Below the pieces are notes generated by a model. The model was not told the origin of the DNA. It saw nothing but the letters and a program-made list of their open reading frames with translations, and did no database searches. A stretch of 64,000 nucleotides of DNA from Gracilibacillus orientalis (GTDB lineage Bacteria; Bacillota; Bacilli; Bacillales; Amphibacillaceae). The position numbers and the translations under genes are program-made. Shown here piece by piece: positions 1 to 64,000 of this stretch (its first letter is position 1; each line of letters opens with the position of its first letter). The DNA lies in the NCBI RefSeq assembly GCF_900114645.1, contig NZ_FOTR01000002.1, forward strand, positions 124,001 through 188,000, read 5' to 3'.

Positions 1-780
1 TGCCTGAATCCGATCTGTTAAATGTTGAATATCAATATATCCTAATTTCGCAAAAATTTCTTGATGCCTCTGATGTGTCGGATCAAAGCACCGGAAAAAA
101 TAGGCGATTTCTTCGTAAGCACTATTTTGGATATCCATATTCCATGCTCTTTCATAATCTGATAGAAACGGATAAACTGCATATAAATGTGTGACTGTTG
201 GCTCTAGTGCTGCACAAGCAGTGGCTAATGCCCCTCCTTGTGATTGTCCATAAACACCGATACGGTTTTCGTCAACATCTTCTAGCGATTGTAAGATTCT
301 AACGGTTTGTACGGTATCAAGAAATACTTGCCGATAATACAGAAGATCAGGATTATCATCTAACCCTCTAATAATATGCCCTTTTAATGTTGGACCTTTT
401 GTTTGGAGTGAATCTTCTGATAAACCACCCTGTCCCCGGCAATCTAATGCCATAACCGTGATTCCTTGAGCTGCAAAAGCAAGTTTATCAAGCCAGTCGC
501 CACTATCCACTGAGTAACCGTGAAAAATAGCGATTGCTTGACCAGTTGGATTTTTAGGCTTAACCAATTTAGCGTGAACCCGTGCTCCACCAACCCCTGT
601 AAAATATAAATGATAGCAGTTTGCAAAATGAGGCGTGATATCCGCTTCCTCTAAGTCGTATGCTAATGAATAATGTTCTAATTCTTCTAAAGCTCGTTTC
701 CAATAATCATCAAAATCATCAGGTTTCGGATTGGTGCCATAATAGTTTTCTAACTTCTTGAGCGGCATATCTACGTGCAT
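1..780 (-). CDS. Acetyl esterase of the CE7 family (acetylxylan esterase / cephalosporin C deacetylase), 3' end cut by the window
   Basis: The 260 codons inside the window encode an alpha/beta hydrolase with the CE7 hallmarks: an RGQGG oxyanion-side motif near residues 115-119 and the nucleophile elbow GQSQGG with Ser180. CE7 enzymes remove acetyl groups from xylo- and other oligosaccharides and from cephalosporin C, in the cytoplasm. Family members are about 320 residues, so some 60 C-terminal residues carrying the catalytic Asp and His lie beyond position 1. The ATG at 778-780 has a G-rich ribosome binding site just upstream. Next to mannan glycosidases, deacetylation of acetylated mannooligosaccharides is the likely job (inference). 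No signal peptide is visible. Confidence 0.9.
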   Translation of the reverse strand, partial: MHVDMPLKKLENYYGTNPKPDDFDDYWKRALEELEHYSLAYDLEEADITPHFANCYHLYFTGVGGARVHAKLVKPKNPTGQAIAIFHGYSVDSGDWLDKLAFAAQGITVMALDCRGQGGLSEDSLQTKGPTLKGHIIRGLDDNPDLLYYRQVFLDTVQTVRILQSLEDVDENRIGVYGQSQGGALATACAALEPTVTHLYAVYPFLSDYERAWNMDIQNSAYEEIAYFFRCFDPTHQRHQEIFAKLGYIDIQHLTDRIQA

Positions 781-1228
781 ATGTGTGTCCCCCCCTTTTT
801 CTAACCGAGAATTTCCCCGACCTCTTGGATTTCCTCATCTGTAACTGTTTTCATATTTTTAATCTTTCGAATACCTATTAACGATAGAGAAACCGGTTTC
901 CTTTTTGACAAATAAGTAATGGTCAAATAAATGGCTTCTATTGTCTGCTCTTACTTTTTATTGCTGCACTTTAGCAATTCGATCAGGTTAAATTTATAAG
1001 GCGTTTTTTTACCAACATTACTTTATAAACCCAAAGATATCGCCGGCAGTATCAAACCACAACCATTTCTTGATTTGTTATGTATAACCCAATCGTCCGT
1101 CTGATTTTAGGGATACCGATTTCATTATATCATATAAGTAAGTTAATTATTATATAATTAGCTAAATATTGCAATCGTTTTTTTAAGACTTTTGAATATT
1201 TCTAGTTATTTTAGATTAAAAATAATAT
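781..1228. other. Intergenic region upstream of the CE7 gene
   Basis: No gene is visible here. The region should hold the promoter of the CE7 gene. A perfect 12-bp palindrome GAAACCGGTTTC lies at 889-900, about 110 bp upstream of the CE7 start, and has the central CG typical of LacI-family operators. A weak cre-like stretch (11 of 14 positions) lies at about 1169-1182. The rest is AT-rich without recognisable structure. Confidence 0.5.
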
Positions 1229-1274
1229 AAAAACTCCCCCTTTGGAGTACATTTGTATGTTTTGTACTCCAAAG
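1229..1274 (-). terminator. Rho-independent terminator after the SGNH esterase gene
   Basis: Perfect 11-bp arms CTTTGGAGTAC (1240-1250) and GTACTCCAAAG (1264-1274) flank a 13-nt loop. Read on the minus strand the stem is followed by GGGGGAG and then TTTTT. It lies about 30 bp past the stop of the minus-strand gene at 1303-1908. Confidence 0.75.
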
Positions 1275-1302
1275 CTGAACTACTTATCCCTTATCGGTCA
1301 CG

Positions 1303-1908
1303 TTATTCTACCGCTTCTATCCATGTCTTTGCCATCAGTGTGTTTCCTGCACTGTTCATATGAACACCGTCTGTTGTTAGTGGATATCCACTGTTTTTTT
1401 CTAAATAACGGACGAAAGCCTCGTGTGTAGGTACTAATACTGCCTTGTATTCATTAGCTAGACTTTGAACTACCTCTACATATTTCTTAAGAAGTTGATT
1501 TCCTTTTGCATTTTCATCCTCTTCAATAACTGTTGGTTCCATTAATACTAATTGACATGATTTTACCTGCTCTAACAAATGGCGATAGGTTGCCTCAAAC
1601 GCTTCCGGTGAAACCTGTTCTATTTCAGGCTGATCTAATTGACGCCAAACATCATTTATACCAATTGATACTGAAACAACGTCAGGCGCCAGATCGATAA
1701 CATCTTGTTCCCAACGTTCTTTCAAATTGATAATTCGGTCACCACCAACACCCCGATTAAAAATTTCATGTTTTTTCTCAGGTGCTATTACACGTAAATA
1801 ATCATGAAGAAGTCGTACATAACCTGTTCCTATTCCTTCTTGATCCTCGTACCTTCCCCATTCTGTTATACTGTCGCCGATAAAAACAATGCGCTTTCCT
1901 ATATCCAT
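1303..1908 (-). CDS. SGNH/GDSL-family acetyl esterase
   Basis: A 201-residue cytoplasmic SGNH hydrolase. The four family blocks are visible: GDSIT (Ser13) in block I, GVGG in block II, GIND in block III and DGVHMN (Asp180, His183) in block V, giving a complete Ser-Asp-His triad. Length and spacing resemble the Geobacillus Axe2-type acetylxylan esterases and the YesT/YesY rhamnogalacturonan acetylesterases. It starts 11 bp after the GH113 gene in the same operon, so it probably removes acetyl groups from mannooligosaccharides; it and the CE7 enzyme may act on different positions (inference). Confidence 0.88.
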   Translation of the reverse strand: MDIGKRIVFIGDSITEWGRYEDQEGIGTGYVRLLHDYLRVIAPEKKHEIFNRGVGGDRIINLKERWEQDVIDLAPDVVSVSIGINDVWRQLDQPEIEQVSPEAFEATYRHLLEQVKSCQLVLMEPTVIEEDENAKGNQLLKKYVEVVQSLANEYKAVLVPTHEAFVRYLEKNSGYPLTTDGVHMNSAGNTLMAKTWIEAVE

Positions 1909-1919
1909 CGCAATTCTCC

Positions 1920-2903
1920 TTATGGTTTACTAATGAGAGTTTTTTCTTTATTGTACCATTGTCTGACAATCTGCTCCGCTTTTTTACCGTAGATATCAAA
2001 ATCGAGATCTTTTTTGGCCTCTTCTATAGGATACAATTCAGTTTTCCAATCCCACCAGAAGAAGCCCGCGAACCACGGTTTATCCCAAAATACTTGAAAC
2101 ACAGACTCATAAAAATTTGCCTGTTCATCCTCATTAAAAGGTAAATGTGTATGTTCAAAGTCCCAAGGCATGGTGGCACAACCTATTGCACTTCGACAGC
2201 CAATTTCCATGAAAATGATCTGTTTGTTGTATTGTTGAGAAAGCTTTTCTAACTTAATACTTATTTGTTCCCACTTTTTCACCATATTTTCTACCGAATC
2301 ACCTGGCGCTTTTGCTACTGGATAATAAGCACTTGTACCGATAAAATCAACTGCGTCAAACCATTCCACACCTTCTTCTTTACCGTGATTCGCATTATAA
2401 ATGATAGGTCCTTGATATAGGCGACGGACCTGTTCGATGACAAGTCGCCATCTATCCACTTGAAATTCAGTATTAATCATTTCACATCCAATACAGAACA
2501 TTTCACATTCAAGCTCGTCTGCTAATTCAGCATAGTGTAATAAGAAATTAGTATAGGACTCGAACCATTTTTCCCAGTCATTCTCTGCTTCCACAGGAAA
2601 ACCAATGCGTGCTCTCCATATCCCGTCACGACAATTCACAACAGGTTTTAAACAAACTTTTAACCCTAATGATTTGGCCTGTTTAACAGCAAAAATAATG
2701 TCACGATCTGTCATGGTGTGCCCATAATCAAAATGAATATCTGTTGAGTGATAGGTATCTTGTAAGGCGAAAAACGACAAGGCGATCCATTCACTTCCTG
2801 TATCTTTTAATTTTTTTAATGAATCAACCGCTGCTTCTGTTTGATAAGCCCCTCTTTCCGTATTCCAGCCATAAGTCATACCTTTTACGAAAATTTCCTG
2901 CAT
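1920..2903 (-). CDS. GH113 family beta-mannanase-like glycosidase (first paralogue)
   Basis: A 327-residue TIM-barrel glycosidase of family GH113, which hydrolyses beta-1,4-mannosidic bonds with retention. The acid/base Glu sits in IGCEM (Glu141) and the nucleophile in FMEIGC (Glu233), matching the pair in the paralogue at 5447-6376. No signal peptide, so it acts on imported oligosaccharides. The ATG at 2901-2903 is chosen because GAGG stands 9 nt upstream and the start then lines up with the paralogue; an ATG at 2910-2912 and a TTG at 2916-2918 overlap the ribosome binding site. It follows the beta-mannosidase gene almost without a gap, so translation is probably coupled. The two paralogues differ by roughly ten inserted residues between the catalytic glutamates. 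Confidence 0.88.
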   Translation of the reverse strand: MQEIFVKGMTYGWNTERGAYQTEAAVDSLKKLKDTGSEWIALSFFALQDTYHSTDIHFDYGHTMTDRDIIFAVKQAKSLGLKVCLKPVVNCRDGIWRARIGFPVEAENDWEKWFESYTNFLLHYAELADELECEMFCIGCEMINTEFQVDRWRLVIEQVRRLYQGPIIYNANHGKEEGVEWFDAVDFIGTSAYYPVAKAPGDSVENMVKKWEQISIKLEKLSQQYNKQIIFMEIGCRSAIGCATMPWDFEHTHLPFNEDEQANFYESVFQVFWDKPWFAGFFWWDWKTELYPIEEAKKDLDFDIYGKKAEQIVRQWYNKEKTLISKP

Positions 2904-2914
2904 GTTACTCATCC

Positions 2915-5368
2915 TCAATGTGTAATATGATAAACACTTCTTATATTTAATGTTTTTTCTAAATCAGCCTTTGTAAGAGACTGTGTTAGGTTGTTTTTAT
3001 CTATTGTTACTATCTTTGGCTCATTCGCTGATAAATCAAAGAAATTGTCTGATAACACGACGTCTTGTTCTAATTGAAGTTCCACGTATTTTGTGTAGGA
3101 AGTCGCGCTTACGCTTATTAAGAATTGTTCGTCACTTTCAGCGACTGTGACACGCAATTGTGGATTCAAAAATTCAAAATGTTTTGTTTTGGCAAAAATA
3201 ACCGTCGTACTGCTATAGACTTGCCCATCGATATAGAGAGTCGCTTCTAAATACGTTTGGTACTTCGTTTCATTATTAATTAGATCTGCAAAATCTAAAT
3301 ACTGGCAGGATTTCGCTGACAAAGCATCTACATCGATATCCAATCGATCTTCCCGAATGATGTTAGACTGGTTATCACGCAATTTCCATTCAATCCGGCC
3401 ATTAATTGCTTCTAAATGATCATTAGTAACATATATGGAGGCATCTTTTTCTCCCTCTTCTATAGATAAAAGGATAGGATCATAGAATTTTTTGGTGTAA
3501 TAGTGTAGTGCCTTCCAACGACCGTAATAGTCCAAACTTGACCACGAAGCTACCGGCCAGCAATCATTTAATTGCCAGTAAAGTGATCCCATACATCTGC
3601 CTAAATTCCGTCTCCAATGCTCAACACCATATTTAATCGCTTCCGCTTGTAACAGCTGTGAAGTATAAAGTAGTGCATCAAAGTTTTTCGGATAAAGGAA
3701 GTTCTCAGAGAGATAGTAAAGGATCATACCATTGGCATCATCATTTTTTTGGTGTTTCTCCATTACCCGCGAAAAAATATTGCGATCTTCCGGTTTAGTA
3801 AAACTTTCAATGGTCTTCATCGATGGGAATGACTGAAAACCAAATTCAGAACAAAAACGGAAATAATAGTTACGATAGTCGGTAAATGGTTTTTGACCGT
3901 GCCATACTTCCCAATAATGAACATCTCCAATATTAGGATCACGTGGTGCATCAAAGCCCCCACCTGATGATGGTGATGAAGACCAATAAAATGTCTGCGG
4001 ATCATATTCGGCAACAATTTCAGGTAATATAATTTCGAACAATTTAATATAATCTCGGCGCCAATCAGCCTTCTTTGGCCATCCCCAATGCTCCATCGCT
4101 TCCTCTACTTCATTATTTCCGCACCAGATACCAAGACTAGCATGATAACGAATCCGTTTAATTTGATCGATTGCTTCTTGACGTACATTTTGTTCAAACT
4201 GATCTGTTAAACGATAGACACTGCACGCATACATAAAATCTTGCCAAACCACAATACCGTATTGATCACACAAATCATAAAAGTAATCTTCCGGGTAGTG
4301 TCCACCACCCCAGACACGAATCATATTAAAATGGGCGGCAACGGAATCTTGAATAAGGCGCTCCGTTCGCTCTTTTGACGTTCTTGGTAACAGGTTATCT
4401 TCAGGAATATAGTTAGCACCTTTCATAAAGATCGGATAACCATTAACAATAAATTCGAATGATTTTCCCCACTCATCCGCTTCATGCTTCACTTCAATAG
4501 TTCTTAGTCCGATTCTTTTAATCAGACTATCGATTTGTTCTCCATCTTTCTTGAGTAAAACTTCCACCGTATAAAGAGACTGTTCTCCATATCCGGCAGG
4601 CCACCATCGTTGCGGATTTTCAATCTCAAATAAAACCTGTTCTGTTTGTTGTTGATGAACAATCTCATGACTGACAGTATGGCCATCCGGATCTTTCAAC
4701 AATATCGTTGTTTCATTTTTGTCAACTTCATTTTCTACTGTTACATCCACCATTACCTGTACTTGATTGCTCTCATGAATTTGGCGGATATGAATATCTT
4801 CTAATCGATTGTCATTCCACGCTTTCAATTCAACATCACGCCATAAACCTAAATCAGGGATTTTCGGACCCCAATCCCAGCCATACATACTGTGTGCTTT
4901 ACGTACATGCTGATAACCATCAACTGCATGATGAACGCCAGCTAACCGATCATTTGCTTGTTTTTCCTCAATGTATTTTAGTGGAGAGAATAACATTACC
5001 TGAATCACATTTTCTCCTTCTACTAAAAATGGTTTCACGTTCCATTCGTAGATACGGTGCATATTTTCTGTTGTCGCTAACCTATGACCATTTAATGAAA
5101 TCTCCGAAATGGTATCAATACCATGGAAAGTAATTGTGATCTCTTCATGTGTCAGTAATGTCTGATCGACTTCAAATGTTTTATAGAAAAGATAATCTTT
5201 TTTTGCAACTTCTAATGCCTGATCTTCATTATCCCGGTAAAATGGGTCATCTATTTCTTTCGCATCTAATAAAGCATTCATCACAGACGCAGGCAATTTG
5301 ACATCAAATTCTTTTTTTGTCTGTAAATCTTTCATTGTCCAACTGTCGTTAAAATTAACCTTTAGCAT
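2915..5368 (-). CDS. GH2 beta-mannosidase
   Basis: An 817-residue glycoside hydrolase family 2 protein that releases mannose from the non-reducing end of beta-mannosides. The order is sugar-binding and immunoglobulin-like domains (about residues 1-295), the TIM barrel (about 300-620), then C-terminal beta domains. The acid/base is in WCGNNE (Glu420) and the nucleophile in FCSEFG (Glu508). HYPEDYFYDLCDQYGI upstream of these is typical of beta-mannosidases rather than beta-galactosidases or glucuronidases. The ATG at 5366-5368 has GGGGTG about 6 nt upstream; an ATG at 5378-5380 is next to an AGG and is less likely. Intracellular, between the two GH113 genes. Confidence 0.93.
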   Translation of the reverse strand: MLKVNFNDSWTMKDLQTKKEFDVKLPASVMNALLDAKEIDDPFYRDNEDQALEVAKKDYLFYKTFEVDQTLLTHEEITITFHGIDTISEISLNGHRLATTENMHRIYEWNVKPFLVEGENVIQVMLFSPLKYIEEKQANDRLAGVHHAVDGYQHVRKAHSMYGWDWGPKIPDLGLWRDVELKAWNDNRLEDIHIRQIHESNQVQVMVDVTVENEVDKNETTILLKDPDGHTVSHEIVHQQQTEQVLFEIENPQRWWPAGYGEQSLYTVEVLLKKDGEQIDSLIKRIGLRTIEVKHEADEWGKSFEFIVNGYPIFMKGANYIPEDNLLPRTSKERTERLIQDSVAAHFNMIRVWGGGHYPEDYFYDLCDQYGIVVWQDFMYACSVYRLTDQFEQNVRQEAIDQIKRIRYHASLGIWCGNNEVEEAMEHWGWPKKADWRRDYIKLFEIILPEIVAEYDPQTFYWSSSPSSGGGFDAPRDPNIGDVHYWEVWHGQKPFTDYRNYYFRFCSEFGFQSFPSMKTIESFTKPEDRNIFSRVMEKHQKNDDANGMILYYLSENFLYPKNFDALLYTSQLLQAEAIKYGVEHWRRNLGRCMGSLYWQLNDCWPVASWSSLDYYGRWKALHYYTKKFYDPILLSIEEGEKDASIYVTNDHLEAINGRIEWKLRDNQSNIIREDRLDIDVDALSAKSCQYLDFADLINNETKYQTYLEATLYIDGQVYSSTTVIFAKTKHFEFLNPQLRVTVAESDEQFLISVSATSYTKYVELQLEQDVVLSDNFFDLSANEPKIVTIDKNNLTQSLTKADLEKTLNIRSVYHITH

Positions 5369-5446
5369 AATACACCCCATCCTAGTTAGAATCTTATATA
5401 GGAGAAGCCGTACTATCTGTTAACAGACAGAACGACTTCCCTTGTT

Positions 5447-6376
5447 TCACCTTGATTGATAGAAATCTTTTATCACCTTTTCCGCAGTTTTTCCAAATAC
5501 GGCATAATCAGAGTCTTGATCTGCTTTAGATTCTGGATATAGGATTGCTTTCCAATCCCAAAGTCCAAAGCCTCTTACCCATTCACGCTTTGCTGTTTTT
5601 TCAAACATATCCTGATAGAATGCTTTTTGTTCCTCTTGATTAATAGCTCCATCGAGTCCCCAGTCATTTGGAATCTGTGCAGAACCTGTTCTGCTCGGAC
5701 AACCAGCTTCCGCAAAGAAAAATGCTTTATTAAAAGGTTTGATAATCTTTTCAATTCTATCTAATTGATTATCCCAGTCCCCTAAGGGGTAATAGCCACT
5801 GGAAGAAATAACGTCTACTTCATCCCACCAAGCTACATTCGCTTCCTGGTATTTATCCGTGTTATACGTGAGTAAACCAGTATATACTTCACGGACATCT
5901 TTCACTAACTTACGCCATTCTTTGTCACGACGTTCTGTTTGCACCATTTCGCAGCCAACAATAAACATTTCAGCCTCTGTTTCTTCTGCTATTTTGGCAT
6001 AGTGTAATTGATAATCTGTATAACTTTTAAACCAATCTTTCCATTTCGGTTCACATGGTACGTCAATATCAAAGAAATTGATATGTGCGCGCCAAATCCC
6101 ATCAGCAGGGTTGACAGTAGGTTTGATCATCACCTTTAAATCTAAGCTTCGCGCATAAGCAATCATTTCTTTTAATTCGTCATCCGTTACCATATGTTCT
6201 CCTTGATAGCTAACATCTGTAGAAAAAGCTGTTTCTTGTGTCGCAGCTAAAGCAAAAATAACATAATTACTTGCTGTTCTTTCTTTCATTAATTGTAAAG
6301 ATTCTTTTGCTTCTGGTTTGGTGAAATCTCCACGCTTAGCTCCCCAGCCAAACGTGAATCCCTTAATATACTCCAT
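5447..6376 (-). CDS. GH113 family beta-mannanase-like glycosidase (second paralogue)
   Basis: A 309-residue GH113 protein with acid/base Glu143 (VGCEM) and nucleophile Glu223 (FAEAGC). The 80-residue spacing equals that of the founding family member from Alicyclobacillus (151 and 231 there, from memory). GGAGG stands upstream of the ATG. No signal peptide. It starts 11 bp after the permease gene of the importer, in the same operon. Having two diverged GH113 enzymes in one operon suggests different chain lengths or different tolerance of galactosyl or acetyl side groups (inference). Confidence 0.9.
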   Translation of the reverse strand: MEYIKGFTFGWGAKRGDFTKPEAKESLQLMKERTASNYVIFALAATQETAFSTDVSYQGEHMVTDDELKEMIAYARSLDLKVMIKPTVNPADGIWRAHINFFDIDVPCEPKWKDWFKSYTDYQLHYAKIAEETEAEMFIVGCEMVQTERRDKEWRKLVKDVREVYTGLLTYNTDKYQEANVAWWDEVDVISSSGYYPLGDWDNQLDRIEKIIKPFNKAFFFAEAGCPSRTGSAQIPNDWGLDGAINQEEQKAFYQDMFEKTAKREWVRGFGLWDWKAILYPESKADQDSDYAVFGKTAEKVIKDFYQSR

Positions 6377-6387
6377 AATTACCTCCG

Positions 6388-7218
6388 TTATTTTACTGAT
6401 CCTGATGTTAAGCCATTATAAATATGTTTTTGCAAGGAAATAAATCCAATAAACGTTGGAATAATGGCAAGCATGATCCCAGCACAGATAACTTCCCATT
6501 CTGATCCATAAGGCCCTTGGAATTTAAACAGTGCTGTTGAAATAACATGCAACTCGGTTTTCGGCATGTATAAGAATGGTGTATAGAAATCGTTATAAAC
6601 GAAAATACCTCTTACAATGATTACCGTAACTATTGCTGGTTTTAATAATGGTAAAATAATTTTCGTATAAATCGTAAAATACGATGCACCATCCAACATG
6701 GCTGATTCGTCCAATGAAACCGAGATCGAGTTCATAAATTGCAGAAAAATATAGATGGCGATTATATCCGTACCTAAGTAAAGCACAATCGCCGCCCACA
6801 TCGTATTAAATAAACCAAGTGAATTTACGATTTGGAAGGTTGCTACTTGTGTTGTTACCCCAGGTATTAACGTTGCAAGTAAGAATGCACCCAAAATTAA
6901 TTTACTGCCTCTAAACTTGAAACGATTCAAAACAAAGGCAACCATAGAACCAATTAATGTCGTCCCAATGATGGAAATAACCAATATAATGATGGTATTT
7001 TTAAAACCGTTTAACATGTTCCCTTCCACAAAGGCACGTTTAAAGTTATCAAAATTAGTCCAGTCACTCGGAGGGGTTAGTGGACCTGTTGTTGTATATT
7101 CTGTACCTGTCTTAAAAGAGGCAAAAAATACAACTAGAATGGGCAAAAGAGCAACCATTACTCCTAAAATTAATGATCCATACTTTAAAATGCTTCCTGC
7201 TGCATATTTCGTTTTCAT
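6388..7218 (-). CDS. CUT1 sugar ABC importer, inner-membrane permease (MalG/GanQ type)
   Basis: A 276-residue permease with about six membrane segments and the cytoplasmic ATPase-docking loop (DESAMLDGASYFTIYTKIIL at about residues 190-209). Members of this family carry oligosaccharides together with a MalF-type partner and a binding lipoprotein. The ATG at 7216-7218 is chosen because GGAGGAGG precedes it by 6 nt; this ribosome binding site is built from the last codons of the upstream permease gene, whose TAA ends one base before the ATG. No ATPase gene is nearby. Confidence 0.92.
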   Translation of the reverse strand: MKTKYAAGSILKYGSLILGVMVALLPILVVFFASFKTGTEYTTTGPLTPPSDWTNFDNFKRAFVEGNMLNGFKNTIIILVISIIGTTLIGSMVAFVLNRFKFRGSKLILGAFLLATLIPGVTTQVATFQIVNSLGLFNTMWAAIVLYLGTDIIAIYIFLQFMNSISVSLDESAMLDGASYFTIYTKIILPLLKPAIVTVIIVRGIFVYNDFYTPFLYMPKTELHVISTALFKFQGPYGSEWEVICAGIMLAIIPTFIGFISLQKHIYNGLTSGSVK

Positions 7219-7219
7219 T

Positions 7220-8092
7220 TTAATCCTCCTCCGAAAAGAATCGTTTTTGTAGGACCGTAACAATAATAACGATAAACAAGAGAATAACTGCCATCGCTGA
7301 TGCTAGACCAATCTTTCCATATTTAAATGCTGTGTCTACTGTTTGAATAACAAATGTCGCACTTCCATTTGCCCCACCAGTCATGATATATGGAATTTCA
7401 AAAGCACTTAACGCACCACTAATGGCTAACACGAGATTTAAAGAAATAATGATACGGATACTCGGCATAATAATATAAAGGAATTGTTGCCAACGGTTCG
7501 CACCATCAATTTCAGCAGCTTCATAGATTTCCCCAGAAATAGATGAGATTGCACCTAAGAAAATAATGAAGTTAAAGCCCATGTATCGCCAAATCGATGT
7601 ACCAGCTAAGGAAATGTTGATAATATCCGGATTACCGAGCCAATGCATCGTAAAATCACCAAGACCAATCATTTGCATCACTGTGTCCAATGCACCATCT
7701 GGTCGGAAGAAAAATAAAAACATAAAACCGATTGCTACCCCATTAAGTAGATAGGGAAAGAAAATAACACCTTTAAAAAAGTTTTTGTATCGAACTTTAA
7801 AGCTTAAAATCGTTGCAAAGTATAATGCAATTCCCATTTGTAGGAATGTTGCAAAGAAATAGTACAAACTGACCCCAAATACTCGGAAGTACTCTGGATC
7901 GGTAAATATAGTAATATAATTTTCCAAGCCTACAAATTCTTTTTCACTGTAGCCGTTCCAGTCTGTAAAACTATACCAAAACATATTAGCAACAGGTAAA
8001 AAGGAGAATGTAGCAAGTAATGTAAGTGGCACAATTAAAAAGGCTACAATAATAATGATTCGTTGTGTTCGATATGAAAATTTGGAAAACAT
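7220..8092 (-). CDS. CUT1 sugar ABC importer, inner-membrane permease (MalF/GanP type)
   Basis: A 290-residue permease with a short cytoplasmic N-terminus, about six membrane segments and the EAA loop (EAAEIDGANRWQQFLYIIMP). It pairs with the MalG-type permease downstream. The ATG at 8090-8092 is preceded by AGGAGGTG about 10 nt upstream, and translation from here removes 19 residues of unlikely N-terminal sequence. It is separated from the binding-protein gene by a 195-bp gap that contains a hairpin at 8247-8277. Confidence 0.92.
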   Translation of the reverse strand: MFSKFSYRTQRIIIIVAFLIVPLTLLATFSFLPVANMFWYSFTDWNGYSEKEFVGLENYITIFTDPEYFRVFGVSLYYFFATFLQMGIALYFATILSFKVRYKNFFKGVIFFPYLLNGVAIGFMFLFFFRPDGALDTVMQMIGLGDFTMHWLGNPDIINISLAGTSIWRYMGFNFIIFLGAISSISGEIYEAAEIDGANRWQQFLYIIMPSIRIIISLNLVLAISGALSAFEIPYIMTGGANGSATFVIQTVDTAFKYGKIGLASAMAVILLFIVIIVTVLQKRFFSEED

Positions 8093-8246
8093 TTGATTGT
8101 CGCACCTCCTGGTAAAAACTAAATGAAACTGGAAGAGATCTACTTCCAATATTTCATTTAATTTTCACTTTTCTCTCTATCAATCTATTATTCATAAAGA
8201 AACTTCCTACTTTATGGCAATAAAAATAGATTCAGTGTGAAAAGGA

Positions 8247-8277
8247 ACACTATTCACCACTATTGGATGAATAGTGT
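8247..8277 (-). terminator. Intercistronic hairpin between binding-protein and permease genes
   Basis: Perfect 10-bp arms ACACTATTCA (8247-8256) and TGAATAGTGT (8268-8277) with an 11-nt loop, 10 bp after the lipoprotein stop. On the minus strand it is followed by TTCCTTTT, a poor U tract. A leaky terminator or 3'-stabilising stem at this position would give more binding protein than permease, as is common in sugar importer operons (inference). Confidence 0.6.
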
Positions 8278-8287
8278 ACACTTCACA

Positions 8288-9649
8288 TTATTCTTCGTTT
8301 GCTACTTTTTCGTAAGCAGCAGACCAATCTTCATTCCATTTGTTCATTAAATCATCGAATGAATCGTCACGGTTACCGATTGCTGCTTCGATTAGAATTT
8401 GTTTTCGCGGCTCTAACCAAAGACCAACTTCAGATTCTTTGTCAATTTCATCTAACAAGCCTTTTTTACCCTCTGGAGAAGGTGTCAACATTGAGAATTC
8501 CCAGCCTTGTTCTTCACCAGCTTCCAATGCTTCTGGTAATGGAACATCTTTAGATGCACTAATACCACCAGCTTGTTCGACAGAGTATCCTGATTCGTGA
8601 ATAAACCAGTCAACCCAAGCAAAAGCCGCTTCTTTGTTCTCACTATGCTTATTGATAGAAATATTTAAGTCAGCACCTAATGAGAAGATAGTTGATTCTG
8701 CTTCTGTTGGATACGGCATAATCGCAATATTATCCGCATTTTCACCAGCACCTTGAACTTGTTCAAGAGCCCAAGAACCTAATACCATTGTTGCAATTTC
8801 ACCATTATTCATTCTAACTTTAGATGATTCCCAATCTGTTGTTAGCGGATCTTCTTCAATCAAACCTTGTTCTGCAAGGTCATACATTAATTTATAATGT
8901 TCATAGTGTGGATCCCCCTCATCAAATGGAGTAGGATCATCCAGCATGTCCACATTGTAGTAATCAACACTTCCAGCAGTTGTCGTTACTGCACCTTCCC
9001 ATTGCGTTAACGGCCAACCATCTGCATAATTTGTATAAAGTGGAACAGCATCTGTATTGTCTTTAATCTTTTGCATGGCATCCATGAACTCTTCTGTAGT
9101 AGTTGGAATGCCTTCCACACCAGCTTCTTCAAATACTGCTTTGTTATAAATAATACCTGTGTAGGTTACGGCAATTGGAATACCATAAACAGTGTTATCA
9201 ACCGCACGTTCTTCTACACCTAGGTAGTTCTCTTTCATTTCATCTAATTTACCCATTGGCTCAAAGAAATTGGGGATATCTTCAATTGGTACTTCTATTG
9301 GTAAGTATTGTACATCACCATAGTCTTGAGTGTTCATACGTGGCATGATTTCTCCACCGTAATCTGTTAGTGCTTCAAACTCGACATTCACATTTGGATA
9401 TTTCTCATTAAACTGTTCTTTATAATCTTGATAGACAGAATCTACAATATCCGTTCTGTGTGTGATGATAGTAAGGTCACCTTCAATTTCTTCTGGATCT
9501 TTCTCTTTCCAATTTTCATAAAGCGGTGCATCTGAACTTGTGTCCTCACTATTGTCATTGCTAGTATCTTCACTATCTGATGAGCATCCTGCAATGATAC
9601 CTAAAACAATTAACATACTTGCAAAAAACACTAATAACTTTTTACTCAT
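8288..9649 (-). CDS. Sugar-binding lipoprotein of the CUT1 importer
   Basis: A 453-residue extracellular solute-binding protein. The N-terminus has a Lys-Lys start, a hydrophobic stretch and the lipobox IIAGC with Cys22, followed by a Ser/Asp/Glu/Asn-rich linker. The body looks like the MalE-type family 1 binding proteins. It is the first gene of the operon that continues with the two permeases and the GH113/GH2 genes, so it probably captures mannooligosaccharides (inference). GGGG about 10 nt before the ATG serves as ribosome binding site. Upstream lie the strongest operator and cre sites of the locus. Confidence 0.93.
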   Translation of the reverse strand: MSKKLLVFFASMLIVLGIIAGCSSDSEDTSNDNSEDTSSDAPLYENWKEKDPEEIEGDLTIITHRTDIVDSVYQDYKEQFNEKYPNVNVEFEALTDYGGEIMPRMNTQDYGDVQYLPIEVPIEDIPNFFEPMGKLDEMKENYLGVEERAVDNTVYGIPIAVTYTGIIYNKAVFEEAGVEGIPTTTEEFMDAMQKIKDNTDAVPLYTNYADGWPLTQWEGAVTTTAGSVDYYNVDMLDDPTPFDEGDPHYEHYKLMYDLAEQGLIEEDPLTTDWESSKVRMNNGEIATMVLGSWALEQVQGAGENADNIAIMPYPTEAESTIFSLGADLNISINKHSENKEAAFAWVDWFIHESGYSVEQAGGISASKDVPLPEALEAGEEQGWEFSMLTPSPEGKKGLLDEIDKESEVGLWLEPRKQILIEAAIGNRDDSFDDLMNKWNEDWSAAYEKVANEE

Positions 9650-9679
9650 GTTTTTTGACCCCTTCCCTTTCCTTTTATT

Positions 9680-9695
9680 AAGTTAACGTTAAGTT
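9680..9695. promoter_or_regulatory. Candidate LacI-family operator before the importer operon
   Basis: AAGTTAACGTTAAGTT matches the palindrome AAGTTAACGTTAACTT at 15 of 16 positions and lies 31 bp upstream of the lipoprotein start. Near-copies stand at 24344-24359, 18678-18693, 9856-9871 and 14858-14873, all at promoters of this locus. The central CG fits a LacI-family protein such as the one encoded at 11333-12340. Confidence 0.6.
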
Positions 9696-9716
9696 AACAA
9701 TAACTTAATGATAACT

Positions 9717-9730
9717 TGAAAACGTTTGCT
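9717..9730. promoter_or_regulatory. Catabolite-responsive element (cre)
   Basis: TGAAAACGTTTGCT fits the CcpA consensus TGWAARCGYTWNCW at all 14 positions. It lies about 70 bp upstream of the importer lipoprotein start, overlapping the promoter region, as expected for carbon catabolite repression. Confidence 0.75.
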
Positions 9731-9855
9731 AGTCAATACTATTTCTTAAAATTTTTATAAGTGTTTTATACTTTATACTCAACTTAAAACACTATAAAGT
9801 TCATAAAAATCCTTGAAAAATCCTAGTTTCTATATAATAATAGACAAAATAACTT

Positions 9856-9871
9856 AATTTATCGTTAAAGT
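9856..9871. promoter_or_regulatory. Weaker candidate LacI-family operator
   Basis: AATTTATCGTTAAAGT matches the shared palindrome at 12 of 16 positions, including the central CG. It stands about 176 bp upstream of the stronger site at 9680-9695, which would allow looping by a tetramer (inference). It is flanked by inverted ACTTAAT/ATTAAGT at 9852-9858 and 9873-9879. Confidence 0.4.
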
Positions 9872-9893
9872 TATTAAGTAATCACTAATTACT

Positions 9894-9907
9894 TGTAAAC
9901 GTTTTAA
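9894..9907. promoter_or_regulatory. Second cre-like site
   Basis: TGTAAACGTTTTAA fits the cre consensus at 13 of 14 positions. It lies about 250 bp upstream of the lipoprotein start, a distance at which cre sites are less often effective, so it is less certain than 9717-9730. Confidence 0.45.
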
Positions 9908-10114
9908 TAAATGTCTTCAAATCCTGATTGACTTATTTTTATTCTAAATATTGATGAGTGGTTAGATACGCTCTGGCATTTTACATAGCACGGTCTCAGC
10001 CTCTCAGACAAGTGCTGGTCTACTTATCTCGCCTCTGCTGCTAGTAGTGATGCCTGATTATTGAAAGGTAAAGCTTATGAAATTAATAGATTTGTAGTAT
10101 TTCTTCGATTAAAC
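9908..10114. other. Non-coding stretch before the 51-bp repeat array
   Basis: No gene or recognisable RNA is seen. The last 30 bp (about 10083-10114) look like a decayed first copy of the repeat that follows. Confidence 0.5.
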
Positions 10115-10318
10115 GACAAATCTTTGCTTATTCTTGATAGATTTGTCAGTTATCTCCGTTTTTATGACAAATCTTTGCTCACTCTTGATAGATTTGCCAG
10201 TTATCTCCGTTTTTATGACAAATCTTTGCTCACTCTTGATAGATTTGTCAGTTATCTCCGTTTTTATGACAAATCTTTGCTCACTCTTGATAGATTTGTC
10301 AGTTATCTCTGTTTTTAC
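10115..10318. repeat. 51-bp tandem hairpin repeat, locus A (four copies)
   Basis: Copies begin at 10115, 10166, 10217 and 10268, exactly 51 bp apart. Each carries GACAAATC, a 17-nt variable middle and GATTTGTC, so each can fold into an 8-bp hairpin, followed by GTTATCTC and a T run. Copies 2-4 are nearly identical; the first is more diverged. Because 51 is a multiple of three, several frames stay open here, but these are not genes. A second array of the same family lies at 31806-31967. Confidence 0.9.
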
Positions 10319-10451
10319 TCTTTGATTCATTATTTTCACGGTTATATTCTTTTGATTATTAGAAAGCTGGAATTAGCGGAGGATTCTACCGAAGCGAAAT
10401 GCTTAAGTCTCACCTCGAAGAGAATACCCAAATAAGCGAATTTTGCCCATG

Positions 10452-10488
10452 AAAAAATCCCTTGAGAAATAGTCTCAAGGGATTTTTT
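10452..10488 (-). terminator. Terminator after the DUF624 gene, possibly bidirectional
   Basis: Perfect 16-bp arms: AAAAAATCCCTTGAGA (10452-10467) and TCTCAAGGGATTTTTT (10473-10488), 5-nt loop, six T on either strand. It begins 8 bp past the stop of the minus-strand gene ending at 10496. Confidence 0.9.
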
Positions 10489-10495
10489 CACTCTA

Positions 10496-11101
10496 TTATT
10501 TTTTTAAAAACGGGGGCGAAAATTTGATAAAACTGGTGGTGATCCCACAGCCATATATACAAGGAGCGAGTGCAATAAAAGCAACTAAATTCCAGGTAAA
10601 TAAAAAGTATAATATAGCCATAATAAATAATATATATAAAGATCTTAATGGATACTTTATCGAAGAAACGAAAGCTAACGCAAACAGATTTCTCCATTCT
10701 TTTATACCATTAGTAAGGTAATACAATACAAAAGTATAATTAATAACAAACAAAAGCATAAAATAAATAATAACAATGACCAAAGCTAGACTAAACGAAT
10801 GGTCAGATCGGTTGGCAAAAAATAAGACAGTGTAACTTAAAATAACAAACATCACACTTACAAACGAAGCAAAGTGATACGACTGATATCCTTGGTAATT
10901 TTCCCTAAATAATACACTGATATCCTCTTGGTTTTCTTTGATTAAATATTGTTCGCTCGTTTTCAACAATGATGCTGTTGCCGGTATAAAACTGTAAATA
11001 ATTATCCCTTTTAGAAGGTACAACCAATAATAAAAACTGATTAAAAAAAGCTTATAACAAAACTGAAATACTTTTTGAATGGAATCACCCTTTTCTTTCA
11101 T
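10496..11101 (-). CDS. DUF624 (YesL-like) membrane protein
   Basis: A 201-residue membrane protein of the YesL/DUF624 type, with about five membrane segments and the motif FIPATASLL near residue 37, the family's N-terminal signature. Such proteins sit in many Firmicute polysaccharide-use operons beside Lpl/Ytc importers and YesM/YesN two-component systems; their exact role is not settled. The ATG at 11099-11101 is chosen because the family homology starts there; the longer reading frame to 11272 adds unrelated residues. No strong ribosome binding site is visible, so the start is uncertain. Confidence 0.72.
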   Translation of the reverse strand: MKEKGDSIQKVFQFCYKLFLISFYYWLYLLKGIIIYSFIPATASLLKTSEQYLIKENQEDISVLFRENYQGYQSYHFASFVSVMFVILSYTVLFFANRSDHSFSLALVIVIIYFMLLFVINYTFVLYYLTNGIKEWRNLFALAFVSSIKYPLRSLYILFIMAILYFLFTWNLVAFIALAPCIYGCGITTSFIKFSPPFLKK

Positions 11102-11264
11102 TTCAACAGAAAAAACAAGCACAACCGTCCGGCCCTTATTCGCACTAAGTAAAAACAGCGAAAGCGACCTTTGCTTGAGTAAGAACGCAAATCCATATAA
11201 GAATAGCTTCGCAGTTTTTGTATTATGCAAACAACATTTTTTATATTTTCTGTCTTTTCTAAAT

Positions 11265-11290
11265 AAAACCAAGGTAATCTCACCTTGGCT
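11265..11290 (-). terminator. Terminator after the LacI-family gene
   Basis: Arms CCAAGGT (11269-11275) and ACCTTGG (11282-11288) with a 6-nt loop. Read on the minus strand it is followed by TTTTATTT. It lies about 45 bp beyond the regulator stop codon. Confidence 0.7.
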
Positions 11291-11297
11291 TTGTTTA

Positions 11298-11340
11298 TTT
11301 TATCACGGCGCTAACCGACCGTAATGGAAATCTCACTTTA
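11298..11340 (-). repeat. Stop-codon-overlapping repeat element, copy 1
   Basis: On the minus strand this reads TAAAGTGAGA, then TTTCCAT, then ACGGTCGGTTAGCGCCGTGA and TAAAA. The TGA stop of the LacI gene lies inside it, within AAAGTGAGA. A second copy (50885-50938) overlaps the stop of the ThuA gene in the same register. ACGG/CCGT arms can form a small hairpin around GTTAG. See the finding on this element. Confidence 0.75.
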
Positions 11341-12340
11341 CTGCTTTTACTGAGTCGCGATAGATAATCTTACCCTTTACTGCCACTCTACCAAATTTCG
11401 CTTCCGGGTTATCCATTTTATCGCAAATAAATTTAACCGTGTTTTTTGCCATTTCCTCAATATCTACTTCTACCGTTGTCAGATGAGGCGGGGTCAGTGT
11501 GGCATAGATATCATTATCAAATCCGACCACAGAGCAATCCTCTGGCACTCTATATCCTTCTGTATTTAACCTTTCTATAAGTAAATGTGCTACTTGGTCA
11601 CAGTTACAAACGAAAGCAGTTGGCATATGTTCAGGTAAATCCATTTCAATAAAGGCCCCTCGCTCATCTCGATCACTTATTACATATTCTTGCTTTAAAT
11701 GAATTTTATGTTCTAATAATGATTTATAGTATCCCAAAAAACGATCCTGAATACTACTTGTAGAAAATAAATTGCCGACATATGCAATTTCTTTGTGCCC
11801 CTGTTGAATTAATGAATTCGTTATTTCATAAGCACCGTAAAAGTTATCCGTAATTACTGCATCTACATTATCATTCTCATCATAAAAATCGAGGAAAACT
11901 AAAGGCATTTCCACACTCTGCATTAACTCAATATATTCTTTGCTCGGTTGTCCAAGCATAATAAAACCATCCACTCTTCGTTCATGATAAATGCGCGGTA
12001 GCTTTAGTTGATCTTCGTCTTCGTTTGGTAAAATATGAATAATTCCGTAGTAACCACGTTCTTCTAAAATCTGTGCAATCGCTTGATATACTTTTAAATA
12101 AAAGGATTGTGTCATTCCAGTAAATCGTTCAGGAATGATAACACAAACATTGTATGACTTGCCATCTTTCATTGATTTTGCCATCGTATTATAGCGATAT
12201 CCCATTGTATCCGCTAATTCTTTTATTTTTTCTTTTAATTCTTCACTGACGCCCTCTTTGTCGTTGAGCGCTTTAGAAACAGTGACACTGCTAACATTTA
12301 ACTTTTCCGCAATATCTTTCATCGTGACATTTGACTTCAA
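11333..12340 (-). CDS. LacI-family transcriptional regulator of the mannan locus
   Basis: A 335-residue LacI/GalR-type repressor. The N-terminal helix-turn-helix (TMKDIAEKLNVSSVTVSKAL, about residues 6-25) and the hinge region are followed by a periplasmic-binding-protein-like effector domain. A TTG start at 12338-12340 is chosen: GGGGTG precedes it by 6 nt and it gives the usual N-terminus of the family. Position among mannan genes and the recurring CG-centred palindromes make it the likely repressor of the locus, relieved by an imported mannooligosaccharide (inference). Its own upstream region (12403-12421) has two direct ACTTAAT repeats 12 bp apart. Confidence 0.9.
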   Translation of the reverse strand: MKSNVTMKDIAEKLNVSSVTVSKALNDKEGVSEELKEKIKELADTMGYRYNTMAKSMKDGKSYNVCVIIPERFTGMTQSFYLKVYQAIAQILEERGYYGIIHILPNEDEDQLKLPRIYHERRVDGFIMLGQPSKEYIELMQSVEMPLVFLDFYDENDNVDAVITDNFYGAYEITNSLIQQGHKEIAYVGNLFSTSSIQDRFLGYYKSLLEHKIHLKQEYVISDRDERGAFIEMDLPEHMPTAFVCNCDQVAHLLIERLNTEGYRVPEDCSVVGFDNDIYATLTPPHLTTVEVDIEEMAKNTVKFICDKMDNPEAKFGRVAVKGKIIYRDSVKAVK

Positions 12341-12471
12341 TTTGTTCACCCCATACTGTAACTTCCCAATTATATCTATCATAACATTTCCGAATAAACA
12401 TTACTTAATATTTAACTTAATTCTTGTTTATTTTACCCTAAACTACATTACTCTGTTTTTTCAAGCGATTG

Positions 12472-12499
12472 AAAGGGGTGAACAATGATGTCACCCTTT
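12472..12499 (-). terminator. Possible weak terminator overlapping the GH130 stop codon
   Basis: GGGGTGA (12475-12481) can pair with TCACCC (12491-12496), so the TGA stop of the GH130 gene lies in the stem. The minus-strand tail is CCCCTTTCAATC, a poor U tract. Weak evidence. Confidence 0.35.
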
Positions 12500-13666
12500 T
12501 AGCAATTCTTCATTCTTTTCGATTAAATCTTTGCGTTGTTGTGCATTTTCTAATGAACGATACGTATCTTCTGGCGTATTAAACGTGTAATCTACTAACT
12601 GATCTATCGTTGTTTTCGCTACATGAATTCTCGTATCACTTGATGCATAATAAACAAAAACTTCTTCGTGTTCATTAACGACTACACCATTACAGAAAAT
12701 AACGTTAGACACATCACCTGTACGTTCTCCATCATACGGTGCAATAAAATGACCACCTGGTAAAGCAAGTAGTTTCGTAGGGTCTTCTAAACTTGTTGCG
12801 AATGTATAGAGAACATAACGTAAACCAGCAGCTGTATTACGGACACCATGCGCAATGTGAATCCAACCTTTATCTGTCTTAATTGGCGCAGGTCCTTGGC
12901 CGTTTTTCACTTCATAAATCGTATGATATTTCTTGCCGTGTATAACTTGTTCATCCTCAATAATCGGATTCGTAATATCCTTTGTTAATCCGAACGCAAT
13001 TCCTCCACCAGAACCAGTCGAAATAAATCCGTCCTGAGGTCGAGTATAAAAGGCATACTGTCCATCAACAAATTCAGGATGTAATACTACATTACGTTGT
13101 TGTGGTGATGGTGTCTTAATATTCGGTAAACGTTCCCAGTTTTTGAGATTAGTAGTCCGAACCAACCCTGCTTGTGCCACCGCACTCGATGTATCAAATT
13201 CATCTGCATGTGGGTCTTTACTCTCTGAACAATAAATTCCGTAGATCCAACCATCTTCATGCTTCACTAAACGCATATCATATATATTTGTTTCGTCTGG
13301 ATCAATATCTTCCCATACAAGTGGAGTATCAATAAATTTGAATTGATCCACACCATTATCACTAACTGCTAAAGCAAAAATCGATTTACGATCCAATCCT
13401 TCCAAACGAACCACCATGTAATACTTTCCTTCATGATAGATTGCACCAGGATTAAACGTTGCATTCACACCTAAGCGCTCCATAAAGAAAGGATTCGTTT
13501 CCTTATTCAAATCAAAACGCCAATAAAGTGGCACATGATGCCTTGTTAATACTGGATACTGATATTTCGTATAAACACCATTATAAAATAATGTGTTTTC
13601 CGGATTTTTACGATTAATTAATTTTTCTTGTTCTTCTAATAGCTGATAGTACTTTTCATGGATCAT
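12491..13666 (-). CDS. GH130 4-O-beta-D-mannosyl-D-glucose phosphorylase
   Basis: A 391-residue five-bladed propeller of family GH130. Sequence and length match the mannosylglucose phosphorylases: the catalytic acid is Asp130 in the motif YDMRL, and the phosphate-binding region includes conserved His and Arg ([17 protein letters not shown]). The enzyme converts Man-beta-1,4-Glc plus phosphate to mannose 1-phosphate and glucose in the cytoplasm. Its ATG overlaps the TGA of the epimerase gene (ATGA), with AAAGGATG as ribosome binding site inside the epimerase gene. The coupling fits the known epimerase-then-phosphorylase route. Confidence 0.93.
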
Positions 13667-14838
13667 TGTTTATTCATCCTTTCGATAAATTCTAAACAAA
13701 ATCTACTATTATGATAAGAGGTCTTCCACGGTTCCCCAATTGTTCTTTCGGTTGGGTTGCCATTAGGCTCGATTGACCAATACCATTCTCCGTTTTCACG
13801 TTTGTCCACGATATGTTCCTTAATATAATTCCAAAGATTTTCGATTAACCGTTTAAAAATTGGGTCTTGTGTATGTTGAAAAGCATTTAAATAGCCGACC
13901 ATCGCTTCTGCTTGGACCCACCAAATTCTAGTTTTGTCATATTGGTCATCAACCTGTTCATTGATTAAAGAACCATCTTCCTGCATCGCATATCCTGCGA
14001 TATTATAAGCGATATCCAGCACCATTTGATCAAGTTTTTCGTCTTCTAACCCAATTACTTTAATTGTTTCATCCATTAGCCAGCTTGCTTCAATATCATG
14101 ACCGAAAGATTTCATATCAACTAATGAGTTCCACTGCTTATCGAAAAACACTCCTAAGAATTTCGTATCTTTATTATAAATCCTCTCATAATGCACTTCT
14201 AACAAATCTATTAATCGTTGTTTTAATTCATCAGTTGGGTTTGCTTTGTATAAATTGGTATACGCTTCTAACACGTGAATATGTGTGTTCATCGTGATTT
14301 CTGCAACTACCCCATTTTCACTTAACATTTCGTTTGATATTGGATTCCAAGATTGATCAAACTCTTCGCAATAAGCACGGTTTTCTTCATCGTAGCCTTT
14401 CTCTTCATTTAATTGATATATTTCATTTGCTAATTGTAATGCTTCCTCTGATTTAGTTACTCGATAATATTCACTTAATGCATAAATCGCAAATGATTGG
14501 GCATACACGTGTTTTCTCGTATCTCTCGGTTGCCCTTGATAATTTACTATCCAATAGATTCCTAGATGTTTATGATCGTATAGTTTATCGCGAAGAAATT
14601 GGTAAAGATGATGTGCATGTTCTAAGTATTCTTCTTTTCCTGTAACCCGATATGCTGCTGAAAAAGTCCAGAGGAATCTAGCAGTTGCAATCCCTCCTTT
14701 ATCAGCTCGCTTATGAATATTTAGATTGTAATCAACTTCTCCGTAAAAACCACCATGTTGCTCATCCTTCAACTTCATCCAAAACGGGAGGATTTTTTGC
14801 TCTAGATGTTGTTGGATTTCTTCTGTAAGCTTTATCAT
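13663..14838 (-). CDS. Cellobiose/mannobiose 2-epimerase (AGE family)
   Basis: A 391-residue (alpha/alpha)6-barrel of the N-acyl-glucosamine 2-epimerase family, cellobiose 2-epimerase branch. The three catalytic-site histidines appear at His188, His247 ([11 protein letters not shown]) and His376 (YHNSRF), with spacings 59 and 129, as in characterised members. It converts the reducing-end mannose of beta-1,4-mannobiose to glucose, making the substrate of the GH130 enzyme. The ATG at 14836-14838 is preceded by AGGAGGTG 5 nt upstream; a GTG further up overlaps that site. First gene of a two-gene operon. Confidence 0.93.
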
Positions 14839-14857
14839 AAATGGCACCTCCTAAGTA

Positions 14858-14873
14858 TGTTTATCGATAACTT
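14858..14873. promoter_or_regulatory. Candidate LacI-family operator before the epimerase gene
   Basis: TGTTTATCGATAACTT contains the perfect palindrome TTATCGATAA (14861-14870) and matches the shared palindrome at 11 of 16 positions, with the right half CG-TAACTT kept. Further upstream, ACTT repeats at 14893, 14903 and 14914 are spaced 10-11 bp. Confidence 0.42.
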
Positions 14874-14950
14874 AATAAATTAATGATAATTAACTTATTA
14901 TAACTTGTCAATTACTTGATCTGTTATTTCAACATTATATTTATTAGAAT

Positions 14951-14978
14951 ACCCCTCCTTTGCTATAAAAGGAGGGGT
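14951..14978 (-). terminator. Hairpin after the second binding-protein gene
   Basis: Perfect 11-bp arms ACCCCTCCTTT (14951-14961) and AAAGGAGGGGT (14968-14978) with a 6-nt loop, 18 bp past the stop of the minus-strand gene ending at 14996. The U tract after the stem is short, but the stem is GC-rich. Confidence 0.65.
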
Positions 14979-14995
14979 TTGTGAATTTAGTTTAC

Positions 14996-16711
14996 TTATT
15001 TACTCCACAATTCTACTTTTTCTTGGATTAATTTCGTGTATTCTTCTTCTGCTTTTTCAATATTTGCATTTTCAAGTGACGTCATAAATTCATCCCAAAC
15101 TGCATCAAATTGATTTGGATTCTCTAATATTGCTTTTGGAACAAGTTGTTTAGTAATATCTAAAGCTCTTTGATTGTGTGTTTGTAATTCCGAATTAGCT
15201 GGAATGGAAATATTGTATGCTGCTCCCCATGGCTTCACAGGGAATTCATCAGCTAAAGGAAAGAGATCTTGCCACAATTCCACACCATATGCTTCGAGTA
15301 CTTCTTTTTCAATATTTGTTTGATTCGCGATGGCTAATTCACGTGTATTTGTTGTAAAAGGCTGACCTGATGAATCTAACACTCCATCACCATACCGTGG
15401 AGCAAATCTAGCAAAGTTATAGCCAATACCAGTTTTCTTTAGATAGTCTTGATCAGAGTTACGTTTTTCCCATTCTTCTTCAGGAATTACACGTTTTCCA
15501 TCAACGATTTCATGATGCTCACCTTCAATACCCCAGTTCAGCATTATTTGCGTTTCTTCAGATGCTAAATAATCTAGAAATTTAATTGCTCGCACCGGAT
15601 CCTCACAATCTTCCGTAATACTAATGCCCCAACCGACCTGAAGACCATTGCTTTGGTACGTATGATTTTTGTACTCTTCATTTAAAGTAACTGGATATAC
15701 TCCGTACATTCTTTCTTCCATACCATTTTCTCGCAAGGCTTCTTGAGCATTATACATTAAATAATCTGGACCAATTGTCGCTAAAACTCTCCCTGAAGAA
15801 AGCTTTGAATCAAATTGATCACTTTTTTGCACAAACATTTCGGAATCAACTAGACCTTCCGCATTCATCTCATTCCACCATTGAAACACCTCTTTTTCTG
15901 CAGGACGACGATAATGCAAAGTAGCTTCATAAGTTTCTGGGTCTACATAATATTCTCCGTCATCACTTGCGCCAGTCATCATAAATCCCGAATTCAAAAA
16001 AGATGATTGAATTCTCCAACTATCGGTATTCATCGTTAAACCAATTGTTGGTTGACCATCAAATTCCGGATATAATTCTTTATATTCTTTTATTACATTT
16101 TTTAAATCGTCTAATGTTTTGATTTCTGGATATTCTAGTTCTTTCACTACTGCATGCTGTATCCATGCACCGTACCCGGGCGTCATCGCTTGATCATCTA
16201 CCGGAGAGGTTGTTAAAACATAAATGGATGGATCATCTTCACTCCATTTCAAGCGATTAATTCCATCTTCTCCTAACATCTCTTTAATATTTGGAGCATG
16301 CTCTTCAATTAATGGCGCTAGATCTACCAAAGCTTCTGCATCAACTAATTGCCCTGCTCCTTTTGATACAATCAAATCAGGATAATCTCCACTTGCAGTC
16401 ATTAGAGGAATCTTGGTTTCTCCACCTTCAATATCAAATTCAGCGTCTAATGTTACTCCAGTATCTTCCTTGATTTTGCGACCTACTGGGGTGTCCATAT
16501 CCTCTACCCAGTCAGGATTGGTGTCGGAATCAAAAACTGTCAATGTAACAGAATCTGATTCATCGGAAGAACTTCCGTTTGCTTCTGTGCTCTCTTCATT
16601 TGTTTGATTATCTTCAGATGATCCGCTTTCCTCAGAGTTTTGACATGCTACAAGCCATAATAGTAATAACAAAATAAAAATCAATTGCAAGCTTTTCTCC
16701 CATACCCTCAC
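14996..16711 (-). CDS. Extracellular solute-binding lipoprotein (LplA/YtcQ type)
   Basis: A 571-residue binding lipoprotein, the large type that works with LplB/LplC permeases. The N-terminus VRVWEKSLQL, a Leu-rich core and lipobox WLVAC (Cys23) are followed by an acidic Ser/Asn/Glu linker. A GTG start at 16709-16711 is chosen because GGGAGG stands 7 nt upstream; an upstream ATG overlaps that site. It is third in its operon, after the two permeases. Probable ligand: longer or decorated mannooligosaccharides, given the context (inference). Confidence 0.9.
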   Translation of the reverse strand: MRVWEKSLQLIFILLLLLWLVACQNSEESGSSEDNQTNEESTEANGSSSDESDSVTLTVFDSDTNPDWVEDMDTPVGRKIKEDTGVTLDAEFDIEGGETKIPLMTASGDYPDLIVSKGAGQLVDAEALVDLAPLIEEHAPNIKEMLGEDGINRLKWSEDDPSIYVLTTSPVDDQAMTPGYGAWIQHAVVKELEYPEIKTLDDLKNVIKEYKELYPEFDGQPTIGLTMNTDSWRIQSSFLNSGFMMTGASDDGEYYVDPETYEATLHYRRPAEKEVFQWWNEMNAEGLVDSEMFVQKSDQFDSKLSSGRVLATIGPDYLMYNAQEALRENGMEERMYGVYPVTLNEEYKNHTYQSNGLQVGWGISITEDCEDPVRAIKFLDYLASEETQIMLNWGIEGEHHEIVDGKRVIPEEEWEKRNSDQDYLKKTGIGYNFARFAPRYGDGVLDSSGQPFTTNTRELAIANQTNIEKEVLEAYGVELWQDLFPLADEFPVKPWGAAYNISIPANSELQTHNQRALDITKQLVPKAILENPNQFDAVWDEFMTSLENANIEKAEEEYTKLIQEKVELWSK

Positions 16712-16778
16712 TTTTATTCCTCCCATTCTATTTATTCCTTATTGTATAAACAGGTATCATGACCTGAAAACACCTTTA

Positions 16779-17693
16779 TCATTGTTTCACCGCTCCAAGT
16801 GTCATCCCTTGAATAAAATAGCGCTGTACAAATGGATAAACCATTATAATCGGTACCACTGTTACCATCGTAATCGCCATTTTTATCGATTGCGGTGACA
16901 CTCTGTTCACTTGTTGTTCATCATTTGGACGCATTAAATTAGCATCCTGACTGCCTCCCATGGCAGTATTATCCAATATTTTCATCAACTCATATTGCAA
17001 CGTCGTTAAACTATCATTCATACTGTTATATAAATAAGTATCAAACCATGAATTCCATTGTCCAACCGCTACAAATAAAGCGATGGTAGCTAACACTGGT
17101 TTGCAAAGGGGTAAAATAATACGATAGAAAATCACAAAATCATTTGCTCCGTCCATTTTTGCCGACTCTTGTAGGGAAAAGGGTAATCCATCAATAAATG
17201 AACGAATAATAATAATATTGAATGCGCTTACTAATCCAGGTAATATATAAACCCAAAATGAGTTGATTAATCCTAAATCTCTTATTAACATATATCCCGG
17301 AATTAATCCTCCAGAGAAATACATCGTAAGAACAATCACTACCGAAACAAACCTTCTTCCTTGAAAATCGGTTCTGCTTAACGTAAAAGCAACCATAGCC
17401 TGAATAAATACGCCTAGTATCGTTCCAAGAACCGTCCTTAATACTGAATTCACAAAGCCCGTTACGAGGTTGTCATATTTTAAAATTTCCAAATAATTAT
17501 TTAATGTGAATTCTCTCGGCCAAATATAGATACCACCTCTAACCGTGTCAGTAGAATCGTTTAAGGAGATAGCTAAAACATTCAAAAATGGATATAAAGT
17601 GATGACAATAACAATACTTAAAAAAAGATAATTCACGACGTCAAAAATTTTTTCTCTAACAGTTGTTTGATAAAGATCTGATGGATTCGCCAA
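16779..17693 (-). CDS. Polysaccharide ABC importer permease (LplC/YtcP type)
   Basis: A 304-residue permease with about six membrane segments and the EAA-type loop (ESAKMDGANDFVIFYRIILP). It ends with the family-typical FVQRYFIQGMTLGAVKQ. The start is TTG at 17691-17693, with GGAGGGG about 6 nt upstream; no ATG fits. It follows the LplB-type gene by 12 bp. Confidence 0.92.
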   Translation of the reverse strand: MANPSDLYQTTVREKIFDVVNYLFLSIVIVITLYPFLNVLAISLNDSTDTVRGGIYIWPREFTLNNYLEILKYDNLVTGFVNSVLRTVLGTILGVFIQAMVAFTLSRTDFQGRRFVSVVIVLTMYFSGGLIPGYMLIRDLGLINSFWVYILPGLVSAFNIIIIRSFIDGLPFSLQESAKMDGANDFVIFYRIILPLCKPVLATIALFVAVGQWNSWFDTYLYNSMNDSLTTLQYELMKILDNTAMGGSQDANLMRPNDEQQVNRVSPQSIKMAITMVTVVPIIMVYPFVQRYFIQGMTLGAVKQ

Positions 17694-17705
17694 TAGACTC
17701 CCCTC

Positions 17706-18659
17706 CTACATAACACTTTGATTTGAATATCTTTTAAATATGCCATTCGCTAGCAATAATAAGAATATACTGACGACAGAATTAAAAATTCCAATTGCTG
17801 TTCCATACGAAAATTGCCCCAAACCAATTCCATAATTAAGCGCATATAATTCCAACACTTCTGCGTATTCCATCACAAGAGAATTACTTAATAACATTTG
17901 TTTTTCAAAGCCAATCTGGATTAAATGACCGATATTTAAAATTAACACGACTAAGATAGTAGGTCGGATACCTGGTAGTGTAATATGCCAAATCTGCCTA
18001 AACCTACTAGCACCATCGACTTTAGCGGCTTCATAAAGCTGTGGATCTAATCCTGCTATAGCCGCCAAGAAAATGATTGCGTTCCACCCCATCTCTTTCC
18101 ATATATCAGAGATGGTAACAATTGACCAAAACCATTTGCCTTCAGCCATAAATTGATAAGGCTGATCTAATATTCCCATTCCCACTAACAGATCATTGAT
18201 GATTCCTCCATCCGTAGAAAGCATTTTTGTAACAATACCAGCTACAACCACCCACGAAACAAAGTGTGGTAAATAAGTGATCGTCTGCGTTACTCTTTTA
18301 AATAAAGAATGTCGCACTTCGTTAAGTAAAATAGCAAATACAATCGGAATAGTAAATCCAAATAATAGCCCCAGAAAACTCATGGCAAGCGTATTTCGTA
18401 GCGCTAAGAAAAATCGCTCATCTTGGAATAATTGTATGAAATGATAAAAGCCAACCCATTCCTGTTGCCAAAATGGATTTCCAGGTATATAATTCTGAAA
18501 AGCCATTGTCCAACCCCACACAGGTAAGTAATTAAACACGAAAACCCAAGCAACAAATGGTAATGACATGGCATAAAGCATTTTTTGACTTTTAAAAGTT
18601 TTCCATAACAGACTAGACTTTTTTAGTTTTCTTACTTGCTTTTTTTCAGCTACATCCAT
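17706..18659 (-). CDS. Polysaccharide ABC importer permease (LplB type)
   Basis: A 317-residue permease with a basic N-terminus, about six membrane segments and the EAA loop EAAKVDGASRFRQIWHITLP. Motifs such as FNYLPVWGWTMAFQNY are typical of the LplB/YtcQ partner family. GGAGGAGGG stands directly upstream of the ATG. First gene of the operon LplB-LplC-LplA type; the shared operator lies 19 bp upstream. Confidence 0.92.
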   Translation of the reverse strand: MDVAEKKQVRKLKKSSLLWKTFKSQKMLYAMSLPFVAWVFVFNYLPVWGWTMAFQNYIPGNPFWQQEWVGFYHFIQLFQDERFFLALRNTLAMSFLGLLFGFTIPIVFAILLNEVRHSLFKRVTQTITYLPHFVSWVVVAGIVTKMLSTDGGIINDLLVGMGILDQPYQFMAEGKWFWSIVTISDIWKEMGWNAIIFLAAIAGLDPQLYEAAKVDGASRFRQIWHITLPGIRPTILVVLILNIGHLIQIGFEKQMLLSNSLVMEYAEVLELYALNYGIGLGQFSYGTAIGIFNSVVSIFLLLLANGIFKRYSNQSVM

Positions 18660-18677
18660 ATGCCCTCCTCCTTTGTT

Positions 18678-18693
18678 AAGCTAATGTTAACTT
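18678..18693. promoter_or_regulatory. Candidate LacI-family operator before the Lpl-type importer
   Basis: AAGCTAATGTTAACTT matches the shared palindrome AAGTTAACGTTAACTT at 14 of 16 positions; the central CG is changed to TG. AACTTAATGAATAACTT follows directly (18689-18705) and resembles 9702-9717 before the other importer. Confidence 0.5.
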
Positions 18694-18746
18694 AATGAAT
18701 AACTTTATAAAACCCTACAAATTAATAATCATTTCATATAAAAAAT

Positions 18747-18781
18747 AAAGAAAACGCCTCAAAACAGGAAACGCTTTCTTT
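18747..18781 (-). terminator. Terminator after the response regulator gene, containing a cre-like site
   Basis: Arms AAAGAAAACG (18747-18756) and CGCTTTCTTT (18772-18781) pair with one G-U; the minus-strand tail is T-rich. AGGAAACGCTTTCT (18766-18779) fits the cre consensus at 12 of 14 positions and lies about 107 bp upstream of the LplB-type gene, so the same bases may serve both as terminator and CcpA site. Confidence 0.5.
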
Positions 18782-18834
18782 ATGTAATGGAACAGCTTAC
18801 TGAAAATAATTATTTTCGAAAATTAACAAACAGC

Positions 18835-20367
18835 TTATGAATCTTCCTGCCCCATTCTTTTCTTATTTTTACGGTATTCAGATGGGGACATTCCTTCATA
18901 TTTTTTAAACTTACTATGAAAATAATCAGGAGTTGTATATCCTACCATTTTTGCTACTTCATATACTTTAGACCCCTTTAATAATAAACGTTTACTATTT
19001 TTAATTCTTACTTTATCTAAATAGGTTTTAAAATACTCTCCTGTTGTTTCTTTAAATATTTTCCCTAAATAGACTTTGTGATAATGTAATAGTTCTGCCA
19101 TAGTGTCTAATTTAATATTCTTATCATAATTTTTATTGATGAAATGAATCATTCGTTTCACTATTAGACCTGATGTATCAGCATCAATCACAGAGGATAA
19201 TGCTTTTAAATGTTCGAATACAATGGACGTGAGCTGTTTGATGGTATGACTTTGCTGAATGCTTACAATATCAGTAAGCTTGATAGTTATTCTATCTTGA
19301 ACTTCAGGATGTTGAGCTGTTAATTTGTTATTAATATAGGTTAATAACATTGTGATTTGCTGTTTTATTTCCGTTTCTGTATAGGCTGTTTTAGCCAATA
19401 GGACTATAACTTCCATCATAAGTTGCTTGAATGTATTGCAATCACTAATCTCTACTGCATACAATAACTTCTCTTTATAATCGGATAGCTGTTCTACTGA
19501 TTTATCGATGCTACGCTCTTTAATCATCGGAGTATATGGCGTTATCAGGTACTCTTCCTCATAGAAAAAGCTTTCATGTAAATAGGATTCTGCCTGCTGA
19601 TAACAATTAGCCATACTTTCAATTTGTTCAACACGGTTTGATACAGCACCAATAAAAGCAAGGTTTTTCTCTTTTAAACTGTGATATACAGAATAGTATA
19701 CTTTTTCCGTATTACTTCCCGCATGGCTTTCCTTTACCCATATCCCTGCATAACCGTTTCTTATAAATACGATACCTTCTTCTTTAGATACATATTGTTT
19801 AATAGATGCAACTATATCCGCTAAATCTAGTTGTTTTTTATCAAAGAACCTTATTAATAGCATGGCATAGTAGTTCCATTTCATTTCCTCTTGGAAAAAA
19901 TTTCTGACTTCTTTTGATATTTTTTGCTGGATAATCAAATCTATATAACGTTGAAACTGATCATGCTTGTTGTTTATATTATCCTTTCTTTCCACTGCTA
20001 ATTCTGTATGCATCTTTTTTAAGTAATTGATTAGTTCTTCCTCTTCCAACGGCTTTAATAAATAACCTTCTACATTATATTGTATTGCCTGTTTCGCATA
20101 CTGAAATTCAGCATATCCGCTAATTATGAGAAACTTAACCGCTTTATCATGCTCCCGAATCACTTGTATGGTCTCAATGCCAGACCTTTTCGGCATTTTG
20201 ATGTCTATAATGATCAAATCTGGCTGATGCTGTTCATATTTTTCGATTGCTATATAACCGTCAGACGCTGTATCTACTACTTCAAAACCTAATCTCTTCC
20301 AATCTACTAGAGTGATAATTCCTTGTCGTGTACGTCTTTCATCATCTACTATGATTACCTTCCACAA
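18835..20367 (-). CDS. Response regulator with AraC-type output domain (YesN type)
   Basis: A 510-residue regulator. The receiver domain (about 1-120) has the acidic pair DD at 8-9 and the phosphorylated Asp55 in IIIDIKMP. A long middle region follows, and an AraC-type double helix-turn-helix ends the protein (about 405-505, with YTTPDYFHSKFKKYEGMSPS). It overlaps the 3' end of the sensor kinase gene by 26 bp. The pair probably senses extracellular oligosaccharide and activates the neighbouring Lpl-type importer (inference from YesM/YesN-type systems). Confidence 0.93.
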   Translation of the reverse strand: MWKVIIVDDERRTRQGIITLVDWKRLGFEVVDTASDGYIAIEKYEQHQPDLIIIDIKMPKRSGIETIQVIREHDKAVKFLIISGYAEFQYAKQAIQYNVEGYLLKPLEEEELINYLKKMHTELAVERKDNINNKHDQFQRYIDLIIQQKISKEVRNFFQEEMKWNYYAMLLIRFFDKKQLDLADIVASIKQYVSKEEGIVFIRNGYAGIWVKESHAGSNTEKVYYSVYHSLKEKNLAFIGAVSNRVEQIESMANCYQQAESYLHESFFYEEEYLITPYTPMIKERSIDKSVEQLSDYKEKLLYAVEISDCNTFKQLMMEVIVLLAKTAYTETEIKQQITMLLTYINNKLTAQHPEVQDRITIKLTDIVSIQQSHTIKQLTSIVFEHLKALSSVIDADTSGLIVKRMIHFINKNYDKNIKLDTMAELLHYHKVYLGKIFKETTGEYFKTYLDKVRIKNSKRLLLKGSKVYEVAKMVGYTTPDYFHSKFKKYEGMSPSEYRKNKKRMGQEDS

Positions 20368-22171
20368 TTTTATCTCCTCCTAATATGATCGAAAAAGATA
20401 TACTTGTTCCAACACCTTCTTTACTTGTAATCATTAAACCACTACTTTCTCCGTATAATAATTTTAATCTTTGATGGACATTACGAAGCCCTATTCGAAC
20501 ACCAGGTTGCTCCTCTCGCTTATCTAATACTTGATAAATGTTTGTAATTTTCTCCTTACTCATCCCTATTCCATTATCGCTTACCGTTATGATTAGCTGA
20601 TTTCCCATCACCTTTGAAGAGATAATCACTTTTCCACCCATTCTGTTTTGTTCTAATCCATGAATAACACTGTTTTCCACTAAAGGTTGGATAATTAATG
20701 GTGGTATTAATAGTTTTATGGTAGCGGGATCAATATCAAATGAATAATCCAATCTCTCTTCATAGCGAAATTTTTGGATATCTAAATACCATTGTATGAC
20801 TTCTATTTCTCGCTCTAATTCTATGCTTCCCGTACCAACTTCAATATTATTCCGCATTAATTTTCCTAATAGTTTTACTACATTTGCTATTTCTTTTTCA
20901 CCTTTATAGTGAGCTTCCATTCGAATCGATTCTAAACAATTAAATAAAAAATGAGGATTAATTTGAGAGGCCATCATTTTGAATTTAATTTCATTTTGCT
21001 TCCGTTCCAACAAAGACTTCTGATGATTGCTATGTTCCACCGTACGTATTAGCATTTTGGTATTTTGCACCATTTGATCGAGATTGTTGGCTAATTTGCC
21101 GATTTCATCATTTCCGTCTATGACAATACGTGTATTGAAATCTCCTTTAGAAACTCTATCAATTTGACCACCTAACATGATTAATCGACTGGAGAATAAT
21201 TTAGATACAATATATATTAGAATAACAGCAATACAGACTGTTATAGATACTAAAACAGTCCCCATTCGGCCAAATTGATGTGCATTTTTGACAATCTTAT
21301 CATCTTCAATCACAGAAATAATTGACAATGGATTGTCCGTCTCTTGTAGAGGTATAGGTTGGACAAATATCCTTCTATTTTGCTCTGCTTCCTGATCATG
21401 GAAAATACCTGTTTCACCTGCTAGTACATGTTCTTCTTGAATAAAATGGTTTAACTTATGTCCTATTTGTTCCGTGCTATTTGATGCTATAATATTATGT
21501 TGATCATCAACTAGCATCGTTAAAGAAGATTCCTGTGACAAAATAGTTGTTAGCGTTTTCATGTCCAGGTTAATTACAAGCATGCCGTTGGTTTGATAGG
21601 AGGGAAAATCGATTCTACGAACCAAACTAAGGTATTCGTTATCTTTTTTTGTTTCATCTTTGATATATAGCCACTGGATTACGCCTGGGTTCTGCATTGC
21701 AAGCTTGTACCAATCTTTCTCTAGTATATTTGAATCTACCGGGATAATCTCCCAATTATTGATAAGAGTAGGATTATCCATATAAAAACGGATATTAGAA
21801 ATTTCCGACTTGTATATTTTCTGGTACTCTTCGAAGGTGTTATATTGCCAATAATCTGAAATAACTTGATAGGTTGTTTCATAATTATTGTTGACGATGT
21901 CCTCAAGACGATAATCCATCATAATATTATTAGAGATATAAATAGGTACTTTTAATACTTCCAACGACCGCTCCTTTACCCTTTCCATATTAACTTCAGC
22001 TTGTTCCTCGGCTTCATCAATCGCTTGATTTTTTAATTCATTTGTTAAATAGCCTCCAACGATAACAACAGGAATAAAAACAACTAATACAAATGTGATA
22101 AATAATTTATTCCTTACATTTATATTGTTCACAAAACCCTTGATACGTTTAAGAATAATAACCTCCCCCAA
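20342..22171 (-). CDS. Sensor histidine kinase (YesM type)
   Basis: A 609-residue membrane kinase. Membrane segment 1 lies at about residues 22-42, an extracellular dCache-like sensor at 45-300, segment 2 at about 303-324, HAMP at 325-380, the phospho-accepting His407 in QINPHFLFN, and an HATPase_c domain to the end (DNGIGMS, GIGLRNV). The start is odd: the only in-frame standard start is a TTG at 22169-22171 whose codons overlap the GGGGGAGG ribosome binding site. An ATT 5 nt after GGAGG would be the better-spaced start, so the true N-terminus is probably 5-6 residues shorter. Confidence 0.9.
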   Translation of the reverse strand: MGEVIILKRIKGFVNNINVRNKLFITFVLVVFIPVVIVGGYLTNELKNQAIDEAEEQAEVNMERVKERSLEVLKVPIYISNNIMMDYRLEDIVNNNYETTYQVISDYWQYNTFEEYQKIYKSEISNIRFYMDNPTLINNWEIIPVDSNILEKDWYKLAMQNPGVIQWLYIKDETKKDNEYLSLVRRIDFPSYQTNGMLVINLDMKTLTTILSQESSLTMLVDDQHNIIASNSTEQIGHKLNHFIQEEHVLAGETGIFHDQEAEQNRRIFVQPIPLQETDNPLSIISVIEDDKIVKNAHQFGRMGTVLVSITVCIAVILIYIVSKLFSSRLIMLGGQIDRVSKGDFNTRIVIDGNDEIGKLANNLDQMVQNTKMLIRTVEHSNHQKSLLERKQNEIKFKMMASQINPHFLFNCLESIRMEAHYKGEKEIANVVKLLGKLMRNNIEVGTGSIELEREIEVIQWYLDIQKFRYEERLDYSFDIDPATIKLLIPPLIIQPLVENSVIHGLEQNRMGGKVIISSKVMGNQLIITVSDNGIGMSKEKITNIYQVLDKREEQPGVRIGLRNVHQRLKLLYGESSGLMITSKEGVGTSISFSIILGGDKIVEGNHSR

Positions 22172-22302
22172 CTATAAAACTAATCGATAAAGTAAGTCAC
22201 TATACATTCATTATATATTATAAAAACTAATAACATACTACATTTTTTCCATTAAATAGCGATTTCAAATCCTCATGCAATTTCCTATTTTTTAAAACAT
22301 AA

Positions 22303-22336
22303 AGCCGGTAAAAGCATTTAATCTCTTTTACCGGCT
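22303..22336 (-). terminator. Terminator after the ABC exporter gene
   Basis: Perfect 12-bp arms AGCCGGTAAAAG (22303-22314) and CTTTTACCGGCT (22325-22336), 10-nt loop. The minus-strand tail is TTATGTTTTAAAA. It lies about 70 bp beyond the stop at 22406. Confidence 0.8.
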
Positions 22337-22405
22337 AGATTAAACTTCAGATCTTGCGAACGTTCTTCTCATTCGTGTAACAGGCAACAAACAACCTATA
22401 AAGAT

Positions 22406-24199
22406 CTAAACTGCCTCTGAGGCCATTTTGATCTGATAAAATTCTCCTTGTTTCTTCACTAACTCGTCATATGTCCCCATCTCCACACACTGACCATTTT
22501 TCATCACGACAATACGGTCTGCGTCTCGTATCGTAGATAGTCGATGCGCAACAATAAAAGTTGTTTTTCCTTTAATTAATTGATGCATAGCATCTTGAAT
22601 CAATTTCTCTGATACATTATCCAAAGCAGAAGTAGCTTCATCTAAAATAACCATTTGCGGTTTTCGAATAAATGCTCTCGCAATAGCAATCCGCTGTCTT
22701 TGACCTCCTGACATACGGTCACCATGTTCTCCAATTTTTGTTTCCAAACCATCCGGTAATTCATCGATAATATCCTGTAAATTAGCCATTTTAACCGCTT
22801 GCTGTACTTCTTCTTCTGTAACCTCTGCTAAACCATATGTGATATTATCACGAATCGATCCCGAGAAGAGAATTGTATTCTGCGGCACTACCGCTATTTT
22901 TTTCCGGAAACTTCGCATACTCAAATCATCCATAGGTACCTCATCTATTAAAATTCTTCCATTGCTAGGCCGGTAAAACCCTGTTACTAGGTTCAAAATA
23001 GTAGATTTACCTGCTCCAGATTCACCAACAAAAGCAATGGTTTCACCAGGTTTTACATCTAGCTGAAAGTCTGTTAATACATGTTTTTCTGAATCACGAT
23101 ACTTAAAGTAAACACGGTCAAAATCCACTTTACCATCTAATTTTTTCAGCTTTGTTTTCCCTTGGTATTCTTGCGTTTCCTTTGCAAAAAGGATTTCTGA
23201 GATCGAATGAACTGACTCATAGCCTTTTGCTAACTGAGGATAAATATTAATCACTCCAGAGATAGACATTAAAATTTGCGTGAAATACGTCTGATATAAC
23301 ACCACATCCCCAATTGGTATTTTTCCTTGATATGCAAGATACACAGTAAAAAGTAAACATAAGACTTGAAATAGTTGAAATGCCACCCAGTTACTTGCAC
23401 CAAAGAATGCCTCGGTAATATCTAAGCGATAGCCCTTCCCACGAACATTGTGTAATAAAGAATCTACTTTATTAATCTCTACTTTCTCTAATCCATGTGC
23501 TCTTGTTACCGGGATCATTTCTACTGTTTCTGCAACTTGACCTGACATCTCTTCTACTTGTTGCCGAAATTCTCGATTTCGTTTCGTTAACTTCCCACGG
23601 AAAAAATAAACAATTAAAATCGAAATTGGAATCGCAACCAAAAAGAAAGATGTTACTGTCCAACTTCTATTTGCGGTTACCGCAATTGCCACAATCACAT
23701 TCATAATTGCCGGCAAAACGCCCATCATCGTCTGCTTGGACATAATTTCGATCATCTCAACGTCTCGCAACACTTTCGCCTGTAACTTCCCTGACCTTAA
23801 TTCACTATGAAATGAAATGGAGAGATGTTGTAATTTTCGGATTAACGTACTTCTCAAACCAGCCTCTACATGTCGAATAGCCTTACTCATAAAACTAATA
23901 TGTAATATTTGACTAGGTAAATTTTGAATGATGACAATCGTTAATACAATGATATTCATCCATAAATAGCGCACGTCATAAGTACTTGGATCAGATGCAA
24001 AATTGATTAGATTAGCTGTTACAATAGGCAGAATCCAAACAGGTGAATGTTTTAGTAAAAAGAATATAAACGAAACAAATAATTTCAGATAATGACCTCG
24101 ATACATGACATGTAACGTTCGAAACAGTCGACCTTTTATATCTTGTTGTTCTTCAAATCGTTTCTCGAAGTCTAAAGAAATACCATTCTGGTTAGACAC
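22406..24199 (-). CDS. ABC transporter with fused membrane and ATPase domains (exporter fold)
   Basis: A 597-residue half-transporter: six membrane segments (about 35-310) then an ATPase domain with Walker A GESGAGKST, signature SGGQRQR, Walker B MVILDEATSALD and H-loop AHRLST. All catalytic motifs are intact. This is the type-IV exporter fold (MsbA/LmrA-like), not the sugar-importer ATPase. Why it stands inside the mannan locus, divergent from the alpha-galactosidase gene, is unclear; export of a sugar by-product or uptake with an unknown binding protein are both conceivable. Its upstream region carries ACTTAATCCATTAAGT (24233-24248). Confidence 0.9.
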   Translation of the reverse strand: MSNQNGISLDFEKRFEEQQDIKGRLFRTLHVMYRGHYLKLFVSFIFFLLKHSPVWILPIVTANLINFASDPSTYDVRYLWMNIIVLTIVIIQNLPSQILHISFMSKAIRHVEAGLRSTLIRKLQHLSISFHSELRSGKLQAKVLRDVEMIEIMSKQTMMGVLPAIMNVIVAIAVTANRSWTVTSFFLVAIPISILIVYFFRGKLTKRNREFRQQVEEMSGQVAETVEMIPVTRAHGLEKVEINKVDSLLHNVRGKGYRLDITEAFFGASNWVAFQLFQVLCLLFTVYLAYQGKIPIGDVVLYQTYFTQILMSISGVINIYPQLAKGYESVHSISEILFAKETQEYQGKTKLKKLDGKVDFDRVYFKYRDSEKHVLTDFQLDVKPGETIAFVGESGAGKSTILNLVTGFYRPSNGRILIDEVPMDDLSMRSFRKKIAVVPQNTILFSGSIRDNITYGLAEVTEEEVQQAVKMANLQDIIDELPDGLETKIGEHGDRMSGGQRQRIAIARAFIRKPQMVILDEATSALDNVSEKLIQDAMHQLIKGKTTFIVAHRLSTIRDADRIVVMKNGQCVEMGTYDELVKKQGEFYQIKMASEAV

Positions 24200-24343
24200 T
24201 TTATCCCTCCTGTATATTTATATCATTTAATAACTTAATCCATTAAGTAATATACTAAAACTTTTTCCTGTTAATTGTCTAGGTATTTAACTTATTATAT
24301 ATTTATACTTTGACAACACCCTATATGTTTAATATATTTAAGT

Positions 24344-24359
24344 AAGTAAACGTTAACTT
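24344..24359. promoter_or_regulatory. Candidate operator and cre before the alpha-galactosidase gene
   Basis: AAGTAAACGTTAACTT matches the shared palindrome at 15 of 16 positions. The inner part AGTAAACGTTAACT (24345-24358) also fits the cre consensus at 13 of 14 positions. It ends 26 bp before the ATG of the GH36 gene, a position suited to blocking transcription. It may bind the LacI protein, CcpA or both. Confidence 0.6.
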
Positions 24360-24385
24360 TCTATTAACAAAAAGGAGGAATTATA

Positions 24386-26614
24386 ATGCCTATTCAAGTG
24401 AACGAAGAACAATTAGAATTTCATTTGTATAACGACAATGTCAGTTATATATTCCGTGTCTTAGAAAAAAGCCACCAACTTGAACATTTATACTATGGTA
24501 AGCGAATTCATCATCGAAAATCATTTGCTCATTTAATTGAACGGGAAATCCGACCATCCACAAATATGTTTGAAGGTGACCATACATCCTCAATGGAACA
24601 TATTAAACAAGAGTATCCTAGTTACGGATCAACAGACTTCCGGTACCCTGCTCATACTATTTTAAGACAAGACGGCAGTCATATTACCGACTTCACGTAC
24701 GATAGCTTTCGAGTAATCAACGGAAAAAAGCCATTAACTGACTTACCCGCTACCTACGTGGAAAATGAGGATGAAGCAGATACACTTGAAATCGAATTAG
24801 TAGATGACATATTACAATGTCGACTAATTCTCTCATACACCATCTACCAAAACCGAAATGTGATTACACGACATGCTAAATTTATAAATGAAGGACTAGA
24901 AAGCTATTATCTGGATCAGGCAATGAGTATGAATATCGATTTACCTGATGATCAATTTGATATGTTGCATTTACAAGGAGCCTGGGCAAGAGAAGGACAT
25001 GTAGAAACGAAACGATTATCGAAAGGTATTCAATCTATCTATTCAAATCGTGGTGGAAGCAGCCATGTTTTTAATCCTTTCTTTGCATTGAAACGATGGA
25101 ACACTGATGAAAATCAAGGGGAAGTGTATGGTTTTAGCCTTGTCTACAGTGGGAATTTCTTAGCACAAATAGAAGTGGATACATACAACGTGAGCCGAGT
25201 TAACATGGGAATAAACCCCTATCGTTTTAAATGGAAATTAGCAAGTGGTGGAAGTTTCCAAACGCCTGAATGTGTAATGGTTTATTCTGATCAAGGACTG
25301 AATGGCATGAGCCAAACCTTCCACAAGCTATATCGTGAACGTTTAGTCAGAGGGTATTGGCGAGATAAAGTTCGCCCTATTTTAATTAATAATTGGGAAG
25401 CAACTTATTTCGATTTTAATGAAGAAAAAGTATTAAACATTGCCAAAACAGCACAAGAATTAGGCATCGAATTATTTGTCTTAGACGATGGCTGGTTCGG
25501 AAAACGTGATGATGACACAAGTTCACTCGGTGATTGGTTTGAATATGAAGAAAAATTACCCAATGGTATTGATGGTTTGAGTGAAAAAGTAGAAGCGTTA
25601 GATATGCGATTTGGTCTTTGGTTCGAGCCAGAAATGGTATGTAAAGACACCAAACTTTTTGAAAAACACCCTGACTGGATTATTTCTACACCGGAACGCA
25701 GAGCTTCACATGGCCGTAATCAATTTGTATTAGATTTTACTCGCACTGAGGTAGTTGATTATATTTTTGATTTAATGGATAAAATTATTTCTAAATCGAA
25801 TATATCCTATATTAAGTGGGACATGAATCGTCATATTACCGAAGCCTTTTCCCAAAACTTACCCGCCGATCAACAAGGTGAAGTGTTTCACCGCTATATT
25901 TTAGGTGTGTATGATTTATATGAGCGTCTTATCAAGAAATATCCTGAAATCCTCTTTGAATCATGTGCTGGTGGTGGTGCCAGATTCGATCCAGGCATGT
26001 TATATTACGCACCACAAACATGGACAAGTGATGATACCGACGCAGTCGAACGTTTAAAAATTCAATACGGAACATCGATGGTCTATCCGTTAAGTGCGAT
26101 CGGAAGTCACGTTTCTGCCATTCCCAATCACCAAGTCGGGCGTCTTGCTTCGCTTGATACTCGAGCAGCGGTAGCCTATTTTGGTACATTTGGCTATGAG
26201 TTGGATATTACGCAACTTACAGAAGAAGAAAAGCAAAAAGTCAAAGAACAAGTTGCTTTCTTTAAAGAGAAAAGATCCTTAATAAGAGATGGTGAATTCT
26301 ATCGACTATCCAGCCCATTTGAATATAATGAAACAACATGGATGGTGGTAAATGAAGAAAAATCAGAAGCAATCGTTGGTTATTACAAAGTACTAGCAAA
26401 ACCGAATGAGGCATACAATCGGATTAAATTAACTGGACTTGATCCAGAAAAACTGTATGAAATAAATGGAGAAAACTCGTATTATGGCAGTGAACTGATG
26501 AATGTAGGCATTGTCCTTGCTGGCAATTTCATTGATCGTGCTGATGAGTATTGGGGACAGGAACATCCTGGGGATTATCAATCACGATTGTTTATATTAA
26601 AGGCATTGTCATAA
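24386..26614 (+). CDS. GH36 alpha-galactosidase
   Basis: A 742-residue GH36 enzyme of the tetrameric bacterial type (about 730-745 residues). The nucleophile is Asp479 in YIKWDMNRH and the acid/base Asp549 in TSDDTDA. FVLDDGWFG (about 364-372) and CAGGGARFD (about 527-535) are conserved active-site loops. It removes alpha-1,6-galactosyl side groups from galactomannooligosaccharides and raffinose-type sugars. No signal peptide, so cytoplasmic. AAAGGAGG stands 8 nt before the ATG. The only plus-strand gene of the mannan locus, divergent from the ABC exporter gene. Confidence 0.95.
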   Translation: MPIQVNEEQLEFHLYNDNVSYIFRVLEKSHQLEHLYYGKRIHHRKSFAHLIEREIRPSTNMFEGDHTSSMEHIKQEYPSYGSTDFRYPAHTILRQDGSHITDFTYDSFRVINGKKPLTDLPATYVENEDEADTLEIELVDDILQCRLILSYTIYQNRNVITRHAKFINEGLESYYLDQAMSMNIDLPDDQFDMLHLQGAWAREGHVETKRLSKGIQSIYSNRGGSSHVFNPFFALKRWNTDENQGEVYGFSLVYSGNFLAQIEVDTYNVSRVNMGINPYRFKWKLASGGSFQTPECVMVYSDQGLNGMSQTFHKLYRERLVRGYWRDKVRPILINNWEATYFDFNEEKVLNIAKTAQELGIELFVLDDGWFGKRDDDTSSLGDWFEYEEKLPNGIDGLSEKVEALDMRFGLWFEPEMVCKDTKLFEKHPDWIISTPERRASHGRNQFVLDFTRTEVVDYIFDLMDKIISKSNISYIKWDMNRHITEAFSQNLPADQQGEVFHRYILGVYDLYERLIKKYPEILFESCAGGGARFDPGMLYYAPQTWTSDDTDAVERLKIQYGTSMVYPLSAIGSHVSAIPNHQVGRLASLDTRAAVAYFGTFGYELDITQLTEEEKQKVKEQVAFFKEKRSLIRDGEFYRLSSPFEYNETTWMVVNEEKSEAIVGYYKVLAKPNEAYNRIKLTGLDPEKLYEINGENSYYGSELMNVGIVLAGNFIDRADEYWGQEHPGDYQSRLFILKALS

Positions 26615-26633
26615 ATAGAAATTTCAATTATTA

Positions 26634-26684
26634 ACATCATTAAAAAGCTCAGAGATTATTTATCTCTAAGCTTTTTAATGATGT
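26634..26684. terminator. Bidirectional terminator between the GH36 and VanZ-like genes
   Basis: Perfect 16-bp arms ACATCATTAAAAAGCT (26634-26649) and AGCTTTTTAATGATGT (26669-26684), with inner pairing AGAGAT/ATCTCT. It serves two convergent genes. The right arm and part of the loop lie inside the last codons of the VanZ-like gene, whose stop is at 26656-26658. Confidence 0.8.
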
Positions 26685-27153
26685 ATCCTTTATCTTTAAA
26701 TAATACATATATCAAGTATCCAAAATACCCACCTAACGTATTCAATAAAATATCATCTACATCAAAAACGCCTAATTGAGTGATAAGTTGCATTGTTTCA
26801 ATAGTAAAACTAAATAGCACTATAATAACAGTTGTTAAAAACCATCTTGTTAACTTAGTAGATAGGAGTGGAAGTAGCATTCCCATTGGAACAAATAATA
26901 AGATATTACCAAAAGTATTATAAAACCAAGTATCTTGTTTATAGCTATTAAAATTAAATAGGTAGGTCACAATAGTAGTAAACGGTAGGATATTATGCTG
27001 TACTCCTGTATATCCACTTCTAAAACCCTCAAGGATAAAGTAAGTACTATCACTTACAAAATTCACAAAAAACACGAGAGAAAGATAAACAAAAAATAGA
27101 ATAATAACAATCCTTTTTAATTTCAAATTAACAACTAATACCTTCAATAACAT
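26656..27153 (-). CDS. VanZ-like membrane protein
   Basis: A 165-residue protein with about four membrane segments and VanZ-family features: NILLFVPMGMLLPLL, ETMQLITQLGVFDVDDILLNTLGGYFGY. VanZ-family proteins confer low-level glycopeptide resistance in one context, but most are of unknown function in the envelope. The start is uncertain: the ATG at 27151-27153 directly follows GGGGG. Single gene. Confidence 0.82.
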   Translation of the reverse strand: MLLKVLVVNLKLKRIVIILFFVYLSLVFFVNFVSDSTYFILEGFRSGYTGVQHNILPFTTIVTYLFNFNSYKQDTWFYNTFGNILLFVPMGMLLPLLSTKLTRWFLTTVIIVLFSFTIETMQLITQLGVFDVDDILLNTLGGYFGYLIYVLFKDKGYIIKKLRDK

Positions 27154-27326
27154 CCCCCATCATACAAGAGGATATGTCCAAGCTATGTTAATTATTCGGT
27201 GATTGATATTAACATAAAATACCAAGTTATTTTTAAATACAACAATTATAATTGGAATATAGCGAATACATATTTTTTTCTTTTCTTACTCATAATAAGA
27301 GTATCTATTTTAAAGGAGGAATGAAA

Positions 27327-27554
27327 GTGGCAAAGCAACATAACAAGCCCAATCCAGATGATCGCTCAGATAATGTTGAAAAATTACAACACAAGGTACA
27401 AGATACAATAGAAAATATTGAAGAGGCACATGATACAATGCAATATGCTTCACCCGAAGAAAAAGAAAAAATCACAGAAAAAAATCGTCGTAGAGAAGAA
27501 GCAATTTCAGGAATGCGATCAGAAATAAAAGATGAAGCTCACGATCAACAATAG
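27327..27554 (+). CDS. tlp: Small acid-soluble spore protein Tlp
   Basis: A 75-residue hydrophilic protein matching Tlp of Bacillus along its length: PNPDDRSDNVEKLQ, QDTIENIEEA and EKNRRREEAI are conserved. Tlp is packed in the spore core and made in the forespore. A GTG start at 27327 is chosen because AAAGGAGG ends 7 nt upstream; an ATG at 27321 is too close to it, and a longer frame back to 27252 adds non-homologous residues. CATAATA at 27291-27297 fits a sigma-G -10 box, but no convincing -35 stands at the right distance. This gene marks the organism as a spore former. Confidence 0.92.
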   Translation: MAKQHNKPNPDDRSDNVEKLQHKVQDTIENIEEAHDTMQYASPEEKEKITEKNRRREEAISGMRSEIKDEAHDQQ

Positions 27555-27564
27555 AGAGTATAAT

Positions 27565-27620
27565 ATAAACTGTGTAAGCGAGAGTGCGTACGGCACTTAC
27601 TGCACAGTTTATTTTTTATT
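27565..27620 (+). terminator. Terminator after tlp
   Basis: Arms ATAAACTGTG (27565-27574) and CACAGTTTAT (27603-27612) with inner TAAG/CTTA pairing, followed by TTTATTTTTTATT. Confidence 0.8.
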
Positions 27621-27766
27621 GTTAAAATATAAGGTTTTCATTCTAGGTAAAAGTATTAGATAAAATCTTTATACGTTGATATTAACATAATTTTTCGACC
27701 TTTTAAGAAAATAATAGACGATCGCCTTGTTTAACTCCTAAACCCCGTTAACCTAATAAAATCTAC

Positions 27767-28123
27767 TTAATCAGCTTTTTCAATATGTTCTAATTCTTTT
27801 GAATGAGAATGTGACCATTTATATTCAACATTATATTCTTCTCCGACTTCAACTAATTGCCATACGTTACTATTAATTGATATTTCAATTCCTTCAATGT
27901 TAATAATGTATTCAGTATTTTCACCGTTTACCTTTTTATATTTTTCAACTACTTCCGCATTTGTCAACTCTTCTTCGTGTATGATTGTCCATATTCCTAT
28001 AAGAACAAATAACCCGAAGCAAACAATAGATATTAAGACATTTTTTAATACTGCTATTGTCGTTACAGGTGGTTTCTTCTTATTAATTAACACTTCTGAA
28101 ATTTCTGGTTTTAATTCACTCAT
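27767..28123 (-). CDS. Hypothetical protein with one membrane segment
   Basis: A 118-residue protein I do not recognise. Residues 1-25 are cytoplasmic and Lys-rich, about 27-48 form one membrane segment, and the rest is a soluble, probably extracellular domain. GAGGTG precedes the ATG. It follows the 82-residue membrane protein by 13 bp, so the two form an operon. Confidence 0.65.
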   Translation of the reverse strand: MSELKPEISEVLINKKKPPVTTIAVLKNVLISIVCFGLFVLIGIWTIIHEEELTNAEVVEKYKKVNGENTEYIINIEGIEISINSNVWQLVEVGEEYNVEYKWSHSHSKELEHIEKAD

Positions 28124-28136
28124 TCCACACCTCTTT

Positions 28137-28385
28137 TTATACTGTTGTGAAGATAAGAAAAATCGAAATAATTGCTATGAAAATCAACCCGCCTACAACA
28201 ATAAATTTACCAAGGTCACTTTTGAAAAATAAATAAACAAATCCCACGTAAATAATAGTAGATAGTGAAAAAAATAGGATTCCAGATTTACATTCCTCGG
28301 TAGTATAATGACTCAAAATGAAATGTATAATTATTACAATGTATGATATAGAAGCAATCAGGTAGTGTAACTTTTTTGTTTCCAC
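28137..28385 (-). CDS. Hypothetical small membrane protein
   Basis: An 82-residue protein with three predicted membrane segments (about 6-24, 36-53, 60-80). The start is GTG with GGGAGG 5 nt upstream. Function unknown; likely a partner of the downstream 118-residue membrane protein. Confidence 0.6.
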   Translation of the reverse strand: METKKLHYLIASISYIVIIIHFILSHYTTEECKSGILFFSLSTIIYVGFVYLFFKSDLGKFIVVGGLIFIAIISIFLIFTTV

Positions 28386-28538
28386 CTAAACCCTCCCTTT
28401 AGACTCTTCTATATTACATACGGTTTAAGTAATTTAATGTTTCAAAAATAGTGTTGAACTTCAAGCTTTGTCGCTAACGGCTTTGCCACTTTAATTAAAC
28501 AATACAAGGCTACCCATAGTAGTCCATAATTAAATATT

Positions 28539-29492
28539 TTACTCTGGAACATAAACAATATATCGAAAGTTCTCAAGTGCTTTCGCAGAACTATCTGATC
28601 CTCTATGATAGTGATTGTAGAAGCTATAAGGAAATTTAAATACATGACCATAATCCCAGTCATCTTCAGAAAAGTCCGCCTGCCAATACTTTCCTTCTAT
28701 CGGCTGCCACAAGGAACGTTCTGCTTTTGCTAAAGGCAATCGATCAACAGGTGATCTTAACTTAGGAAGTTTGTCATGAGTTAAATGTTGGCTAACTCTT
28801 AATGCTTTTACTAATTGAAATACAGCAGGTAGTCCTCTCTGGAAATATTCCGAATAACCAAGATCATATAAAACATTAAGGCTATGTGAAAAAGTAAGTA
28901 AATGACCAATAAGGTCGTGATGTGCTTCCGCTCTGTAGATAGTAGAGAATGAAGCTACTTCATTTAAAATCACGTCAGACAACTGGGTGGGATTTGAAAT
29001 GGATGGAAATTCTCCCATCTCCTCTATTATAAAGTCCCTTACATCTCTAGCTGAATAGCCGAGCCATGATCTACCTGGAATCGTTTTTTCAAATGCAGAA
29101 ATTAAGTTACAAATGCCCTCAATCTCTTCATCATTTCCCCAACCATCAAGCTCACGCATAGCGAGTATACTTTGTGCTGCATAAATGACATTATGACCAA
29201 CCCAGTGAAGACTATCAATAGACCGATCAAGACTTTGCATTATCTTTTGTTCTGCAGCTTCCGTTCTGATTGTCTCATAATTAGTAGCAATACTAGGCAA
29301 CATATTTTTTCCAGCCATTACTTTCGCTTCCAATTGAATCTTGTTCATAGTTTCAGCTGATAAATCATTCTCTTTCACAAAAAAATAAGCCGCTATAGAT
29401 GCTGCTCCAAAATGAGCGTGCCATATATCCCCTGTTTCCCTTTTACATGAAGCGATGATAGATAAACCATTTTTTAATAGCTCATTTTCCAT
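28539..29492 (-). CDS. Uncharacterised His-rich cytoplasmic protein
   Basis: A 317-residue protein without signal peptide or membrane segment. I do not recognise the family. It is largely helical by composition and has several conserved-looking His-containing motifs: WHAHFGAAS (about 23-31), LHWVGHNV, AEAHHDLIGHLLTF and YNHYHRGSD. Such clusters suggest metal binding or a helical oxygenase/hydrolase fold (inference). The ATG at 29490-29492 is chosen because AAAGGA stands upstream; the longer frame to 29534 reads through that site. It is a single gene divergent from the PadR operon. Confidence 0.7.
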   Translation of the reverse strand: MENELLKNGLSIIASCKRETGDIWHAHFGAASIAAYFFVKENDLSAETMNKIQLEAKVMAGKNMLPSIATNYETIRTEAAEQKIMQSLDRSIDSLHWVGHNVIYAAQSILAMRELDGWGNDEEIEGICNLISAFEKTIPGRSWLGYSARDVRDFIIEEMGEFPSISNPTQLSDVILNEVASFSTIYRAEAHHDLIGHLLTFSHSLNVLYDLGYSEYFQRGLPAVFQLVKALRVSQHLTHDKLPKLRSPVDRLPLAKAERSLWQPIEGKYWQADFSEDDWDYGHVFKFPYSFYNHYHRGSDSSAKALENFRYIVYVPE

Positions 29493-29659
29493 AGATTTAA
29501 TTCCTTTCTTTTTTAGATCTCCTCTTAGCTTCACTATTCTCAGAAAATGATTTCTTCGTTTCTTGAATAAACTCTTTTACCCGTTAGTTCAATATCTTGA
29601 TGTTTTCATACTAACATATTTCAAAACTCAAATATTTAGTGTCAAATAATAATATGCAC

Positions 29660-29689
29660 TTTACAATAGTGTGCGACATACACTATAAT
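29660..29689 (+). promoter_or_regulatory. Promoter and PadR-type operator
   Basis: TTTACA (29660-29665) and TATAAT (29684-29689) with an 18-bp spacer. The spacer contains AGTGTGCGACATACACT (29668-29684), with inverted AGTGT/ACACT arms, a likely autoregulatory site of the PadR protein encoded just downstream. Confidence 0.65.
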
Positions 29690-29708
29690 GAATGAAGGAG
29701 TTGATAAT

Positions 29709-30071
29709 ATGAATGACGCTAAAGAATATATGAATAAATTAATGCAAGAACTGCGGCGTGGGACGATTACGATTGGCGTGTTGAGTCAACTATCAGAGGC
29801 TCAATATGGATATTCACTTGTTACCAGTCTCGGAGAAAAAGGGATTCATGTAGAACCAGGCACACTGTATCCACTGTTAAGAAGACTAGAAAAACAAGGA
29901 TTACTTGCTAGTAAGTGGGATACAAATGAAGCAAGACCACGTAAATATTACTTATTAAGTGAGACAGGAAAAGAAGTGTATGAACTGCTGATTGTTGAAT
30001 GGCAACATATTGTACAAAACATGAGTAATGTTATTGACGTTCAAGGAGGAGATAAAGATGGAGATGATTGA
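29709..30071 (+). CDS. PadR-family transcriptional regulator
   Basis: A 120-residue winged-helix repressor of the PadR type (about 18-100: TIGVLSQLSEAQYGYSLV, HVEPGTLYPLLRRLEKQGLL). The ATG at 29709 is chosen because AAGGAG ends 8 nt upstream. It overlaps the start of the HAAS-domain gene by 14 bp. PadR plus an HAAS-domain membrane protein is a common unit in Firmicutes that responds to envelope or drug stress. Confidence 0.92.
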   Translation: MNDAKEYMNKLMQELRRGTITIGVLSQLSEAQYGYSLVTSLGEKGIHVEPGTLYPLLRRLEKQGLLASKWDTNEARPRKYYLLSETGKEVYELLIVEWQHIVQNMSNVIDVQGGDKDGDD

Positions 30072-31059
30072 TCGTTATATTTATGCAGTAACACAGAAGC
30101 TACCACAATCACAGAGGGAGGATATTGCAGATGAACTTCACAGTCTAATAGAGGATATGTTGGATGAACGAGTGCAAGGCAAGAATATTACCAATAAAGA
30201 AGTGGAAGAAGTATTAATGGAACTGGGAAACCCAAAGCTTTTGGCTCAGAAATATAGAGGAACTAAAAAATATCTAATTGGACCAGATTTTTTTGATTCC
30301 TACCTGATAGTATTAAAAATCGCATTAATTTCAACCTTTACTGCCATATTTCTTAACTTCATTATTCATTGTGTTATAAATCCAGTTTCTATTCTTGATC
30401 ATTTCACTGAATTTATTGTTGGACTTGTTACCGCTCTTCCAGCAGCTTTTGGTTGGACCACATTCGGATTTGCGATTCCGGACTATTTTGGTGAAATTAA
30501 ATCAAAAAATTTAGAAATAGGAATGGAATGGAAGCCATCGGATTTACCTCCTATTCCAGATAAAAAAAGACAAATCAAGTATTGTGATTCCATACTAGGT
30601 ATTGCTTTTTATACCTTATTTATCATCATATTTGTTTTTTCCAATGAATATTTGGGAATCTGGATTTTTCATGATGAATTCTCTGGTGTCGTTCCTTTTT
30701 TAAATAGAGAAACGTTTAGTTCTTCCTTATTATTCATTATCCTTATTTTGGGCATTGGTATAATAAAAGAATGTTTAAAGCTCGTATATGGAAAGTGGAC
30801 ATATAAGTTAGTCACTTATACAGCGTTAGTCAATTTAGTTTCGATTATAGCAGTATTTATTATGATTAATGGAAATGCCTTCTGGAATCCAGATTTTCTT
30901 CTTGAGCTTACTCAAGCTGGATTAGTTACTGAAAACAGTGATGCATATAGAACAGTGAGTATAATATGGAATCAATCTACATTATGGATTCTAGTTCTCC
31001 TAGTTATAGGATTAATTTGGGATGTAATTGATGGCTTGATTAAGGCAAACAAAAAGTAA
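30058..31059 (+). CDS. HAAS-domain membrane protein, partner of PadR
   Basis: A 333-residue protein. The N-terminal HAAS domain (about 1-75: YIYAVTQKLPQSQREDIADE, then a VLMELGNP motif) is followed by about six membrane segments. AAGGAGGA stands 7 nt before the ATG at 30058, inside the PadR gene. Such proteins usually sense or relay a signal to the PadR regulator or to a transporter; no transporter follows here. Function not known. Confidence 0.82.
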   Translation: MEMIDRYIYAVTQKLPQSQREDIADELHSLIEDMLDERVQGKNITNKEVEEVLMELGNPKLLAQKYRGTKKYLIGPDFFDSYLIVLKIALISTFTAIFLNFIIHCVINPVSILDHFTEFIVGLVTALPAAFGWTTFGFAIPDYFGEIKSKNLEIGMEWKPSDLPPIPDKKRQIKYCDSILGIAFYTLFIIIFVFSNEYLGIWIFHDEFSGVVPFLNRETFSSSLLFIILILGIGIIKECLKLVYGKWTYKLVTYTALVNLVSIIAVFIMINGNAFWNPDFLLELTQAGLVTENSDAYRTVSIIWNQSTLWILVLLVIGLIWDVIDGLIKANKK

Positions 31060-31067
31060 AAAAATAC

Positions 31068-31105
31068 AGCATTATTGATCGTGATTAACATCCATCAATA
31101 ATGCT
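31068..31105 (+). terminator. Terminator after the PadR operon
   Basis: Perfect 12-bp arms AGCATTATTGAT (31068-31079) and ATCAATAATGCT (31094-31105), followed by TTTTATTTTAG. Confidence 0.85.
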
Positions 31106-31145
31106 TTTTATTTTAGTCGATTCAATAAGAGTCCAATTCTGAACA

Positions 31146-31637
31146 TTATTGTAATCTCTCTAATATTAAATAATCTTTTGTTTTTGATATAGGTATTCCA
31201 TATTTGTTAGCAAAATCAATTAAATCAATATAAATGCTTTTGGGATAGAATTCAATAATTCTAAAATTAAATGCTTTTTTATTTTTTACAATCACAAATT
31301 TTTTCCCCCAGCCAGCACGCTTAAACTTCATAGCGAGAATTTGACTATGAGGAATCTCTCTTTTATATATTGTTAAGCTAAAAACAAGTATCTTATAAGT
31401 CAAAGAACCACCTGTTATTTTTAAATTAAATTTCATAAAGATTGTAGCAAGAATTACTACAGAAAAAGGTATTAGAAAGTAATACATTTCTGGGGTATGT
31501 CTCACCAAAATCATTAAAAAGATGGTCAATGAGAAGTTAAATAACTGAACTATCCTGGATGGTACTGCTTCATAAAACATTTCTTTAACCTCCATTTGAC
31601 TTTTCAGATCAAAGTTGTTAAACATCAATACTAGCAT
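31146..31637 (-). CDS. Hypothetical membrane protein
   Basis: A 163-residue protein with two membrane segments (about 32-48 and 53-70) followed by a soluble domain of beta-rich composition, reminiscent of small bacterial PH-like proteins, though no assignment is certain. GAGGAG stands 6 nt before the ATG at 31635-31637. Single gene, convergent with the PadR operon. Confidence 0.6.
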   Translation of the reverse strand: MLVLMFNNFDLKSQMEVKEMFYEAVPSRIVQLFNFSLTIFLMILVRHTPEMYYFLIPFSVVILATIFMKFNLKITGGSLTYKILVFSLTIYKREIPHSQILAMKFKRAGWGKKFVIVKNKKAFNFRIIEFYPKSIYIDLIDFANKYGIPISKTKDYLILERLQ

Positions 31638-31676
31638 AATATCTCCTCGCACCATTTTAACATAATATTCCAACAT

Positions 31677-31805
31677 TTTTCTTTCATAAAGTTAAGGAAA
31701 AGTCTCATTATAGGAGATCAGAAATATTAGCCGCGAATTTATCATAATTTTTCAATAAAGCTCCACTCAATACGATTATATTTGTCGTTTCTCACACTTT
31801 TTGTT
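31677..31805. other. Non-coding stretch before the second 51-bp repeat array
   Basis: No gene is visible. The last 30 bp hold the right half of a decayed repeat copy (TTTGTCGTTTCTC near 31780). Confidence 0.4.
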
Positions 31806-31967
31806 GACAAATCTTCAGCCTCTTTCATAAGATTTGTCTGTTATCACATTTTTTGTGACAAATCTCCAGCCTCTCTCATGAGATTTGTCCGTTATCTCAT
31901 TTTTTGTGACAAATCTCCAGCCTCTTTCATGAGATTTGTCTGTTATCTCTCTTTTTATGACAAATCC
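31806..31967. repeat. 51-bp tandem hairpin repeat, locus B
   Basis: GACAAATC recurs at 31806, 31857, 31908 and 31959, exactly 51 bp apart. The first three copies are complete; the fourth is partial. Each complete copy folds into the same GACAAATC/GATTTGTC hairpin as the array at 10115-10318 and has the same GTTATC plus T-run linker, but the loop sequence differs (CCAGCCTCTCTCATGA here, TTGCTCACTCTTGATA there). Arms and linkers are conserved, loops are not. Confidence 0.9.
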
Positions 31968-32146
31968 TTGCATCTCATCAACCTCTAAGAAAAGCTTAAT
32001 GCGCCCATCTAGAAATATAGCGACTTCAGAAATCACGGGGAGATGCTGACTTTCACCCAAGGGCAAAGGACGATTTGTGAAACTGCCTAGTTTCTGGGCG
32101 TTCGAAGCTAGACACTCGCGCAAATTTTATGCTTTTTTGTCTGACA
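31968..32146. other. Non-coding stretch between repeat array and terminator
   Basis: No gene is visible. The middle part (about 32010-32110) is less AT-rich than its surroundings and may be another intergenic repeat; I cannot show a second copy with certainty. Confidence 0.35.
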
Positions 32147-32177
32147 AAAAAGACGATCAGTTGACGATCGTCTTTTT
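32147..32177 (-). terminator. Terminator after the MFS transporter gene
   Basis: Perfect 12-bp arms AAAAAGACGATC (32147-32158) and GATCGTCTTTTT (32166-32177), 7-nt loop, T runs on both strands. It lies 31 bp past the stop at 32209. Confidence 0.88.
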
Positions 32178-32208
32178 AAACATTTTACTTATTTACTCGA
32201 AATTATTG

Positions 32209-33414
32209 TTAATGAGATTTAATAAAAGTCTTTCCTTTAAACCATACCCAGATTGCGATAGACATCCCCATCACTCCTGATGCAAGTAAAATTAATTGGA
32301 TATCGATTCCTGCTGAGACTAACGCACTTACTACCCCATATGCAATAGGATCAAATCCGTTCATGGCCAAGAATATAATGCTCATTACCCTTCCCATTAT
32401 TCGGTTCTCTGTATTTTCCTGAGCTGCCGTAAAAAATGGGACGAACACAAATGCAATAGAAAATCCAATGAGGAACAAAATGGCTGTCAGGATCATTAAA
32501 TTAGTAGCAAAGCTAAAAATAATTAATGATGCCAATGAAGCGAAAAGTCCCATCAGAGACGTAAATCCTTTACGCTTTACTTTAACAAAACTCATAATAA
32601 GCGTTCCAATTACCATGCCAATTCCTAAGCTGACCTCCATAAAACTTAAATTGATTGGCGTTCCTCCAAGAAGATCAACTAACAGTGGCATTGCGATTTG
32701 TAATCCTCCAAATATAAAGAAATTTAATGTGATCAACACAATTATCCCTGTCAGTAAAAACTGAGAAGATTTCATATAGGCTATACCTTCACGAAAATCC
32801 TCTAATGTGCTCTGATCGCCCTTATGCTCGACTGGTCCTTCCTTAATAAAAGGCGGGAAAACAACAAGAGCAGATAGCAGAACCAAAATGGTTGCAACCA
32901 AGTAGCTTGTCGATATTTCACTTGTTTCCATTATAACTCCCGCAAGGATTGGTCCAATAATAAAAGATATTTGATCAATACCTTGAAAATAAGCATTAGC
33001 TTGCTGTAATTGTGACTTTTCAACTACTTTGGGTATCAGTGATGAACTGGCTGGACCAAAGAATGCATCTAACATCCCAAAGACACCTGTCATAATAAAT
33101 AACCAAGTCAATGTCATCGAATCACTTGCCACCAACCAAAAAATACAAAATAAAACAAATGCTTGAATCAAGTTAGTACTAAACATAATAGTCGTTTTTT
33201 TGTACTTATCAGCTAAAACCCCACCGAATGTTATCAAGATTAACCGCGGAACGGTTGCTGTAATTAAAGCGATCCCTAAGACCCCAGGTGAACCAATTAC
33301 GTTGATAATATACCAGGTAGTCGTTGTCAGGAACATACTAAAGCCAACAATTGCAAAAATTCCTGCAATTAACAGTAACATATATGTTCGATTACGAAAT
33401 ATAGATTGTTTCAT
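32209..33414 (-). CDS. MFS efflux transporter
   Basis: A 401-residue major facilitator with 12 predicted membrane segments. The loop motif GGVLADKYKKTTIM (about 59-72) is the MFS motif A. It resembles the MefA-like drug exporters. Divergent from a MerR regulator and driven by a MerR-type promoter (33491-33521), so it is probably an efflux pump induced by a substrate that the regulator binds, as with Bmr/BmrR and Blt/BltR (inference). Confidence 0.9.
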   Translation of the reverse strand: MKQSIFRNRTYMLLLIAGIFAIVGFSMFLTTTTWYIINVIGSPGVLGIALITATVPRLILITFGGVLADKYKKTTIMFSTNLIQAFVLFCIFWLVASDSMTLTWLFIMTGVFGMLDAFFGPASSSLIPKVVEKSQLQQANAYFQGIDQISFIIGPILAGVIMETSEISTSYLVATILVLLSALVVFPPFIKEGPVEHKGDQSTLEDFREGIAYMKSSQFLLTGIIVLITLNFFIFGGLQIAMPLLVDLLGGTPINLSFMEVSLGIGMVIGTLIMSFVKVKRKGFTSLMGLFASLASLIIFSFATNLMILTAILFLIGFSIAFVFVPFFTAAQENTENRIMGRVMSIIFLAMNGFDPIAYGVVSALVSAGIDIQLILLASGVMGMSIAIWVWFKGKTFIKSH

Positions 33415-33490
33415 TATTTTTCTCCTTATTCCTTATTGCAAACAATACATAAATCTTACAAAAATTGAAAATATCATTGCTTACAAAACC

Positions 33491-33521
33491 ATCTTATGGT
33501 ATATAGTTACTATATAGTCAA
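33491..33521 (-). promoter_or_regulatory. MerR-type promoter with 19-bp spacer and operator
   Basis: On the minus strand, -35 TTGACT (33521-33516) and -10 TAAGAT (33496-33491) are separated by 19 bp, the overlong spacer typical of MerR-activated promoters. The spacer contains the palindrome ATATAGT-T-ACTATAT (33501-33515). The -10 lies about 77 bp upstream of the MFS start. The same site lies directly upstream of the merR-type gene on the other strand, so autoregulation is likely. Confidence 0.82.
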
Positions 33522-33537
33522 GAGTGGAGGATTAAAA

Positions 33538-34371
33538 ATGAATGATAATAACATAAAACATTTCACAACAGGTGAATTCGCAAAACTTTGTAAAGTAAAC
33601 AAACAGACACTTTTTTATTACGATCAAATCGGACTTTTATCCCCCGTATTTAAAACTGAAAAAGGATACCGCTTTTATTCCATTCACCAATTAGAGCTAT
33701 TTAATGTCATTGCTCTACTAAAGGATCTTGGCATGTCTTTGAATGATATTCGACAATATGTAGAGAATAAATCGCCTGAAGGGTTTTTATCGATCATGTA
33801 TCATCAGAAAGAAAAGATTATGAAACAGCGTATGGAGATTGAAATGAAGGAGAAAATGATTGATGCACAAATTGAGTTAATGAATAATGCAGCAAATCTT
33901 GACTTTGATCAAGTTACAGTCGAACGATTACCTGAACAAACTTTTTATTTAAGTAAAAATATCGAAAATATTACTGATGAAGTTTTTTTTGAAGTGTTAT
34001 CAGACTTTCTAGATGAATTGTACAAATTACATATTGATACAGGACATCCTATAGGTGGTTTAACAAAACGTGAGCAAATGTTGAAAGGTGAATTCACCAA
34101 TTACAGTTATTTATATATTAAGCAACCACATCCAAAGGAGGATAATCCCCATTTCACAACAGTGCAAGGTGACTTTTTAATAGGCTATCATGTAGGAGAA
34201 GCTAAAGAAATACCTCATACATATGAACGGCTTTTATTAGAATTGGATCAGTTAAATTTAGATATTGGTGAATATGCACTTGAAGAATATATTTATGACA
34301 CAGTGGTAAAAGACAATGAAGAACAATATGTCACGAAGATAATGATTCATGTCAAACATAAACAGGGATAA
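33538..34371 (+). CDS. MerR-family transcriptional activator with effector domain
   Basis: A 277-residue MerR protein. The winged helix (about 7-75: TTGEFAKLCKVNKQTLFYYDQ) and a coiled-coil (about 85-115) are followed by a GyrI-like effector-binding domain (about 125-277), as in BmrR/BltR. GGAGG stands 8 nt before the ATG at 33538. It probably activates the divergent MFS gene by untwisting the 19-bp spacer. Confidence 0.92.
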   Translation: MNDNNIKHFTTGEFAKLCKVNKQTLFYYDQIGLLSPVFKTEKGYRFYSIHQLELFNVIALLKDLGMSLNDIRQYVENKSPEGFLSIMYHQKEKIMKQRMEIEMKEKMIDAQIELMNNAANLDFDQVTVERLPEQTFYLSKNIENITDEVFFEVLSDFLDELYKLHIDTGHPIGGLTKREQMLKGEFTNYSYLYIKQPHPKEDNPHFTTVQGDFLIGYHVGEAKEIPHTYERLLLELDQLNLDIGEYALEEYIYDTVVKDNEEQYVTKIMIHVKHKQG

Positions 34372-34420
34372 CAGAAGTAAATAAAAAATACCTCAGCTGG
34401 CTTACCCATTTAAAAGGAAA

Positions 34421-34458
34421 GCTAACAAAATCGCCTCAAAGATCTTGTTAGCCTTTTT
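34421..34458. terminator. Terminator between the MerR and NhaC-family genes
   Basis: Arms GCTAACAA (34421-34428) and TTGTTAGC (34445-34452), followed on the plus strand by CTTTTTAC. It serves the plus-strand regulator gene and lies between convergent genes. Confidence 0.72.
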
Positions 34459-34486
34459 ACATAATAAATAATATAGCTCTTACTTA

Positions 34487-35782
34487 TTATGAATTACTTT
34501 TAAACCTTGGAAATCCAATCAAAATCGCGACAATGCCACAAATACCAAGTAAGATCGGATAGAAGGAATATGGCATGATACTTAATGGAGATATTGACGC
34601 AAGACCCGCAACGGCTAGCATCTGGCCTCCATATGGCACGACACCCTGCCAGCACGCAGCAAAAACATCAAGGATACTGGCTGACTTTCTCGGATCAACT
34701 TGATATTCACTAGCAATATTTTTAGCTAACGGACCAGTCATAATGATCGAGATCGTGTTATTGGCTGTACTGATATCTGCGATGCTGACAAGTCCAGCGA
34801 TACCGAATTCAGCACCTTTTTTCGATTTAATCCGACTTGTAACAAAGTTTAATAGATAATCGATTCCACCATTGTACTGGATAATGCCAATCATTCCACC
34901 GATAAACAAGGCAACAATCGCGATGTCTTCCATATTGATAATCCCCTGAGAAGCAGCCTGAATTAAACTTGTTCCCGTATAGGATCCATCGATTAAGCCA
35001 ATTACGCCAGCGAAAATGATTCCGCCAGTTAATACTATCAGCACATTCACTCCTAAGATCGCCACTATTAGTACAGTAAGGTATGGTAATACTTTTACAA
35101 TATTATACGAATATTCCTCCAGTACATTGACATGGCTAGCTGACGTAATAATCCATAAAATAATGGCAGTAACGATCGCACCAGGAAGTACAATAAAAAA
35201 GTTCGTTTTAAACTTATCACTCATCGACGTATTTTGTGTTCGTGCAGAGGCAATGGTTGTATCAGAAATCATCGACAGGTTATCACCAAACATTGCCCCA
35301 CCAATAACTGTTGCCATTGCTAACGCCATTGGAATATCTGTTTGTTCCGCAATTCCTATGCCAATGGGTGCAAGTGCTACTACTGTACCCATGGAAGTTC
35401 CCATCGTAATGGAAATAAAACAACCAATAAGAAACAGTCCTACCATCAATAGACTAGCAGGAAGAAGTGAAAGCCCAAGGTTTACTGTTGCATCAACAGC
35501 ACCCATTCCCTTTGCAACTTCTGAGAAAGCCCCTGCCAACACAAAAATAATAACCATTAAAATAATATTTTCATGCCCAACGCCTTTCGTAAACACTTCT
35601 ATTTTTTTTGATAATTTTTCTTTATGATTCATTGCAATGGCTACCGCTGAAGCGATGATAACTGCGACATTAATAGGCATATTGGAAAAATCTTGTGTAA
35701 CAATTCCTGTCCCGATAAATAATAAAACAAATATAAGTAATGGTAATAGTGCGAATGCATTACCTTTTGATTGTTGTGTCAT
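34487..35782 (-). CDS. NhaC-family transporter under SAM-riboswitch control (candidate methionine-related transporter)
   Basis: A 431-residue transporter of the NhaC ion-transporter superfamily, with about 11-12 membrane segments. Family motifs: GTSMGTVVALAPIGIGIA, GGAMFGDNLSMISDTT and SIADISTANNT. It lies 18 bp after the short-chain dehydrogenase gene and is transcribed with it behind a SAM-I riboswitch. NhaC-superfamily members under S-box control have been proposed by comparative genomics to be methionine transporters (MetT), so a methionine or methylthio-compound substrate is more likely than simple Na+/H+ exchange (inference). Confidence 0.85.
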   Translation of the reverse strand: MTQQSKGNAFALLPLLIFVLLFIGTGIVTQDFSNMPINVAVIIASAVAIAMNHKEKLSKKIEVFTKGVGHENIILMVIIFVLAGAFSEVAKGMGAVDATVNLGLSLLPASLLMVGLFLIGCFISITMGTSMGTVVALAPIGIGIAEQTDIPMALAMATVIGGAMFGDNLSMISDTTIASARTQNTSMSDKFKTNFFIVLPGAIVTAIILWIITSASHVNVLEEYSYNIVKVLPYLTVLIVAILGVNVLIVLTGGIIFAGVIGLIDGSYTGTSLIQAASQGIINMEDIAIVALFIGGMIGIIQYNGGIDYLLNFVTSRIKSKKGAEFGIAGLVSIADISTANNTISIIMTGPLAKNIASEYQVDPRKSASILDVFAACWQGVVPYGGQMLAVAGLASISPLSIMPYSFYPILLGICGIVAILIGFPRFKSNS

Positions 35783-35800
35783 TCTTAATCCCCCTAAAAA

Positions 35801-36565
35801 TTAGTGCATGGTCATGCCGCCAGTAACATTGATGGCTTGACCTGTCATATAATCTGTAAATGTGGAAGCAAGGAAAATGACGACATATGCGACATCTTCT
35901 GGTGTTCCGGTTCTGCCAAGTGGCACTTGTGAAAAATCCTCTTCCTTAATAGCTTCTTCATCCAACCCTCTTAATTTTCCACCAATAGCTCGTTCCCTAT
36001 GTTTCATGCTTGTTTCTACAATTCCTGGACAAACAGCATTGACGTTAATCTGGTCTTGTGCAAGCTCCAATGCCATCACTTTGGTCAATCCAATTACTGC
36101 ATGTTTGGAAGCAACATAACTGCCCATTAAGCGATAACCATTTTTGCCAGCTTGTGAAGCTATATTAATAATTTTCCCGCCATCACCCTGATTCTTCATT
36201 TTTTTTACAACGGCCTGACTGCATAATTGGACACCTTTCACATTTACCTCCATGGTCTTGTCCCAATCTTCTTCTTTGATGTCGACAAAATAGTCCATTG
36301 TAGAAATTCCAGCATTATTTACTAAAATATCAACTTTGCCAAAATATGAAATTACCTGTTCAACCATCTTTTCCACATCGTTTTTATCAGTGACGTCCGC
36401 CTGAATAAATAGCAAATCGTCTTCATTGTTTTGGTGATTCTTATGAACATCAACAACTGCAACTTTTGCCTTTGAGTATCGTAAAGCATCAGCAATAGAC
36501 TTACCGATTCCATTTGCACCGCCTGTTACTATTGCAACTTTTTCTGTAAGATCCATGGTAAGCAT
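35801..36565 (-). CDS. Short-chain dehydrogenase/reductase under SAM-riboswitch control
   Basis: A 254-residue SDR with a full set of motifs: TGGANGIG at 14-21, NNAG at 83-86, Ser137, Tyr150 and Lys154 (YVASK). Asp39 at the end of beta-2 points to NAD rather than NADP. The ATG at 36563-36565 is chosen because AAAGGAGG stands upstream; the longer frame to 36619 reads back into the riboswitch terminator. First gene of a two-gene operon. The riboswitch suggests a reaction linked to methionine or SAM supply, for example on a hydroxy/keto acid pair (inference). Confidence 0.9.
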   Translation of the reverse strand: MLTMDLTEKVAIVTGGANGIGKSIADALRYSKAKVAVVDVHKNHQNNEDDLLFIQADVTDKNDVEKMVEQVISYFGKVDILVNNAGISTMDYFVDIKEEDWDKTMEVNVKGVQLCSQAVVKKMKNQGDGGKIINIASQAGKNGYRLMGSYVASKHAVIGLTKVMALELAQDQINVNAVCPGIVETSMKHRERAIGGKLRGLDEEAIKEEDFSQVPLGRTGTPEDVAYVVIFLASTFTDYMTGQAINVTGGMTMH

Positions 36566-36582
36566 GGGGAAACCTCCTTTTA

Positions 36583-36741
36583 AAATAAAAAAAACCACTT
36601 CCGGGTAAGAAGAGGCCAATAGATTATTTATTCTCTCTTCTTATCTGTTAGCTACACACTACTGGAATTGGCACATTGCTCATTGGAGCTGTTGCCGAGG
36701 ATTCATAGGGCCAGTCCCTCCACCTCTCTGGATAAGAATAT
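36583..36741 (-). ncRNA. SAM-I riboswitch (S-box) with terminator
   Basis: Read on the minus strand from 36741: P1 5' strand ATTCTTATC, then AGAGAGGTGGAGGGACTGG, CCCTATGAA, CCTCGGCAAC, GTGCCAATTCC and the P1 3' strand GATAAGAAG. These are the conserved S-box blocks in the right order. The aptamer spans about 36636-36741. A terminator follows: CCTCTTC and GAAGTGG (one mismatch) then eight T. TAAGAAGAG of the P1 3' strand (36643-36635) is complementary over 9 nt to CTCTTCTTA of the terminator's left arm (36614-36606), forming the antiterminator. SAM binding should therefore switch the operon off. Confidence 0.95.
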
Positions 36742-36880
36742 TATTCGATTATGAAATACTTATTAATTTACATTTTGAAGACGATAAAGTCAAGTAGTTT
36801 GATTGGAATTGTTTATCCAGAATTGATAGAGAATTTGTAGATTGCCCTCTCTCACCTATATTACAAGCTGTTTAAAAGAT

Positions 36881-37294
36881 TTAATCTATCATTTTCCTTA
36901 ACTTATTAGTAGCTTCAGAAGAAACTGAATAAATATTATTCTCATTACCTACATAGATAAATAGACTTTCTTCACCTTCATCTCCTAATATAAGATGTAG
37001 GCCGTGAGTGGCATCATTTTCATAACGCACTAATATATCATAGGTTGGTGTTTCATATGTTGCATCTTGATTTGTAACCTCTGTATTTTTAAAAATCTCT
37101 TCAAATTCCGCTATAATTTCATCTTGGTTAAAAGAAGCAAAGTAGTTTTCATTAAGCCCCCCGTAACCTTTAGATTCAGAAATTGATATACTCGATACGT
37201 TATCTAACAACATCATTTCTTTACTTTGAGATTGACAACCAATTAAGGTTAAAGCAGAAAAAAATAAAAGTAATAATAAAAATATATTTCTCAT
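36881..37294 (-). CDS. Putative lipoprotein
   Basis: A 137-residue protein with a lipoprotein signal peptide: basic start, Leu/Phe core and lipobox LTLIGC with Cys20. The mature part is about 118 residues, acidic and beta-rich. I do not recognise the family. Single gene downstream of nothing, convergent with no neighbour. Confidence 0.72.
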   Translation of the reverse strand: MRNIFLLLLLFFSALTLIGCQSQSKEMMLLDNVSSISISESKGYGGLNENYFASFNQDEIIAEFEEIFKNTEVTNQDATYETPTYDILVRYENDATHGLHLILGDEGEESLFIYVGNENNIYSVSSEATNKLRKMID

Positions 37295-37919
37295 GTAATT
37301 CTCCTCTACATAATTACTTTTTCAAGATTCGCATTCATTAAACTAGTTATTAGGTTAAGAGTTGAAAATTAAGTTTAAATAATCTCCTTTACCTTTTGAA
37401 TAAACCCCAAAAAGTATCTTTAATTATATGAATTAACCTAATTAACTCATACCGATAAAAAACTGTTAACAAAAAGACAAATTAGTGGGGTTAATATAAA
37501 TAACAAAAATAAGCCCGTAAACATATATTTTATGTATTGATTTCTATTAACACCTTCTCTTAATTCCCAAAGACCTAAAGACTACAACACTCCTGGTCTT
37601 AATTTATCTTTTAATTTTCAATAAGTCTAACTATCGAGATAATTCTTGTTGTCTAGTACTTACTCTCGCATACCCATAAATATATTGACTCAACAAAATA
37701 CTATCCTTTCATTGAAATTATATCATTAAGGTTTGTAATTGAAACATAGATTTTGTTGAGACATTTCTTGATATGGATTCGACATAAAAATTAGATTTTT
37801 GAATTTGTCTCAAAAACAATCGTTTTTAATACCTGTCTAACCTAATACTTGAAACTACATATTTCGCCTTTCTTGACTTTTTTTGTTGCAAATACATCAA
37901 AAATAAGTTAAATTTAAAT
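37295..37919. other. Long AT-rich intergenic region
   Basis: No gene is visible in about 620 bp. It contains inverted TTGAGACA (37756-37763) and TGTCTCAA (37806-37813), 42 bp apart, which look like ends of a decayed mobile element but without other support. TTTTTGTTGCAAA at about 37878-37890 shares TTGTTGC with the palindrome just downstream. Confidence 0.4.
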
Positions 37920-37955
37920 AGCGGATTTTTGTTGCGTTTGCAACAAAAATCCGCT
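37920..37955 (+). promoter_or_regulatory. Perfect 16-bp inverted repeat before the MarR gene
   Basis: AGCGGATTTTTGTTGC (37920-37935) and GCAACAAAAATCCGCT (37940-37955) are exact reverse complements with a 4-nt loop, ending directly at the AAGGAGG ribosome binding site (37956-37962). It can act as DNA operator for the MarR protein or, as RNA hairpin, limit ribosome access. TTGTTGC-GCAACAA resembles MarR-family sites. Confidence 0.7.
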
Positions 37956-37967
37956 AAGGAGGTAATT

Positions 37968-38968
<1,001 letters not shown>

Positions 38969-38990
38969 TTTTTGGAAAAGGGGGACTATC

Positions 38991-39602
38991 ATGTATATTC
39001 CTAAGCATTTTAAAGTTACAGACTTTGATGAAATCAGAGAATTTATTAAGGATAACTCGTTTGGAACCATTGTAACCACAAAGCAAGGTAAGCCGATTGC
39101 TACTCATTTGCCCTTGGAGTTACATAAAAAAGGAGATGATTACTTTATAACTGGACATATGGCTTATGCAAATCCTCAGTGGGAAATGTTCAAGGGTCAT
39201 AATGAAAACATCCTTGTTATGTATCAAGGTCCTCATGCTTATATTTCATCATCTTGGTATAAGTCTGAAAATGTATCAACGTGGAATTATCAATCAGTTC
39301 ATGTTTACGGAACAGCTAGTATTATGAGTGAACAAGAATTGCAAGAAGATCTTAAACTACTATTACAAAAATATGAACAACATCGTAAAAATCCAGCTTT
39401 ATGGGAAAATCTCTCTCCACAAACAAAAAAACAAATTAAGGGGATTGTAGGATTCAAAATAAAAATACAAGAAATCCAAGCTGCTTATAAACTAAGTCAA
39501 AATCGAAATGAAGACGACTATCACTACATCATTGATAAACTATACAAGGAAAAAGATCTAAATTCTAAGGCATTAGCAGAAGTGATGAAAAACAAAGAGT
39601 GA
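38991..39602 (+). CDS. paiB: PaiB, FMN-binding negative transcriptional regulator
   Basis: A 203-residue protein with a split-barrel FMN-binding fold, close to Bacillus PaiB: MYIPKHFKVTDFDEI, TKQGKPIATHLPLELHK and YISSSWY are conserved. PaiB with PaiA represses genes for degradative enzymes and sporulation. GGGGG stands 7 nt before the ATG. Second gene of the paiAB pair. Confidence 0.94.
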   Translation: MYIPKHFKVTDFDEIREFIKDNSFGTIVTTKQGKPIATHLPLELHKKGDDYFITGHMAYANPQWEMFKGHNENILVMYQGPHAYISSSWYKSENVSTWNYQSVHVYGTASIMSEQELQEDLKLLLQKYEQHRKNPALWENLSPQTKKQIKGIVGFKIKIQEIQAAYKLSQNRNEDDYHYIIDKLYKEKDLNSKALAEVMKNKE

Positions 39603-39650
39603 TTTGGTTGATTTCCATATAAATTAGCCAAATGGAAATGGGGGATAAAT

Positions 39651-40280
39651 ATGTGTAAAATCGGTAAATCCTTTATGATATATTTCATTGGGATTTTTGT
39701 ATTAACATTAGGAATTACTCTCACCATTCAATCACAATTAGGCACCTCACCATTTGATGCTTTACTAGTTGGTTTATATCGCACGTTTGGATTAACTATA
39801 GGTAGTTGGGAAATTATTGTTGGGGCTGCTATGGTTTTACTTAATGCAGTAGCTCTAAAAGTAAAACCTGAATTTTTAGCTATATTAACTTCCCTTATTA
39901 CAGGGATTGGCATTGATACATGGCTTTTGTTATTAGGAGAATGGTTAATACCTGATCATTTAATAGAGCAAGTTATATTAGTATTACTTGGTATTCTTTT
40001 TAGCGGAATAGGTATTGCGATTTATTTAGAATCAAACTTTGCACCAAATCCTATAGACCGTTCGATGGTTATTTTGACAGATAAAACAAATTGGTCTTTT
40101 AGTAAGTCGCGAGCGATCCTTAGTATTGTATTAGTAATTATTGCTTTCTTTTTCAATGGTGCTATTGGTATTGGAACGTTGCTAAATGCATTAATAACAG
40201 GGATTATTATCCAATGGATACGCCCATATGTGTTGGTCATTCTTTATAAAAGACCTATACAAAATGCAAGTAACAGTTAA
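39651..40280 (+). CDS. YczE-like membrane protein
   Basis: A 209-residue protein with five or six membrane segments, of the YczE/YyaS/YitT-related family: LGITLTIQSQLGTSPFDAL, IGSWEIIVG and APNPIDRSMV are typical. Function is not established; in B. subtilis YczE is needed for bacillaene production. GGGGG stands 6 nt before the ATG. It follows paiB by 48 bp and is probably in the same operon. Confidence 0.85.
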   Translation: MCKIGKSFMIYFIGIFVLTLGITLTIQSQLGTSPFDALLVGLYRTFGLTIGSWEIIVGAAMVLLNAVALKVKPEFLAILTSLITGIGIDTWLLLLGEWLIPDHLIEQVILVLLGILFSGIGIAIYLESNFAPNPIDRSMVILTDKTNWSFSKSRAILSIVLVIIAFFFNGAIGIGTLLNALITGIIIQWIRPYVLVILYKRPIQNASNS

Positions 40281-40618
40281 TAATTCTAATCACACAAATT
40301 CCATAAGACATATCCATAACGAAATCATCCTTCTTTGACTAGACAAGCGTTATTCTGTCCTTCTTTATCGTAAGTGGTTTAAAAAGCATGTATTGATTAT
40401 GTATTAATAAGATGCTTTCGTTTTCCACGAATGCAGACTAGAATCGGGCAATCATTACTACGATTGATCCTTTTATTCCAAAATAAGAGATAGGTTTGAT
40501 AATAGATAATTAATCCTAATTTTAGATTAAAATTAGGATCAATACTATTCTTCAGTTATCTTATTGGAAGCATACAAATAGCAATATTAATTATTTTCAT
40601 AGAAAGGATTGATACAAT
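40281..40618. other. Intergenic region before the LysR gene, with an inverted repeat
   Basis: No gene is visible. A perfect 12-bp inverted repeat ATCCTAATTTTA (40512-40523) and TAAAATTAGGAT (40527-40538) lies about 80 bp upstream of the LysR start, a usual place for LysR autoregulation. It has no T tail, so it is not a terminator. Confidence 0.5.
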
Positions 40619-41542
40619 ATTGAATTAAGACATTTAGAGTATTTTTTAATGGTTAGTAAAGAACTACATTTTACAAAAGCAGCAGAAAAATTAAGAATTT
40701 CCCAACCAACTTTAAGCCATCAAATTAAAATGTTTGAACAAGAGATAGGTTACCCCCTTCTTAATCGTATTGGTAAGAAGATTGAACTTACGAAGGTGGG
40801 AGAAATTGTACAACATGAGGCTTTAAATATTCAAAATTCCTTACAGAGTATCTCTTCTCAAATTAAAGCAGTTAAAAAAGTAGAAATTGGTGAATTGAAA
40901 ATTGCTGTGTTACCAGGAGAAATAACTGACTTGGTATCGACTTTGTGCATTAAATTTAACCAATTATATCCAAACATAAATGTCTTTATTCAAAGCACTG
41001 ATCAAGTGGAAAAGGCTATTTTAGAGAATCAAGCTGATTTTGGTATTGGTTTTGAATTCAATCGCTATAATATGTTGCATATGACGAAGTTATATGATGA
41101 AGAGTTTTACCTGATAAGTAATCAAAGTAATGGAGAGCAGAAGGTTTCGTGTTCTGCTGCTTTAGACAGTTCTCTTATTTTATTTCCCAATATGCATCAA
41201 TGCAGAAAAATGCTTGATAAAATGAGTATTGAGGTTGGCAGACAGTTAGAACCTATTGTTGAAACGTCTAGCATTGAATCAATCTTGAAGCTTGTCCGAA
41301 ATGGAGTTGGATCTAGTGTTGTTTCACGTACATTATATGAATTTTTTGACACAGAGGATTTATTTTTTCAACGTATTGAAAAACCATTTTTGACAAGAGC
41401 AGTTTATCTTGGGATGAAAAAGAATAGTTTTATCAATTATCCAGCACGTAAGTTTATTAAGTTATTAGTAGATGAAATCGAAAGACTAGGTTTTGACACA
41501 GAAAAAGATGCAATAGCTTCTTTACAAAGTTCTATATTATAG
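40619..41542 (+). CDS. LysR-family transcriptional regulator with an ATT start codon
   Basis: A 307-residue LysR protein. From the ATT at 40619 the N-terminus reads (M)ELRHLEYFLMVSKELHF, exactly the canonical LysR start; using the first ATG (40649) would cut off ten residues of the first helix. An in-frame TGA at 40610-40612 excludes any start further up, and AAAGGA (40603-40608) is 10 nt before the ATT. The winged helix (about 3-60: AAEKLRISQPTLSHQIKMFE) is followed by the effector domain. Targets unknown; the HD-domain gene lies 115 bp downstream. Confidence 0.9.
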   Translation: MELRHLEYFLMVSKELHFTKAAEKLRISQPTLSHQIKMFEQEIGYPLLNRIGKKIELTKVGEIVQHEALNIQNSLQSISSQIKAVKKVEIGELKIAVLPGEITDLVSTLCIKFNQLYPNINVFIQSTDQVEKAILENQADFGIGFEFNRYNMLHMTKLYDEEFYLISNQSNGEQKVSCSAALDSSLILFPNMHQCRKMLDKMSIEVGRQLEPIVETSSIESILKLVRNGVGSSVVSRTLYEFFDTEDLFFQRIEKPFLTRAVYLGMKKNSFINYPARKFIKLLVDEIERLGFDTEKDAIASLQSSIL

Positions 41543-41657
41543 TTTTTATCTATTATTATCATAGAAATGATTGTATTGATGAATAACAATATACTCCTTA
41601 CAATGAAAACAAGGTCATGAAGATGAGATTATCAAATTGCAAAGGAGATTTTAAATT

Positions 41658-42296
41658 ATGATTCAAGAAGTAGCAGGTATAAAAGTTCCAGATTCTCAAT
41701 TAGCGAAAGATGCAGCCGATATTTTACGAGAGCATGGGAATGACCTATTGTGGAATCATTCCAATCGTGTATTTTTATTTGGCGCGGCAATCGGAAAAAA
41801 AGCGAAGCAGAATTATGATTTGGAGTTATTATATGTCAGTGCTTTATTCCATGATTTAGGATTAACTAAAAAGTACAGTAGTGCCGATTTACGATTTGAG
41901 GTGGACGGTGCAAATGCAGCAAGAAGTTTCCTTCAGCAGTATCAAATTCCAGATGAAACCACTCAACTTGTATGGGATACGATTGCACTACATACAACAC
42001 CGGGGGTAGCAGAACATAAACAGTCTGAAGTAGCATTACTCTTTCATGGTGTTGGTTTAGATGTGATGGGAGATGGCTTTGAAAAATTCCCCGACGACTT
42101 ACGTGAAGAAATTATAAAAGCATTCCCACGTAACAATTTCAAAAAGGAAATTATTCCAACTTTTTATGAGGGCTTTAAGCATAAGCCAGAAACTACTTTT
42201 GGCAATATGAAAGAAGATATTATTGAGTATTTTAGACCGGAATACAAAAATAAAAATTTTTGTAATTGTATTTTGCATTCACCATGGATAGAATAA
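41658..42296 (+). CDS. HD-domain protein, cyanamide-hydratase-like
   Basis: A 212-residue HD-domain protein. Metal ligands: His in WNHSNRVF (about 34), HD in LFHDLGL (about 69-70), His in ALHTTPG (about 112) and Asp further on. The layout resembles cyanamide-hydratase-like HD proteins and other small-molecule hydrolases. AAAGGAG stands 9 nt before the ATG. Probably regulated by the LysR protein upstream (inference). Confidence 0.82.
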   Translation: MIQEVAGIKVPDSQLAKDAADILREHGNDLLWNHSNRVFLFGAAIGKKAKQNYDLELLYVSALFHDLGLTKKYSSADLRFEVDGANAARSFLQQYQIPDETTQLVWDTIALHTTPGVAEHKQSEVALLFHGVGLDVMGDGFEKFPDDLREEIIKAFPRNNFKKEIIPTFYEGFKHKPETTFGNMKEDIIEYFRPEYKNKNFCNCILHSPWIE

Positions 42297-42351
42297 GGAA
42301 CAAAAAATAGTCAAACTTTCTTATAAAATAATCATTAAATTTAACACAAGT

Positions 42352-42389
42352 AGAGCATGTTTTGATTAATTATTTTTCAAGACATGCTC
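42352..42389 (+). terminator. Terminator after the HD-domain gene
   Basis: Arms AGAGCATGT (42352-42360) and ACATGCTCT (42381-42389), 20-nt loop, followed by TTTCTTTTG. Confidence 0.72.
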
Positions 42390-42534
42390 TTTTCTTTTGT
42401 TCGTTTATCAAGGTTAACAACATTATTTCAATTAAATTTTATTTCAAAGTTACAAATTCGCCATTTTTCTAGATGATCCGGATTAATTCATAAATGATGG
42501 AATGTATTCCCGGCTAATCTTATGAATATGTCAT

Positions 42535-42825
42535 TCAGTTGAGGAAATAGTAAATCAAGAGCGCAACAACAATATTAGGTACTCCAATCAGAGCTGAACG
42601 AAAAGTAACGCTATTTCGAATACGTCTATCATCATCAGACTCTGTTGCATAATTGGCTCTCATTCGATCTCCACTTACCATTGCACCTGAAAATACCATT
42701 GAAATTCCAATGAATAGGAATCCAATACCAGCAGTAATGACATAAGCGTTTTCGATTCCCCACACAATTAAAGATATTAAAACACCTATTACAGATAAAA
42801 TAATTCCTATTAAAAAATACTTCAA
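42535..42825 (-). CDS. DUF5316-like small membrane protein
   Basis: A 96-residue protein with three membrane segments (about 2-24, 28-50, 79-95) and a conserved hydrophilic loop SGDRMRANYATESDDDRRIR, which recalls the DUF5316 family of Bacillus. Function unknown. Single gene. Confidence 0.7.
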   Translation of the reverse strand: MKYFLIGIILSVIGVLISLIVWGIENAYVITAGIGFLFIGISMVFSGAMVSGDRMRANYATESDDDRRIRNSVTFRSALIGVPNIVVALLIYYFLN

Positions 42826-43079
42826 AGTTATCTCCCCTTAACTTATTTATACGGCTAAATATTACATCAGTTTCATCCATTGAACAAAACTTCGCAACTT
42901 CATACTAACATAATATCCCAAATGTATTATTAATTTTTTCCAAAAAGATGGCCAATGTGAATGTCGTCTTTTTGAACTCTCAAAAAACCAATAGTTGTTT
43001 TAGATGATGAACAGATACCGAGTGTTTTTTAATAAACTGTTTATCGATTCAATTTTAAAAGTGAGATTTATCCAGGAAA

Positions 43080-43913
43080 TCAAAGATATATTTGCCGATA
43101 TTTTGTTGGTGTCATGCCCTCATTTTCTAAGAAAAGTTTATTAAAATAGCTAGGATTAGGGTATCCTGATTTCTCGGCAATTTCTTTGACCGTAAGATTT
43201 TTTTCTTCTAATAGTAGTTGTTTACTCCATTGCAGACGACATAATGTTATAAAAGCCATTGGGGTCATCTGTGTGACACGTTTAAATAATCGACAGAAAT
43301 AATAAGTGCTTACACCAGTTTCCTTTGCCCAATATTCTAGGTCAAATGGTTCTGGAGCTTTTTCTTTCATTTTCGGTAATAGTGATTGGATCCGCAAATC
43401 TAATTCTTGCTTGGAATGGGATTCTCTTGGCACGGCAATGTTTGTAAAAGTGGACAAAAAAGAATAGGTAAGTGTAGATAATTGTGTTAATTGTAAAAAA
43501 CTATTTTCCTCTGCTTCCTGTAATAATTGCTCATGCATTTTCTCCAATTTTGCTAAATTTGGCAATCTCCACAAGGTAAACCTTCCATATCCAATCTCTG
43601 ATAAAAAGGTGTGTAAGGTACTTCCATAAAAATGGATCCATCTAATACTCCAAGGATTCTCCGTACTACTATAATACCTTTGTTCTTGTTGTGGGAAATA
43701 AAGAAAAGCGTCCCCTTTTTGCAAAGTATATTGCTTTCCATCCACTTCTACAAAACCAGTTCCCGACAAGACAAAGTGAATACTAAAATTATCTAAGGAA
43801 CCTGCTTCACGATATACTTCATGATCAGCCGCTAACCCATACCAACCGACTGATTCGGGAAGGATCATGTATTCATGTTTTTTTAATGTTGGTAATAGAG
43901 ACTGACGGTACAT
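43080..43913 (-). CDS. AraC-family regulator with cupin sensor domain
   Basis: A 277-residue regulator. The N-terminal cupin (about 20-140: LSGTGFVEVDGKQYTLQKGD) probably binds a sugar; the C-terminal AraC double helix-turn-helix (about 180-275: ETGVSTYYFCRLFKRVTQM, EIAEKSGYPNPSYFNKLF) binds DNA. Divergent from the Gfo/Idh gene at 44026, with about 112 bp between them, so it probably activates it. Confidence 0.92.
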   Translation of the reverse strand: MYRQSLLPTLKKHEYMILPESVGWYGLAADHEVYREAGSLDNFSIHFVLSGTGFVEVDGKQYTLQKGDAFLYFPQQEQRYYSSTENPWSIRWIHFYGSTLHTFLSEIGYGRFTLWRLPNLAKLEKMHEQLLQEAEENSFLQLTQLSTLTYSFLSTFTNIAVPRESHSKQELDLRIQSLLPKMKEKAPEPFDLEYWAKETGVSTYYFCRLFKRVTQMTPMAFITLCRLQWSKQLLLEEKNLTVKEIAEKSGYPNPSYFNKLFLENEGMTPTKYRQIYL

Positions 43914-44025
43914 TTCTTCACATCCTCAAGGACAATATTGTGTTATCTTATAGCAAAAAGCTTCTATTTTAATATTAATACGAATCGATTATAATAACAA
44001 TAAAGTTATAGAAGGAGGTTAAAGG

Positions 44026-45027
44026 ATGTCAATTAAATGGGGAATTATAAGCACAGCGAATATCGCTCAAAAAGCGGTTATTCCTGGAATAAAAGAATCA
44101 AACACAGGTGAAGTACTTGCCATTGCTAGTCGCAATTTAGACAATGCGAAAGAAACAGCGAAGGAATTAGAGATTCCAGTTGCATACGGGAGCTATGAAG
44201 AATTATTAGCTGATTCTGATATTGATGCCGTTTACATCCCGTTACCGAATCATTTACATAAAGAATGGTCGATTAAAGCAATGGAAGCAGGAAAACATGT
44301 GCTCTGTGAGAAACCCATCGCTTTAAATGCCAGTGAAACTCAAGAAATGGATGAAGCAAGTAAAAAAGCTGGAGTTGTTTTGGTAGAAGCCTTTATGTAT
44401 CGATATCATCCAAGATATCAAATGATTCAGGAATTAATTCAATCAGGAGAAATTGGAGAAATACGCGGAATTCATGGAGCGTTTACCTTCAACAATGCAT
44501 CAGCGAAAGAAAATGTGCGTTATAAAAAAGAGTGGGGTGGTGGCTCCTTATATGATGTAGGGGTTTATCCAATAAGTGCTGCCAGAATGATCTTAAAAGA
44601 AGAACCACAGGCTGCAACTGTTCATGCTTTCTTTTCAAAGGAACATGATCAAGTGGATATGATGTCATCAGGAATATTGGAATTTGATCATGGTGTTGCC
44701 CTCACTTTTGATTGTGGAATGTGGGCAGACTTCCGTAATCGACTAGAGATTTTAGGGACAGAAGGTAGAATCGAAGTTCCGTCTGCTTTTGTTGTTAGTC
44801 AAAATGAACAGGATCATTTTTATGTTCACACTAGTAAAGGAACAAAAGAGGTAGAGGTTCCATACGTAAATCAATATGCCCTACAAGCAGACGCGATTGG
44901 GCAAAGCATTCAAAAGGGTGAGACATTACCTTTTCCTGCTAAAGATGCCATTTTGAACATGAAGGTATTAGATGCATGTCTTACTTCCGCTGAAGAAAGA
45001 AGACGTGTAGAAATTAAGGGAGGATGA
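44026..45027 (+). CDS. Gfo/Idh/MocA-family oxidoreductase
   Basis: A 333-residue NAD(P)-dependent sugar dehydrogenase-type protein. The Rossmann start WGIISTANIAQKAVIPGI, the CEKPIALN motif (about 94-101) with the catalytic-site Lys, and the C-terminal beta-sheet domain are present. AGGAGG precedes the ATG. It is followed without a gap by the aldo/keto reductase gene, whose ribosome binding site lies in its last codons. Confidence 0.92.
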   Translation: MSIKWGIISTANIAQKAVIPGIKESNTGEVLAIASRNLDNAKETAKELEIPVAYGSYEELLADSDIDAVYIPLPNHLHKEWSIKAMEAGKHVLCEKPIALNASETQEMDEASKKAGVVLVEAFMYRYHPRYQMIQELIQSGEIGEIRGIHGAFTFNNASAKENVRYKKEWGGGSLYDVGVYPISAARMILKEEPQAATVHAFFSKEHDQVDMMSSGILEFDHGVALTFDCGMWADFRNRLEILGTEGRIEVPSAFVVSQNEQDHFYVHTSKGTKEVEVPYVNQYALQADAIGQSIQKGETLPFPAKDAILNMKVLDACLTSAEERRRVEIKGG

Positions 45028-45032
45028 TCAGA

Positions 45033-45965
45033 ATGAAAACAATTCAAATTAATGGGCTTGATAGGCCTGTTACTACCTTAATTCAAGGGTCAGATTATTT
45101 TAAACCAAGTGTTTATGAAAAAGTTTGTCAGGTGTTAGATCGTTATGTAGCAATTGGTGGTAATACTATTGATACAGCACATATTTATTGTGGTGGAGAA
45201 AGTGAAGTAGCTATTGGTATGTGGCTAAAGGAGCGAAATAATCGAGAAGATATTGTTATTTTGACTAAAGGAGCTCATCATGATCAAAATGGACCACGTG
45301 TAAATCCTGAAGCAATTAGACAAGATCTTTTTGAAAGTTTAGAAAGACTTGGTACAGATTATATTGATTTATATGCCTTACACAGAGATGATCCAAATAT
45401 TCCTGTCAGTGAGATCATTGATGCATTAAATGAACATATTAAAGCTGGTCGAGTAAAAGCAATTGGTGGATCAAACTGGACAACTGAGCGCATTCAAGCA
45501 GCTAATGAGTACGCAGCTTCCAATGGCTTAGTAGGTTTTTCATTTAATAGCCCTAACCTTAGTTTAGCTAAAGCAAATGAGCCGTTCTGGAAAGGATGTG
45601 TTTCAGCAGATAGTTCTGATATGGAATGGCATGAAGAAACACAATTACCAATTCTATCATGGTCTTCACAAGCAAGAGGATTTTTTACTGGTCGATTCAC
45701 TCGCCAAGACCGAAGTAATGAGGATCTTGTTCGTGTGTTTTATAGCGATGCAAACTGGGATCGACTTAGCAGGGCAGAGAAATTGGCAGACAAAAAAGGC
45801 GTAACAGCAATCCAAATTGCCTTAGCCTATGTATTAAATCAACCCTTTCCAACTTGTGCCTTAATTGGAGCCCAAAACGAACATGAACTTGTCTCCTGTT
45901 TTGAAGGATCAAAAATTGAGCTATCCCATGAAGAATTAGATTGGTTGGAAAATGGAGAAAAATAA
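45033..45965 (+). CDS. Aldo/keto reductase
   Basis: A 310-residue (beta/alpha)8 oxidoreductase with the AKR catalytic tetrad: Asp and Tyr in NTIDTAHIY, Lys in ILTKGAHHD and His in LYALHRDD. The ATG at 45033 is chosen because GGGAGG lies 9 nt upstream; an ATG at 45024 overlaps it. Together with the Gfo/Idh protein it probably handles an unusual sugar or polyol; the substrate cannot be read from sequence. Confidence 0.92.
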   Translation: MKTIQINGLDRPVTTLIQGSDYFKPSVYEKVCQVLDRYVAIGGNTIDTAHIYCGGESEVAIGMWLKERNNREDIVILTKGAHHDQNGPRVNPEAIRQDLFESLERLGTDYIDLYALHRDDPNIPVSEIIDALNEHIKAGRVKAIGGSNWTTERIQAANEYAASNGLVGFSFNSPNLSLAKANEPFWKGCVSADSSDMEWHEETQLPILSWSSQARGFFTGRFTRQDRSNEDLVRVFYSDANWDRLSRAEKLADKKGVTAIQIALAYVLNQPFPTCALIGAQNEHELVSCFEGSKIELSHEELDWLENGEK

Positions 45966-45989
45966 GCATTCAAGAGCCAGTAATAAGCC

Positions 45990-46016
45990 AGCCTACAGTG
46001 CTAAACTGTGGGCTGG
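45990..46016. terminator. Hairpin between convergent genes
   Basis: CCAGCCTACAG and CTGTGGGCTGG can pair with one mismatch around a short loop. No clear T tail on either strand, so terminator function is uncertain. Confidence 0.4.
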
Positions 46017-46025
46017 AAACAAAAG

Positions 46026-46226
46026 CTACTCATCTACAATGACTTCTCCTTTTTCATCCAGTAAAGGCGTAATACCACTACCTGTACCAACCCAAGAATG
46101 AATATAATTCGCTCCAGTTTCACGGTCGACAAGAATTGTAATCCTTCCAAGAGTAGGTACATGATCTATCGATTTTATATAAAATCGGTTATTTTCTTCT
46201 TTTTCTTTCTTTTTACTTCCAAACAT
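46026..46226 (-). CDS. DUF6440-like small protein
   Basis: A 66-residue protein with a Lys/Glu-rich start and the motif VDRETGANYIHSWVGTG, then ITPLLDEKGEVIV, as in the DUF6440 family. GGAGG stands 8 nt before the ATG at 46224-46226; the longer frame to 46295 reads through it. It lies 34 bp after the EIIA gene in the same direction. Function unknown. Confidence 0.72.
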   Translation of the reverse strand: MFGSKKKEKEENNRFYIKSIDHVPTLGRITILVDRETGANYIHSWVGTGSGITPLLDEKGEVIVDE

Positions 46227-46260
46227 AATAATCCTCCATATAAGTAAATTCTTTTCCGTC

Positions 46261-46752
46261 TTACTTTTTCTCAATATGAAATAATACGTCCTCACCTGCT
46301 ATTGCGTCTTGTTCACCTGCAATATTGCTCATTGCAAATTCTTCACCGTTCAGTAAGATAACTGGGGTAACCGTTTTGTATCCTTCCGCTGCAATCGTAT
46401 TAATGTCAAATGTTGCTAATGGATCTCCTTTTTTTAGCTTTTGTCCATTCTCTACTTGAATATCGAATCCTTTTCCATCCAATTCAACTGTTTCAAGGCC
46501 CATGTGAACCAAAATTTCTGCTCCTCCATCTGTTTTCAGGCTGACCGCGTGTTTTGTCTTAAATACATCGACCACCTCACCATCAACCGGTGATACAACT
46601 TGCTTATCTGCAGGCTCAATCGCTACTCCGTCACCCATCATTTTTTGAGAAAAGACTTGATCTGGTACTTGTCCTAATGGTATTACTTTTCCTGATAATG
46701 GTGCTATTAAATCTGTGTTTGCTTCTTTCTTCTTAAATATATTCTTCAACAT
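46261..46752 (-). CDS. PTS EIIA(Glc)-type phosphocarrier protein
   Basis: A 163-residue stand-alone EIIA of the glucose class. The phosphorylated residue is His83 in EILVHMGLETVELDGKGF, with the partner His68 in FKTKHAV. No EIIB or EIIC domain is fused or nearby, so it serves another permease in trans or has a regulatory role, like YpqE of B. subtilis. Two glycine-rich beta-barrel halves are visible. Confidence 0.93.
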   Translation of the reverse strand: MLKNIFKKKEANTDLIAPLSGKVIPLGQVPDQVFSQKMMGDGVAIEPADKQVVSPVDGEVVDVFKTKHAVSLKTDGGAEILVHMGLETVELDGKGFDIQVENGQKLKKGDPLATFDINTIAAEGYKTVTPVILLNGEEFAMSNIAGEQDAIAGEDVLFHIEKK

Positions 46753-46889
46753 TACATAACCCCTCCAATAGCGTCATTATATAGTTACCTCTACCCCAAT
46801 TCGAGCCAAAATAATCTTTTTCATAACGTTAAATATTCCTGCAAAAGTGTATAAAAAAACCGGAGAATAGAGAAATCATAACACAAAAA

Positions 46890-46918
46890 GCTCCTCATTT
46901 TATAGCTTAATGAGGAGC
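46890..46918 (-). terminator. Terminator of the ThuA operon
   Basis: Perfect 10-bp arms GCTCCTCATT (46890-46899) and AATGAGGAGC (46909-46918); the minus strand continues with TTTTTGTGTT. It lies 8 bp past the stop at 46926. Confidence 0.88.
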
Positions 46919-46925
46919 CTAACTC

Positions 46926-47687
46926 TTATTTATTAATTACTTTTTTCAGGTTAACAACATTATCTTTGGCACTGTCTAGAGGGTCTACATCAAAATGTTC
47001 CTGTTCAATAACATACCAGTCGACTCCCACGGATTCTCCTGTTTCCCACAATGTTGCAATATCTAATGATCCTTTTCCAATTTCAATACTGCGTTTTTCA
47101 CCATTTTCAACTGTCATATCTTTAATGTGTAAAGAAACAACAAGATCATTATATGCTTTTATCGTTTCTAATGGATCTACACCTGCATGAGTTGCCCAAT
47201 AACAATCCAGTTCCATTTTTACATACTCTCGATCGGTTTCTTCGAATAAGATATCAAATCCTCTTTTTCCATTACCAAGATCAAAAAACTCCATATTATG
47301 ATTATGATAAGCAAAGGAAAATCCAGCTTCCGCACATTTTCGGCCGATCTCATTTAACTCTTCAGCTGCACGATAATATGCACCTTCATCAGCTCGGAGT
47401 TCTTCTGGCAGCATTGGACAAATGATCAAATCATTACCTATTGTTTTATTATACGTTAACGATGCCTCCAGTTGATCTCCGGTTAAACTGTTAAACGGCA
47501 TATGACTACCGGCAGCAACCAATCCGGCTTCATCCATTACCTGTTTTAGTTCATTTGCAGGTGTATCAAAGAATCCGGCAAATTGCACTGCCTCATAGCC
47601 CATTTCCCCTAATTTACGTAATGTACCTAAAAAATCTTTGGTTGTATGATCACGCACTGAATATAATTGAATAGCAATTTTCCCCAT
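46926..47687 (-). CDS. Sugar phosphate isomerase/epimerase-like TIM barrel
   Basis: A 253-residue xylose-isomerase-like TIM-barrel protein (AP-endonuclease-2 fold): IAIQLYSVRDHT at the start, YHNHNMEF, MELDCYWATHAG and LHIKDM carry the metal-binding His, Glu and Asp residues. Last gene of the five-gene operon. Members of this group act as inosose dehydratases, epimerases or, in recent work on other bacteria, on 3-keto-glycosides; the exact reaction is not readable. Confidence 0.88.
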   Translation of the reverse strand: MGKIAIQLYSVRDHTTKDFLGTLRKLGEMGYEAVQFAGFFDTPANELKQVMDEAGLVAAGSHMPFNSLTGDQLEASLTYNKTIGNDLIICPMLPEELRADEGAYYRAAEELNEIGRKCAEAGFSFAYHNHNMEFFDLGNGKRGFDILFEETDREYVKMELDCYWATHAGVDPLETIKAYNDLVVSLHIKDMTVENGEKRSIEIGKGSLDIATLWETGESVGVDWYVIEQEHFDVDPLDSAKDNVVNLKKVINK

Positions 47688-47726
47688 GTGTCATGCACTC
47701 CTTATCATTTAATTTTTAATGATTTT

Positions 47727-48767
47727 CTATAAGTATACTGCTTTACCTGATTCTGCCGATTGATAAAGTCCGTCGATAATTTTTTGAATATTGGTTCCTT
47801 GCTTAGCAAAACGGTCTGTTACATTTCCTTCGATGCAATCTGCTACAAAGGCGTGAATTTCTGTTTGATGAGCATTGATTTCCGATAAATAGGCTGGCGT
47901 AATATCGATTAATGTATCGTGTTTTTCTTGATACATTTTTAATGGAAAAATATCGGCTCCACCCTTATTCCCCATTAAGGAGACCTGCATAGTATCACGC
48001 TTTTCCACATTAGCAGCAAAAGCAGATTCTAACACAAGTGAAGCACCGTTCGTAAAGGTAATCATTCCTACAGCCATATCCTCTACTGTATAATTTTGAT
48101 AATCCCATTCTCCTAACAAACCTACACCTTTTTTCGTTCCGAGTTGTTGATGTGTTTGACCGAGGACTACGGCAGGCTCCGGATATCCCATTAAAAATAA
48201 CGCCGTATCTAACATATGGACACCAATATCGATTAATGGGCCACCACCTTGTAGCTCTTTGTTAGTAAATACACCCCAACCTGGAATACCACGACGTCTA
48301 ATTGCTTGCACACGACCAGAATAAATATCACCTAGTTCGCCTGCATCAATAAATCGTTTAGCTGCCTGTGTCTCAGATTGAAAACGATAATGGAAGCCAT
48401 ACATCAGTAATTTACCTGATTTAGTTGCCGCATCTTCCATTTCTTTTGCTTCATGCTGGCTCATTGCTGGTGGTTTTTCACATAGCACATGACAGCCTGC
48501 TTCTAATGCGGCAATCGCTGCATTCTTATGAAATTTATTCGGTACACAAACACTCACAGCATCGGCCTCTGTTTCTGCTAACATTGTTTCATAATTATCA
48601 AATGCTGCAGGAATACCATACTCACTTGCTACCGTTTTTGCTTTGTCATAGGCTACATCTGCCACCGCTACAATTTCCACTTGTTCTGGAACTTTTCGAT
48701 AAGCAGGAATATGCACATCTGTAGCAATACCTCCTGCACCAATTAGAGCAACTTTTAATTTTGTCAT
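47727..48767 (-). CDS. Gfo/Idh/MocA-family oxidoreductase
   Basis: A 346-residue NAD(P)-dependent dehydrogenase-type protein: Rossmann ALIGAGGIATDVHIPAYRK, CEKPPAMS motif and a C-terminal substrate domain (GGGPLIDIGVHMLD). The ATG at 48765-48767 is chosen because AAAGGAAG stands upstream; the longer frame to 48815 overlaps the end of the upstream isomerase gene. Fourth gene of the operon. Confidence 0.92.
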   Translation of the reverse strand: MTKLKVALIGAGGIATDVHIPAYRKVPEQVEIVAVADVAYDKAKTVASEYGIPAAFDNYETMLAETEADAVSVCVPNKFHKNAAIAALEAGCHVLCEKPPAMSQHEAKEMEDAATKSGKLLMYGFHYRFQSETQAAKRFIDAGELGDIYSGRVQAIRRRGIPGWGVFTNKELQGGGPLIDIGVHMLDTALFLMGYPEPAVVLGQTHQQLGTKKGVGLLGEWDYQNYTVEDMAVGMITFTNGASLVLESAFAANVEKRDTMQVSLMGNKGGADIFPLKMYQEKHDTLIDITPAYLSEINAHQTEIHAFVADCIEGNVTDRFAKQGTNIQKIIDGLYQSAESGKAVYL

Positions 48768-48783
48768 CAGCGACTTCCTTTCC

Positions 48784-49752
48784 CTACGCCCACCACATCT
48801 CTGCCGGGCTTTCATTAATATTAACTGCTTTTAAATTATCTACAGCACGAGCAAATCCTTCATCAATCGACATTAAAGGATCTTCATGCTCAATACTTAC
48901 CACGTAATCATAGCCAAAAGTTCGTAGCGCACTAATCATATGGGACCATTCTTCTAAGCTATGGCCACAACCAACAGAACGGAAATTCCATGCTCTTGTT
49001 TGAATGTTGCTATAAGGCTGCATATCCGTAAGACCATACATATTCACATTATCTTGATCAATGTAAGTATCTTTTGCATGAAAATGATGCAGCGCGTCTT
49101 CTTTACCTAAAATTTTAATGGCTGCAACTGGGTCTATTCCTTGCCACCACAAATGGCTGGGATCAAGATTTGCTCCAATCGCTGGGCTTGTTTTCTCACG
49201 AAGCTTAAGCATGGTGTATGGTGTGTGTACTAAAAATCCGGCATGTAATTCGATTCCAATCTTAACGTTATGTTTTTCTGCAAGTTCACCGATTTCTTTC
49301 CAGTACGGCACGAGCTTTTCTTCCCATTGCCATTCTAAAACATCTGCATATTCCGATGGCCATGGTGCAACAGGCCAGTTCGGTGCTTTTGCGTCTTCCT
49401 GATCACCGGGAGTTCCCGAAAAACAGTTAACGACTGGTACTCCGGTAAGCTCTGCAAGTTCTATTGTTTTACGAAGAATTTGATCACTTTCTTCAGCAAA
49501 TTGCTTATCAGGTGTTAATGGATTTCCATGACAGCTAAACGCACTAATGGTTAAGTTTCTTGTCTTTACCGCTTGCATATATTGATCACGTTTCGCTGAA
49601 TCCTCTAGTAATTCATCAATTTTACAATGAGCATCACCTGGATACCCACCAGTTCCGATTTCCACTGCATCTAAACCACTTGCTTTAACGTGATCTAACA
49701 TTTCTTCAAAGTTTTTATCCGAAAAAAGAACAGTAAACACGCCGAGTTTCAT
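48784..49752 (-). CDS. Sugar phosphate isomerase/epimerase-like TIM barrel
   Basis: A 322-residue xylose-isomerase-like TIM-barrel protein with a metal site built from ELHAGFLVH, NLDPSHLWW, HFHAKDT and SIEHEDP. It is longer than the 253-residue paralogue at 46926 and only distantly similar, so the two probably act on different substrates or steps. Third gene of the operon, 16 bp before the next gene. Confidence 0.9.
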   Translation of the reverse strand: MKLGVFTVLFSDKNFEEMLDHVKASGLDAVEIGTGGYPGDAHCKIDELLEDSAKRDQYMQAVKTRNLTISAFSCHGNPLTPDKQFAEESDQILRKTIELAELTGVPVVNCFSGTPGDQEDAKAPNWPVAPWPSEYADVLEWQWEEKLVPYWKEIGELAEKHNVKIGIELHAGFLVHTPYTMLKLREKTSPAIGANLDPSHLWWQGIDPVAAIKILGKEDALHHFHAKDTYIDQDNVNMYGLTDMQPYSNIQTRAWNFRSVGCGHSLEEWSHMISALRTFGYDYVVSIEHEDPLMSIDEGFARAVDNLKAVNINESPAEMWWA

Positions 49753-49832
49753 GAATTTCTCTCCTTCTATTTTTTTATCACGTTGAACAATCAGTGGGAA
49801 TGAAAAAAATTCCTACTGATTGAACTCTCTCT

Positions 49833-50858
49833 TTATAACGATATATTTTTCTTTGTTTCGTTTGCTTCTAAAGCTGCAAGTATAATTTGTAGCGATTTAT
49901 AGCCTTCTTCTCCATCAATCAACGGTTTTGTATCATTTCGTACACTATCGACAAAATGATCGACTACACCTGAAGAAGATTGACCGCCACTGTCATTTGT
50001 TTGGATTTGACCAAGTTCATAGTTTACTTTTGATCCATCTGTATAGGTTGCTATTAAGCCGTAAGCAGGATCATCCTCAAGACGGAGCATACCTTTCTCA
50101 CCATAAATGACGGTTGAATTATCCTCACCGGCTCCATATGCCCAGCTTGCTGTTAACGTACCGATAATCCCTTTCTCACTACGTAATATGGTTACAGCTT
50201 GATCATCGACATCACTGTTTTCTTTCGCGGAAGCCTCGACCATTGCAGCTACTTCGGTAAATTCTGTACCTAATATATAACGAATCACATCTGCCTTATG
50301 TACGCCAAGGTCACCTAACGCACCAATGAATGCTTCTTCTTTACGGAAGAACCAGCTTTCTTTACCATCGATGCTCCATCCTTCTGGTCCACCGTGGCCA
50401 AACGTCGTACGGAAGCTGTACACTTTTCCTATCTCACCATTTGTAATTAACTGTTTCGCTTTCTCATGACTTGGTACAAAGCGTTGATTATGTGCAATCA
50501 TTAATTTTTTACCTGCGTTATTGCTGGCTTCGATCATTTGTTGTGCTTCTTCTTCAGAGGTTGCCATTGGCTTTTCGCATAGGACATGTTTTCCTTGTTC
50601 TGCTGCAAAAACCGAAACAGGGGCATGTAAGTAGTTCGGTAAACAAACACTGACAAGATCTGCCTTAGAGTCTGTTATCGCTTGCTTATAATCAGTATAA
50701 GCTTGTGCGTTATATTCAGATGCTCTTAACTGAGCACGGTCTTCCTTAAGATCACAAACGGCAACAATCTCAACAAACGGATTAGCCTGATACTCTGGTA
50801 AATGACGATGAATCGCAATACTTCCACAGCCAATCACTGCAACTTTTAATTTTTCCAT
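49833..50858 (-). CDS. Gfo/Idh/MocA-family oxidoreductase
   Basis: A 341-residue protein of the same superfamily as 47727-48767: Rossmann VAVIGCGSIAIHRHLPEYQ, CEKPMATS and GALGDLGVHKADVIRY. Second gene of the operon. Two paired Gfo/Idh and isomerase-like genes behind ThuA recall ThuAB-type 3-keto-disaccharide pathways, in which one enzyme oxidises C3 of a glycoside and another cleaves it (inference from families). Confidence 0.92.
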   Translation of the reverse strand: MEKLKVAVIGCGSIAIHRHLPEYQANPFVEIVAVCDLKEDRAQLRASEYNAQAYTDYKQAITDSKADLVSVCLPNYLHAPVSVFAAEQGKHVLCEKPMATSEEEAQQMIEASNNAGKKLMIAHNQRFVPSHEKAKQLITNGEIGKVYSFRTTFGHGGPEGWSIDGKESWFFRKEEAFIGALGDLGVHKADVIRYILGTEFTEVAAMVEASAKENSDVDDQAVTILRSEKGIIGTLTASWAYGAGEDNSTVIYGEKGMLRLEDDPAYGLIATYTDGSKVNYELGQIQTNDSGGQSSSGVVDHFVDSVRNDTKPLIDGEEGYKSLQIILAALEANETKKNISL

Positions 50859-50884
50859 AGTTTATTTCTCCTTTTATGATTTGA

Positions 50885-50938
50885 TTTTATCACGGCGCTA
50901 ACCGTCCGTAAGACCCCACTGATGAAAGTCTCACTTTA
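50885..50938 (-). repeat. Stop-codon-overlapping repeat element, copy 2
   Basis: On the minus strand it reads TAAAGTGAGA, CTTTCATCAGTGGGGTC, TTACGGACGGTTAGCGCCGT and GATAAAA. The ThuA stop codon TGA lies in AAAGTGAGA, the same register as in copy 1 at 11298-11340. The ACGG/CCGT hairpin around GTTAG is kept, with one base changed in the bulge. Copy 2 has 11 bp more between the two halves. Confidence 0.75.
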
Positions 50939-51644
50939 TCTCTTCTAATGGTTGAGCATTACCGTAGCTGGAGAATTCCCTCGTTGTCGGTTTAGCCCAT
51001 CTCACTGCGTTTTGAATCACTTTTTGGACATCTTTATGGTAATACGTAGGATATCCTTCATGACCTGGACGGAAATAAAATACCTTTCCGTGCCCTCTAC
51101 GATATGTACAACCGGAACGGAACACTTCCCCGCCTTCAAACCAGCTGACAAGAACTAATTCGTCTGGTGCAGGTATATCAAAATGTTCACCATACATTTC
51201 TTCTTTTTCTATTTCAATATATTCTCCAATGCCTTCCACAATCGGATGTGATGGATTGACTACCCACATTCTTTCCTTTTCATCAGCTTCACGCCATTTC
51301 AAATCGCAACCTGTTCCCATTAATTTCTGGAAAATTTTTGAGAAATGACCGGAATGGAGTACAATTAAACCCATCCCTTCCAGAACACGCTGGTGCACTT
51401 TATTGACTATTTCATCCGCTACTTCATGGTGAGCTAAATGTCCCCACCACAGCATGACATCTGTCTTCGCCAATTTTTCATCAGTAATTCCGTGATCTGT
51501 TTCGTCTAGTGTTGCTGTTTCGACATGGATATCATCTGTTTGTAAAAATTCTTTTATCGCTTCATGAATCCCTTTTGGATAAATTTTTGCTACTTCTTCA
51601 TCTTGTTGTTCATGTCTGTATTCGTTCCATATTAAAACGTTCAT
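50931..51644 (-). CDS. ThuA-family protein
   Basis: A 237-residue protein of the ThuA (trehalose utilisation) family, a class-I-glutamine-amidotransferase-like fold: [35 protein letters not shown] and [16 protein letters not shown]. First gene of the minus-strand operon; AGGAGG precedes the ATG. ThuA proteins have been linked to 3-keto-disaccharide metabolism, but the chemistry is not settled. Its last codons lie in a repeat element. Confidence 0.9.
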
Positions 51645-51930
51645 TATGCTCCTCCTTCACATTTCGTATTTGCGTAAAGAATAGGGATTAACAACCATTA
51701 TTAGGATCAAGGAAAATAATCTAATCTGAATTTGTTACCCTTTTCATTTGCAATATAGGTTATCTATTATAATAAATGATGATATACAACTTGAACATAA
51801 ATGATATAATCAAAACATGAACTATTTTGCTATTAATCAAATAGTTGGAATATATCCCTTAGGAGTCTTACTTATTCCAACATAAACATTTTATATAATA
51901 ACAGATCTTTTAAATATGGGGGATTTTCTT
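51645..51930. other. Divergent promoter region between the ThuA operon and an AraC regulator
   Basis: About 285 AT-rich base pairs. ACTATTTTG (about 51831-51839) and CAAATAGT (51839-51846 vicinity) form a loose inverted repeat that may bind the AraC protein. No other structure recognised. Confidence 0.4.
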
Positions 51931-52695
51931 ATGAACATTGATTTTTGTGGTTATTCTTATCATAATTATCGTTATCACACGTCACATCAATCGCGTTATA
52001 CGTCTTACTTATTTCGGCTTCAAACTGAGGGACGATCACAGGTGAAGGTAAATGATGCTACACTTGTAGCAGAAAAAGGTGATCTGCTGATTATTAAACC
52101 GGGTGAAAATTATGAGTTGTATGTCGAAGAAGGGCAACAAAGTGGCGACTTTCATTTATACTGTGAGGGTGAATGGATAGACGTACGCTTCAAGGATGCA
52201 CCAACTTTTGCAAAAATCACTCTTGATGAAGCAGTATTGGATTTCTGGCATCACCTTATTATTGAGGAAAGGCGACCAAAAAAAGAAAGAAACAGCGAAC
52301 TTACCTACTACTTGGTCAGTGCACTGTGTGTTTCTTTACAAAGAGCTATGGATAAAAGATCACATGAAATATACCGCCCATATGTTGTGACAAAGATGAT
52401 GCGCTTTATTGAGGAAAACGCGACAAAACAAGGCTTTAAGGTAGAAGATATTGCCAATCATTGCAATCTCAGTGTTTCAAGATGTGTGCATTTATTTAAA
52501 GAACATGTGAACCAAACTTTAATTGAGTACGCCCAATCCATTCGTGTATCTGCGGCCATTAACCAAATGAAATATACCACAATGACACTCGAAAATATTG
52601 CACAAAATTGCGGATTTGGTTCTTATTCTTATTTCCATCGCGTTTTCAAAAAAAATTACGATATTTCTCCAAGAACCTATCGGGAAAAAATGTAA
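51931..52695 (+). CDS. AraC-family regulator of the ThuA operon
   Basis: A 254-residue regulator with an N-terminal AraC-binding (cupin-like) domain (about 20-110) and a C-terminal double helix-turn-helix (about 155-254: VEDIANHCNLSVSRCVHLFK, NIAQNCGFGSYSYFHRVFKK). The ATG at 51931 is preceded by GGGGG. Divergent from the ThuA operon, which it probably activates in response to the pathway's sugar. Confidence 0.9.
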   Translation: MNIDFCGYSYHNYRYHTSHQSRYTSYLFRLQTEGRSQVKVNDATLVAEKGDLLIIKPGENYELYVEEGQQSGDFHLYCEGEWIDVRFKDAPTFAKITLDEAVLDFWHHLIIEERRPKKERNSELTYYLVSALCVSLQRAMDKRSHEIYRPYVVTKMMRFIEENATKQGFKVEDIANHCNLSVSRCVHLFKEHVNQTLIEYAQSIRVSAAINQMKYTTMTLENIAQNCGFGSYSYFHRVFKKNYDISPRTYREKM

Positions 52696-52700
52696 GACTA

Positions 52701-53378
52701 TTAACCGGTCATATCAGACAATATTTGCAGGAGCTCTACACGGCTTTTGATCTTTAACTTTTTATAAATCAGCGACAAGTAATTTTTGACTGTACCTTCA
52801 CTGATTCCTAATTGATCAGCAATCATTCGGTTTGTCCAACCTTTTTTCATCAACTGGATAATTTGTAATTCTCGGTTATTTAAATCTTTATGTTGATTAA
52901 ATTGTTCTTTAATAAAATGCAATGAGCTTTCCCGTTCAATCTTAAGTAAGTATGCTAAACGTTGTGAAAAATGCTGAACTAGTTTTTGAGGAGCAACGAA
53001 TTTCCCGTCATTAATAAAGCGTAATGTATCTTTGAATTCAGCCAGGCCTGAACTCTTTAATATGTATCCATCAGCTGAAACAGATAGTACCGTTTCAATT
53101 GATTCTTCGTCATCAAAAGCAGATAATAAAACCACCTTAATGTTTGGATGCATTTCCTTTAATTGCTTCGCACATTCTAAGCCATTCATAACTGGCATAT
53201 GAATATCTAATAAAATTAAATAGGGACGAACTTCCTTCTCTTTAATAAAATTGATGACTTCTTGCCCATTTGTCAATGTTCCAATCACTTGAAATTCTTC
53301 CATGTCTTCAACAAAGTTCGTGATCATATCACGAAAAAGCGTTTGTGACTCTGCCACAACTACCGTGTGCTTTGTCAT
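52701..53378 (-). CDS. NarL/LuxR-type response regulator, no adjacent kinase
   Basis: A 225-residue regulator: receiver domain with phosphorylated Asp58 (LILLDIHMP) and a LuxR helix-turn-helix (about 160-220: LNNRELQIIQLMKKGWTNRM). AGGAGG stands upstream of the ATG. Convergent with the AraC gene, with 5 bp between the stop codons. No sensor kinase is near, so it is an orphan here. AAAGAAC at 53473-53479 upstream may be a SinR half-site. Confidence 0.92.
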   Translation of the reverse strand: MTKHTVVVAESQTLFRDMITNFVEDMEEFQVIGTLTNGQEVINFIKEKEVRPYLILLDIHMPVMNGLECAKQLKEMHPNIKVVLLSAFDDEESIETVLSVSADGYILKSSGLAEFKDTLRFINDGKFVAPQKLVQHFSQRLAYLLKIERESSLHFIKEQFNQHKDLNNRELQIIQLMKKGWTNRMIADQLGISEGTVKNYLSLIYKKLKIKSRVELLQILSDMTG

Positions 53379-53569
53379 ACTATGTTCCTCCTCTTAACTT
53401 ACTATTTTATTTATAATCTTATTACTATTGTTCCTATGATATTTTTATTATAACGTATTTTTTATTCGTTTTAAAGAACAATTTGGTTTAAATTTACTAT
53501 TTTTTTATTTTTAATCGTCTATTGTTTGATAAACTTTTGGCTAATGCCGTCGAATCGCTAATTATCCAT

Positions 53570-54577
53570 TTACATTTTTTTAATCGATTTTAATGCTTGT
53601 ACGATATGAGACGATCCGCTTGGTAATTCATTTTTAATATGAACAATCGGCTTATGCATCATTTCTGCCTCAAAATATAGAGAAGATTGCTGCTTACATT
53701 CCACATAGATATCCGCATTTGCCAAATATCGAAACACATTTGCTACATCTCCAATAAACACAACATAATCTTCTAATTGCTGGCTTTTAAGCTCTTTACG
53801 TATAATCGCTTCATTCTGATTCTTGCCATAGAAATACCACCTAAAAGGGGTGTTCTGTTTAACTAAGTATCTGCACATATGAATAAATCCTTCAATGTTC
53901 TCCCTGTTTTGAAGATTTGTCGATAAAAGAGAAACGTGTGGTTGATGATATCTTATTATTTCACTTAACTGCAAAACGCGGTCGAGTGATTCATTATAAT
54001 AAGGATCCGGATAGTACGTCATCCGAGAGTTATTTATCTTTAATTCGCGATACATCGACTTTGATGCCGTGTATACGAAATCCCCTTGACATAATTGATC
54101 AATAATAGGTGCTACTGCCTGTTTAAACTGTCTGACAGGAAAATAGTAGACTTTCTTTTTAGCTTGTACTTTATCTCTTAAATAAAAAGTCACGATACCA
54201 GTAGACAAACTAATAGCCTCATCATAATGGATATGACTTTCCGTTACTTCCCTATTGATATATTTCCAATACAACCGAACTAATGATGGGAAATTGTAGT
54301 ATGCTTTTCTAATATGCCATGGTACTGGTCGAGGCCGTAACGTAAAAAGCCAATTTTTAGGATTGCAGGGATCTTTTTTGGCAGAAGAAATTCTGTGATT
54401 GATTGGTGCCAATATATTTATATCCTTATTAAGATGTTGTAGAAATAGTGGATGATGGGCCAGTAATTTTACATATATTTCAGTATCTGATGCTAGATGG
54501 CGATGAAGAAGATATAATTGATGTTCCATTGATAATCCAGGATCGAAAGGATCTATAACAATCAACATTTTTTTCAT
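53570..54577 (-). CDS. Glycosyltransferase (GT4-like C-terminal domain)
   Basis: A 335-residue protein. The C-terminal half (about 195-335) looks like a GT-B nucleotide-sugar-binding domain: FRWYFYGKNQNEAIIRKEL, VVFIGDVANVFRYLANADIY, YFEAEMMHKPIVHI. The N-terminal half is less clear. The ATG at 54575-54577 has AAGGA 7 nt upstream; the longer frame to 54649 is unlikely. Beside the SinR-like and EpsF-like genes a role in exopolysaccharide or wall polymer synthesis is likely (inference). Confidence 0.78.
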   Translation of the reverse strand: MKKMLIVIDPFDPGLSMEHQLYLLHRHLASDTEIYVKLLAHHPLFLQHLNKDINILAPINHRISSAKKDPCNPKNWLFTLRPRPVPWHIRKAYYNFPSLVRLYWKYINREVTESHIHYDEAISLSTGIVTFYLRDKVQAKKKVYYFPVRQFKQAVAPIIDQLCQGDFVYTASKSMYRELKINNSRMTYYPDPYYNESLDRVLQLSEIIRYHQPHVSLLSTNLQNRENIEGFIHMCRYLVKQNTPFRWYFYGKNQNEAIIRKELKSQQLEDYVVFIGDVANVFRYLANADIYVECKQQSSLYFEAEMMHKPIVHIKNELPSGSSHIVQALKSIKKM

Positions 54578-54701
54578 GCACATTCCTTCTTTCCATCTAT
54601 TTATCACTACTATTTCTAGTAGATTACTAGCAGAGCCAATGAAGGACATCGAATTTGTGGTTCATTCGTATATCTACTTCACATTCGACATACTTTGTTT
54701 T

Positions 54702-55040
54702 TTACTTCTGTTCATCCTTTTGATTTTTCCATTTAATGAACTCAAAGACGATTCGATATTTATCAAAATCTAGTTTAGTTATCCCTAAGGATTTTAGATT
54801 ATTTATAAAATCCATCCATTCATTATCTGTCGTAAAATTTTGACCTTCGACTCCTAATAGTGTCACCACCTCAACACCTAATACTTCTGCTAATTTTTCA
54901 ACAATTTGGATCGATGGGTTGTCGTTTAAATTGCGTTCGATATTACTTAAATAAGATTTTGACACATCAGCTCTTTCTGCTAATTCAGATAAAGTTAAAC
55001 CCTTCTTCTTTCTGATTCGATATATATTTGTCCCTATCAT
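54702..55040 (-). CDS. SinR-like transcriptional regulator
   Basis: A 112-residue protein, the length of SinR. The N-terminal XRE helix-turn-helix (about 5-65: LSELAERADVSKSYLSNIER) is very close to SinR of B. subtilis, and the C-terminal part (about 72-108: NEWMDFINNL then GITKLDFDKY and FEFIKWKNQ) matches the SinI/SinR helical hook used for dimerisation. SinR represses biofilm matrix genes. No sinI-like gene is seen beside it. Palindromic AAAGAAC sites lie upstream of the adjacent EpsF-like gene. Confidence 0.9.
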   Translation of the reverse strand: MIGTNIYRIRKKKGLTLSELAERADVSKSYLSNIERNLNDNPSIQIVEKLAEVLGVEVVTLLGVEGQNFTTDNEWMDFINNLKSLGITKLDFDKYRIVFEFIKWKNQKDEQK

Positions 55041-55088
55041 TTAAAATACCTCAAATCCTATCGATATACTTTTTTTATCCTATTAGAC

Positions 55089-56207
55089 TTATATGCCATC
55101 ATCTCTTAGTTGCAAGTACTTTTGTTGTGTTTGTTGAGCTACTTGCTTTACATCATAGCCTTTTTTTATCAATATTTCAGGCTCAATAGGATTTCTAGAT
55201 TGATGATTATAAACATCATACATTGTTTCTAACCACTTAGATTTATTAGCTAAAGAAATGAACTGAACTAGTCCTGCTCCCAAGTCCACTTCCTTCGATA
55301 TACAGTCAGAGGCAATGATAGGTAACCCAGCACCTTGGGCTTCTACTAAGGTTAGTGGTAAGCCTTCTTGTAAGGAAGGAAATACAAACAAGTCAAAAAC
55401 CTGTAACCATTTCTTCATATCTTCTTTCGCTTCTAATAAAATCACATGATTTTGGATGTGATAGTGCATTATTTTTGCTTCAATTTCTGCCTTTAATGGT
55501 CCATCCCCAACTAATATCAACTTCGATTGCGGAATTCTTCTGCGAAATCCAACAAATAATTCTATTAAATAGTCATAATTTTTTTGTGGTGTAAATCTCC
55601 CAAAATGACCAATGACAAACTCCTTATCGATGATGTTGAGTTCCCTTCGTCCCTGTTCTCTCAATGAATGTGAATAGCAAAACCGATCTAATTCAATTCC
55701 TTTAAACATGATTTCTGCTTGCTTGCCCCTGCTTTTAAATAACCATTCTGCCGCTTCAGATGAACAAGCAAAATAATCTGTAGCATAGACAGGAATCAAT
55801 GAACCGGCCATCTCTTTAAACCACTTTACCTTTCCTGTTGCTTCACTTTTTGTTTTATGACTATGCGCTACTCTAACAGGTATCCCTGTTCTTTTTGCTG
55901 CTTTTAAAGGAAAAACACTCATTTGATCTATATGCGAATGCATTACAATGTAAAACCGATGCCCTTTAAAAAAACGGCGTAATGCTTTTTGGTAACCTAT
56001 AATTCCCACTTCATTTATTGATGAAATACGATATATATAGCCACCTAATTGAAGTATTTCCTCATCATACTCTCCTTCTTCACTTGTTAAAAAATCAAAC
56101 TGTACTTTATTTCGATCCAAATTACGGTAGACGTTCATAATCATAATTCCTACCTCACTTTGATTCATACCATCGACAACATGTAGAATTCTTAATGCAC
56201 TTTCCAC
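55089..56207 (-). CDS. EpsF-like GT4 glycosyltransferase
   Basis: A 372-residue GT-B glycosyltransferase of family GT4. The start RILHVVDGMNQSEVGIMIMN, YDEEILQLGG, RVAHSH, IGHFGRF and the C-terminal FPSLQEGLPLTLVEAQGAGLP resemble EpsF of the B. subtilis eps operon. It probably adds a sugar to a lipid-linked exopolysaccharide precursor at the membrane. Two SinR-type palindromes lie upstream (56235-56249, 56350-56364). No other eps gene follows in this window. Confidence 0.87.
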   Translation of the reverse strand: MESALRILHVVDGMNQSEVGIMIMNVYRNLDRNKVQFDFLTSEEGEYDEEILQLGGYIYRISSINEVGIIGYQKALRRFFKGHRFYIVMHSHIDQMSVFPLKAAKRTGIPVRVAHSHKTKSEATGKVKWFKEMAGSLIPVYATDYFACSSEAAEWLFKSRGKQAEIMFKGIELDRFCYSHSLREQGRRELNIIDKEFVIGHFGRFTPQKNYDYLIELFVGFRRRIPQSKLILVGDGPLKAEIEAKIMHYHIQNHVILLEAKEDMKKWLQVFDLFVFPSLQEGLPLTLVEAQGAGLPIIASDCISKEVDLGAGLVQFISLANKSKWLETMYDVYNHQSRNPIEPEILIKKGYDVKQVAQQTQQKYLQLRDDGI

Positions 56208-56234
56208 TTTTATTCCTCCTCCATCCTCACGATT

Positions 56235-56249
56235 TTCTTTATAAAGAAC
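56235..56249. promoter_or_regulatory. SinR-type operator, proximal
   Basis: TTCTTTATAAAGAAC: a perfect 14-bp palindrome TTCTTTATAAAGAA plus C, containing AAAGAAC, the reverse complement of the SinR box GTTCTYT. It lies 28 bp upstream of the EpsF-like start. GTTCTAT at 56264-56270 is a possible further half-site. Confidence 0.65.
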
Positions 56250-56349
56250 ATTTTATGTATATTGTTCTATTTACAACAAATAAAAGTGGTGAATTTTCAA
56301 TTTTCACCTACAAAAATCTTTCGTGAACACTTTTAATCACTACATCAAA

Positions 56350-56364
56350 TTCTTTATAAAGAAC
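56350..56364. promoter_or_regulatory. SinR-type operator, distal
   Basis: TTCTTTATAAAGAAC, identical to the site at 56235-56249 and 115 bp (about 11 helical turns) from it. Both have ATAAT/TTTTAT-rich flanks. The region between them, 56250-56349, holds no gene. Confidence 0.65.
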
Positions 56365-56424
56365 ATAATATATATTCTCATGCTTCAGAAGGGTTGTCAA
56401 CTCTCATTTGCCAGCAAAAAAATA

Positions 56425-56450
56425 GAAGGATGAGCAGAGGCTCACCCTTC
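56425..56450 (-). terminator. Terminator after the 147-residue membrane protein gene
   Basis: GAAGGATGAGC (56425-56435) pairs with GCTCACCCTTC (56440-56450) with one G-U; the minus strand continues with TATTTTTTTGC. Confidence 0.82.
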
Positions 56451-56480
56451 TTCTTATGAATTTCCTTTTCTTATCATTAC

Positions 56481-56924
56481 TTAGTCTTCGATCATTTCTC
56501 TTCTATCGTTTTCTTCAGTCAAGAAGTTAATGAATGTTTGTAATCCCATTTTCGGTTGTGATTTTATTAGAGAAATATAATTTTTCTTCTTATGCTCATT
56601 CATAACTTCACTTTTTTCAATTCTGGTTACGATATGTTCCATCTCTAATTGTTTGATTTTCTTCTTAATTTGCTTCGATTCCTTATATAACGCCATACCA
56701 ACTGCTGCCATTAAGGCATATACAACTACAACAGCTAACATACCATTTGAGAATCCACCAAAAAATAAGAAAAAGATGAAGTTAAAAATCGAAATAAGCA
56801 ATAATGGAATAGCAAACATCATGTATCTAGAATTCTTTTTAATTAAAGGATTTATTTTATGAAATAACTTTTCTAATTCGATCTTCATAAATGTGGGGAT
56901 GTCATTAGTAAAAAACGAAACCAT
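56481..56924 (-). CDS. DUF5392-like membrane protein
   Basis: A 147-residue protein with two membrane segments (about 36-56 and 60-82) and a charged C-terminal half; it resembles proteins annotated DUF5392 in Bacillus (uncertain). AAGGAGG stands 7 nt before the ATG at 56922-56924; the longer frame to 56987 reads through it. Function unknown. Single gene. Confidence 0.68.
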   Translation of the reverse strand: MVSFFTNDIPTFMKIELEKLFHKINPLIKKNSRYMMFAIPLLLISIFNFIFFLFFGGFSNGMLAVVVVYALMAAVGMALYKESKQIKKKIKQLEMEHIVTRIEKSEVMNEHKKKNYISLIKSQPKMGLQTFINFLTEENDRREMIED

Positions 56925-57140
56925 ATTGATAACCTCCTTAATAGAGTTATTCCCAATATTATAAACCTTCAGTGAGGGGATTAACATCGTGATAAAAAGA
57001 AAAACCTACACCTTGATCACTATGGCATAGGAGTAACTGAAATTATCTCTATATTAATATTATATGATTCACACCTGTAAAACGTCAAAATCTTTGCTTT
57101 ATCAAAAGATTTTATTTTATCATGAATTTGAGGTGATAAA

Positions 57141-57860
57141 ATGAGATTCGCTTTTATTTCAGACATTCACGGAAATGCCGTTGCTTTGGAAGAAGTACTG
57201 GATGATATCGAGAAAAAACAGGTTGATCGTATTGCTGTCCTCGGTGATATCGCTTACCGTGGACCTGAACCATCCAAATCGATAAACTTAATTCGTGCAT
57301 TAAACACAGATGTAATCAAAGGGAATGCCGATCAATGGGTTGTTAGAGGTGTTCGAGAAGGTGAAGTTCCCCAGCAAGCCTTGGAAACTATGCAACAAGA
57401 ACAACAATGGATAAGAAACAATCTAAATGAAGAGCAACTTTCCTATTTAGGATCACTGCCAACGGAATTAACTTTGGAAGTGGAAGGAGTCCGCCTTCAT
57501 GCTTTCCATGCAACTCCCGACAGTTTATTTGATGTCGTCTTACCGAATGAATCGGACAATGATTTGCTAGCAAAATTAACGACAAAAGAAGAGACAGATC
57601 TTTATTTATATGGGCATATTCACAAAGCTTTCGAACGGACTGTTGAAGGTAAAACCATTATCAATTTAGGGAGTGTTGGTTTACCTTTTGATGGAATTGC
57701 AAAAGCATCCTATTGTCTTGTTGATATTATTGATGGGCAAGTACAAACTAGTCATGTACGCGTTCCGTATGACCTTGAGAAAGTCTGCCAGCAATACCAG
57801 GAGTTTGACTATCCTAATATAGAAAAGATGCAAAATATTATTCGCTCCGGTCGTAACTAA
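57141..57860 (+). CDS. Calcineurin-like metallophosphatase
   Basis: A 239-residue metallophosphoesterase. Metal-binding motifs in order: SDIHGN (about 7-12), GDIAYRGP (about 35-42), GNADQW (about 63-68), and GHIHKAF (about 157-163) near GSVGLP. Cytoplasmic; the family contains phosphodiesterases and protein phosphatases. GAGGTG precedes the ATG. Single gene. Confidence 0.9.
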   Translation: MRFAFISDIHGNAVALEEVLDDIEKKQVDRIAVLGDIAYRGPEPSKSINLIRALNTDVIKGNADQWVVRGVREGEVPQQALETMQQEQQWIRNNLNEEQLSYLGSLPTELTLEVEGVRLHAFHATPDSLFDVVLPNESDNDLLAKLTTKEETDLYLYGHIHKAFERTVEGKTIINLGSVGLPFDGIAKASYCLVDIIDGQVQTSHVRVPYDLEKVCQQYQEFDYPNIEKMQNIIRSGRN

Positions 57861-57892
57861 GTGGAAATAAATCACTAGACGGGATATTGGTG

Positions 57893-57930
57893 CCTGTTCA
57901 CGAGATTTAAGATTTTATCTCGTGAACAGG
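57893..57930. terminator. Terminator between metallophosphatase and cation ATPase genes
   Basis: Perfect 14-bp arms CCTGTTCACGAGAT (57893-57906) and ATCTCGTGAACAGG (57917-57930), followed by TATTTTATTTT on the plus strand. Serves convergent genes. Confidence 0.9.
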
Positions 57931-57969
57931 TATTTTATTTTACCAACAGCAATACATATTTCGTGAAAT

Positions 57970-60024
57970 TTAATTTTCGTTTTTGCGGATTAATCGTAAG
58001 GCATTCAAAACAACTAGTAAAGTCGCTCCCATATCTGCAAATATGGCTAACCACAATGTTAACCATCCAGGGATCACAAGTAACAGGGCAACCACTTTTA
58101 ATAATAATGCTAAGCCTATGTTTTCTTTTATAATACGTAATGTCCGCTTGCTTAAACGAATCGAGTCAGGAATTTTTGACAGATCATCCCCCATTAACGC
58201 AATGTCCGCTGTTTCCAAGGCAACATCCGTCCCTGCTCCACCCATGGCAATTCCAATATTTGCTTCAGCTAATGCCGGTGCATCATTAATTCCATCACCA
58301 ACCATTGCAACACGGTGAGACTGTTTTAATTGTTTGATGAAAGCTAGTTTTTCTTCAGGAAAAAGCTCTGCTTTTACATCTGATACACCTGTTTCTTGTC
58401 CAATTTTCTCTGCCACATTGGCTACATCACCTGTTAGCATAACTGTTTTTCTCACACCTAATTGATGAAGTTTTTTCATTTGTTCTTTGATTCCAGGTCG
58501 AGGCTGATCAGCAACAGTCAGATACCCCATTACTTCGTCCTCTGTCCCCACATATAAAACGGTATTTTCGGATACAGACGGAAGCTCGATACCATCAAAA
58601 AGTCTGGCATTTCCAATTTTATAACGTACATCCTGAATTGTAGCCGTAATACCTTTTCCAGTAACCGATTGAAATTGTGTTGCTTCTGGTAATGATACGT
58701 TCTGTGTTTTTTTATGAATCGCACGCGCTATTGGATGTTCGGAATATGCTTCCAACGCCCCTGCTATTTGCAACAGTTCTTCTTTTGTACCACGAATCAC
58801 TTTTACATCTGTCACAACAGGTTTACCTAAAGTTATTGTTCCTGTCTTATCAAAAGCGACAGCATCAATATTAGCCAGTTGTTCTAAATGAATACCACCT
58901 TTGACTAACACTCCATTTCGCGCTGCATTGCCAATCGATGTCACAATCGCCACTGGTGTCGAAATCACCAATGCGCATGGACAACCAACAACTAATACAG
59001 CTAAGCCATTATAAATCCATGTCTGCCAATCTGCTCCAAATACTGGTGGAATAACGATCACAAGTAATGCCAACACCATGATAGCTGGAGTATAATATTT
59101 AGCAAAACGGTCAACAAATTGTTGTGTCGGTGCTTTTTCTGCTTGAGCTTCCTCAACTAAATGAATGATTTTAGCAATCGTTGTATCCTCGCTTGATTTG
59201 GTTACATCTACAACTAATGCTCCTTCTTCATTAATCGAACCTGCAAAAACAGTTGATCCATCTCCTTTTTCAACTGGAACAGATTCACCCGTAATTGCCG
59301 CCTCGTTAATGTAGGACATTCCCTCTTTTACAATACCGTCCATGGCGATTTTTTCACCAGGCTTGACGATCATCGTATCACCAATTCGCACATCTTCTAC
59401 ATCAATTTCTATCAATTGATTATCTCGTTTAATCGTCGCTCGATTAGGCGCAATTTCCATTAATGATTGTATCGATTTTCGGGCTTTATCCATTGAATAG
59501 CTTTCTAACGCCTCACTTAATGCAAAAAGAAAGACAACAACAGCAGCCTCTGCCCATTCACCAATAATAGCTGCACCTATCACTGCGATTGTCATTAATG
59601 TTTTCATATCGAAGTGTAATTTAATCAGGTTTTTACATCCATTTTTGATAAGATCATATCCGCCAATTGCAATGGCAAGTAAAAAGGTTCCGATTGTTAA
59701 AGCGTGATCTTCTCCTATTTGAAAATAAAAGACATACCCAATCATCATAAATAACAAGGAAAGCATCGTTAACTGATTTTCTCTTTTCTGATAAAAAGGA
59801 ATAATTGGAGCTTTCTTTTTTTCAGGATACACCTTGATATGGTCAAATGCTCCAGCCTTTTCTAATTGTTCAATAGTTGCCTCACCATGAACGGTTAATT
59901 TAGCTGCAGAGAAATTCAAGTCAACATCATCTACACTGTCAATTTTCCTAATATTTTTCTCGAATTTGGCAGCACAATTCGTACATGATAAACCTTGTAG
60001 TCGAAAGACTTGTTTTTCACCCAA
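57970..60024 (-). CDS. cadA: Heavy-metal P1B-type ATPase (Cd/Zn/Pb efflux, CadA type)
   Basis: A 684-residue metal-transporting ATPase. One N-terminal metal-binding domain with GLSCTNCA (Cys14, Cys17), about eight membrane segments with the CPC motif (VVGCPCALVIST) of class IB-2 pumps, the phosphorylation motif DKTGT and the hinge GDGINDAP. It exports Cd2+, Zn2+ or Pb2+. The start is TTG at 60022-60024, with AAGGTG 6 nt upstream; it overlaps the cadC stop (TTGGGTGA). The alternative start 60 bp up would lie inside cadC and lack a ribosome binding site. Confidence 0.93.
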   Translation of the reverse strand: MGEKQVFRLQGLSCTNCAAKFEKNIRKIDSVDDVDLNFSAAKLTVHGEATIEQLEKAGAFDHIKVYPEKKKAPIIPFYQKRENQLTMLSLLFMMIGYVFYFQIGEDHALTIGTFLLAIAIGGYDLIKNGCKNLIKLHFDMKTLMTIAVIGAAIIGEWAEAAVVVFLFALSEALESYSMDKARKSIQSLMEIAPNRATIKRDNQLIEIDVEDVRIGDTMIVKPGEKIAMDGIVKEGMSYINEAAITGESVPVEKGDGSTVFAGSINEEGALVVDVTKSSEDTTIAKIIHLVEEAQAEKAPTQQFVDRFAKYYTPAIMVLALLVIVIPPVFGADWQTWIYNGLAVLVVGCPCALVISTPVAIVTSIGNAARNGVLVKGGIHLEQLANIDAVAFDKTGTITLGKPVVTDVKVIRGTKEELLQIAGALEAYSEHPIARAIHKKTQNVSLPEATQFQSVTGKGITATIQDVRYKIGNARLFDGIELPSVSENTVLYVGTEDEVMGYLTVADQPRPGIKEQMKKLHQLGVRKTVMLTGDVANVAEKIGQETGVSDVKAELFPEEKLAFIKQLKQSHRVAMVGDGINDAPALAEANIGIAMGGAGTDVALETADIALMGDDLSKIPDSIRLSKRTLRIIKENIGLALLLKVVALLLVIPGWLTLWLAIFADMGATLLVVLNALRLIRKNEN

Positions 60025-60367
60025 TTTGCACACCTTCTTCCGCATGTGCTTTGGCAATTGTGACAAGTTGGCGCACATGATCATCTTTTAAAGAATAAAA
60101 GACAAGCTTTCCTTCCTTACGATATTTTGCTAATCCCATATTGCGGAGCATGCGTAAGTGATGAGATGCAGTTGCTGTGGAAAACCCAATAATATTAGCC
60201 ACATCACAAACACATAATTCTTTTTCCAATGTTAAGGCATATGTGATTTTTAAGCGCGTTGCATCAGACAATGCTTTAAAAATCAACTCGACACCTGTAA
60301 GCTTTTCTATTTCAGGCTGTATACGTGCTACAACCGCTTCATCATAACAATATGTTTCACATTTCAT
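60017..60367 (-). CDS. cadC: ArsR-family metal-sensing repressor (CadC type)
   Basis: A 116-residue ArsR/SmtB repressor. ELCVCD (Cys52, Cys54) in the DNA-binding helix region plus two N-terminal cysteines (Cys3, Cys7) form the CadC-type alpha-3N metal site; the helix-turn-helix is IGFSTATASHHLRML. It represses the operon and lets go when Cd, Pb or Zn binds. The ATG at 60365-60367 has GAGGTG upstream. Directly followed by, and overlapping, the ATPase gene. Confidence 0.94.
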   Translation of the reverse strand: MKCETYCYDEAVVARIQPEIEKLTGVELIFKALSDATRLKITYALTLEKELCVCDVANIIGFSTATASHHLRMLRNMGLAKYRKEGKLVFYSLKDDHVRQLVTIAKAHAEEGVQIG

Positions 60368-60380
60368 CAGAATACACCTC

Positions 60381-60408
60381 ATTCAAATATTCGTTTGATT
60401 ATTTGAAT
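60381..60408. promoter_or_regulatory. CadC operator
   Basis: ATTCAAATA (60381-60389) and TATTTGAAT (60400-60408) form a perfect 9-bp inverted repeat with a 10-bp spacer, the classic CadC/CzrA-type operator. It ends 13 bp before the cadC start codon and overlaps the presumed promoter (TATAGTATATTATA beyond it). Confidence 0.85.
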
Positions 60409-60530
60409 ATAGTATATTATAAAAAAAATCAAATGTCACTGTAAATATGTAGATTTTTTATTTAATTATAAATCTAGTTAACCAGTTTTTTATTAAGGAG
60501 GCTGTCGGAGCGAGCATTCTTTTGTTTGCT

Positions 60531-60635
60531 TCTCGCGTCGATTAGAATGCTTCTATTCGACGCGAGCTCTCCTTTTTCTGGCCTCTCCCGTCGGTTAGAT
60601 TGCTTCTATTCGACGCGAGTACTTATTTCTAGGCG
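60531..60635. repeat. 53-bp GC-richer tandem hairpin repeat
   Basis: Two copies start at 60531 and 60584. The first has perfect arms CTCGCGTCGA (60532-60541) and TCGACGCGAG (60557-60566); the second keeps the right arm and GCTTCTATTCGACGCGAG but has CTCCCGTCGG on the left. A decayed piece lies just before (about 60501-60530). It stands between the phosphatase gene and the cadC promoter. The GC content is clearly above the surroundings. Confidence 0.82.
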
Positions 60636-60645
60636 TTCGGAGTAT

Positions 60646-61239
60646 TTAAACGGTACCTTTTTCACTAAAAGCTGACAGATGGCCTGTCTGATTATAGCTT
60701 TTAATTTGCCAGGATTCCTCTATCCATTCGATGCGATTGATACAACCATTAACGAGCTTAGTCTTTCCCGAACCAATTTCCCCGTCTGAAAAATGAGCTA
60801 AAATCGCATTGATCACAGCACCGTGGGCAACAAGTAACACTTTCTTTCCTTTATGTATGTGATGAATCTTACGTATCCCTTCCACAAGACGGTGAGTTAG
60901 TGCTTCTATACTTTCCTGATTGGGATAGATCCCATCTGGGAATCCCTGCAAACGTTCAATTACTGTCATTCCTTCTACATCACCAAATCCTCTTTCCCGA
61001 AAATCACCCATTTCTGTTAAAGGCAAATCCAGATATTTATTGATGATTGTTGCTGTTTCTTTCGCTCTCTGTAATGGACTGGTTATCATCAAATCCCATA
61101 CGGAATCTTGTAAATAACGTCCACATTCATTAGCTTGTGAGCGCCCATAATTATTTAATGGGATATCTGTTTGCCCTTGAACTTTTCCTAGTGCGTTCCA
61201 ATCTGTTTCCCCATGTCTTACAAAACAAATCGATGTCAA
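60646..61239 (-). CDS. Histidine phosphatase (phosphoglycerate-mutase-like)
   Basis: A 197-residue histidine phosphatase superfamily member. The catalytic motif FVRHGETDWN (His9) at the N-terminus, RGFGDVEGM with the catalytic Glu, and the second His in VAHGAVINAI are present. Small-molecule phosphatase rather than glycolytic mutase by length. AGGGG precedes the ATG. It follows the HD-domain gene by 13 bp. Confidence 0.9.
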   Translation of the reverse strand: MTSICFVRHGETDWNALGKVQGQTDIPLNNYGRSQANECGRYLQDSVWDLMITSPLQRAKETATIINKYLDLPLTEMGDFRERGFGDVEGMTVIERLQGFPDGIYPNQESIEALTHRLVEGIRKIHHIHKGKKVLLVAHGAVINAILAHFSDGEIGSGKTKLVNGCINRIEWIEESWQIKSYNQTGHLSAFSEKGTV

Positions 61240-61252
61240 GCTAACCCCTCCT

Positions 61253-61909
61253 TTATTTAGGCTTTATATCTTCCCCAACTTCTAGATAAAATGCTTCCAA
61301 AAATTGCTCCATGAACTGATGTCGTTCTTGAGCAACTTGATAGCCTGCTTGCGTATTCATTAAATCTTTTAATTTTAATAATTTTTCATAGAAATGATGA
61401 ATAGCACTGGATTTTCCTTTACGGTACTCGTTGATACTCATTTCTTCTCGTACTTCCAATGCTGGATCATACATAGACTGACCTTTTTTACCGGCATAAA
61501 CAAAGCACCGTGCTATGCCTACCGCACCAATCGCATCTAACCTATCAGCATCCTGTACAACTTGTCCTTCTAATGTATCGAGCGGCTTTCCGTTACCACC
61601 TTTGAATGACATATTCTTTATAATAGAGAGAATATGCTCCCTATCATGTTTTTCTACATCATGTTGCCCAAGCCATTCTTGAATAGCTCTCAAACCTTCC
61701 TCTTCATTTTCTACGACCTTATCATCTGCTAAATCATGCAATAGCGCTGCTAAAGTCACCACAAATAGATTAGCGTTTTCTTCTTCGGCCAGTTTTTTCG
61801 CTGTAGTTGTTACACGTTCTATATGATACCAATCATGGCCCGAGTCCTCATCCCATAATTTCTCACGCACCATATCTTCTGTTTTTTTAATTATTGTATC
61901 TTTATGCAT
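61253..61909 (-). CDS. HD-domain phosphohydrolase (YpgQ/YedJ-like)
   Basis: A 218-residue HD hydrolase: first His in HDWYHIERV (about 25), HD pair in LLHDLADDK (about 54-55) and Asp in VQDADRLDAIGA (about 124). YpgQ of B. subtilis, of similar size, is a pyrophosphohydrolase on nucleotides. The ATG at 61907-61909 is chosen because GAGGTG stands 6 nt upstream. Operon with the histidine phosphatase. Confidence 0.88.
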   Translation of the reverse strand: MHKDTIIKKTEDMVREKLWDEDSGHDWYHIERVTTTAKKLAEEENANLFVVTLAALLHDLADDKVVENEEEGLRAIQEWLGQHDVEKHDREHILSIIKNMSFKGGNGKPLDTLEGQVVQDADRLDAIGAVGIARCFVYAGKKGQSMYDPALEVREEMSINEYRKGKSSAIHHFYEKLLKLKDLMNTQAGYQVAQERHQFMEQFLEAFYLEVGEDIKPK

Positions 61910-61940
61910 TTCATCACCTCTTACTCTTAGTAAATCAAAA

Positions 61941-61964
61941 AACCACAACAATTAAGCTGTGGTT
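61941..61964 (-). terminator. Terminator after trmL
   Basis: AACCACA (61941-61947) and TGTGGTT (61958-61964) pair; the minus strand continues with TTTTTTGATTT. The stem overlaps the trmL stop codon by 2 bp. Confidence 0.75.
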
Positions 61965-62436
61965 AATCTAGGCCTGGAAAGCCTTGTTGTTTCAAGACAT
62001 CATAGATGATAATCGCTGCGGTATTGGACAAATTCAAGGAGCGAACTTTATCTGTCATATGAATGCGAAGGCAGTGATCTTCTTTACCTTCTAATAGTTC
62101 TTTCGGAATGCCGTTGGTTTCACGACCAAAAACGAAAAATAAATCTTTTTCACTGTCACTAAAGTCAAAATCCGAGTAATATTTCGTGCCAAAATTTTCG
62201 ATATAATAAAACTCAGCCTCTGGGAACGTTTCATATAAGTTATCCAACGAATCATAATAATTAATCGAAACATCATGCCAATAGTCTAATCCAGCACGAC
62301 GTAACATTTTATCATCGGTAGAAAAACCGAGTGGTCGGATTAAATGTAAATGAACATTTGATGCCAGACAAGTTCTCGCTATATTTCCCGTATTTGCAGG
62401 GATCTCTGGTTGATATAATACGACATGGACTGCCAA
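61963..62436 (-). CDS. trmL: tRNA (cytidine/uridine-34-2'-O)-methyltransferase TrmL
   Basis: A 157-residue SPOUT methyltransferase, the length of TrmL/CspR. The C-terminal trefoil-knot motifs FFVFGRETNGIPKELL and IRIHM-KVRSLNLSNTAAI bind S-adenosylmethionine. It methylates the ribose at position 34 of leucine tRNAs. Single gene. Confidence 0.95.
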   Translation of the reverse strand: MAVHVVLYQPEIPANTGNIARTCLASNVHLHLIRPLGFSTDDKMLRRAGLDYWHDVSINYYDSLDNLYETFPEAEFYYIENFGTKYYSDFDFSDSEKDLFFVFGRETNGIPKELLEGKEDHCLRIHMTDKVRSLNLSNTAAIIIYDVLKQQGFPGLD

Positions 62437-62487
62437 TGTATTTCACCTCAAATATTGCTTATTAACCTTTGTTATTATACCACAATC

Positions 62488-63339
62488 TTAATCCTTTGCA
62501 CGATCTTCTTCTCCGATTCGGAAAAAACGATAATTACAGTCTGGTGTCCAAGCTGCTGAGTCTTCGTATGCCCAATATCGATGACGACTATTATTCGTAT
62601 GCGCATTTACTAATGGCATGTTCTGACTGTCTTTTGCCACTACAATAGTATTATGATCCCATCTACCATCTCCTTGAAAATCATAACAAATCACATCACC
62701 TGGTAAAAGGTTTTCTGGATCACTTATTTCTGTTCCCTTTAACCCTGATGTTGCCCCACTTAAATACCACCTGAGAGCATTTGCTACTGACCAGCTGTAA
62801 CTCCAATTATTATTCTGATACCACCAGCCCTTGGATCGATTGGAAGCACCGTGCATCGGAGCGCCTCCCGCTCTTAAGCATTGCGAAATATAGTTGGTAC
62901 AGTCATTATCTTCAAAAACACGATAGGCTGGATTAGCATCATTCCACCAACGTTCTGCATATTGAACTGCCGCTCTCCTGTCATAGGCAAAACGAACTGG
63001 ATTTTGATCTACTTCTATCTTCTCTGGTTTTAGCACCGTCTGAAATAAAATCTCTTTATCCGCTATTAATTTATCACTTTCTATAGTAGCAATGCGCTGC
63101 TCTACTAATTCTTCATGATAAAAATTATCTTGATCTTTTATAAATAGTTTCATATATAATTGATACGTTAATTCTGATCGATCGCCATTTGTTGTAGTAT
63201 CCTGCTTTTTTCCTATTATATCTATATGATTAATACTTTTGCCATTTTTCCTGTGAAGCCTCTGTTTTTTGTGAAGAGAATGCTCATTCTGTTTCCAGTT
63301 ATCTTTCCAATGACTTTTGATTAACTCCCATTCTGACAA
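62488..63339 (-). CDS. Amidase_6-domain protein
   Basis: A 283-residue protein. The C-terminal domain (about 115-275) has the amidase_6 features: YDRRAAVQYAERWW, DCTNYISQCLRAGG with the catalytic Cys, LLPGDVICYDF, and WDHNTIVV with the His. The N-terminal 110 residues are charged and helical. No signal peptide, which is unusual for a presumed wall amidase. The start is TTG at 63337-63339 with GGAGGGG 6 nt upstream; the longer frame to 63372 reads through that site. Confidence 0.83.
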   Translation of the reverse strand: MSEWELIKSHWKDNWKQNEHSLHKKQRLHRKNGKSINHIDIIGKKQDTTTNGDRSELTYQLYMKLFIKDQDNFYHEELVEQRIATIESDKLIADKEILFQTVLKPEKIEVDQNPVRFAYDRRAAVQYAERWWNDANPAYRVFEDNDCTNYISQCLRAGGAPMHGASNRSKGWWYQNNNWSYSWSVANALRWYLSGATSGLKGTEISDPENLLPGDVICYDFQGDGRWDHNTIVVAKDSQNMPLVNAHTNNSRHRYWAYEDSAAWTPDCNYRFFRIGEEDRAKD

Positions 63340-63451
63340 CAAAATCCCCTCCCTTTTTCCATGTATATTCATGAGAGTTGTAATTAGTCTAGAAATGATG
63401 TAATGTATAAATTACATTTGTAACATATACATTACATAAAAGGAGTCATTT

Positions 63452-63652
63452 ATGAAGAATCGAGTAAAAATTACACGCGTTATGTTAAATATGACTCAAG
63501 GGGAACTAGCTAGACAGGTTGGAGTAACGCGGCAAACGATTGGCTTAGTTGAAAAAGGTGAGTATAACCCGACCCTTCAGTTATGTGTCGCCATTGCAGA
63601 AGCATTAAACAAAACACTGGATGATTTATTTTGGGAGGTAGGAAAAGAATGA
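63452..63652 (+). CDS. Small XRE-family regulator (YozG type)
   Basis: A 66-residue protein that is almost entirely one helix-turn-helix (TQGELARQVGVTRQTIGLVEKGEYNP). AAAGGAG stands 7 nt before the ATG. It overlaps the following membrane protein gene by 4 bp (ATGA). Such pairs are common in Firmicutes; the regulator probably controls the pair. Confidence 0.88.
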   Translation: MKNRVKITRVMLNMTQGELARQVGVTRQTIGLVEKGEYNPTLQLCVAIAEALNKTLDDLFWEVGKE

Positions 63653-64000
63653 AAACATGGATATCTTTTTTATTGCCAGATGATGAATACAAAGAAAGAA
63701 GTATACTCTATTTTTATGCAGAAGGAGCCATTCTTCTCGTTATTTTTCTTTTGTTAACCATTATATTCTCTAACTTTATCGCGGTTGATTATCAATTAAT
63801 TATCCTGATTGCTTTAGGAATATTTGGATTATATGTAGTGATTCGTTATTCGCTATCAGGAATGGAATACACAGAAGTGAATAGTGAGCAAGCTTTTAAA
63901 AAAGAATTAAAATTACTTACAACTAAAACAACAAGTTTTACGATCATTTTTCTATTACTTTATATACTTTTAGTCGAATATCCTACAAGGTTTCAGGATT
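63649..64000 (+). CDS. Membrane protein paired with the HTH regulator, 3' end cut by the window
   Basis: The frame opens with ATG at 63649 (MKTWISFLLPDDEYKERSIL) and is still open after 117 codons at the window end. Three membrane segments are visible (about 21-40, 45-65, 98-113). GGAGG lies 12 nt upstream, inside the regulator gene. It resembles the DUF3278/DUF3796-type membrane proteins that accompany small HTH regulators (uncertain). Confidence 0.72.
   Translation, partial: MKTWISFLLPDDEYKERSILYFYAEGAILLVIFLLLTIIFSNFIAVDYQLIILIALGIFGLYVVIRYSLSGMEYTEVNSEQAFKKELKLLTTKTTSFTIIFLLLYILLVEYPTRFQD

Follow-up and report, generated by a model that had tools for sequence, protein, structure and literature searches.

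In the standard OFF mechanism of the S-box (SAM-I) riboswitch, SAM-bound P1 retains the left half of the antiterminator and the terminator forms, and without SAM the antiterminator disrupts the terminator. Rodionov's 2004 study is said to be the main comparative study of methionine regulation in Gram-positive bacteria. Excerpts of PMC2940859 present MetT, an NhaC-superfamily protein encoded behind S-boxes, as a probable methionine transporter in Clostridium perfringens (metT, cpe2317) and elsewhere; the statement in the initial annotation of the present locus, that NhaC proteins behind S-boxes have been proposed to transport methionine, is thus in print for C. perfringens metT. Excerpts of PMC11477304 report control of luxS by a SAM-I riboswitch in Clostridioides difficile, and production of homocysteine and 4,5-dihydroxy-2,3-pentanedione (DPD) by LuxS. 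QQ-2, a short-chain dehydrogenase/reductase (SDR) of metagenomic origin, oxidizes NADH weakly with an analogue of AI-2 (6 mU/mg), the product from AI-2 not being analysable by its authors, according to excerpts of PMC4942472.

The operon considered here lies on the minus strand of the window, the whole 64-kb stretch of DNA that was analysed, and consists of the following features:

36638..36738, minus strand: SAM-I (S-box) riboswitch aptamer (RF00162, 91.6 bits, E 1.4e-20, model positions 1-108 of 108)
36635..36643, minus strand: left half of the antiterminator, TAAGAAGAG, overlapping the 3' strand of P1 and exactly complementary over 9 nt to CTCTTCTTA
36606..36614, minus strand: right half of the antiterminator, CTCTTCTTA, inside the 5' arm of the terminator
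36587..36617, minus strand: intrinsic terminator, a hairpin (36617-36593) with one U-U mismatch (GGCC-U-CUUCU / GGAAG-U-GGUU) and T8 at 36594-36587
36573..36580, minus strand: ribosome-binding site AAAGGAGG, 7 nt before the SDR start codon (ATG at 36565)
35801..36565, minus strand: SDR of 254 aa (PF13561/PF00106), classical and of NAD type (D39), with catalytic residues S137-Y150-K154
34487..35782, minus strand: NhaC-superfamily transporter of 431 aa, a MetT-like probable methionine importer (PF03553, 82.5 bits against a cut-off of 23)
34418..34455, minus strand: terminator-like hairpin closing the operon, with a 15-pair stem (weak: 2 such sites in the scan against 1.9 expected)

The initial annotation read the leader as a SAM-I riboswitch, and the covariance-model check bears this out: the aptamer is full length and scores more than the curated RF00162 gathering threshold of 44.4 bits, and RF00162 is the sole Rfam family to reach threshold in the window. 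The complement noted between P1 and the terminator arm is exact over its 9 nt (TAAGAAGAG/CTCTTCTTA), making P1, antiterminator and terminator mutually exclusive; the order along the minus strand is aptamer, TAAGAAGAG, CTCTTCTTA within the terminator 5' arm, T8, AAAGGAGG and the ATG at 36565. The hairpin has a predicted energy of -8.0 kcal/mol, and a generic terminator scan of the window missed it (36587-36617, minus strand). Folding energy was set aside as evidence for the leader, shuffled sequences being equally good (z -0.46; 65 of 200 shuffles at least equally stable). What supports the riboswitch is thus the covariance model together with the conserved, recurrent layout. Leaders were compared for the window and 32 of the 36 S-box-bearing loci of named species described below, leaving out three loci whose S-box is on the opposite strand (L113, L164 and L166) and one in which it follows the SDR gene (L151), and retaining L148 with some doubt. 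As raw tallies with no shuffled control, all 32 other leaders pass a terminator filter that the window's own weaker hairpin fails, and 17 of the 33 leaders, the window's not counted among them, contain an exact antiterminator of at least 7 nt overlapping the terminator 5' arm. No promoter is claimed, a scan of the window returning 10 sites against 9.9 expected by chance; the match at 36793-36765 is at chance level. Upstream of the riboswitch lies an open reading frame of 137 aa (36881-37294, minus strand) with a lipoprotein-like N-terminus, which matches no Pfam family at E 0.001 and an NCBIfam family only below its cut-off.

The two genes are as first described, an SDR (PF13561/PF00106) followed by an NhaC-superfamily protein (PF03553), and the remark that an SDR is not among the standard methionine genes is supported. 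In the family alignment the SDR has the residues of a classical NAD-type enzyme: the TGxxxGIG glycines G15, G19 and G21, D39 (in 77 of 79 rows), N108, S137, Y150 and K154. Among the 25 NCBIfam matches listed of 235, a single one passes its cut-off, that to the generic 'glucose 1-dehydrogenase' subfamily PRK07231 (223.9 against 215 bits), and acetoin reductase, L-iditol dehydrogenase, FabG and 3-hydroxybutyrate dehydrogenase all fall below theirs; automatic annotation could therefore mislabel the protein 'glucose 1-dehydrogenase', the sole passing match among those shown. An AlphaFold model has a mean pLDDT of 80, with values below 50 beside the active site (residues 139-145, 147-149 and also 252-254), and was used for fold comparison alone because of this weakness around the active site. 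The closest solved structures include quinuclidinone reductase, sorbitol/polyol dehydrogenases, meso-2,3-butanediol dehydrogenase, a putative diacetyl reductase and FabG proteins; the structure search gives identities of 34-43% for 3ak4/3wds, 1geg, 1k2w and 4e6p, and 3ak4 (3-quinuclidinone reductase) is the best sequence match among solved structures.

The transporter was surveyed in 159 genomes of the same family, an orthologue being defined by at least 47% identity (the next NhaC proteins are 24-35% identical). Fifty-one genomes, the window's own included, contain one, and the loci of all 50 others were scanned. An S-box precedes the orthologue in 40 of the 51; an SDR gene stands between the S-box and the NhaC gene in 20 of these 40 and is absent from the other 20, and none of the 11 orthologue loci without an S-box has an SDR. 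This NhaC family is thus commonly under S-box control, with the SDR as an extra element. LuxS directly follows NhaC in 12 of the 51 loci, in one of which (L058) there is no SDR, and in two others (L056 and L057) the layout is S-box, MetE-like gene, SDR, NhaC and LuxS. At the level of the order, an orthologue of at least 50% identity was found in 46 of 150 genomes. One orthologue (G043) contains in-frame stops, another (G029) lies on a 3.2-kb contig that does not cover its downstream region, and the NhaC gene of Sporosarcina thermotolerans is split into two reading frames (L132:5787-6965). Gaps of about 330, 520 and 590 nt with no clear gene separate SDR from NhaC in L062, L066 and L070, respectively, and in L060 (1411-1804) divergent S-boxes stand back to back, facing a MetE-like gene and an SDR-NhaC-LuxS operon.

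From its sequence and setting, the NhaC-superfamily protein is inferred to import methionine or a close analogue in the manner of MetT. That it is instead an ion antiporter or carries some other solute is improbable: PF03553 by itself specifies no solute, and excerpts of PMC11477304 place a lysine riboswitch before an NhaC protein of unassigned function in C. difficile, but the S-box precedes 40 of the 51 orthologues, the methionine ABC importer MetNIQ takes the place of NhaC beside the same SDR family, and the window protein scores only 74.4 bits against the cut-off of 370 for the NhaC antiporter equivalog (TIGR00931).

The SDR itself belongs to a family that, judged by profile scores, is distinct, sharply bounded and patchy. 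Searched with a profile built from 12 orthologues, the 159 same-family genomes yield 20 members at 419 bits or more, the next protein scoring 220 bits; at the level of the class, 6 of 398 genomes, the window's own included, have a member at E 1e-85, a threshold at which distant members may be missed. All 20 same-family members adjoin an NhaC orthologue, and all 20 genomes carry LuxS; more widely, SDR and LuxS occur together in 48 of 49 genomes, the exception being that of the metagenome-assembled locus L153. Since 141 of the 159 genomes have LuxS in any case, bare co-occurrence counted for little, and adjacency was taken as the evidence.

A scan of named species, which required the peptide SQAGKNGY or MGSYVASK, yielded 157 confirmed candidates, the nearest relatives of the window locus being Gracilibacillus species. 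The best 80, carrying 35 genus labels (some species kept apart), were used for a tblastn tally of neighbours in flanks of up to 5 kb, which replaced a listing of open reading frames affected by antisense artefacts in high-GC loci. Among these best 80 of 157, LuxS is the most frequent non-transporter neighbour (58 loci), alongside MetQ (42), MetN (33), NhaC (32), MetI (31) and an aminotransferase (28), the MetN assignments in L111 and L115 (43% identity) probably being other ABC ATPases. Rarer neighbours in the same 80 are Cys/Met PLP enzymes (9), MetE-like proteins (8), YbdH-like dehydrogenases (8), Pfs, BisC-family and fRMsr-like proteins (6 each), and isomerase-like proteins and 2-hydroxyacid dehydrogenases (3 each). 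The fRMsr-like group (C20) is so called on our own presumption, by eye; it matches no Pfam family at E 1e-10 and no NCBIfam family at E 1e-20. The BisC match (950 against 1017.55 bits) and the YbdH/PRK10586 match (275.7 against 429) are below their cut-offs. A methionine importer (NhaC or MetN/I/Q) is present in 73 of the best 80 loci, and an importer or LuxS in 75; L138, L150, L153, L164 and L166 have neither. On the same strand and within 300 nt of the SDR are LuxS in 37 of these loci, NhaC in 30, MetQ in 10 and the aminotransferase in 6.

The layouts of these loci differ between groups. In Enterobacterales the order is MetQ-MetN-MetI-LuxS-SDR, mostly followed by a BisC-family gene; in Paenibacillus and Cohnella it is MetN-MetI-LuxS-SDR-MetQ-Pfs, or LuxS-SDR divergent from MetQ-aminotransferase-MetN-MetI; in Sporolactobacillus it is mostly aminotransferase-SDR-YbdH-MetN-MetI-MetQ-LuxS; in Desemzia it is MetE-LuxS-SDR-MetQ, preceded by a T-box in the single locus that was tested; and the smallest unit, MetQ-LuxS-SDR, is that of Companilactobacillus, with no aminotransferase detected in any of its 7 loci. 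No LuxS was detected nearby in 22 of the best 80 loci, and Halobacillus loci have Cys/Met PLP enzymes in its place. An S-box was found in 36 of the 80, all of them from Bacillaceae genera, Sporolactobacillus or the Bacillota metagenome-assembled genome of L153. A model built mostly from Bacillaceae S-boxes, whose misses elsewhere are accordingly soft, found none in L116, L121, L132 and L141, nor in the loci of Paenibacillus, Cohnella, Enterobacterales, Companilactobacillus, Clostridium, Desemzia and Trichococcus; Rfam agreed on the absence in L116, L121, L133, L138, L156, L160, L161, L171 and L174.

The LuxS partners are of two types, assigned by sequence motif: 43 SDR-linked loci have type II and 15 have type I, plus one fragment, and the cross-type pairs compared are 36-44% identical. 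Five motifs, which we take to be those of the metal site and catalysis, are intact in 87 of 88 LuxS sequences, the exception being the incomplete fragment in L141. Since two LuxS types only 36-44% identical accompany the SDR, either the link formed repeatedly or one partner replaced another; a quick SDR tree, made without bootstrap, has at least 7 changes of the LuxS link and 4 of the NhaC link. Six genomes, read as those of five Oceanobacillus and one Virgibacillus (G064, G076, G084, G085, G087 and G155), have no LuxS other than that of the SDR-NhaC operon. By contrast, each of the 7 enterobacterial genomes that were searched (those of L155, L156, L157, L159, L165, L170 and L177; L175 was outside the search) has two LuxS matches; 5 of these 7 loci, and also L175, have the BisC-family gene after the SDR. 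The SDR-linked enterobacterial LuxS is type II, as in Paenibacillus and Cohnella, and of three non-linked copies (L194-L196) two have a gamma-proteobacterial motif and one is unclassed. Because these enterobacterial genomes thus have a second LuxS, and the SDR-linked one is of the Paenibacillus/Cohnella type, the sequences suggest lateral transfer of the module. Searches for the Kosakonia SDR gene in plasmids (tblastn, E 1e-60) and for the Kosakonia LuxS-SDR stretch in Escherichia coli (blastn, E 1e-5) returned nothing. Taken with the importers, this distribution makes it highly probable that the SDR belongs to a LuxS/methionine module.

The initial annotation had suggested that the SDR may act, for example, on a hydroxy or oxo acid taken up by the transporter. 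The comparison of operon content across relatives speaks against that coupling: 20 of the 40 S-box NhaC loci do without an SDR, elsewhere the SDR accompanies MetNIQ, and LuxS is near it in 58 of the best 80 of 157 loci. What holds of the original interpretation is the S-box OFF switch, the link to methionine uptake and the non-standard character of the SDR; what finds no support in that form is the action of the SDR on an acid brought in by this transporter. The substrate class as such stays alive, though unlikely, through the aminotransferase found in 28 of the 80 loci.

In its fuller form, which we likewise consider unlikely, this alternative has the SDR interconvert 4-methylthio-2-oxobutyrate (MTOB) and 2-hydroxy-4-methylthiobutyrate, the aminotransferase then making methionine from imported hydroxy- or oxo-methionine. 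The one aminotransferase tested scores 518.7 bits against the cut-off of 494 for the 'transaminase' subfamily PRK08068, a group that presumably holds MtnE-like MTOB aminotransferases; a YbdH/GldA-like Fe-dehydrogenase is found in 8 of the 80 loci, an S-box that is ON at low SAM suits methionine-making, and the family has invariant charged residues. However, the aminotransferase is within 300 nt on the same strand in only 6 loci, standing otherwise mostly in a MetQ-aminotransferase-MetN-MetI unit or divergently; it occurs in just 1 of the 32 NhaC loci (L116) and in none of the 7 Companilactobacillus loci; the closest solved relatives of the SDR act on ketones, diketones, polyols and acyl-ACP; and the host already has two S-box-linked FMN hydroxyacid enzymes. 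MTOB or hydroxymethionine was set aside as first choice, LuxS adjacency favouring DPD.

The host genome (4.6 Mb) has 13 SAM-I riboswitches. Some exceptions aside, the genes behind the other 12 resemble, by eye and by Pfam for ten proteins, those of sulfate assimilation, of methionine synthesis and of two MetNIQ systems. Two PF01070 FMN-dependent alpha-hydroxyacid enzymes are encoded behind S-boxes (L097:3482-4597 and L096:6956-7873, both minus strand), one of them as the fourth gene of a MetQ-MetN-MetI operon; these may be better candidates than the SDR for oxidation of hydroxymethionine. Outside the window, tandem SAM-I riboswitches (L094:4193-4501, minus strand, corresponding to host C19:33192-33500) precede a thiolase and an acetoacetate-CoA ligase, which is not a usual methionine operon; the ligase scores over its NCBIfam cut-off and the thiolase over that of a generic acetyl-CoA acyltransferase.

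A second alternative concerns thio-sugars. In Clostridium pascui and C. peptidivorans the SDR is preceded by genes for an FGGY kinase, a class II aldolase, a 2-hydroxyacid dehydrogenase, a methionine-gamma-lyase-type enzyme and an isomerase-like protein, and S. thermotolerans (L132) has a similar set plus NhaC; in all three the SDR follows a xylose-isomerase-like TIM barrel. The FGGY kinase is below the NCBIfam cut-offs for xylulokinase (275.5 against 380 bits) and AI-2 kinase (166.7 against 528). These clusters (L138:1-4980, L150 and L132) might be involved in degrading a sulfur amino acid that is linked to a sugar. The SDR could act on the ribose of a thio-sugar, either before LuxS or alongside it, and help to free homocysteine or methylthio groups; S-ribosylhomocysteine, methylthioribose and an imported relative are the candidates. 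Besides the TIM barrel, lyase-type enzyme, dehydrogenase and kinase of the three clusters and the class II aldolase of Clostridium, the occurrence of Pfs in 6 and LuxS in 58 of the 80 loci fits this proposal, and a substrate bearing an amino acid would be in keeping with the charged residues that are invariant; yet the LuxS reaction itself needs no redox step, and we know of no member of the SDR family that has been characterized by experiment. We regard a thio-sugar substrate as rather improbable.

The reading that we prefer, with a probability of roughly 0.4, is that the SDR is an NAD(H)-dependent DPD reductase. DPD is proposed because homocysteine, the other LuxS product, needs no SDR, because DPD is a dicarbonyl, because enzymes acting on ketones, diketones and polyols are among the nearest solved SDRs, and because of QQ-2. 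In the proposed mechanism, plentiful SAM would shut off a two-gene operon of the methionine regulon through the SAM-I riboswitch; the NhaC-superfamily protein would import methionine or a close analogue; the SDR, joined with LuxS and a methionine importer, would form a methionine-recycling module, reducing the carbonyl by-product of LuxS, DPD (the precursor of AI-2), with NAD(H); and this reduction would remove a reactive dicarbonyl and lower AI-2 output while homocysteine is converted to methionine. LuxS adjacency, the involvement of two LuxS types, the aminotransferase-free MetQ-LuxS-SDR unit and the presence in 6 of 80 loci of Pfs, whose step comes just ahead of that of LuxS, are points in its favour.

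Several observations weigh against DPD. The pairing at the window is drawn from relatives, the host LuxS being elsewhere (C14:431457), away from the SDR operon; 22 of the 80 loci have no LuxS nearby, and the aminotransferase (28 of 80) and YbdH-like dehydrogenase (8 of 80) fit an oxo or hydroxy acid. Since LuxS is common (141 of 159 genomes) and the SDR patchy (6 of 398), cells are not generally in need of this enzyme to dispose of DPD. K141, K188, R192, R199, E209 and D210 are among the residues invariant in 79 full-length members (an alignment that omits the incomplete rows L141 and L173, and an invariance partly biased by the required SQAGKNGY or MGSYVASK peptide), and such residues may point to a substrate that carries charge, which DPD does not. 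The activity of QQ-2 is low. We know of no DPD reductase and of no established family with that activity, and the fate of DPD in cells without an Lsr-type system is, to our knowledge, largely unsettled. On balance we infer a ranking of substrates with DPD first and thio-sugars and MTOB next. The broader claim, of a dedicated DPD reductase that is a LuxS partner common to Firmicutes and Enterobacterales, removes the AI-2 precursor and is set by a SAM riboswitch in Bacillaceae, is more doubtful.

Finally, the SDR might be a reductase of broad specificity that methionine operons carry along, without a dedicated function in the pathway. SDRs are often promiscuous, the host genome has 28 SDR matches and the family is patchy; but in Firmicutes and Enterobacterales it is found together with NhaC, MetNIQ and two LuxS types, a pattern that would hardly arise without selection, and we think this explanation very improbable. 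If DPD reduction is correct, the SAM riboswitch would tie the AI-2 output of the cell to its SAM status. The recurrent LuxS-SDR-importer module singles out one candidate enzyme and bears on whether metabolism sets AI-2 levels.

Compared with described systems, the riboswitch and the transporter are ordinary. The SDR does recur as a partner of LuxS and of methionine importers, and in the literature covered this partnership is undescribed. 3-Quinuclidinone reductase (3ak4/3wds), meso-2,3-butanediol dehydrogenase (1geg) and the sorbitol dehydrogenases (1k2w, 4e6p) share its fold; in the residue-level alignment, made with 3ak4, the ER and LRG motifs are common to both proteins, whereas the SQAGKNGY and MK blocks differ. 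QQ-2 is, like the window protein, an SDR, and oxidizes NADH with an AI-2 analogue; according to excerpts of PMC4942472 it is weakly active and resembles 3-ketoacyl-ACP reductases. The RNA shows no noticeable difference from other RF00162 S-boxes, having a full aptamer over threshold and a transcription-termination platform. The luxS of C. difficile, as excerpts of PMC11477304 present it, resembles the window operon in being a methionine-recycling gene behind a SAM-I riboswitch, and differs in the SDR partner: in the titles and opening lines of abstracts of the open-access literature, we found no report of such a partner, nor of an SDR with LuxS, a SAM riboswitch or S-ribosylhomocysteine, which falls short of proof of novelty. 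With MetT (C. perfringens cpe2317 and others, in excerpts of PMC2940859) the window protein has in common the NhaC superfamily and an S-box leader, a likeness at the level of the superfamily; the window operon differs in that an SDR gene precedes the transporter, and in 12 of the 51 orthologue loci LuxS follows it.
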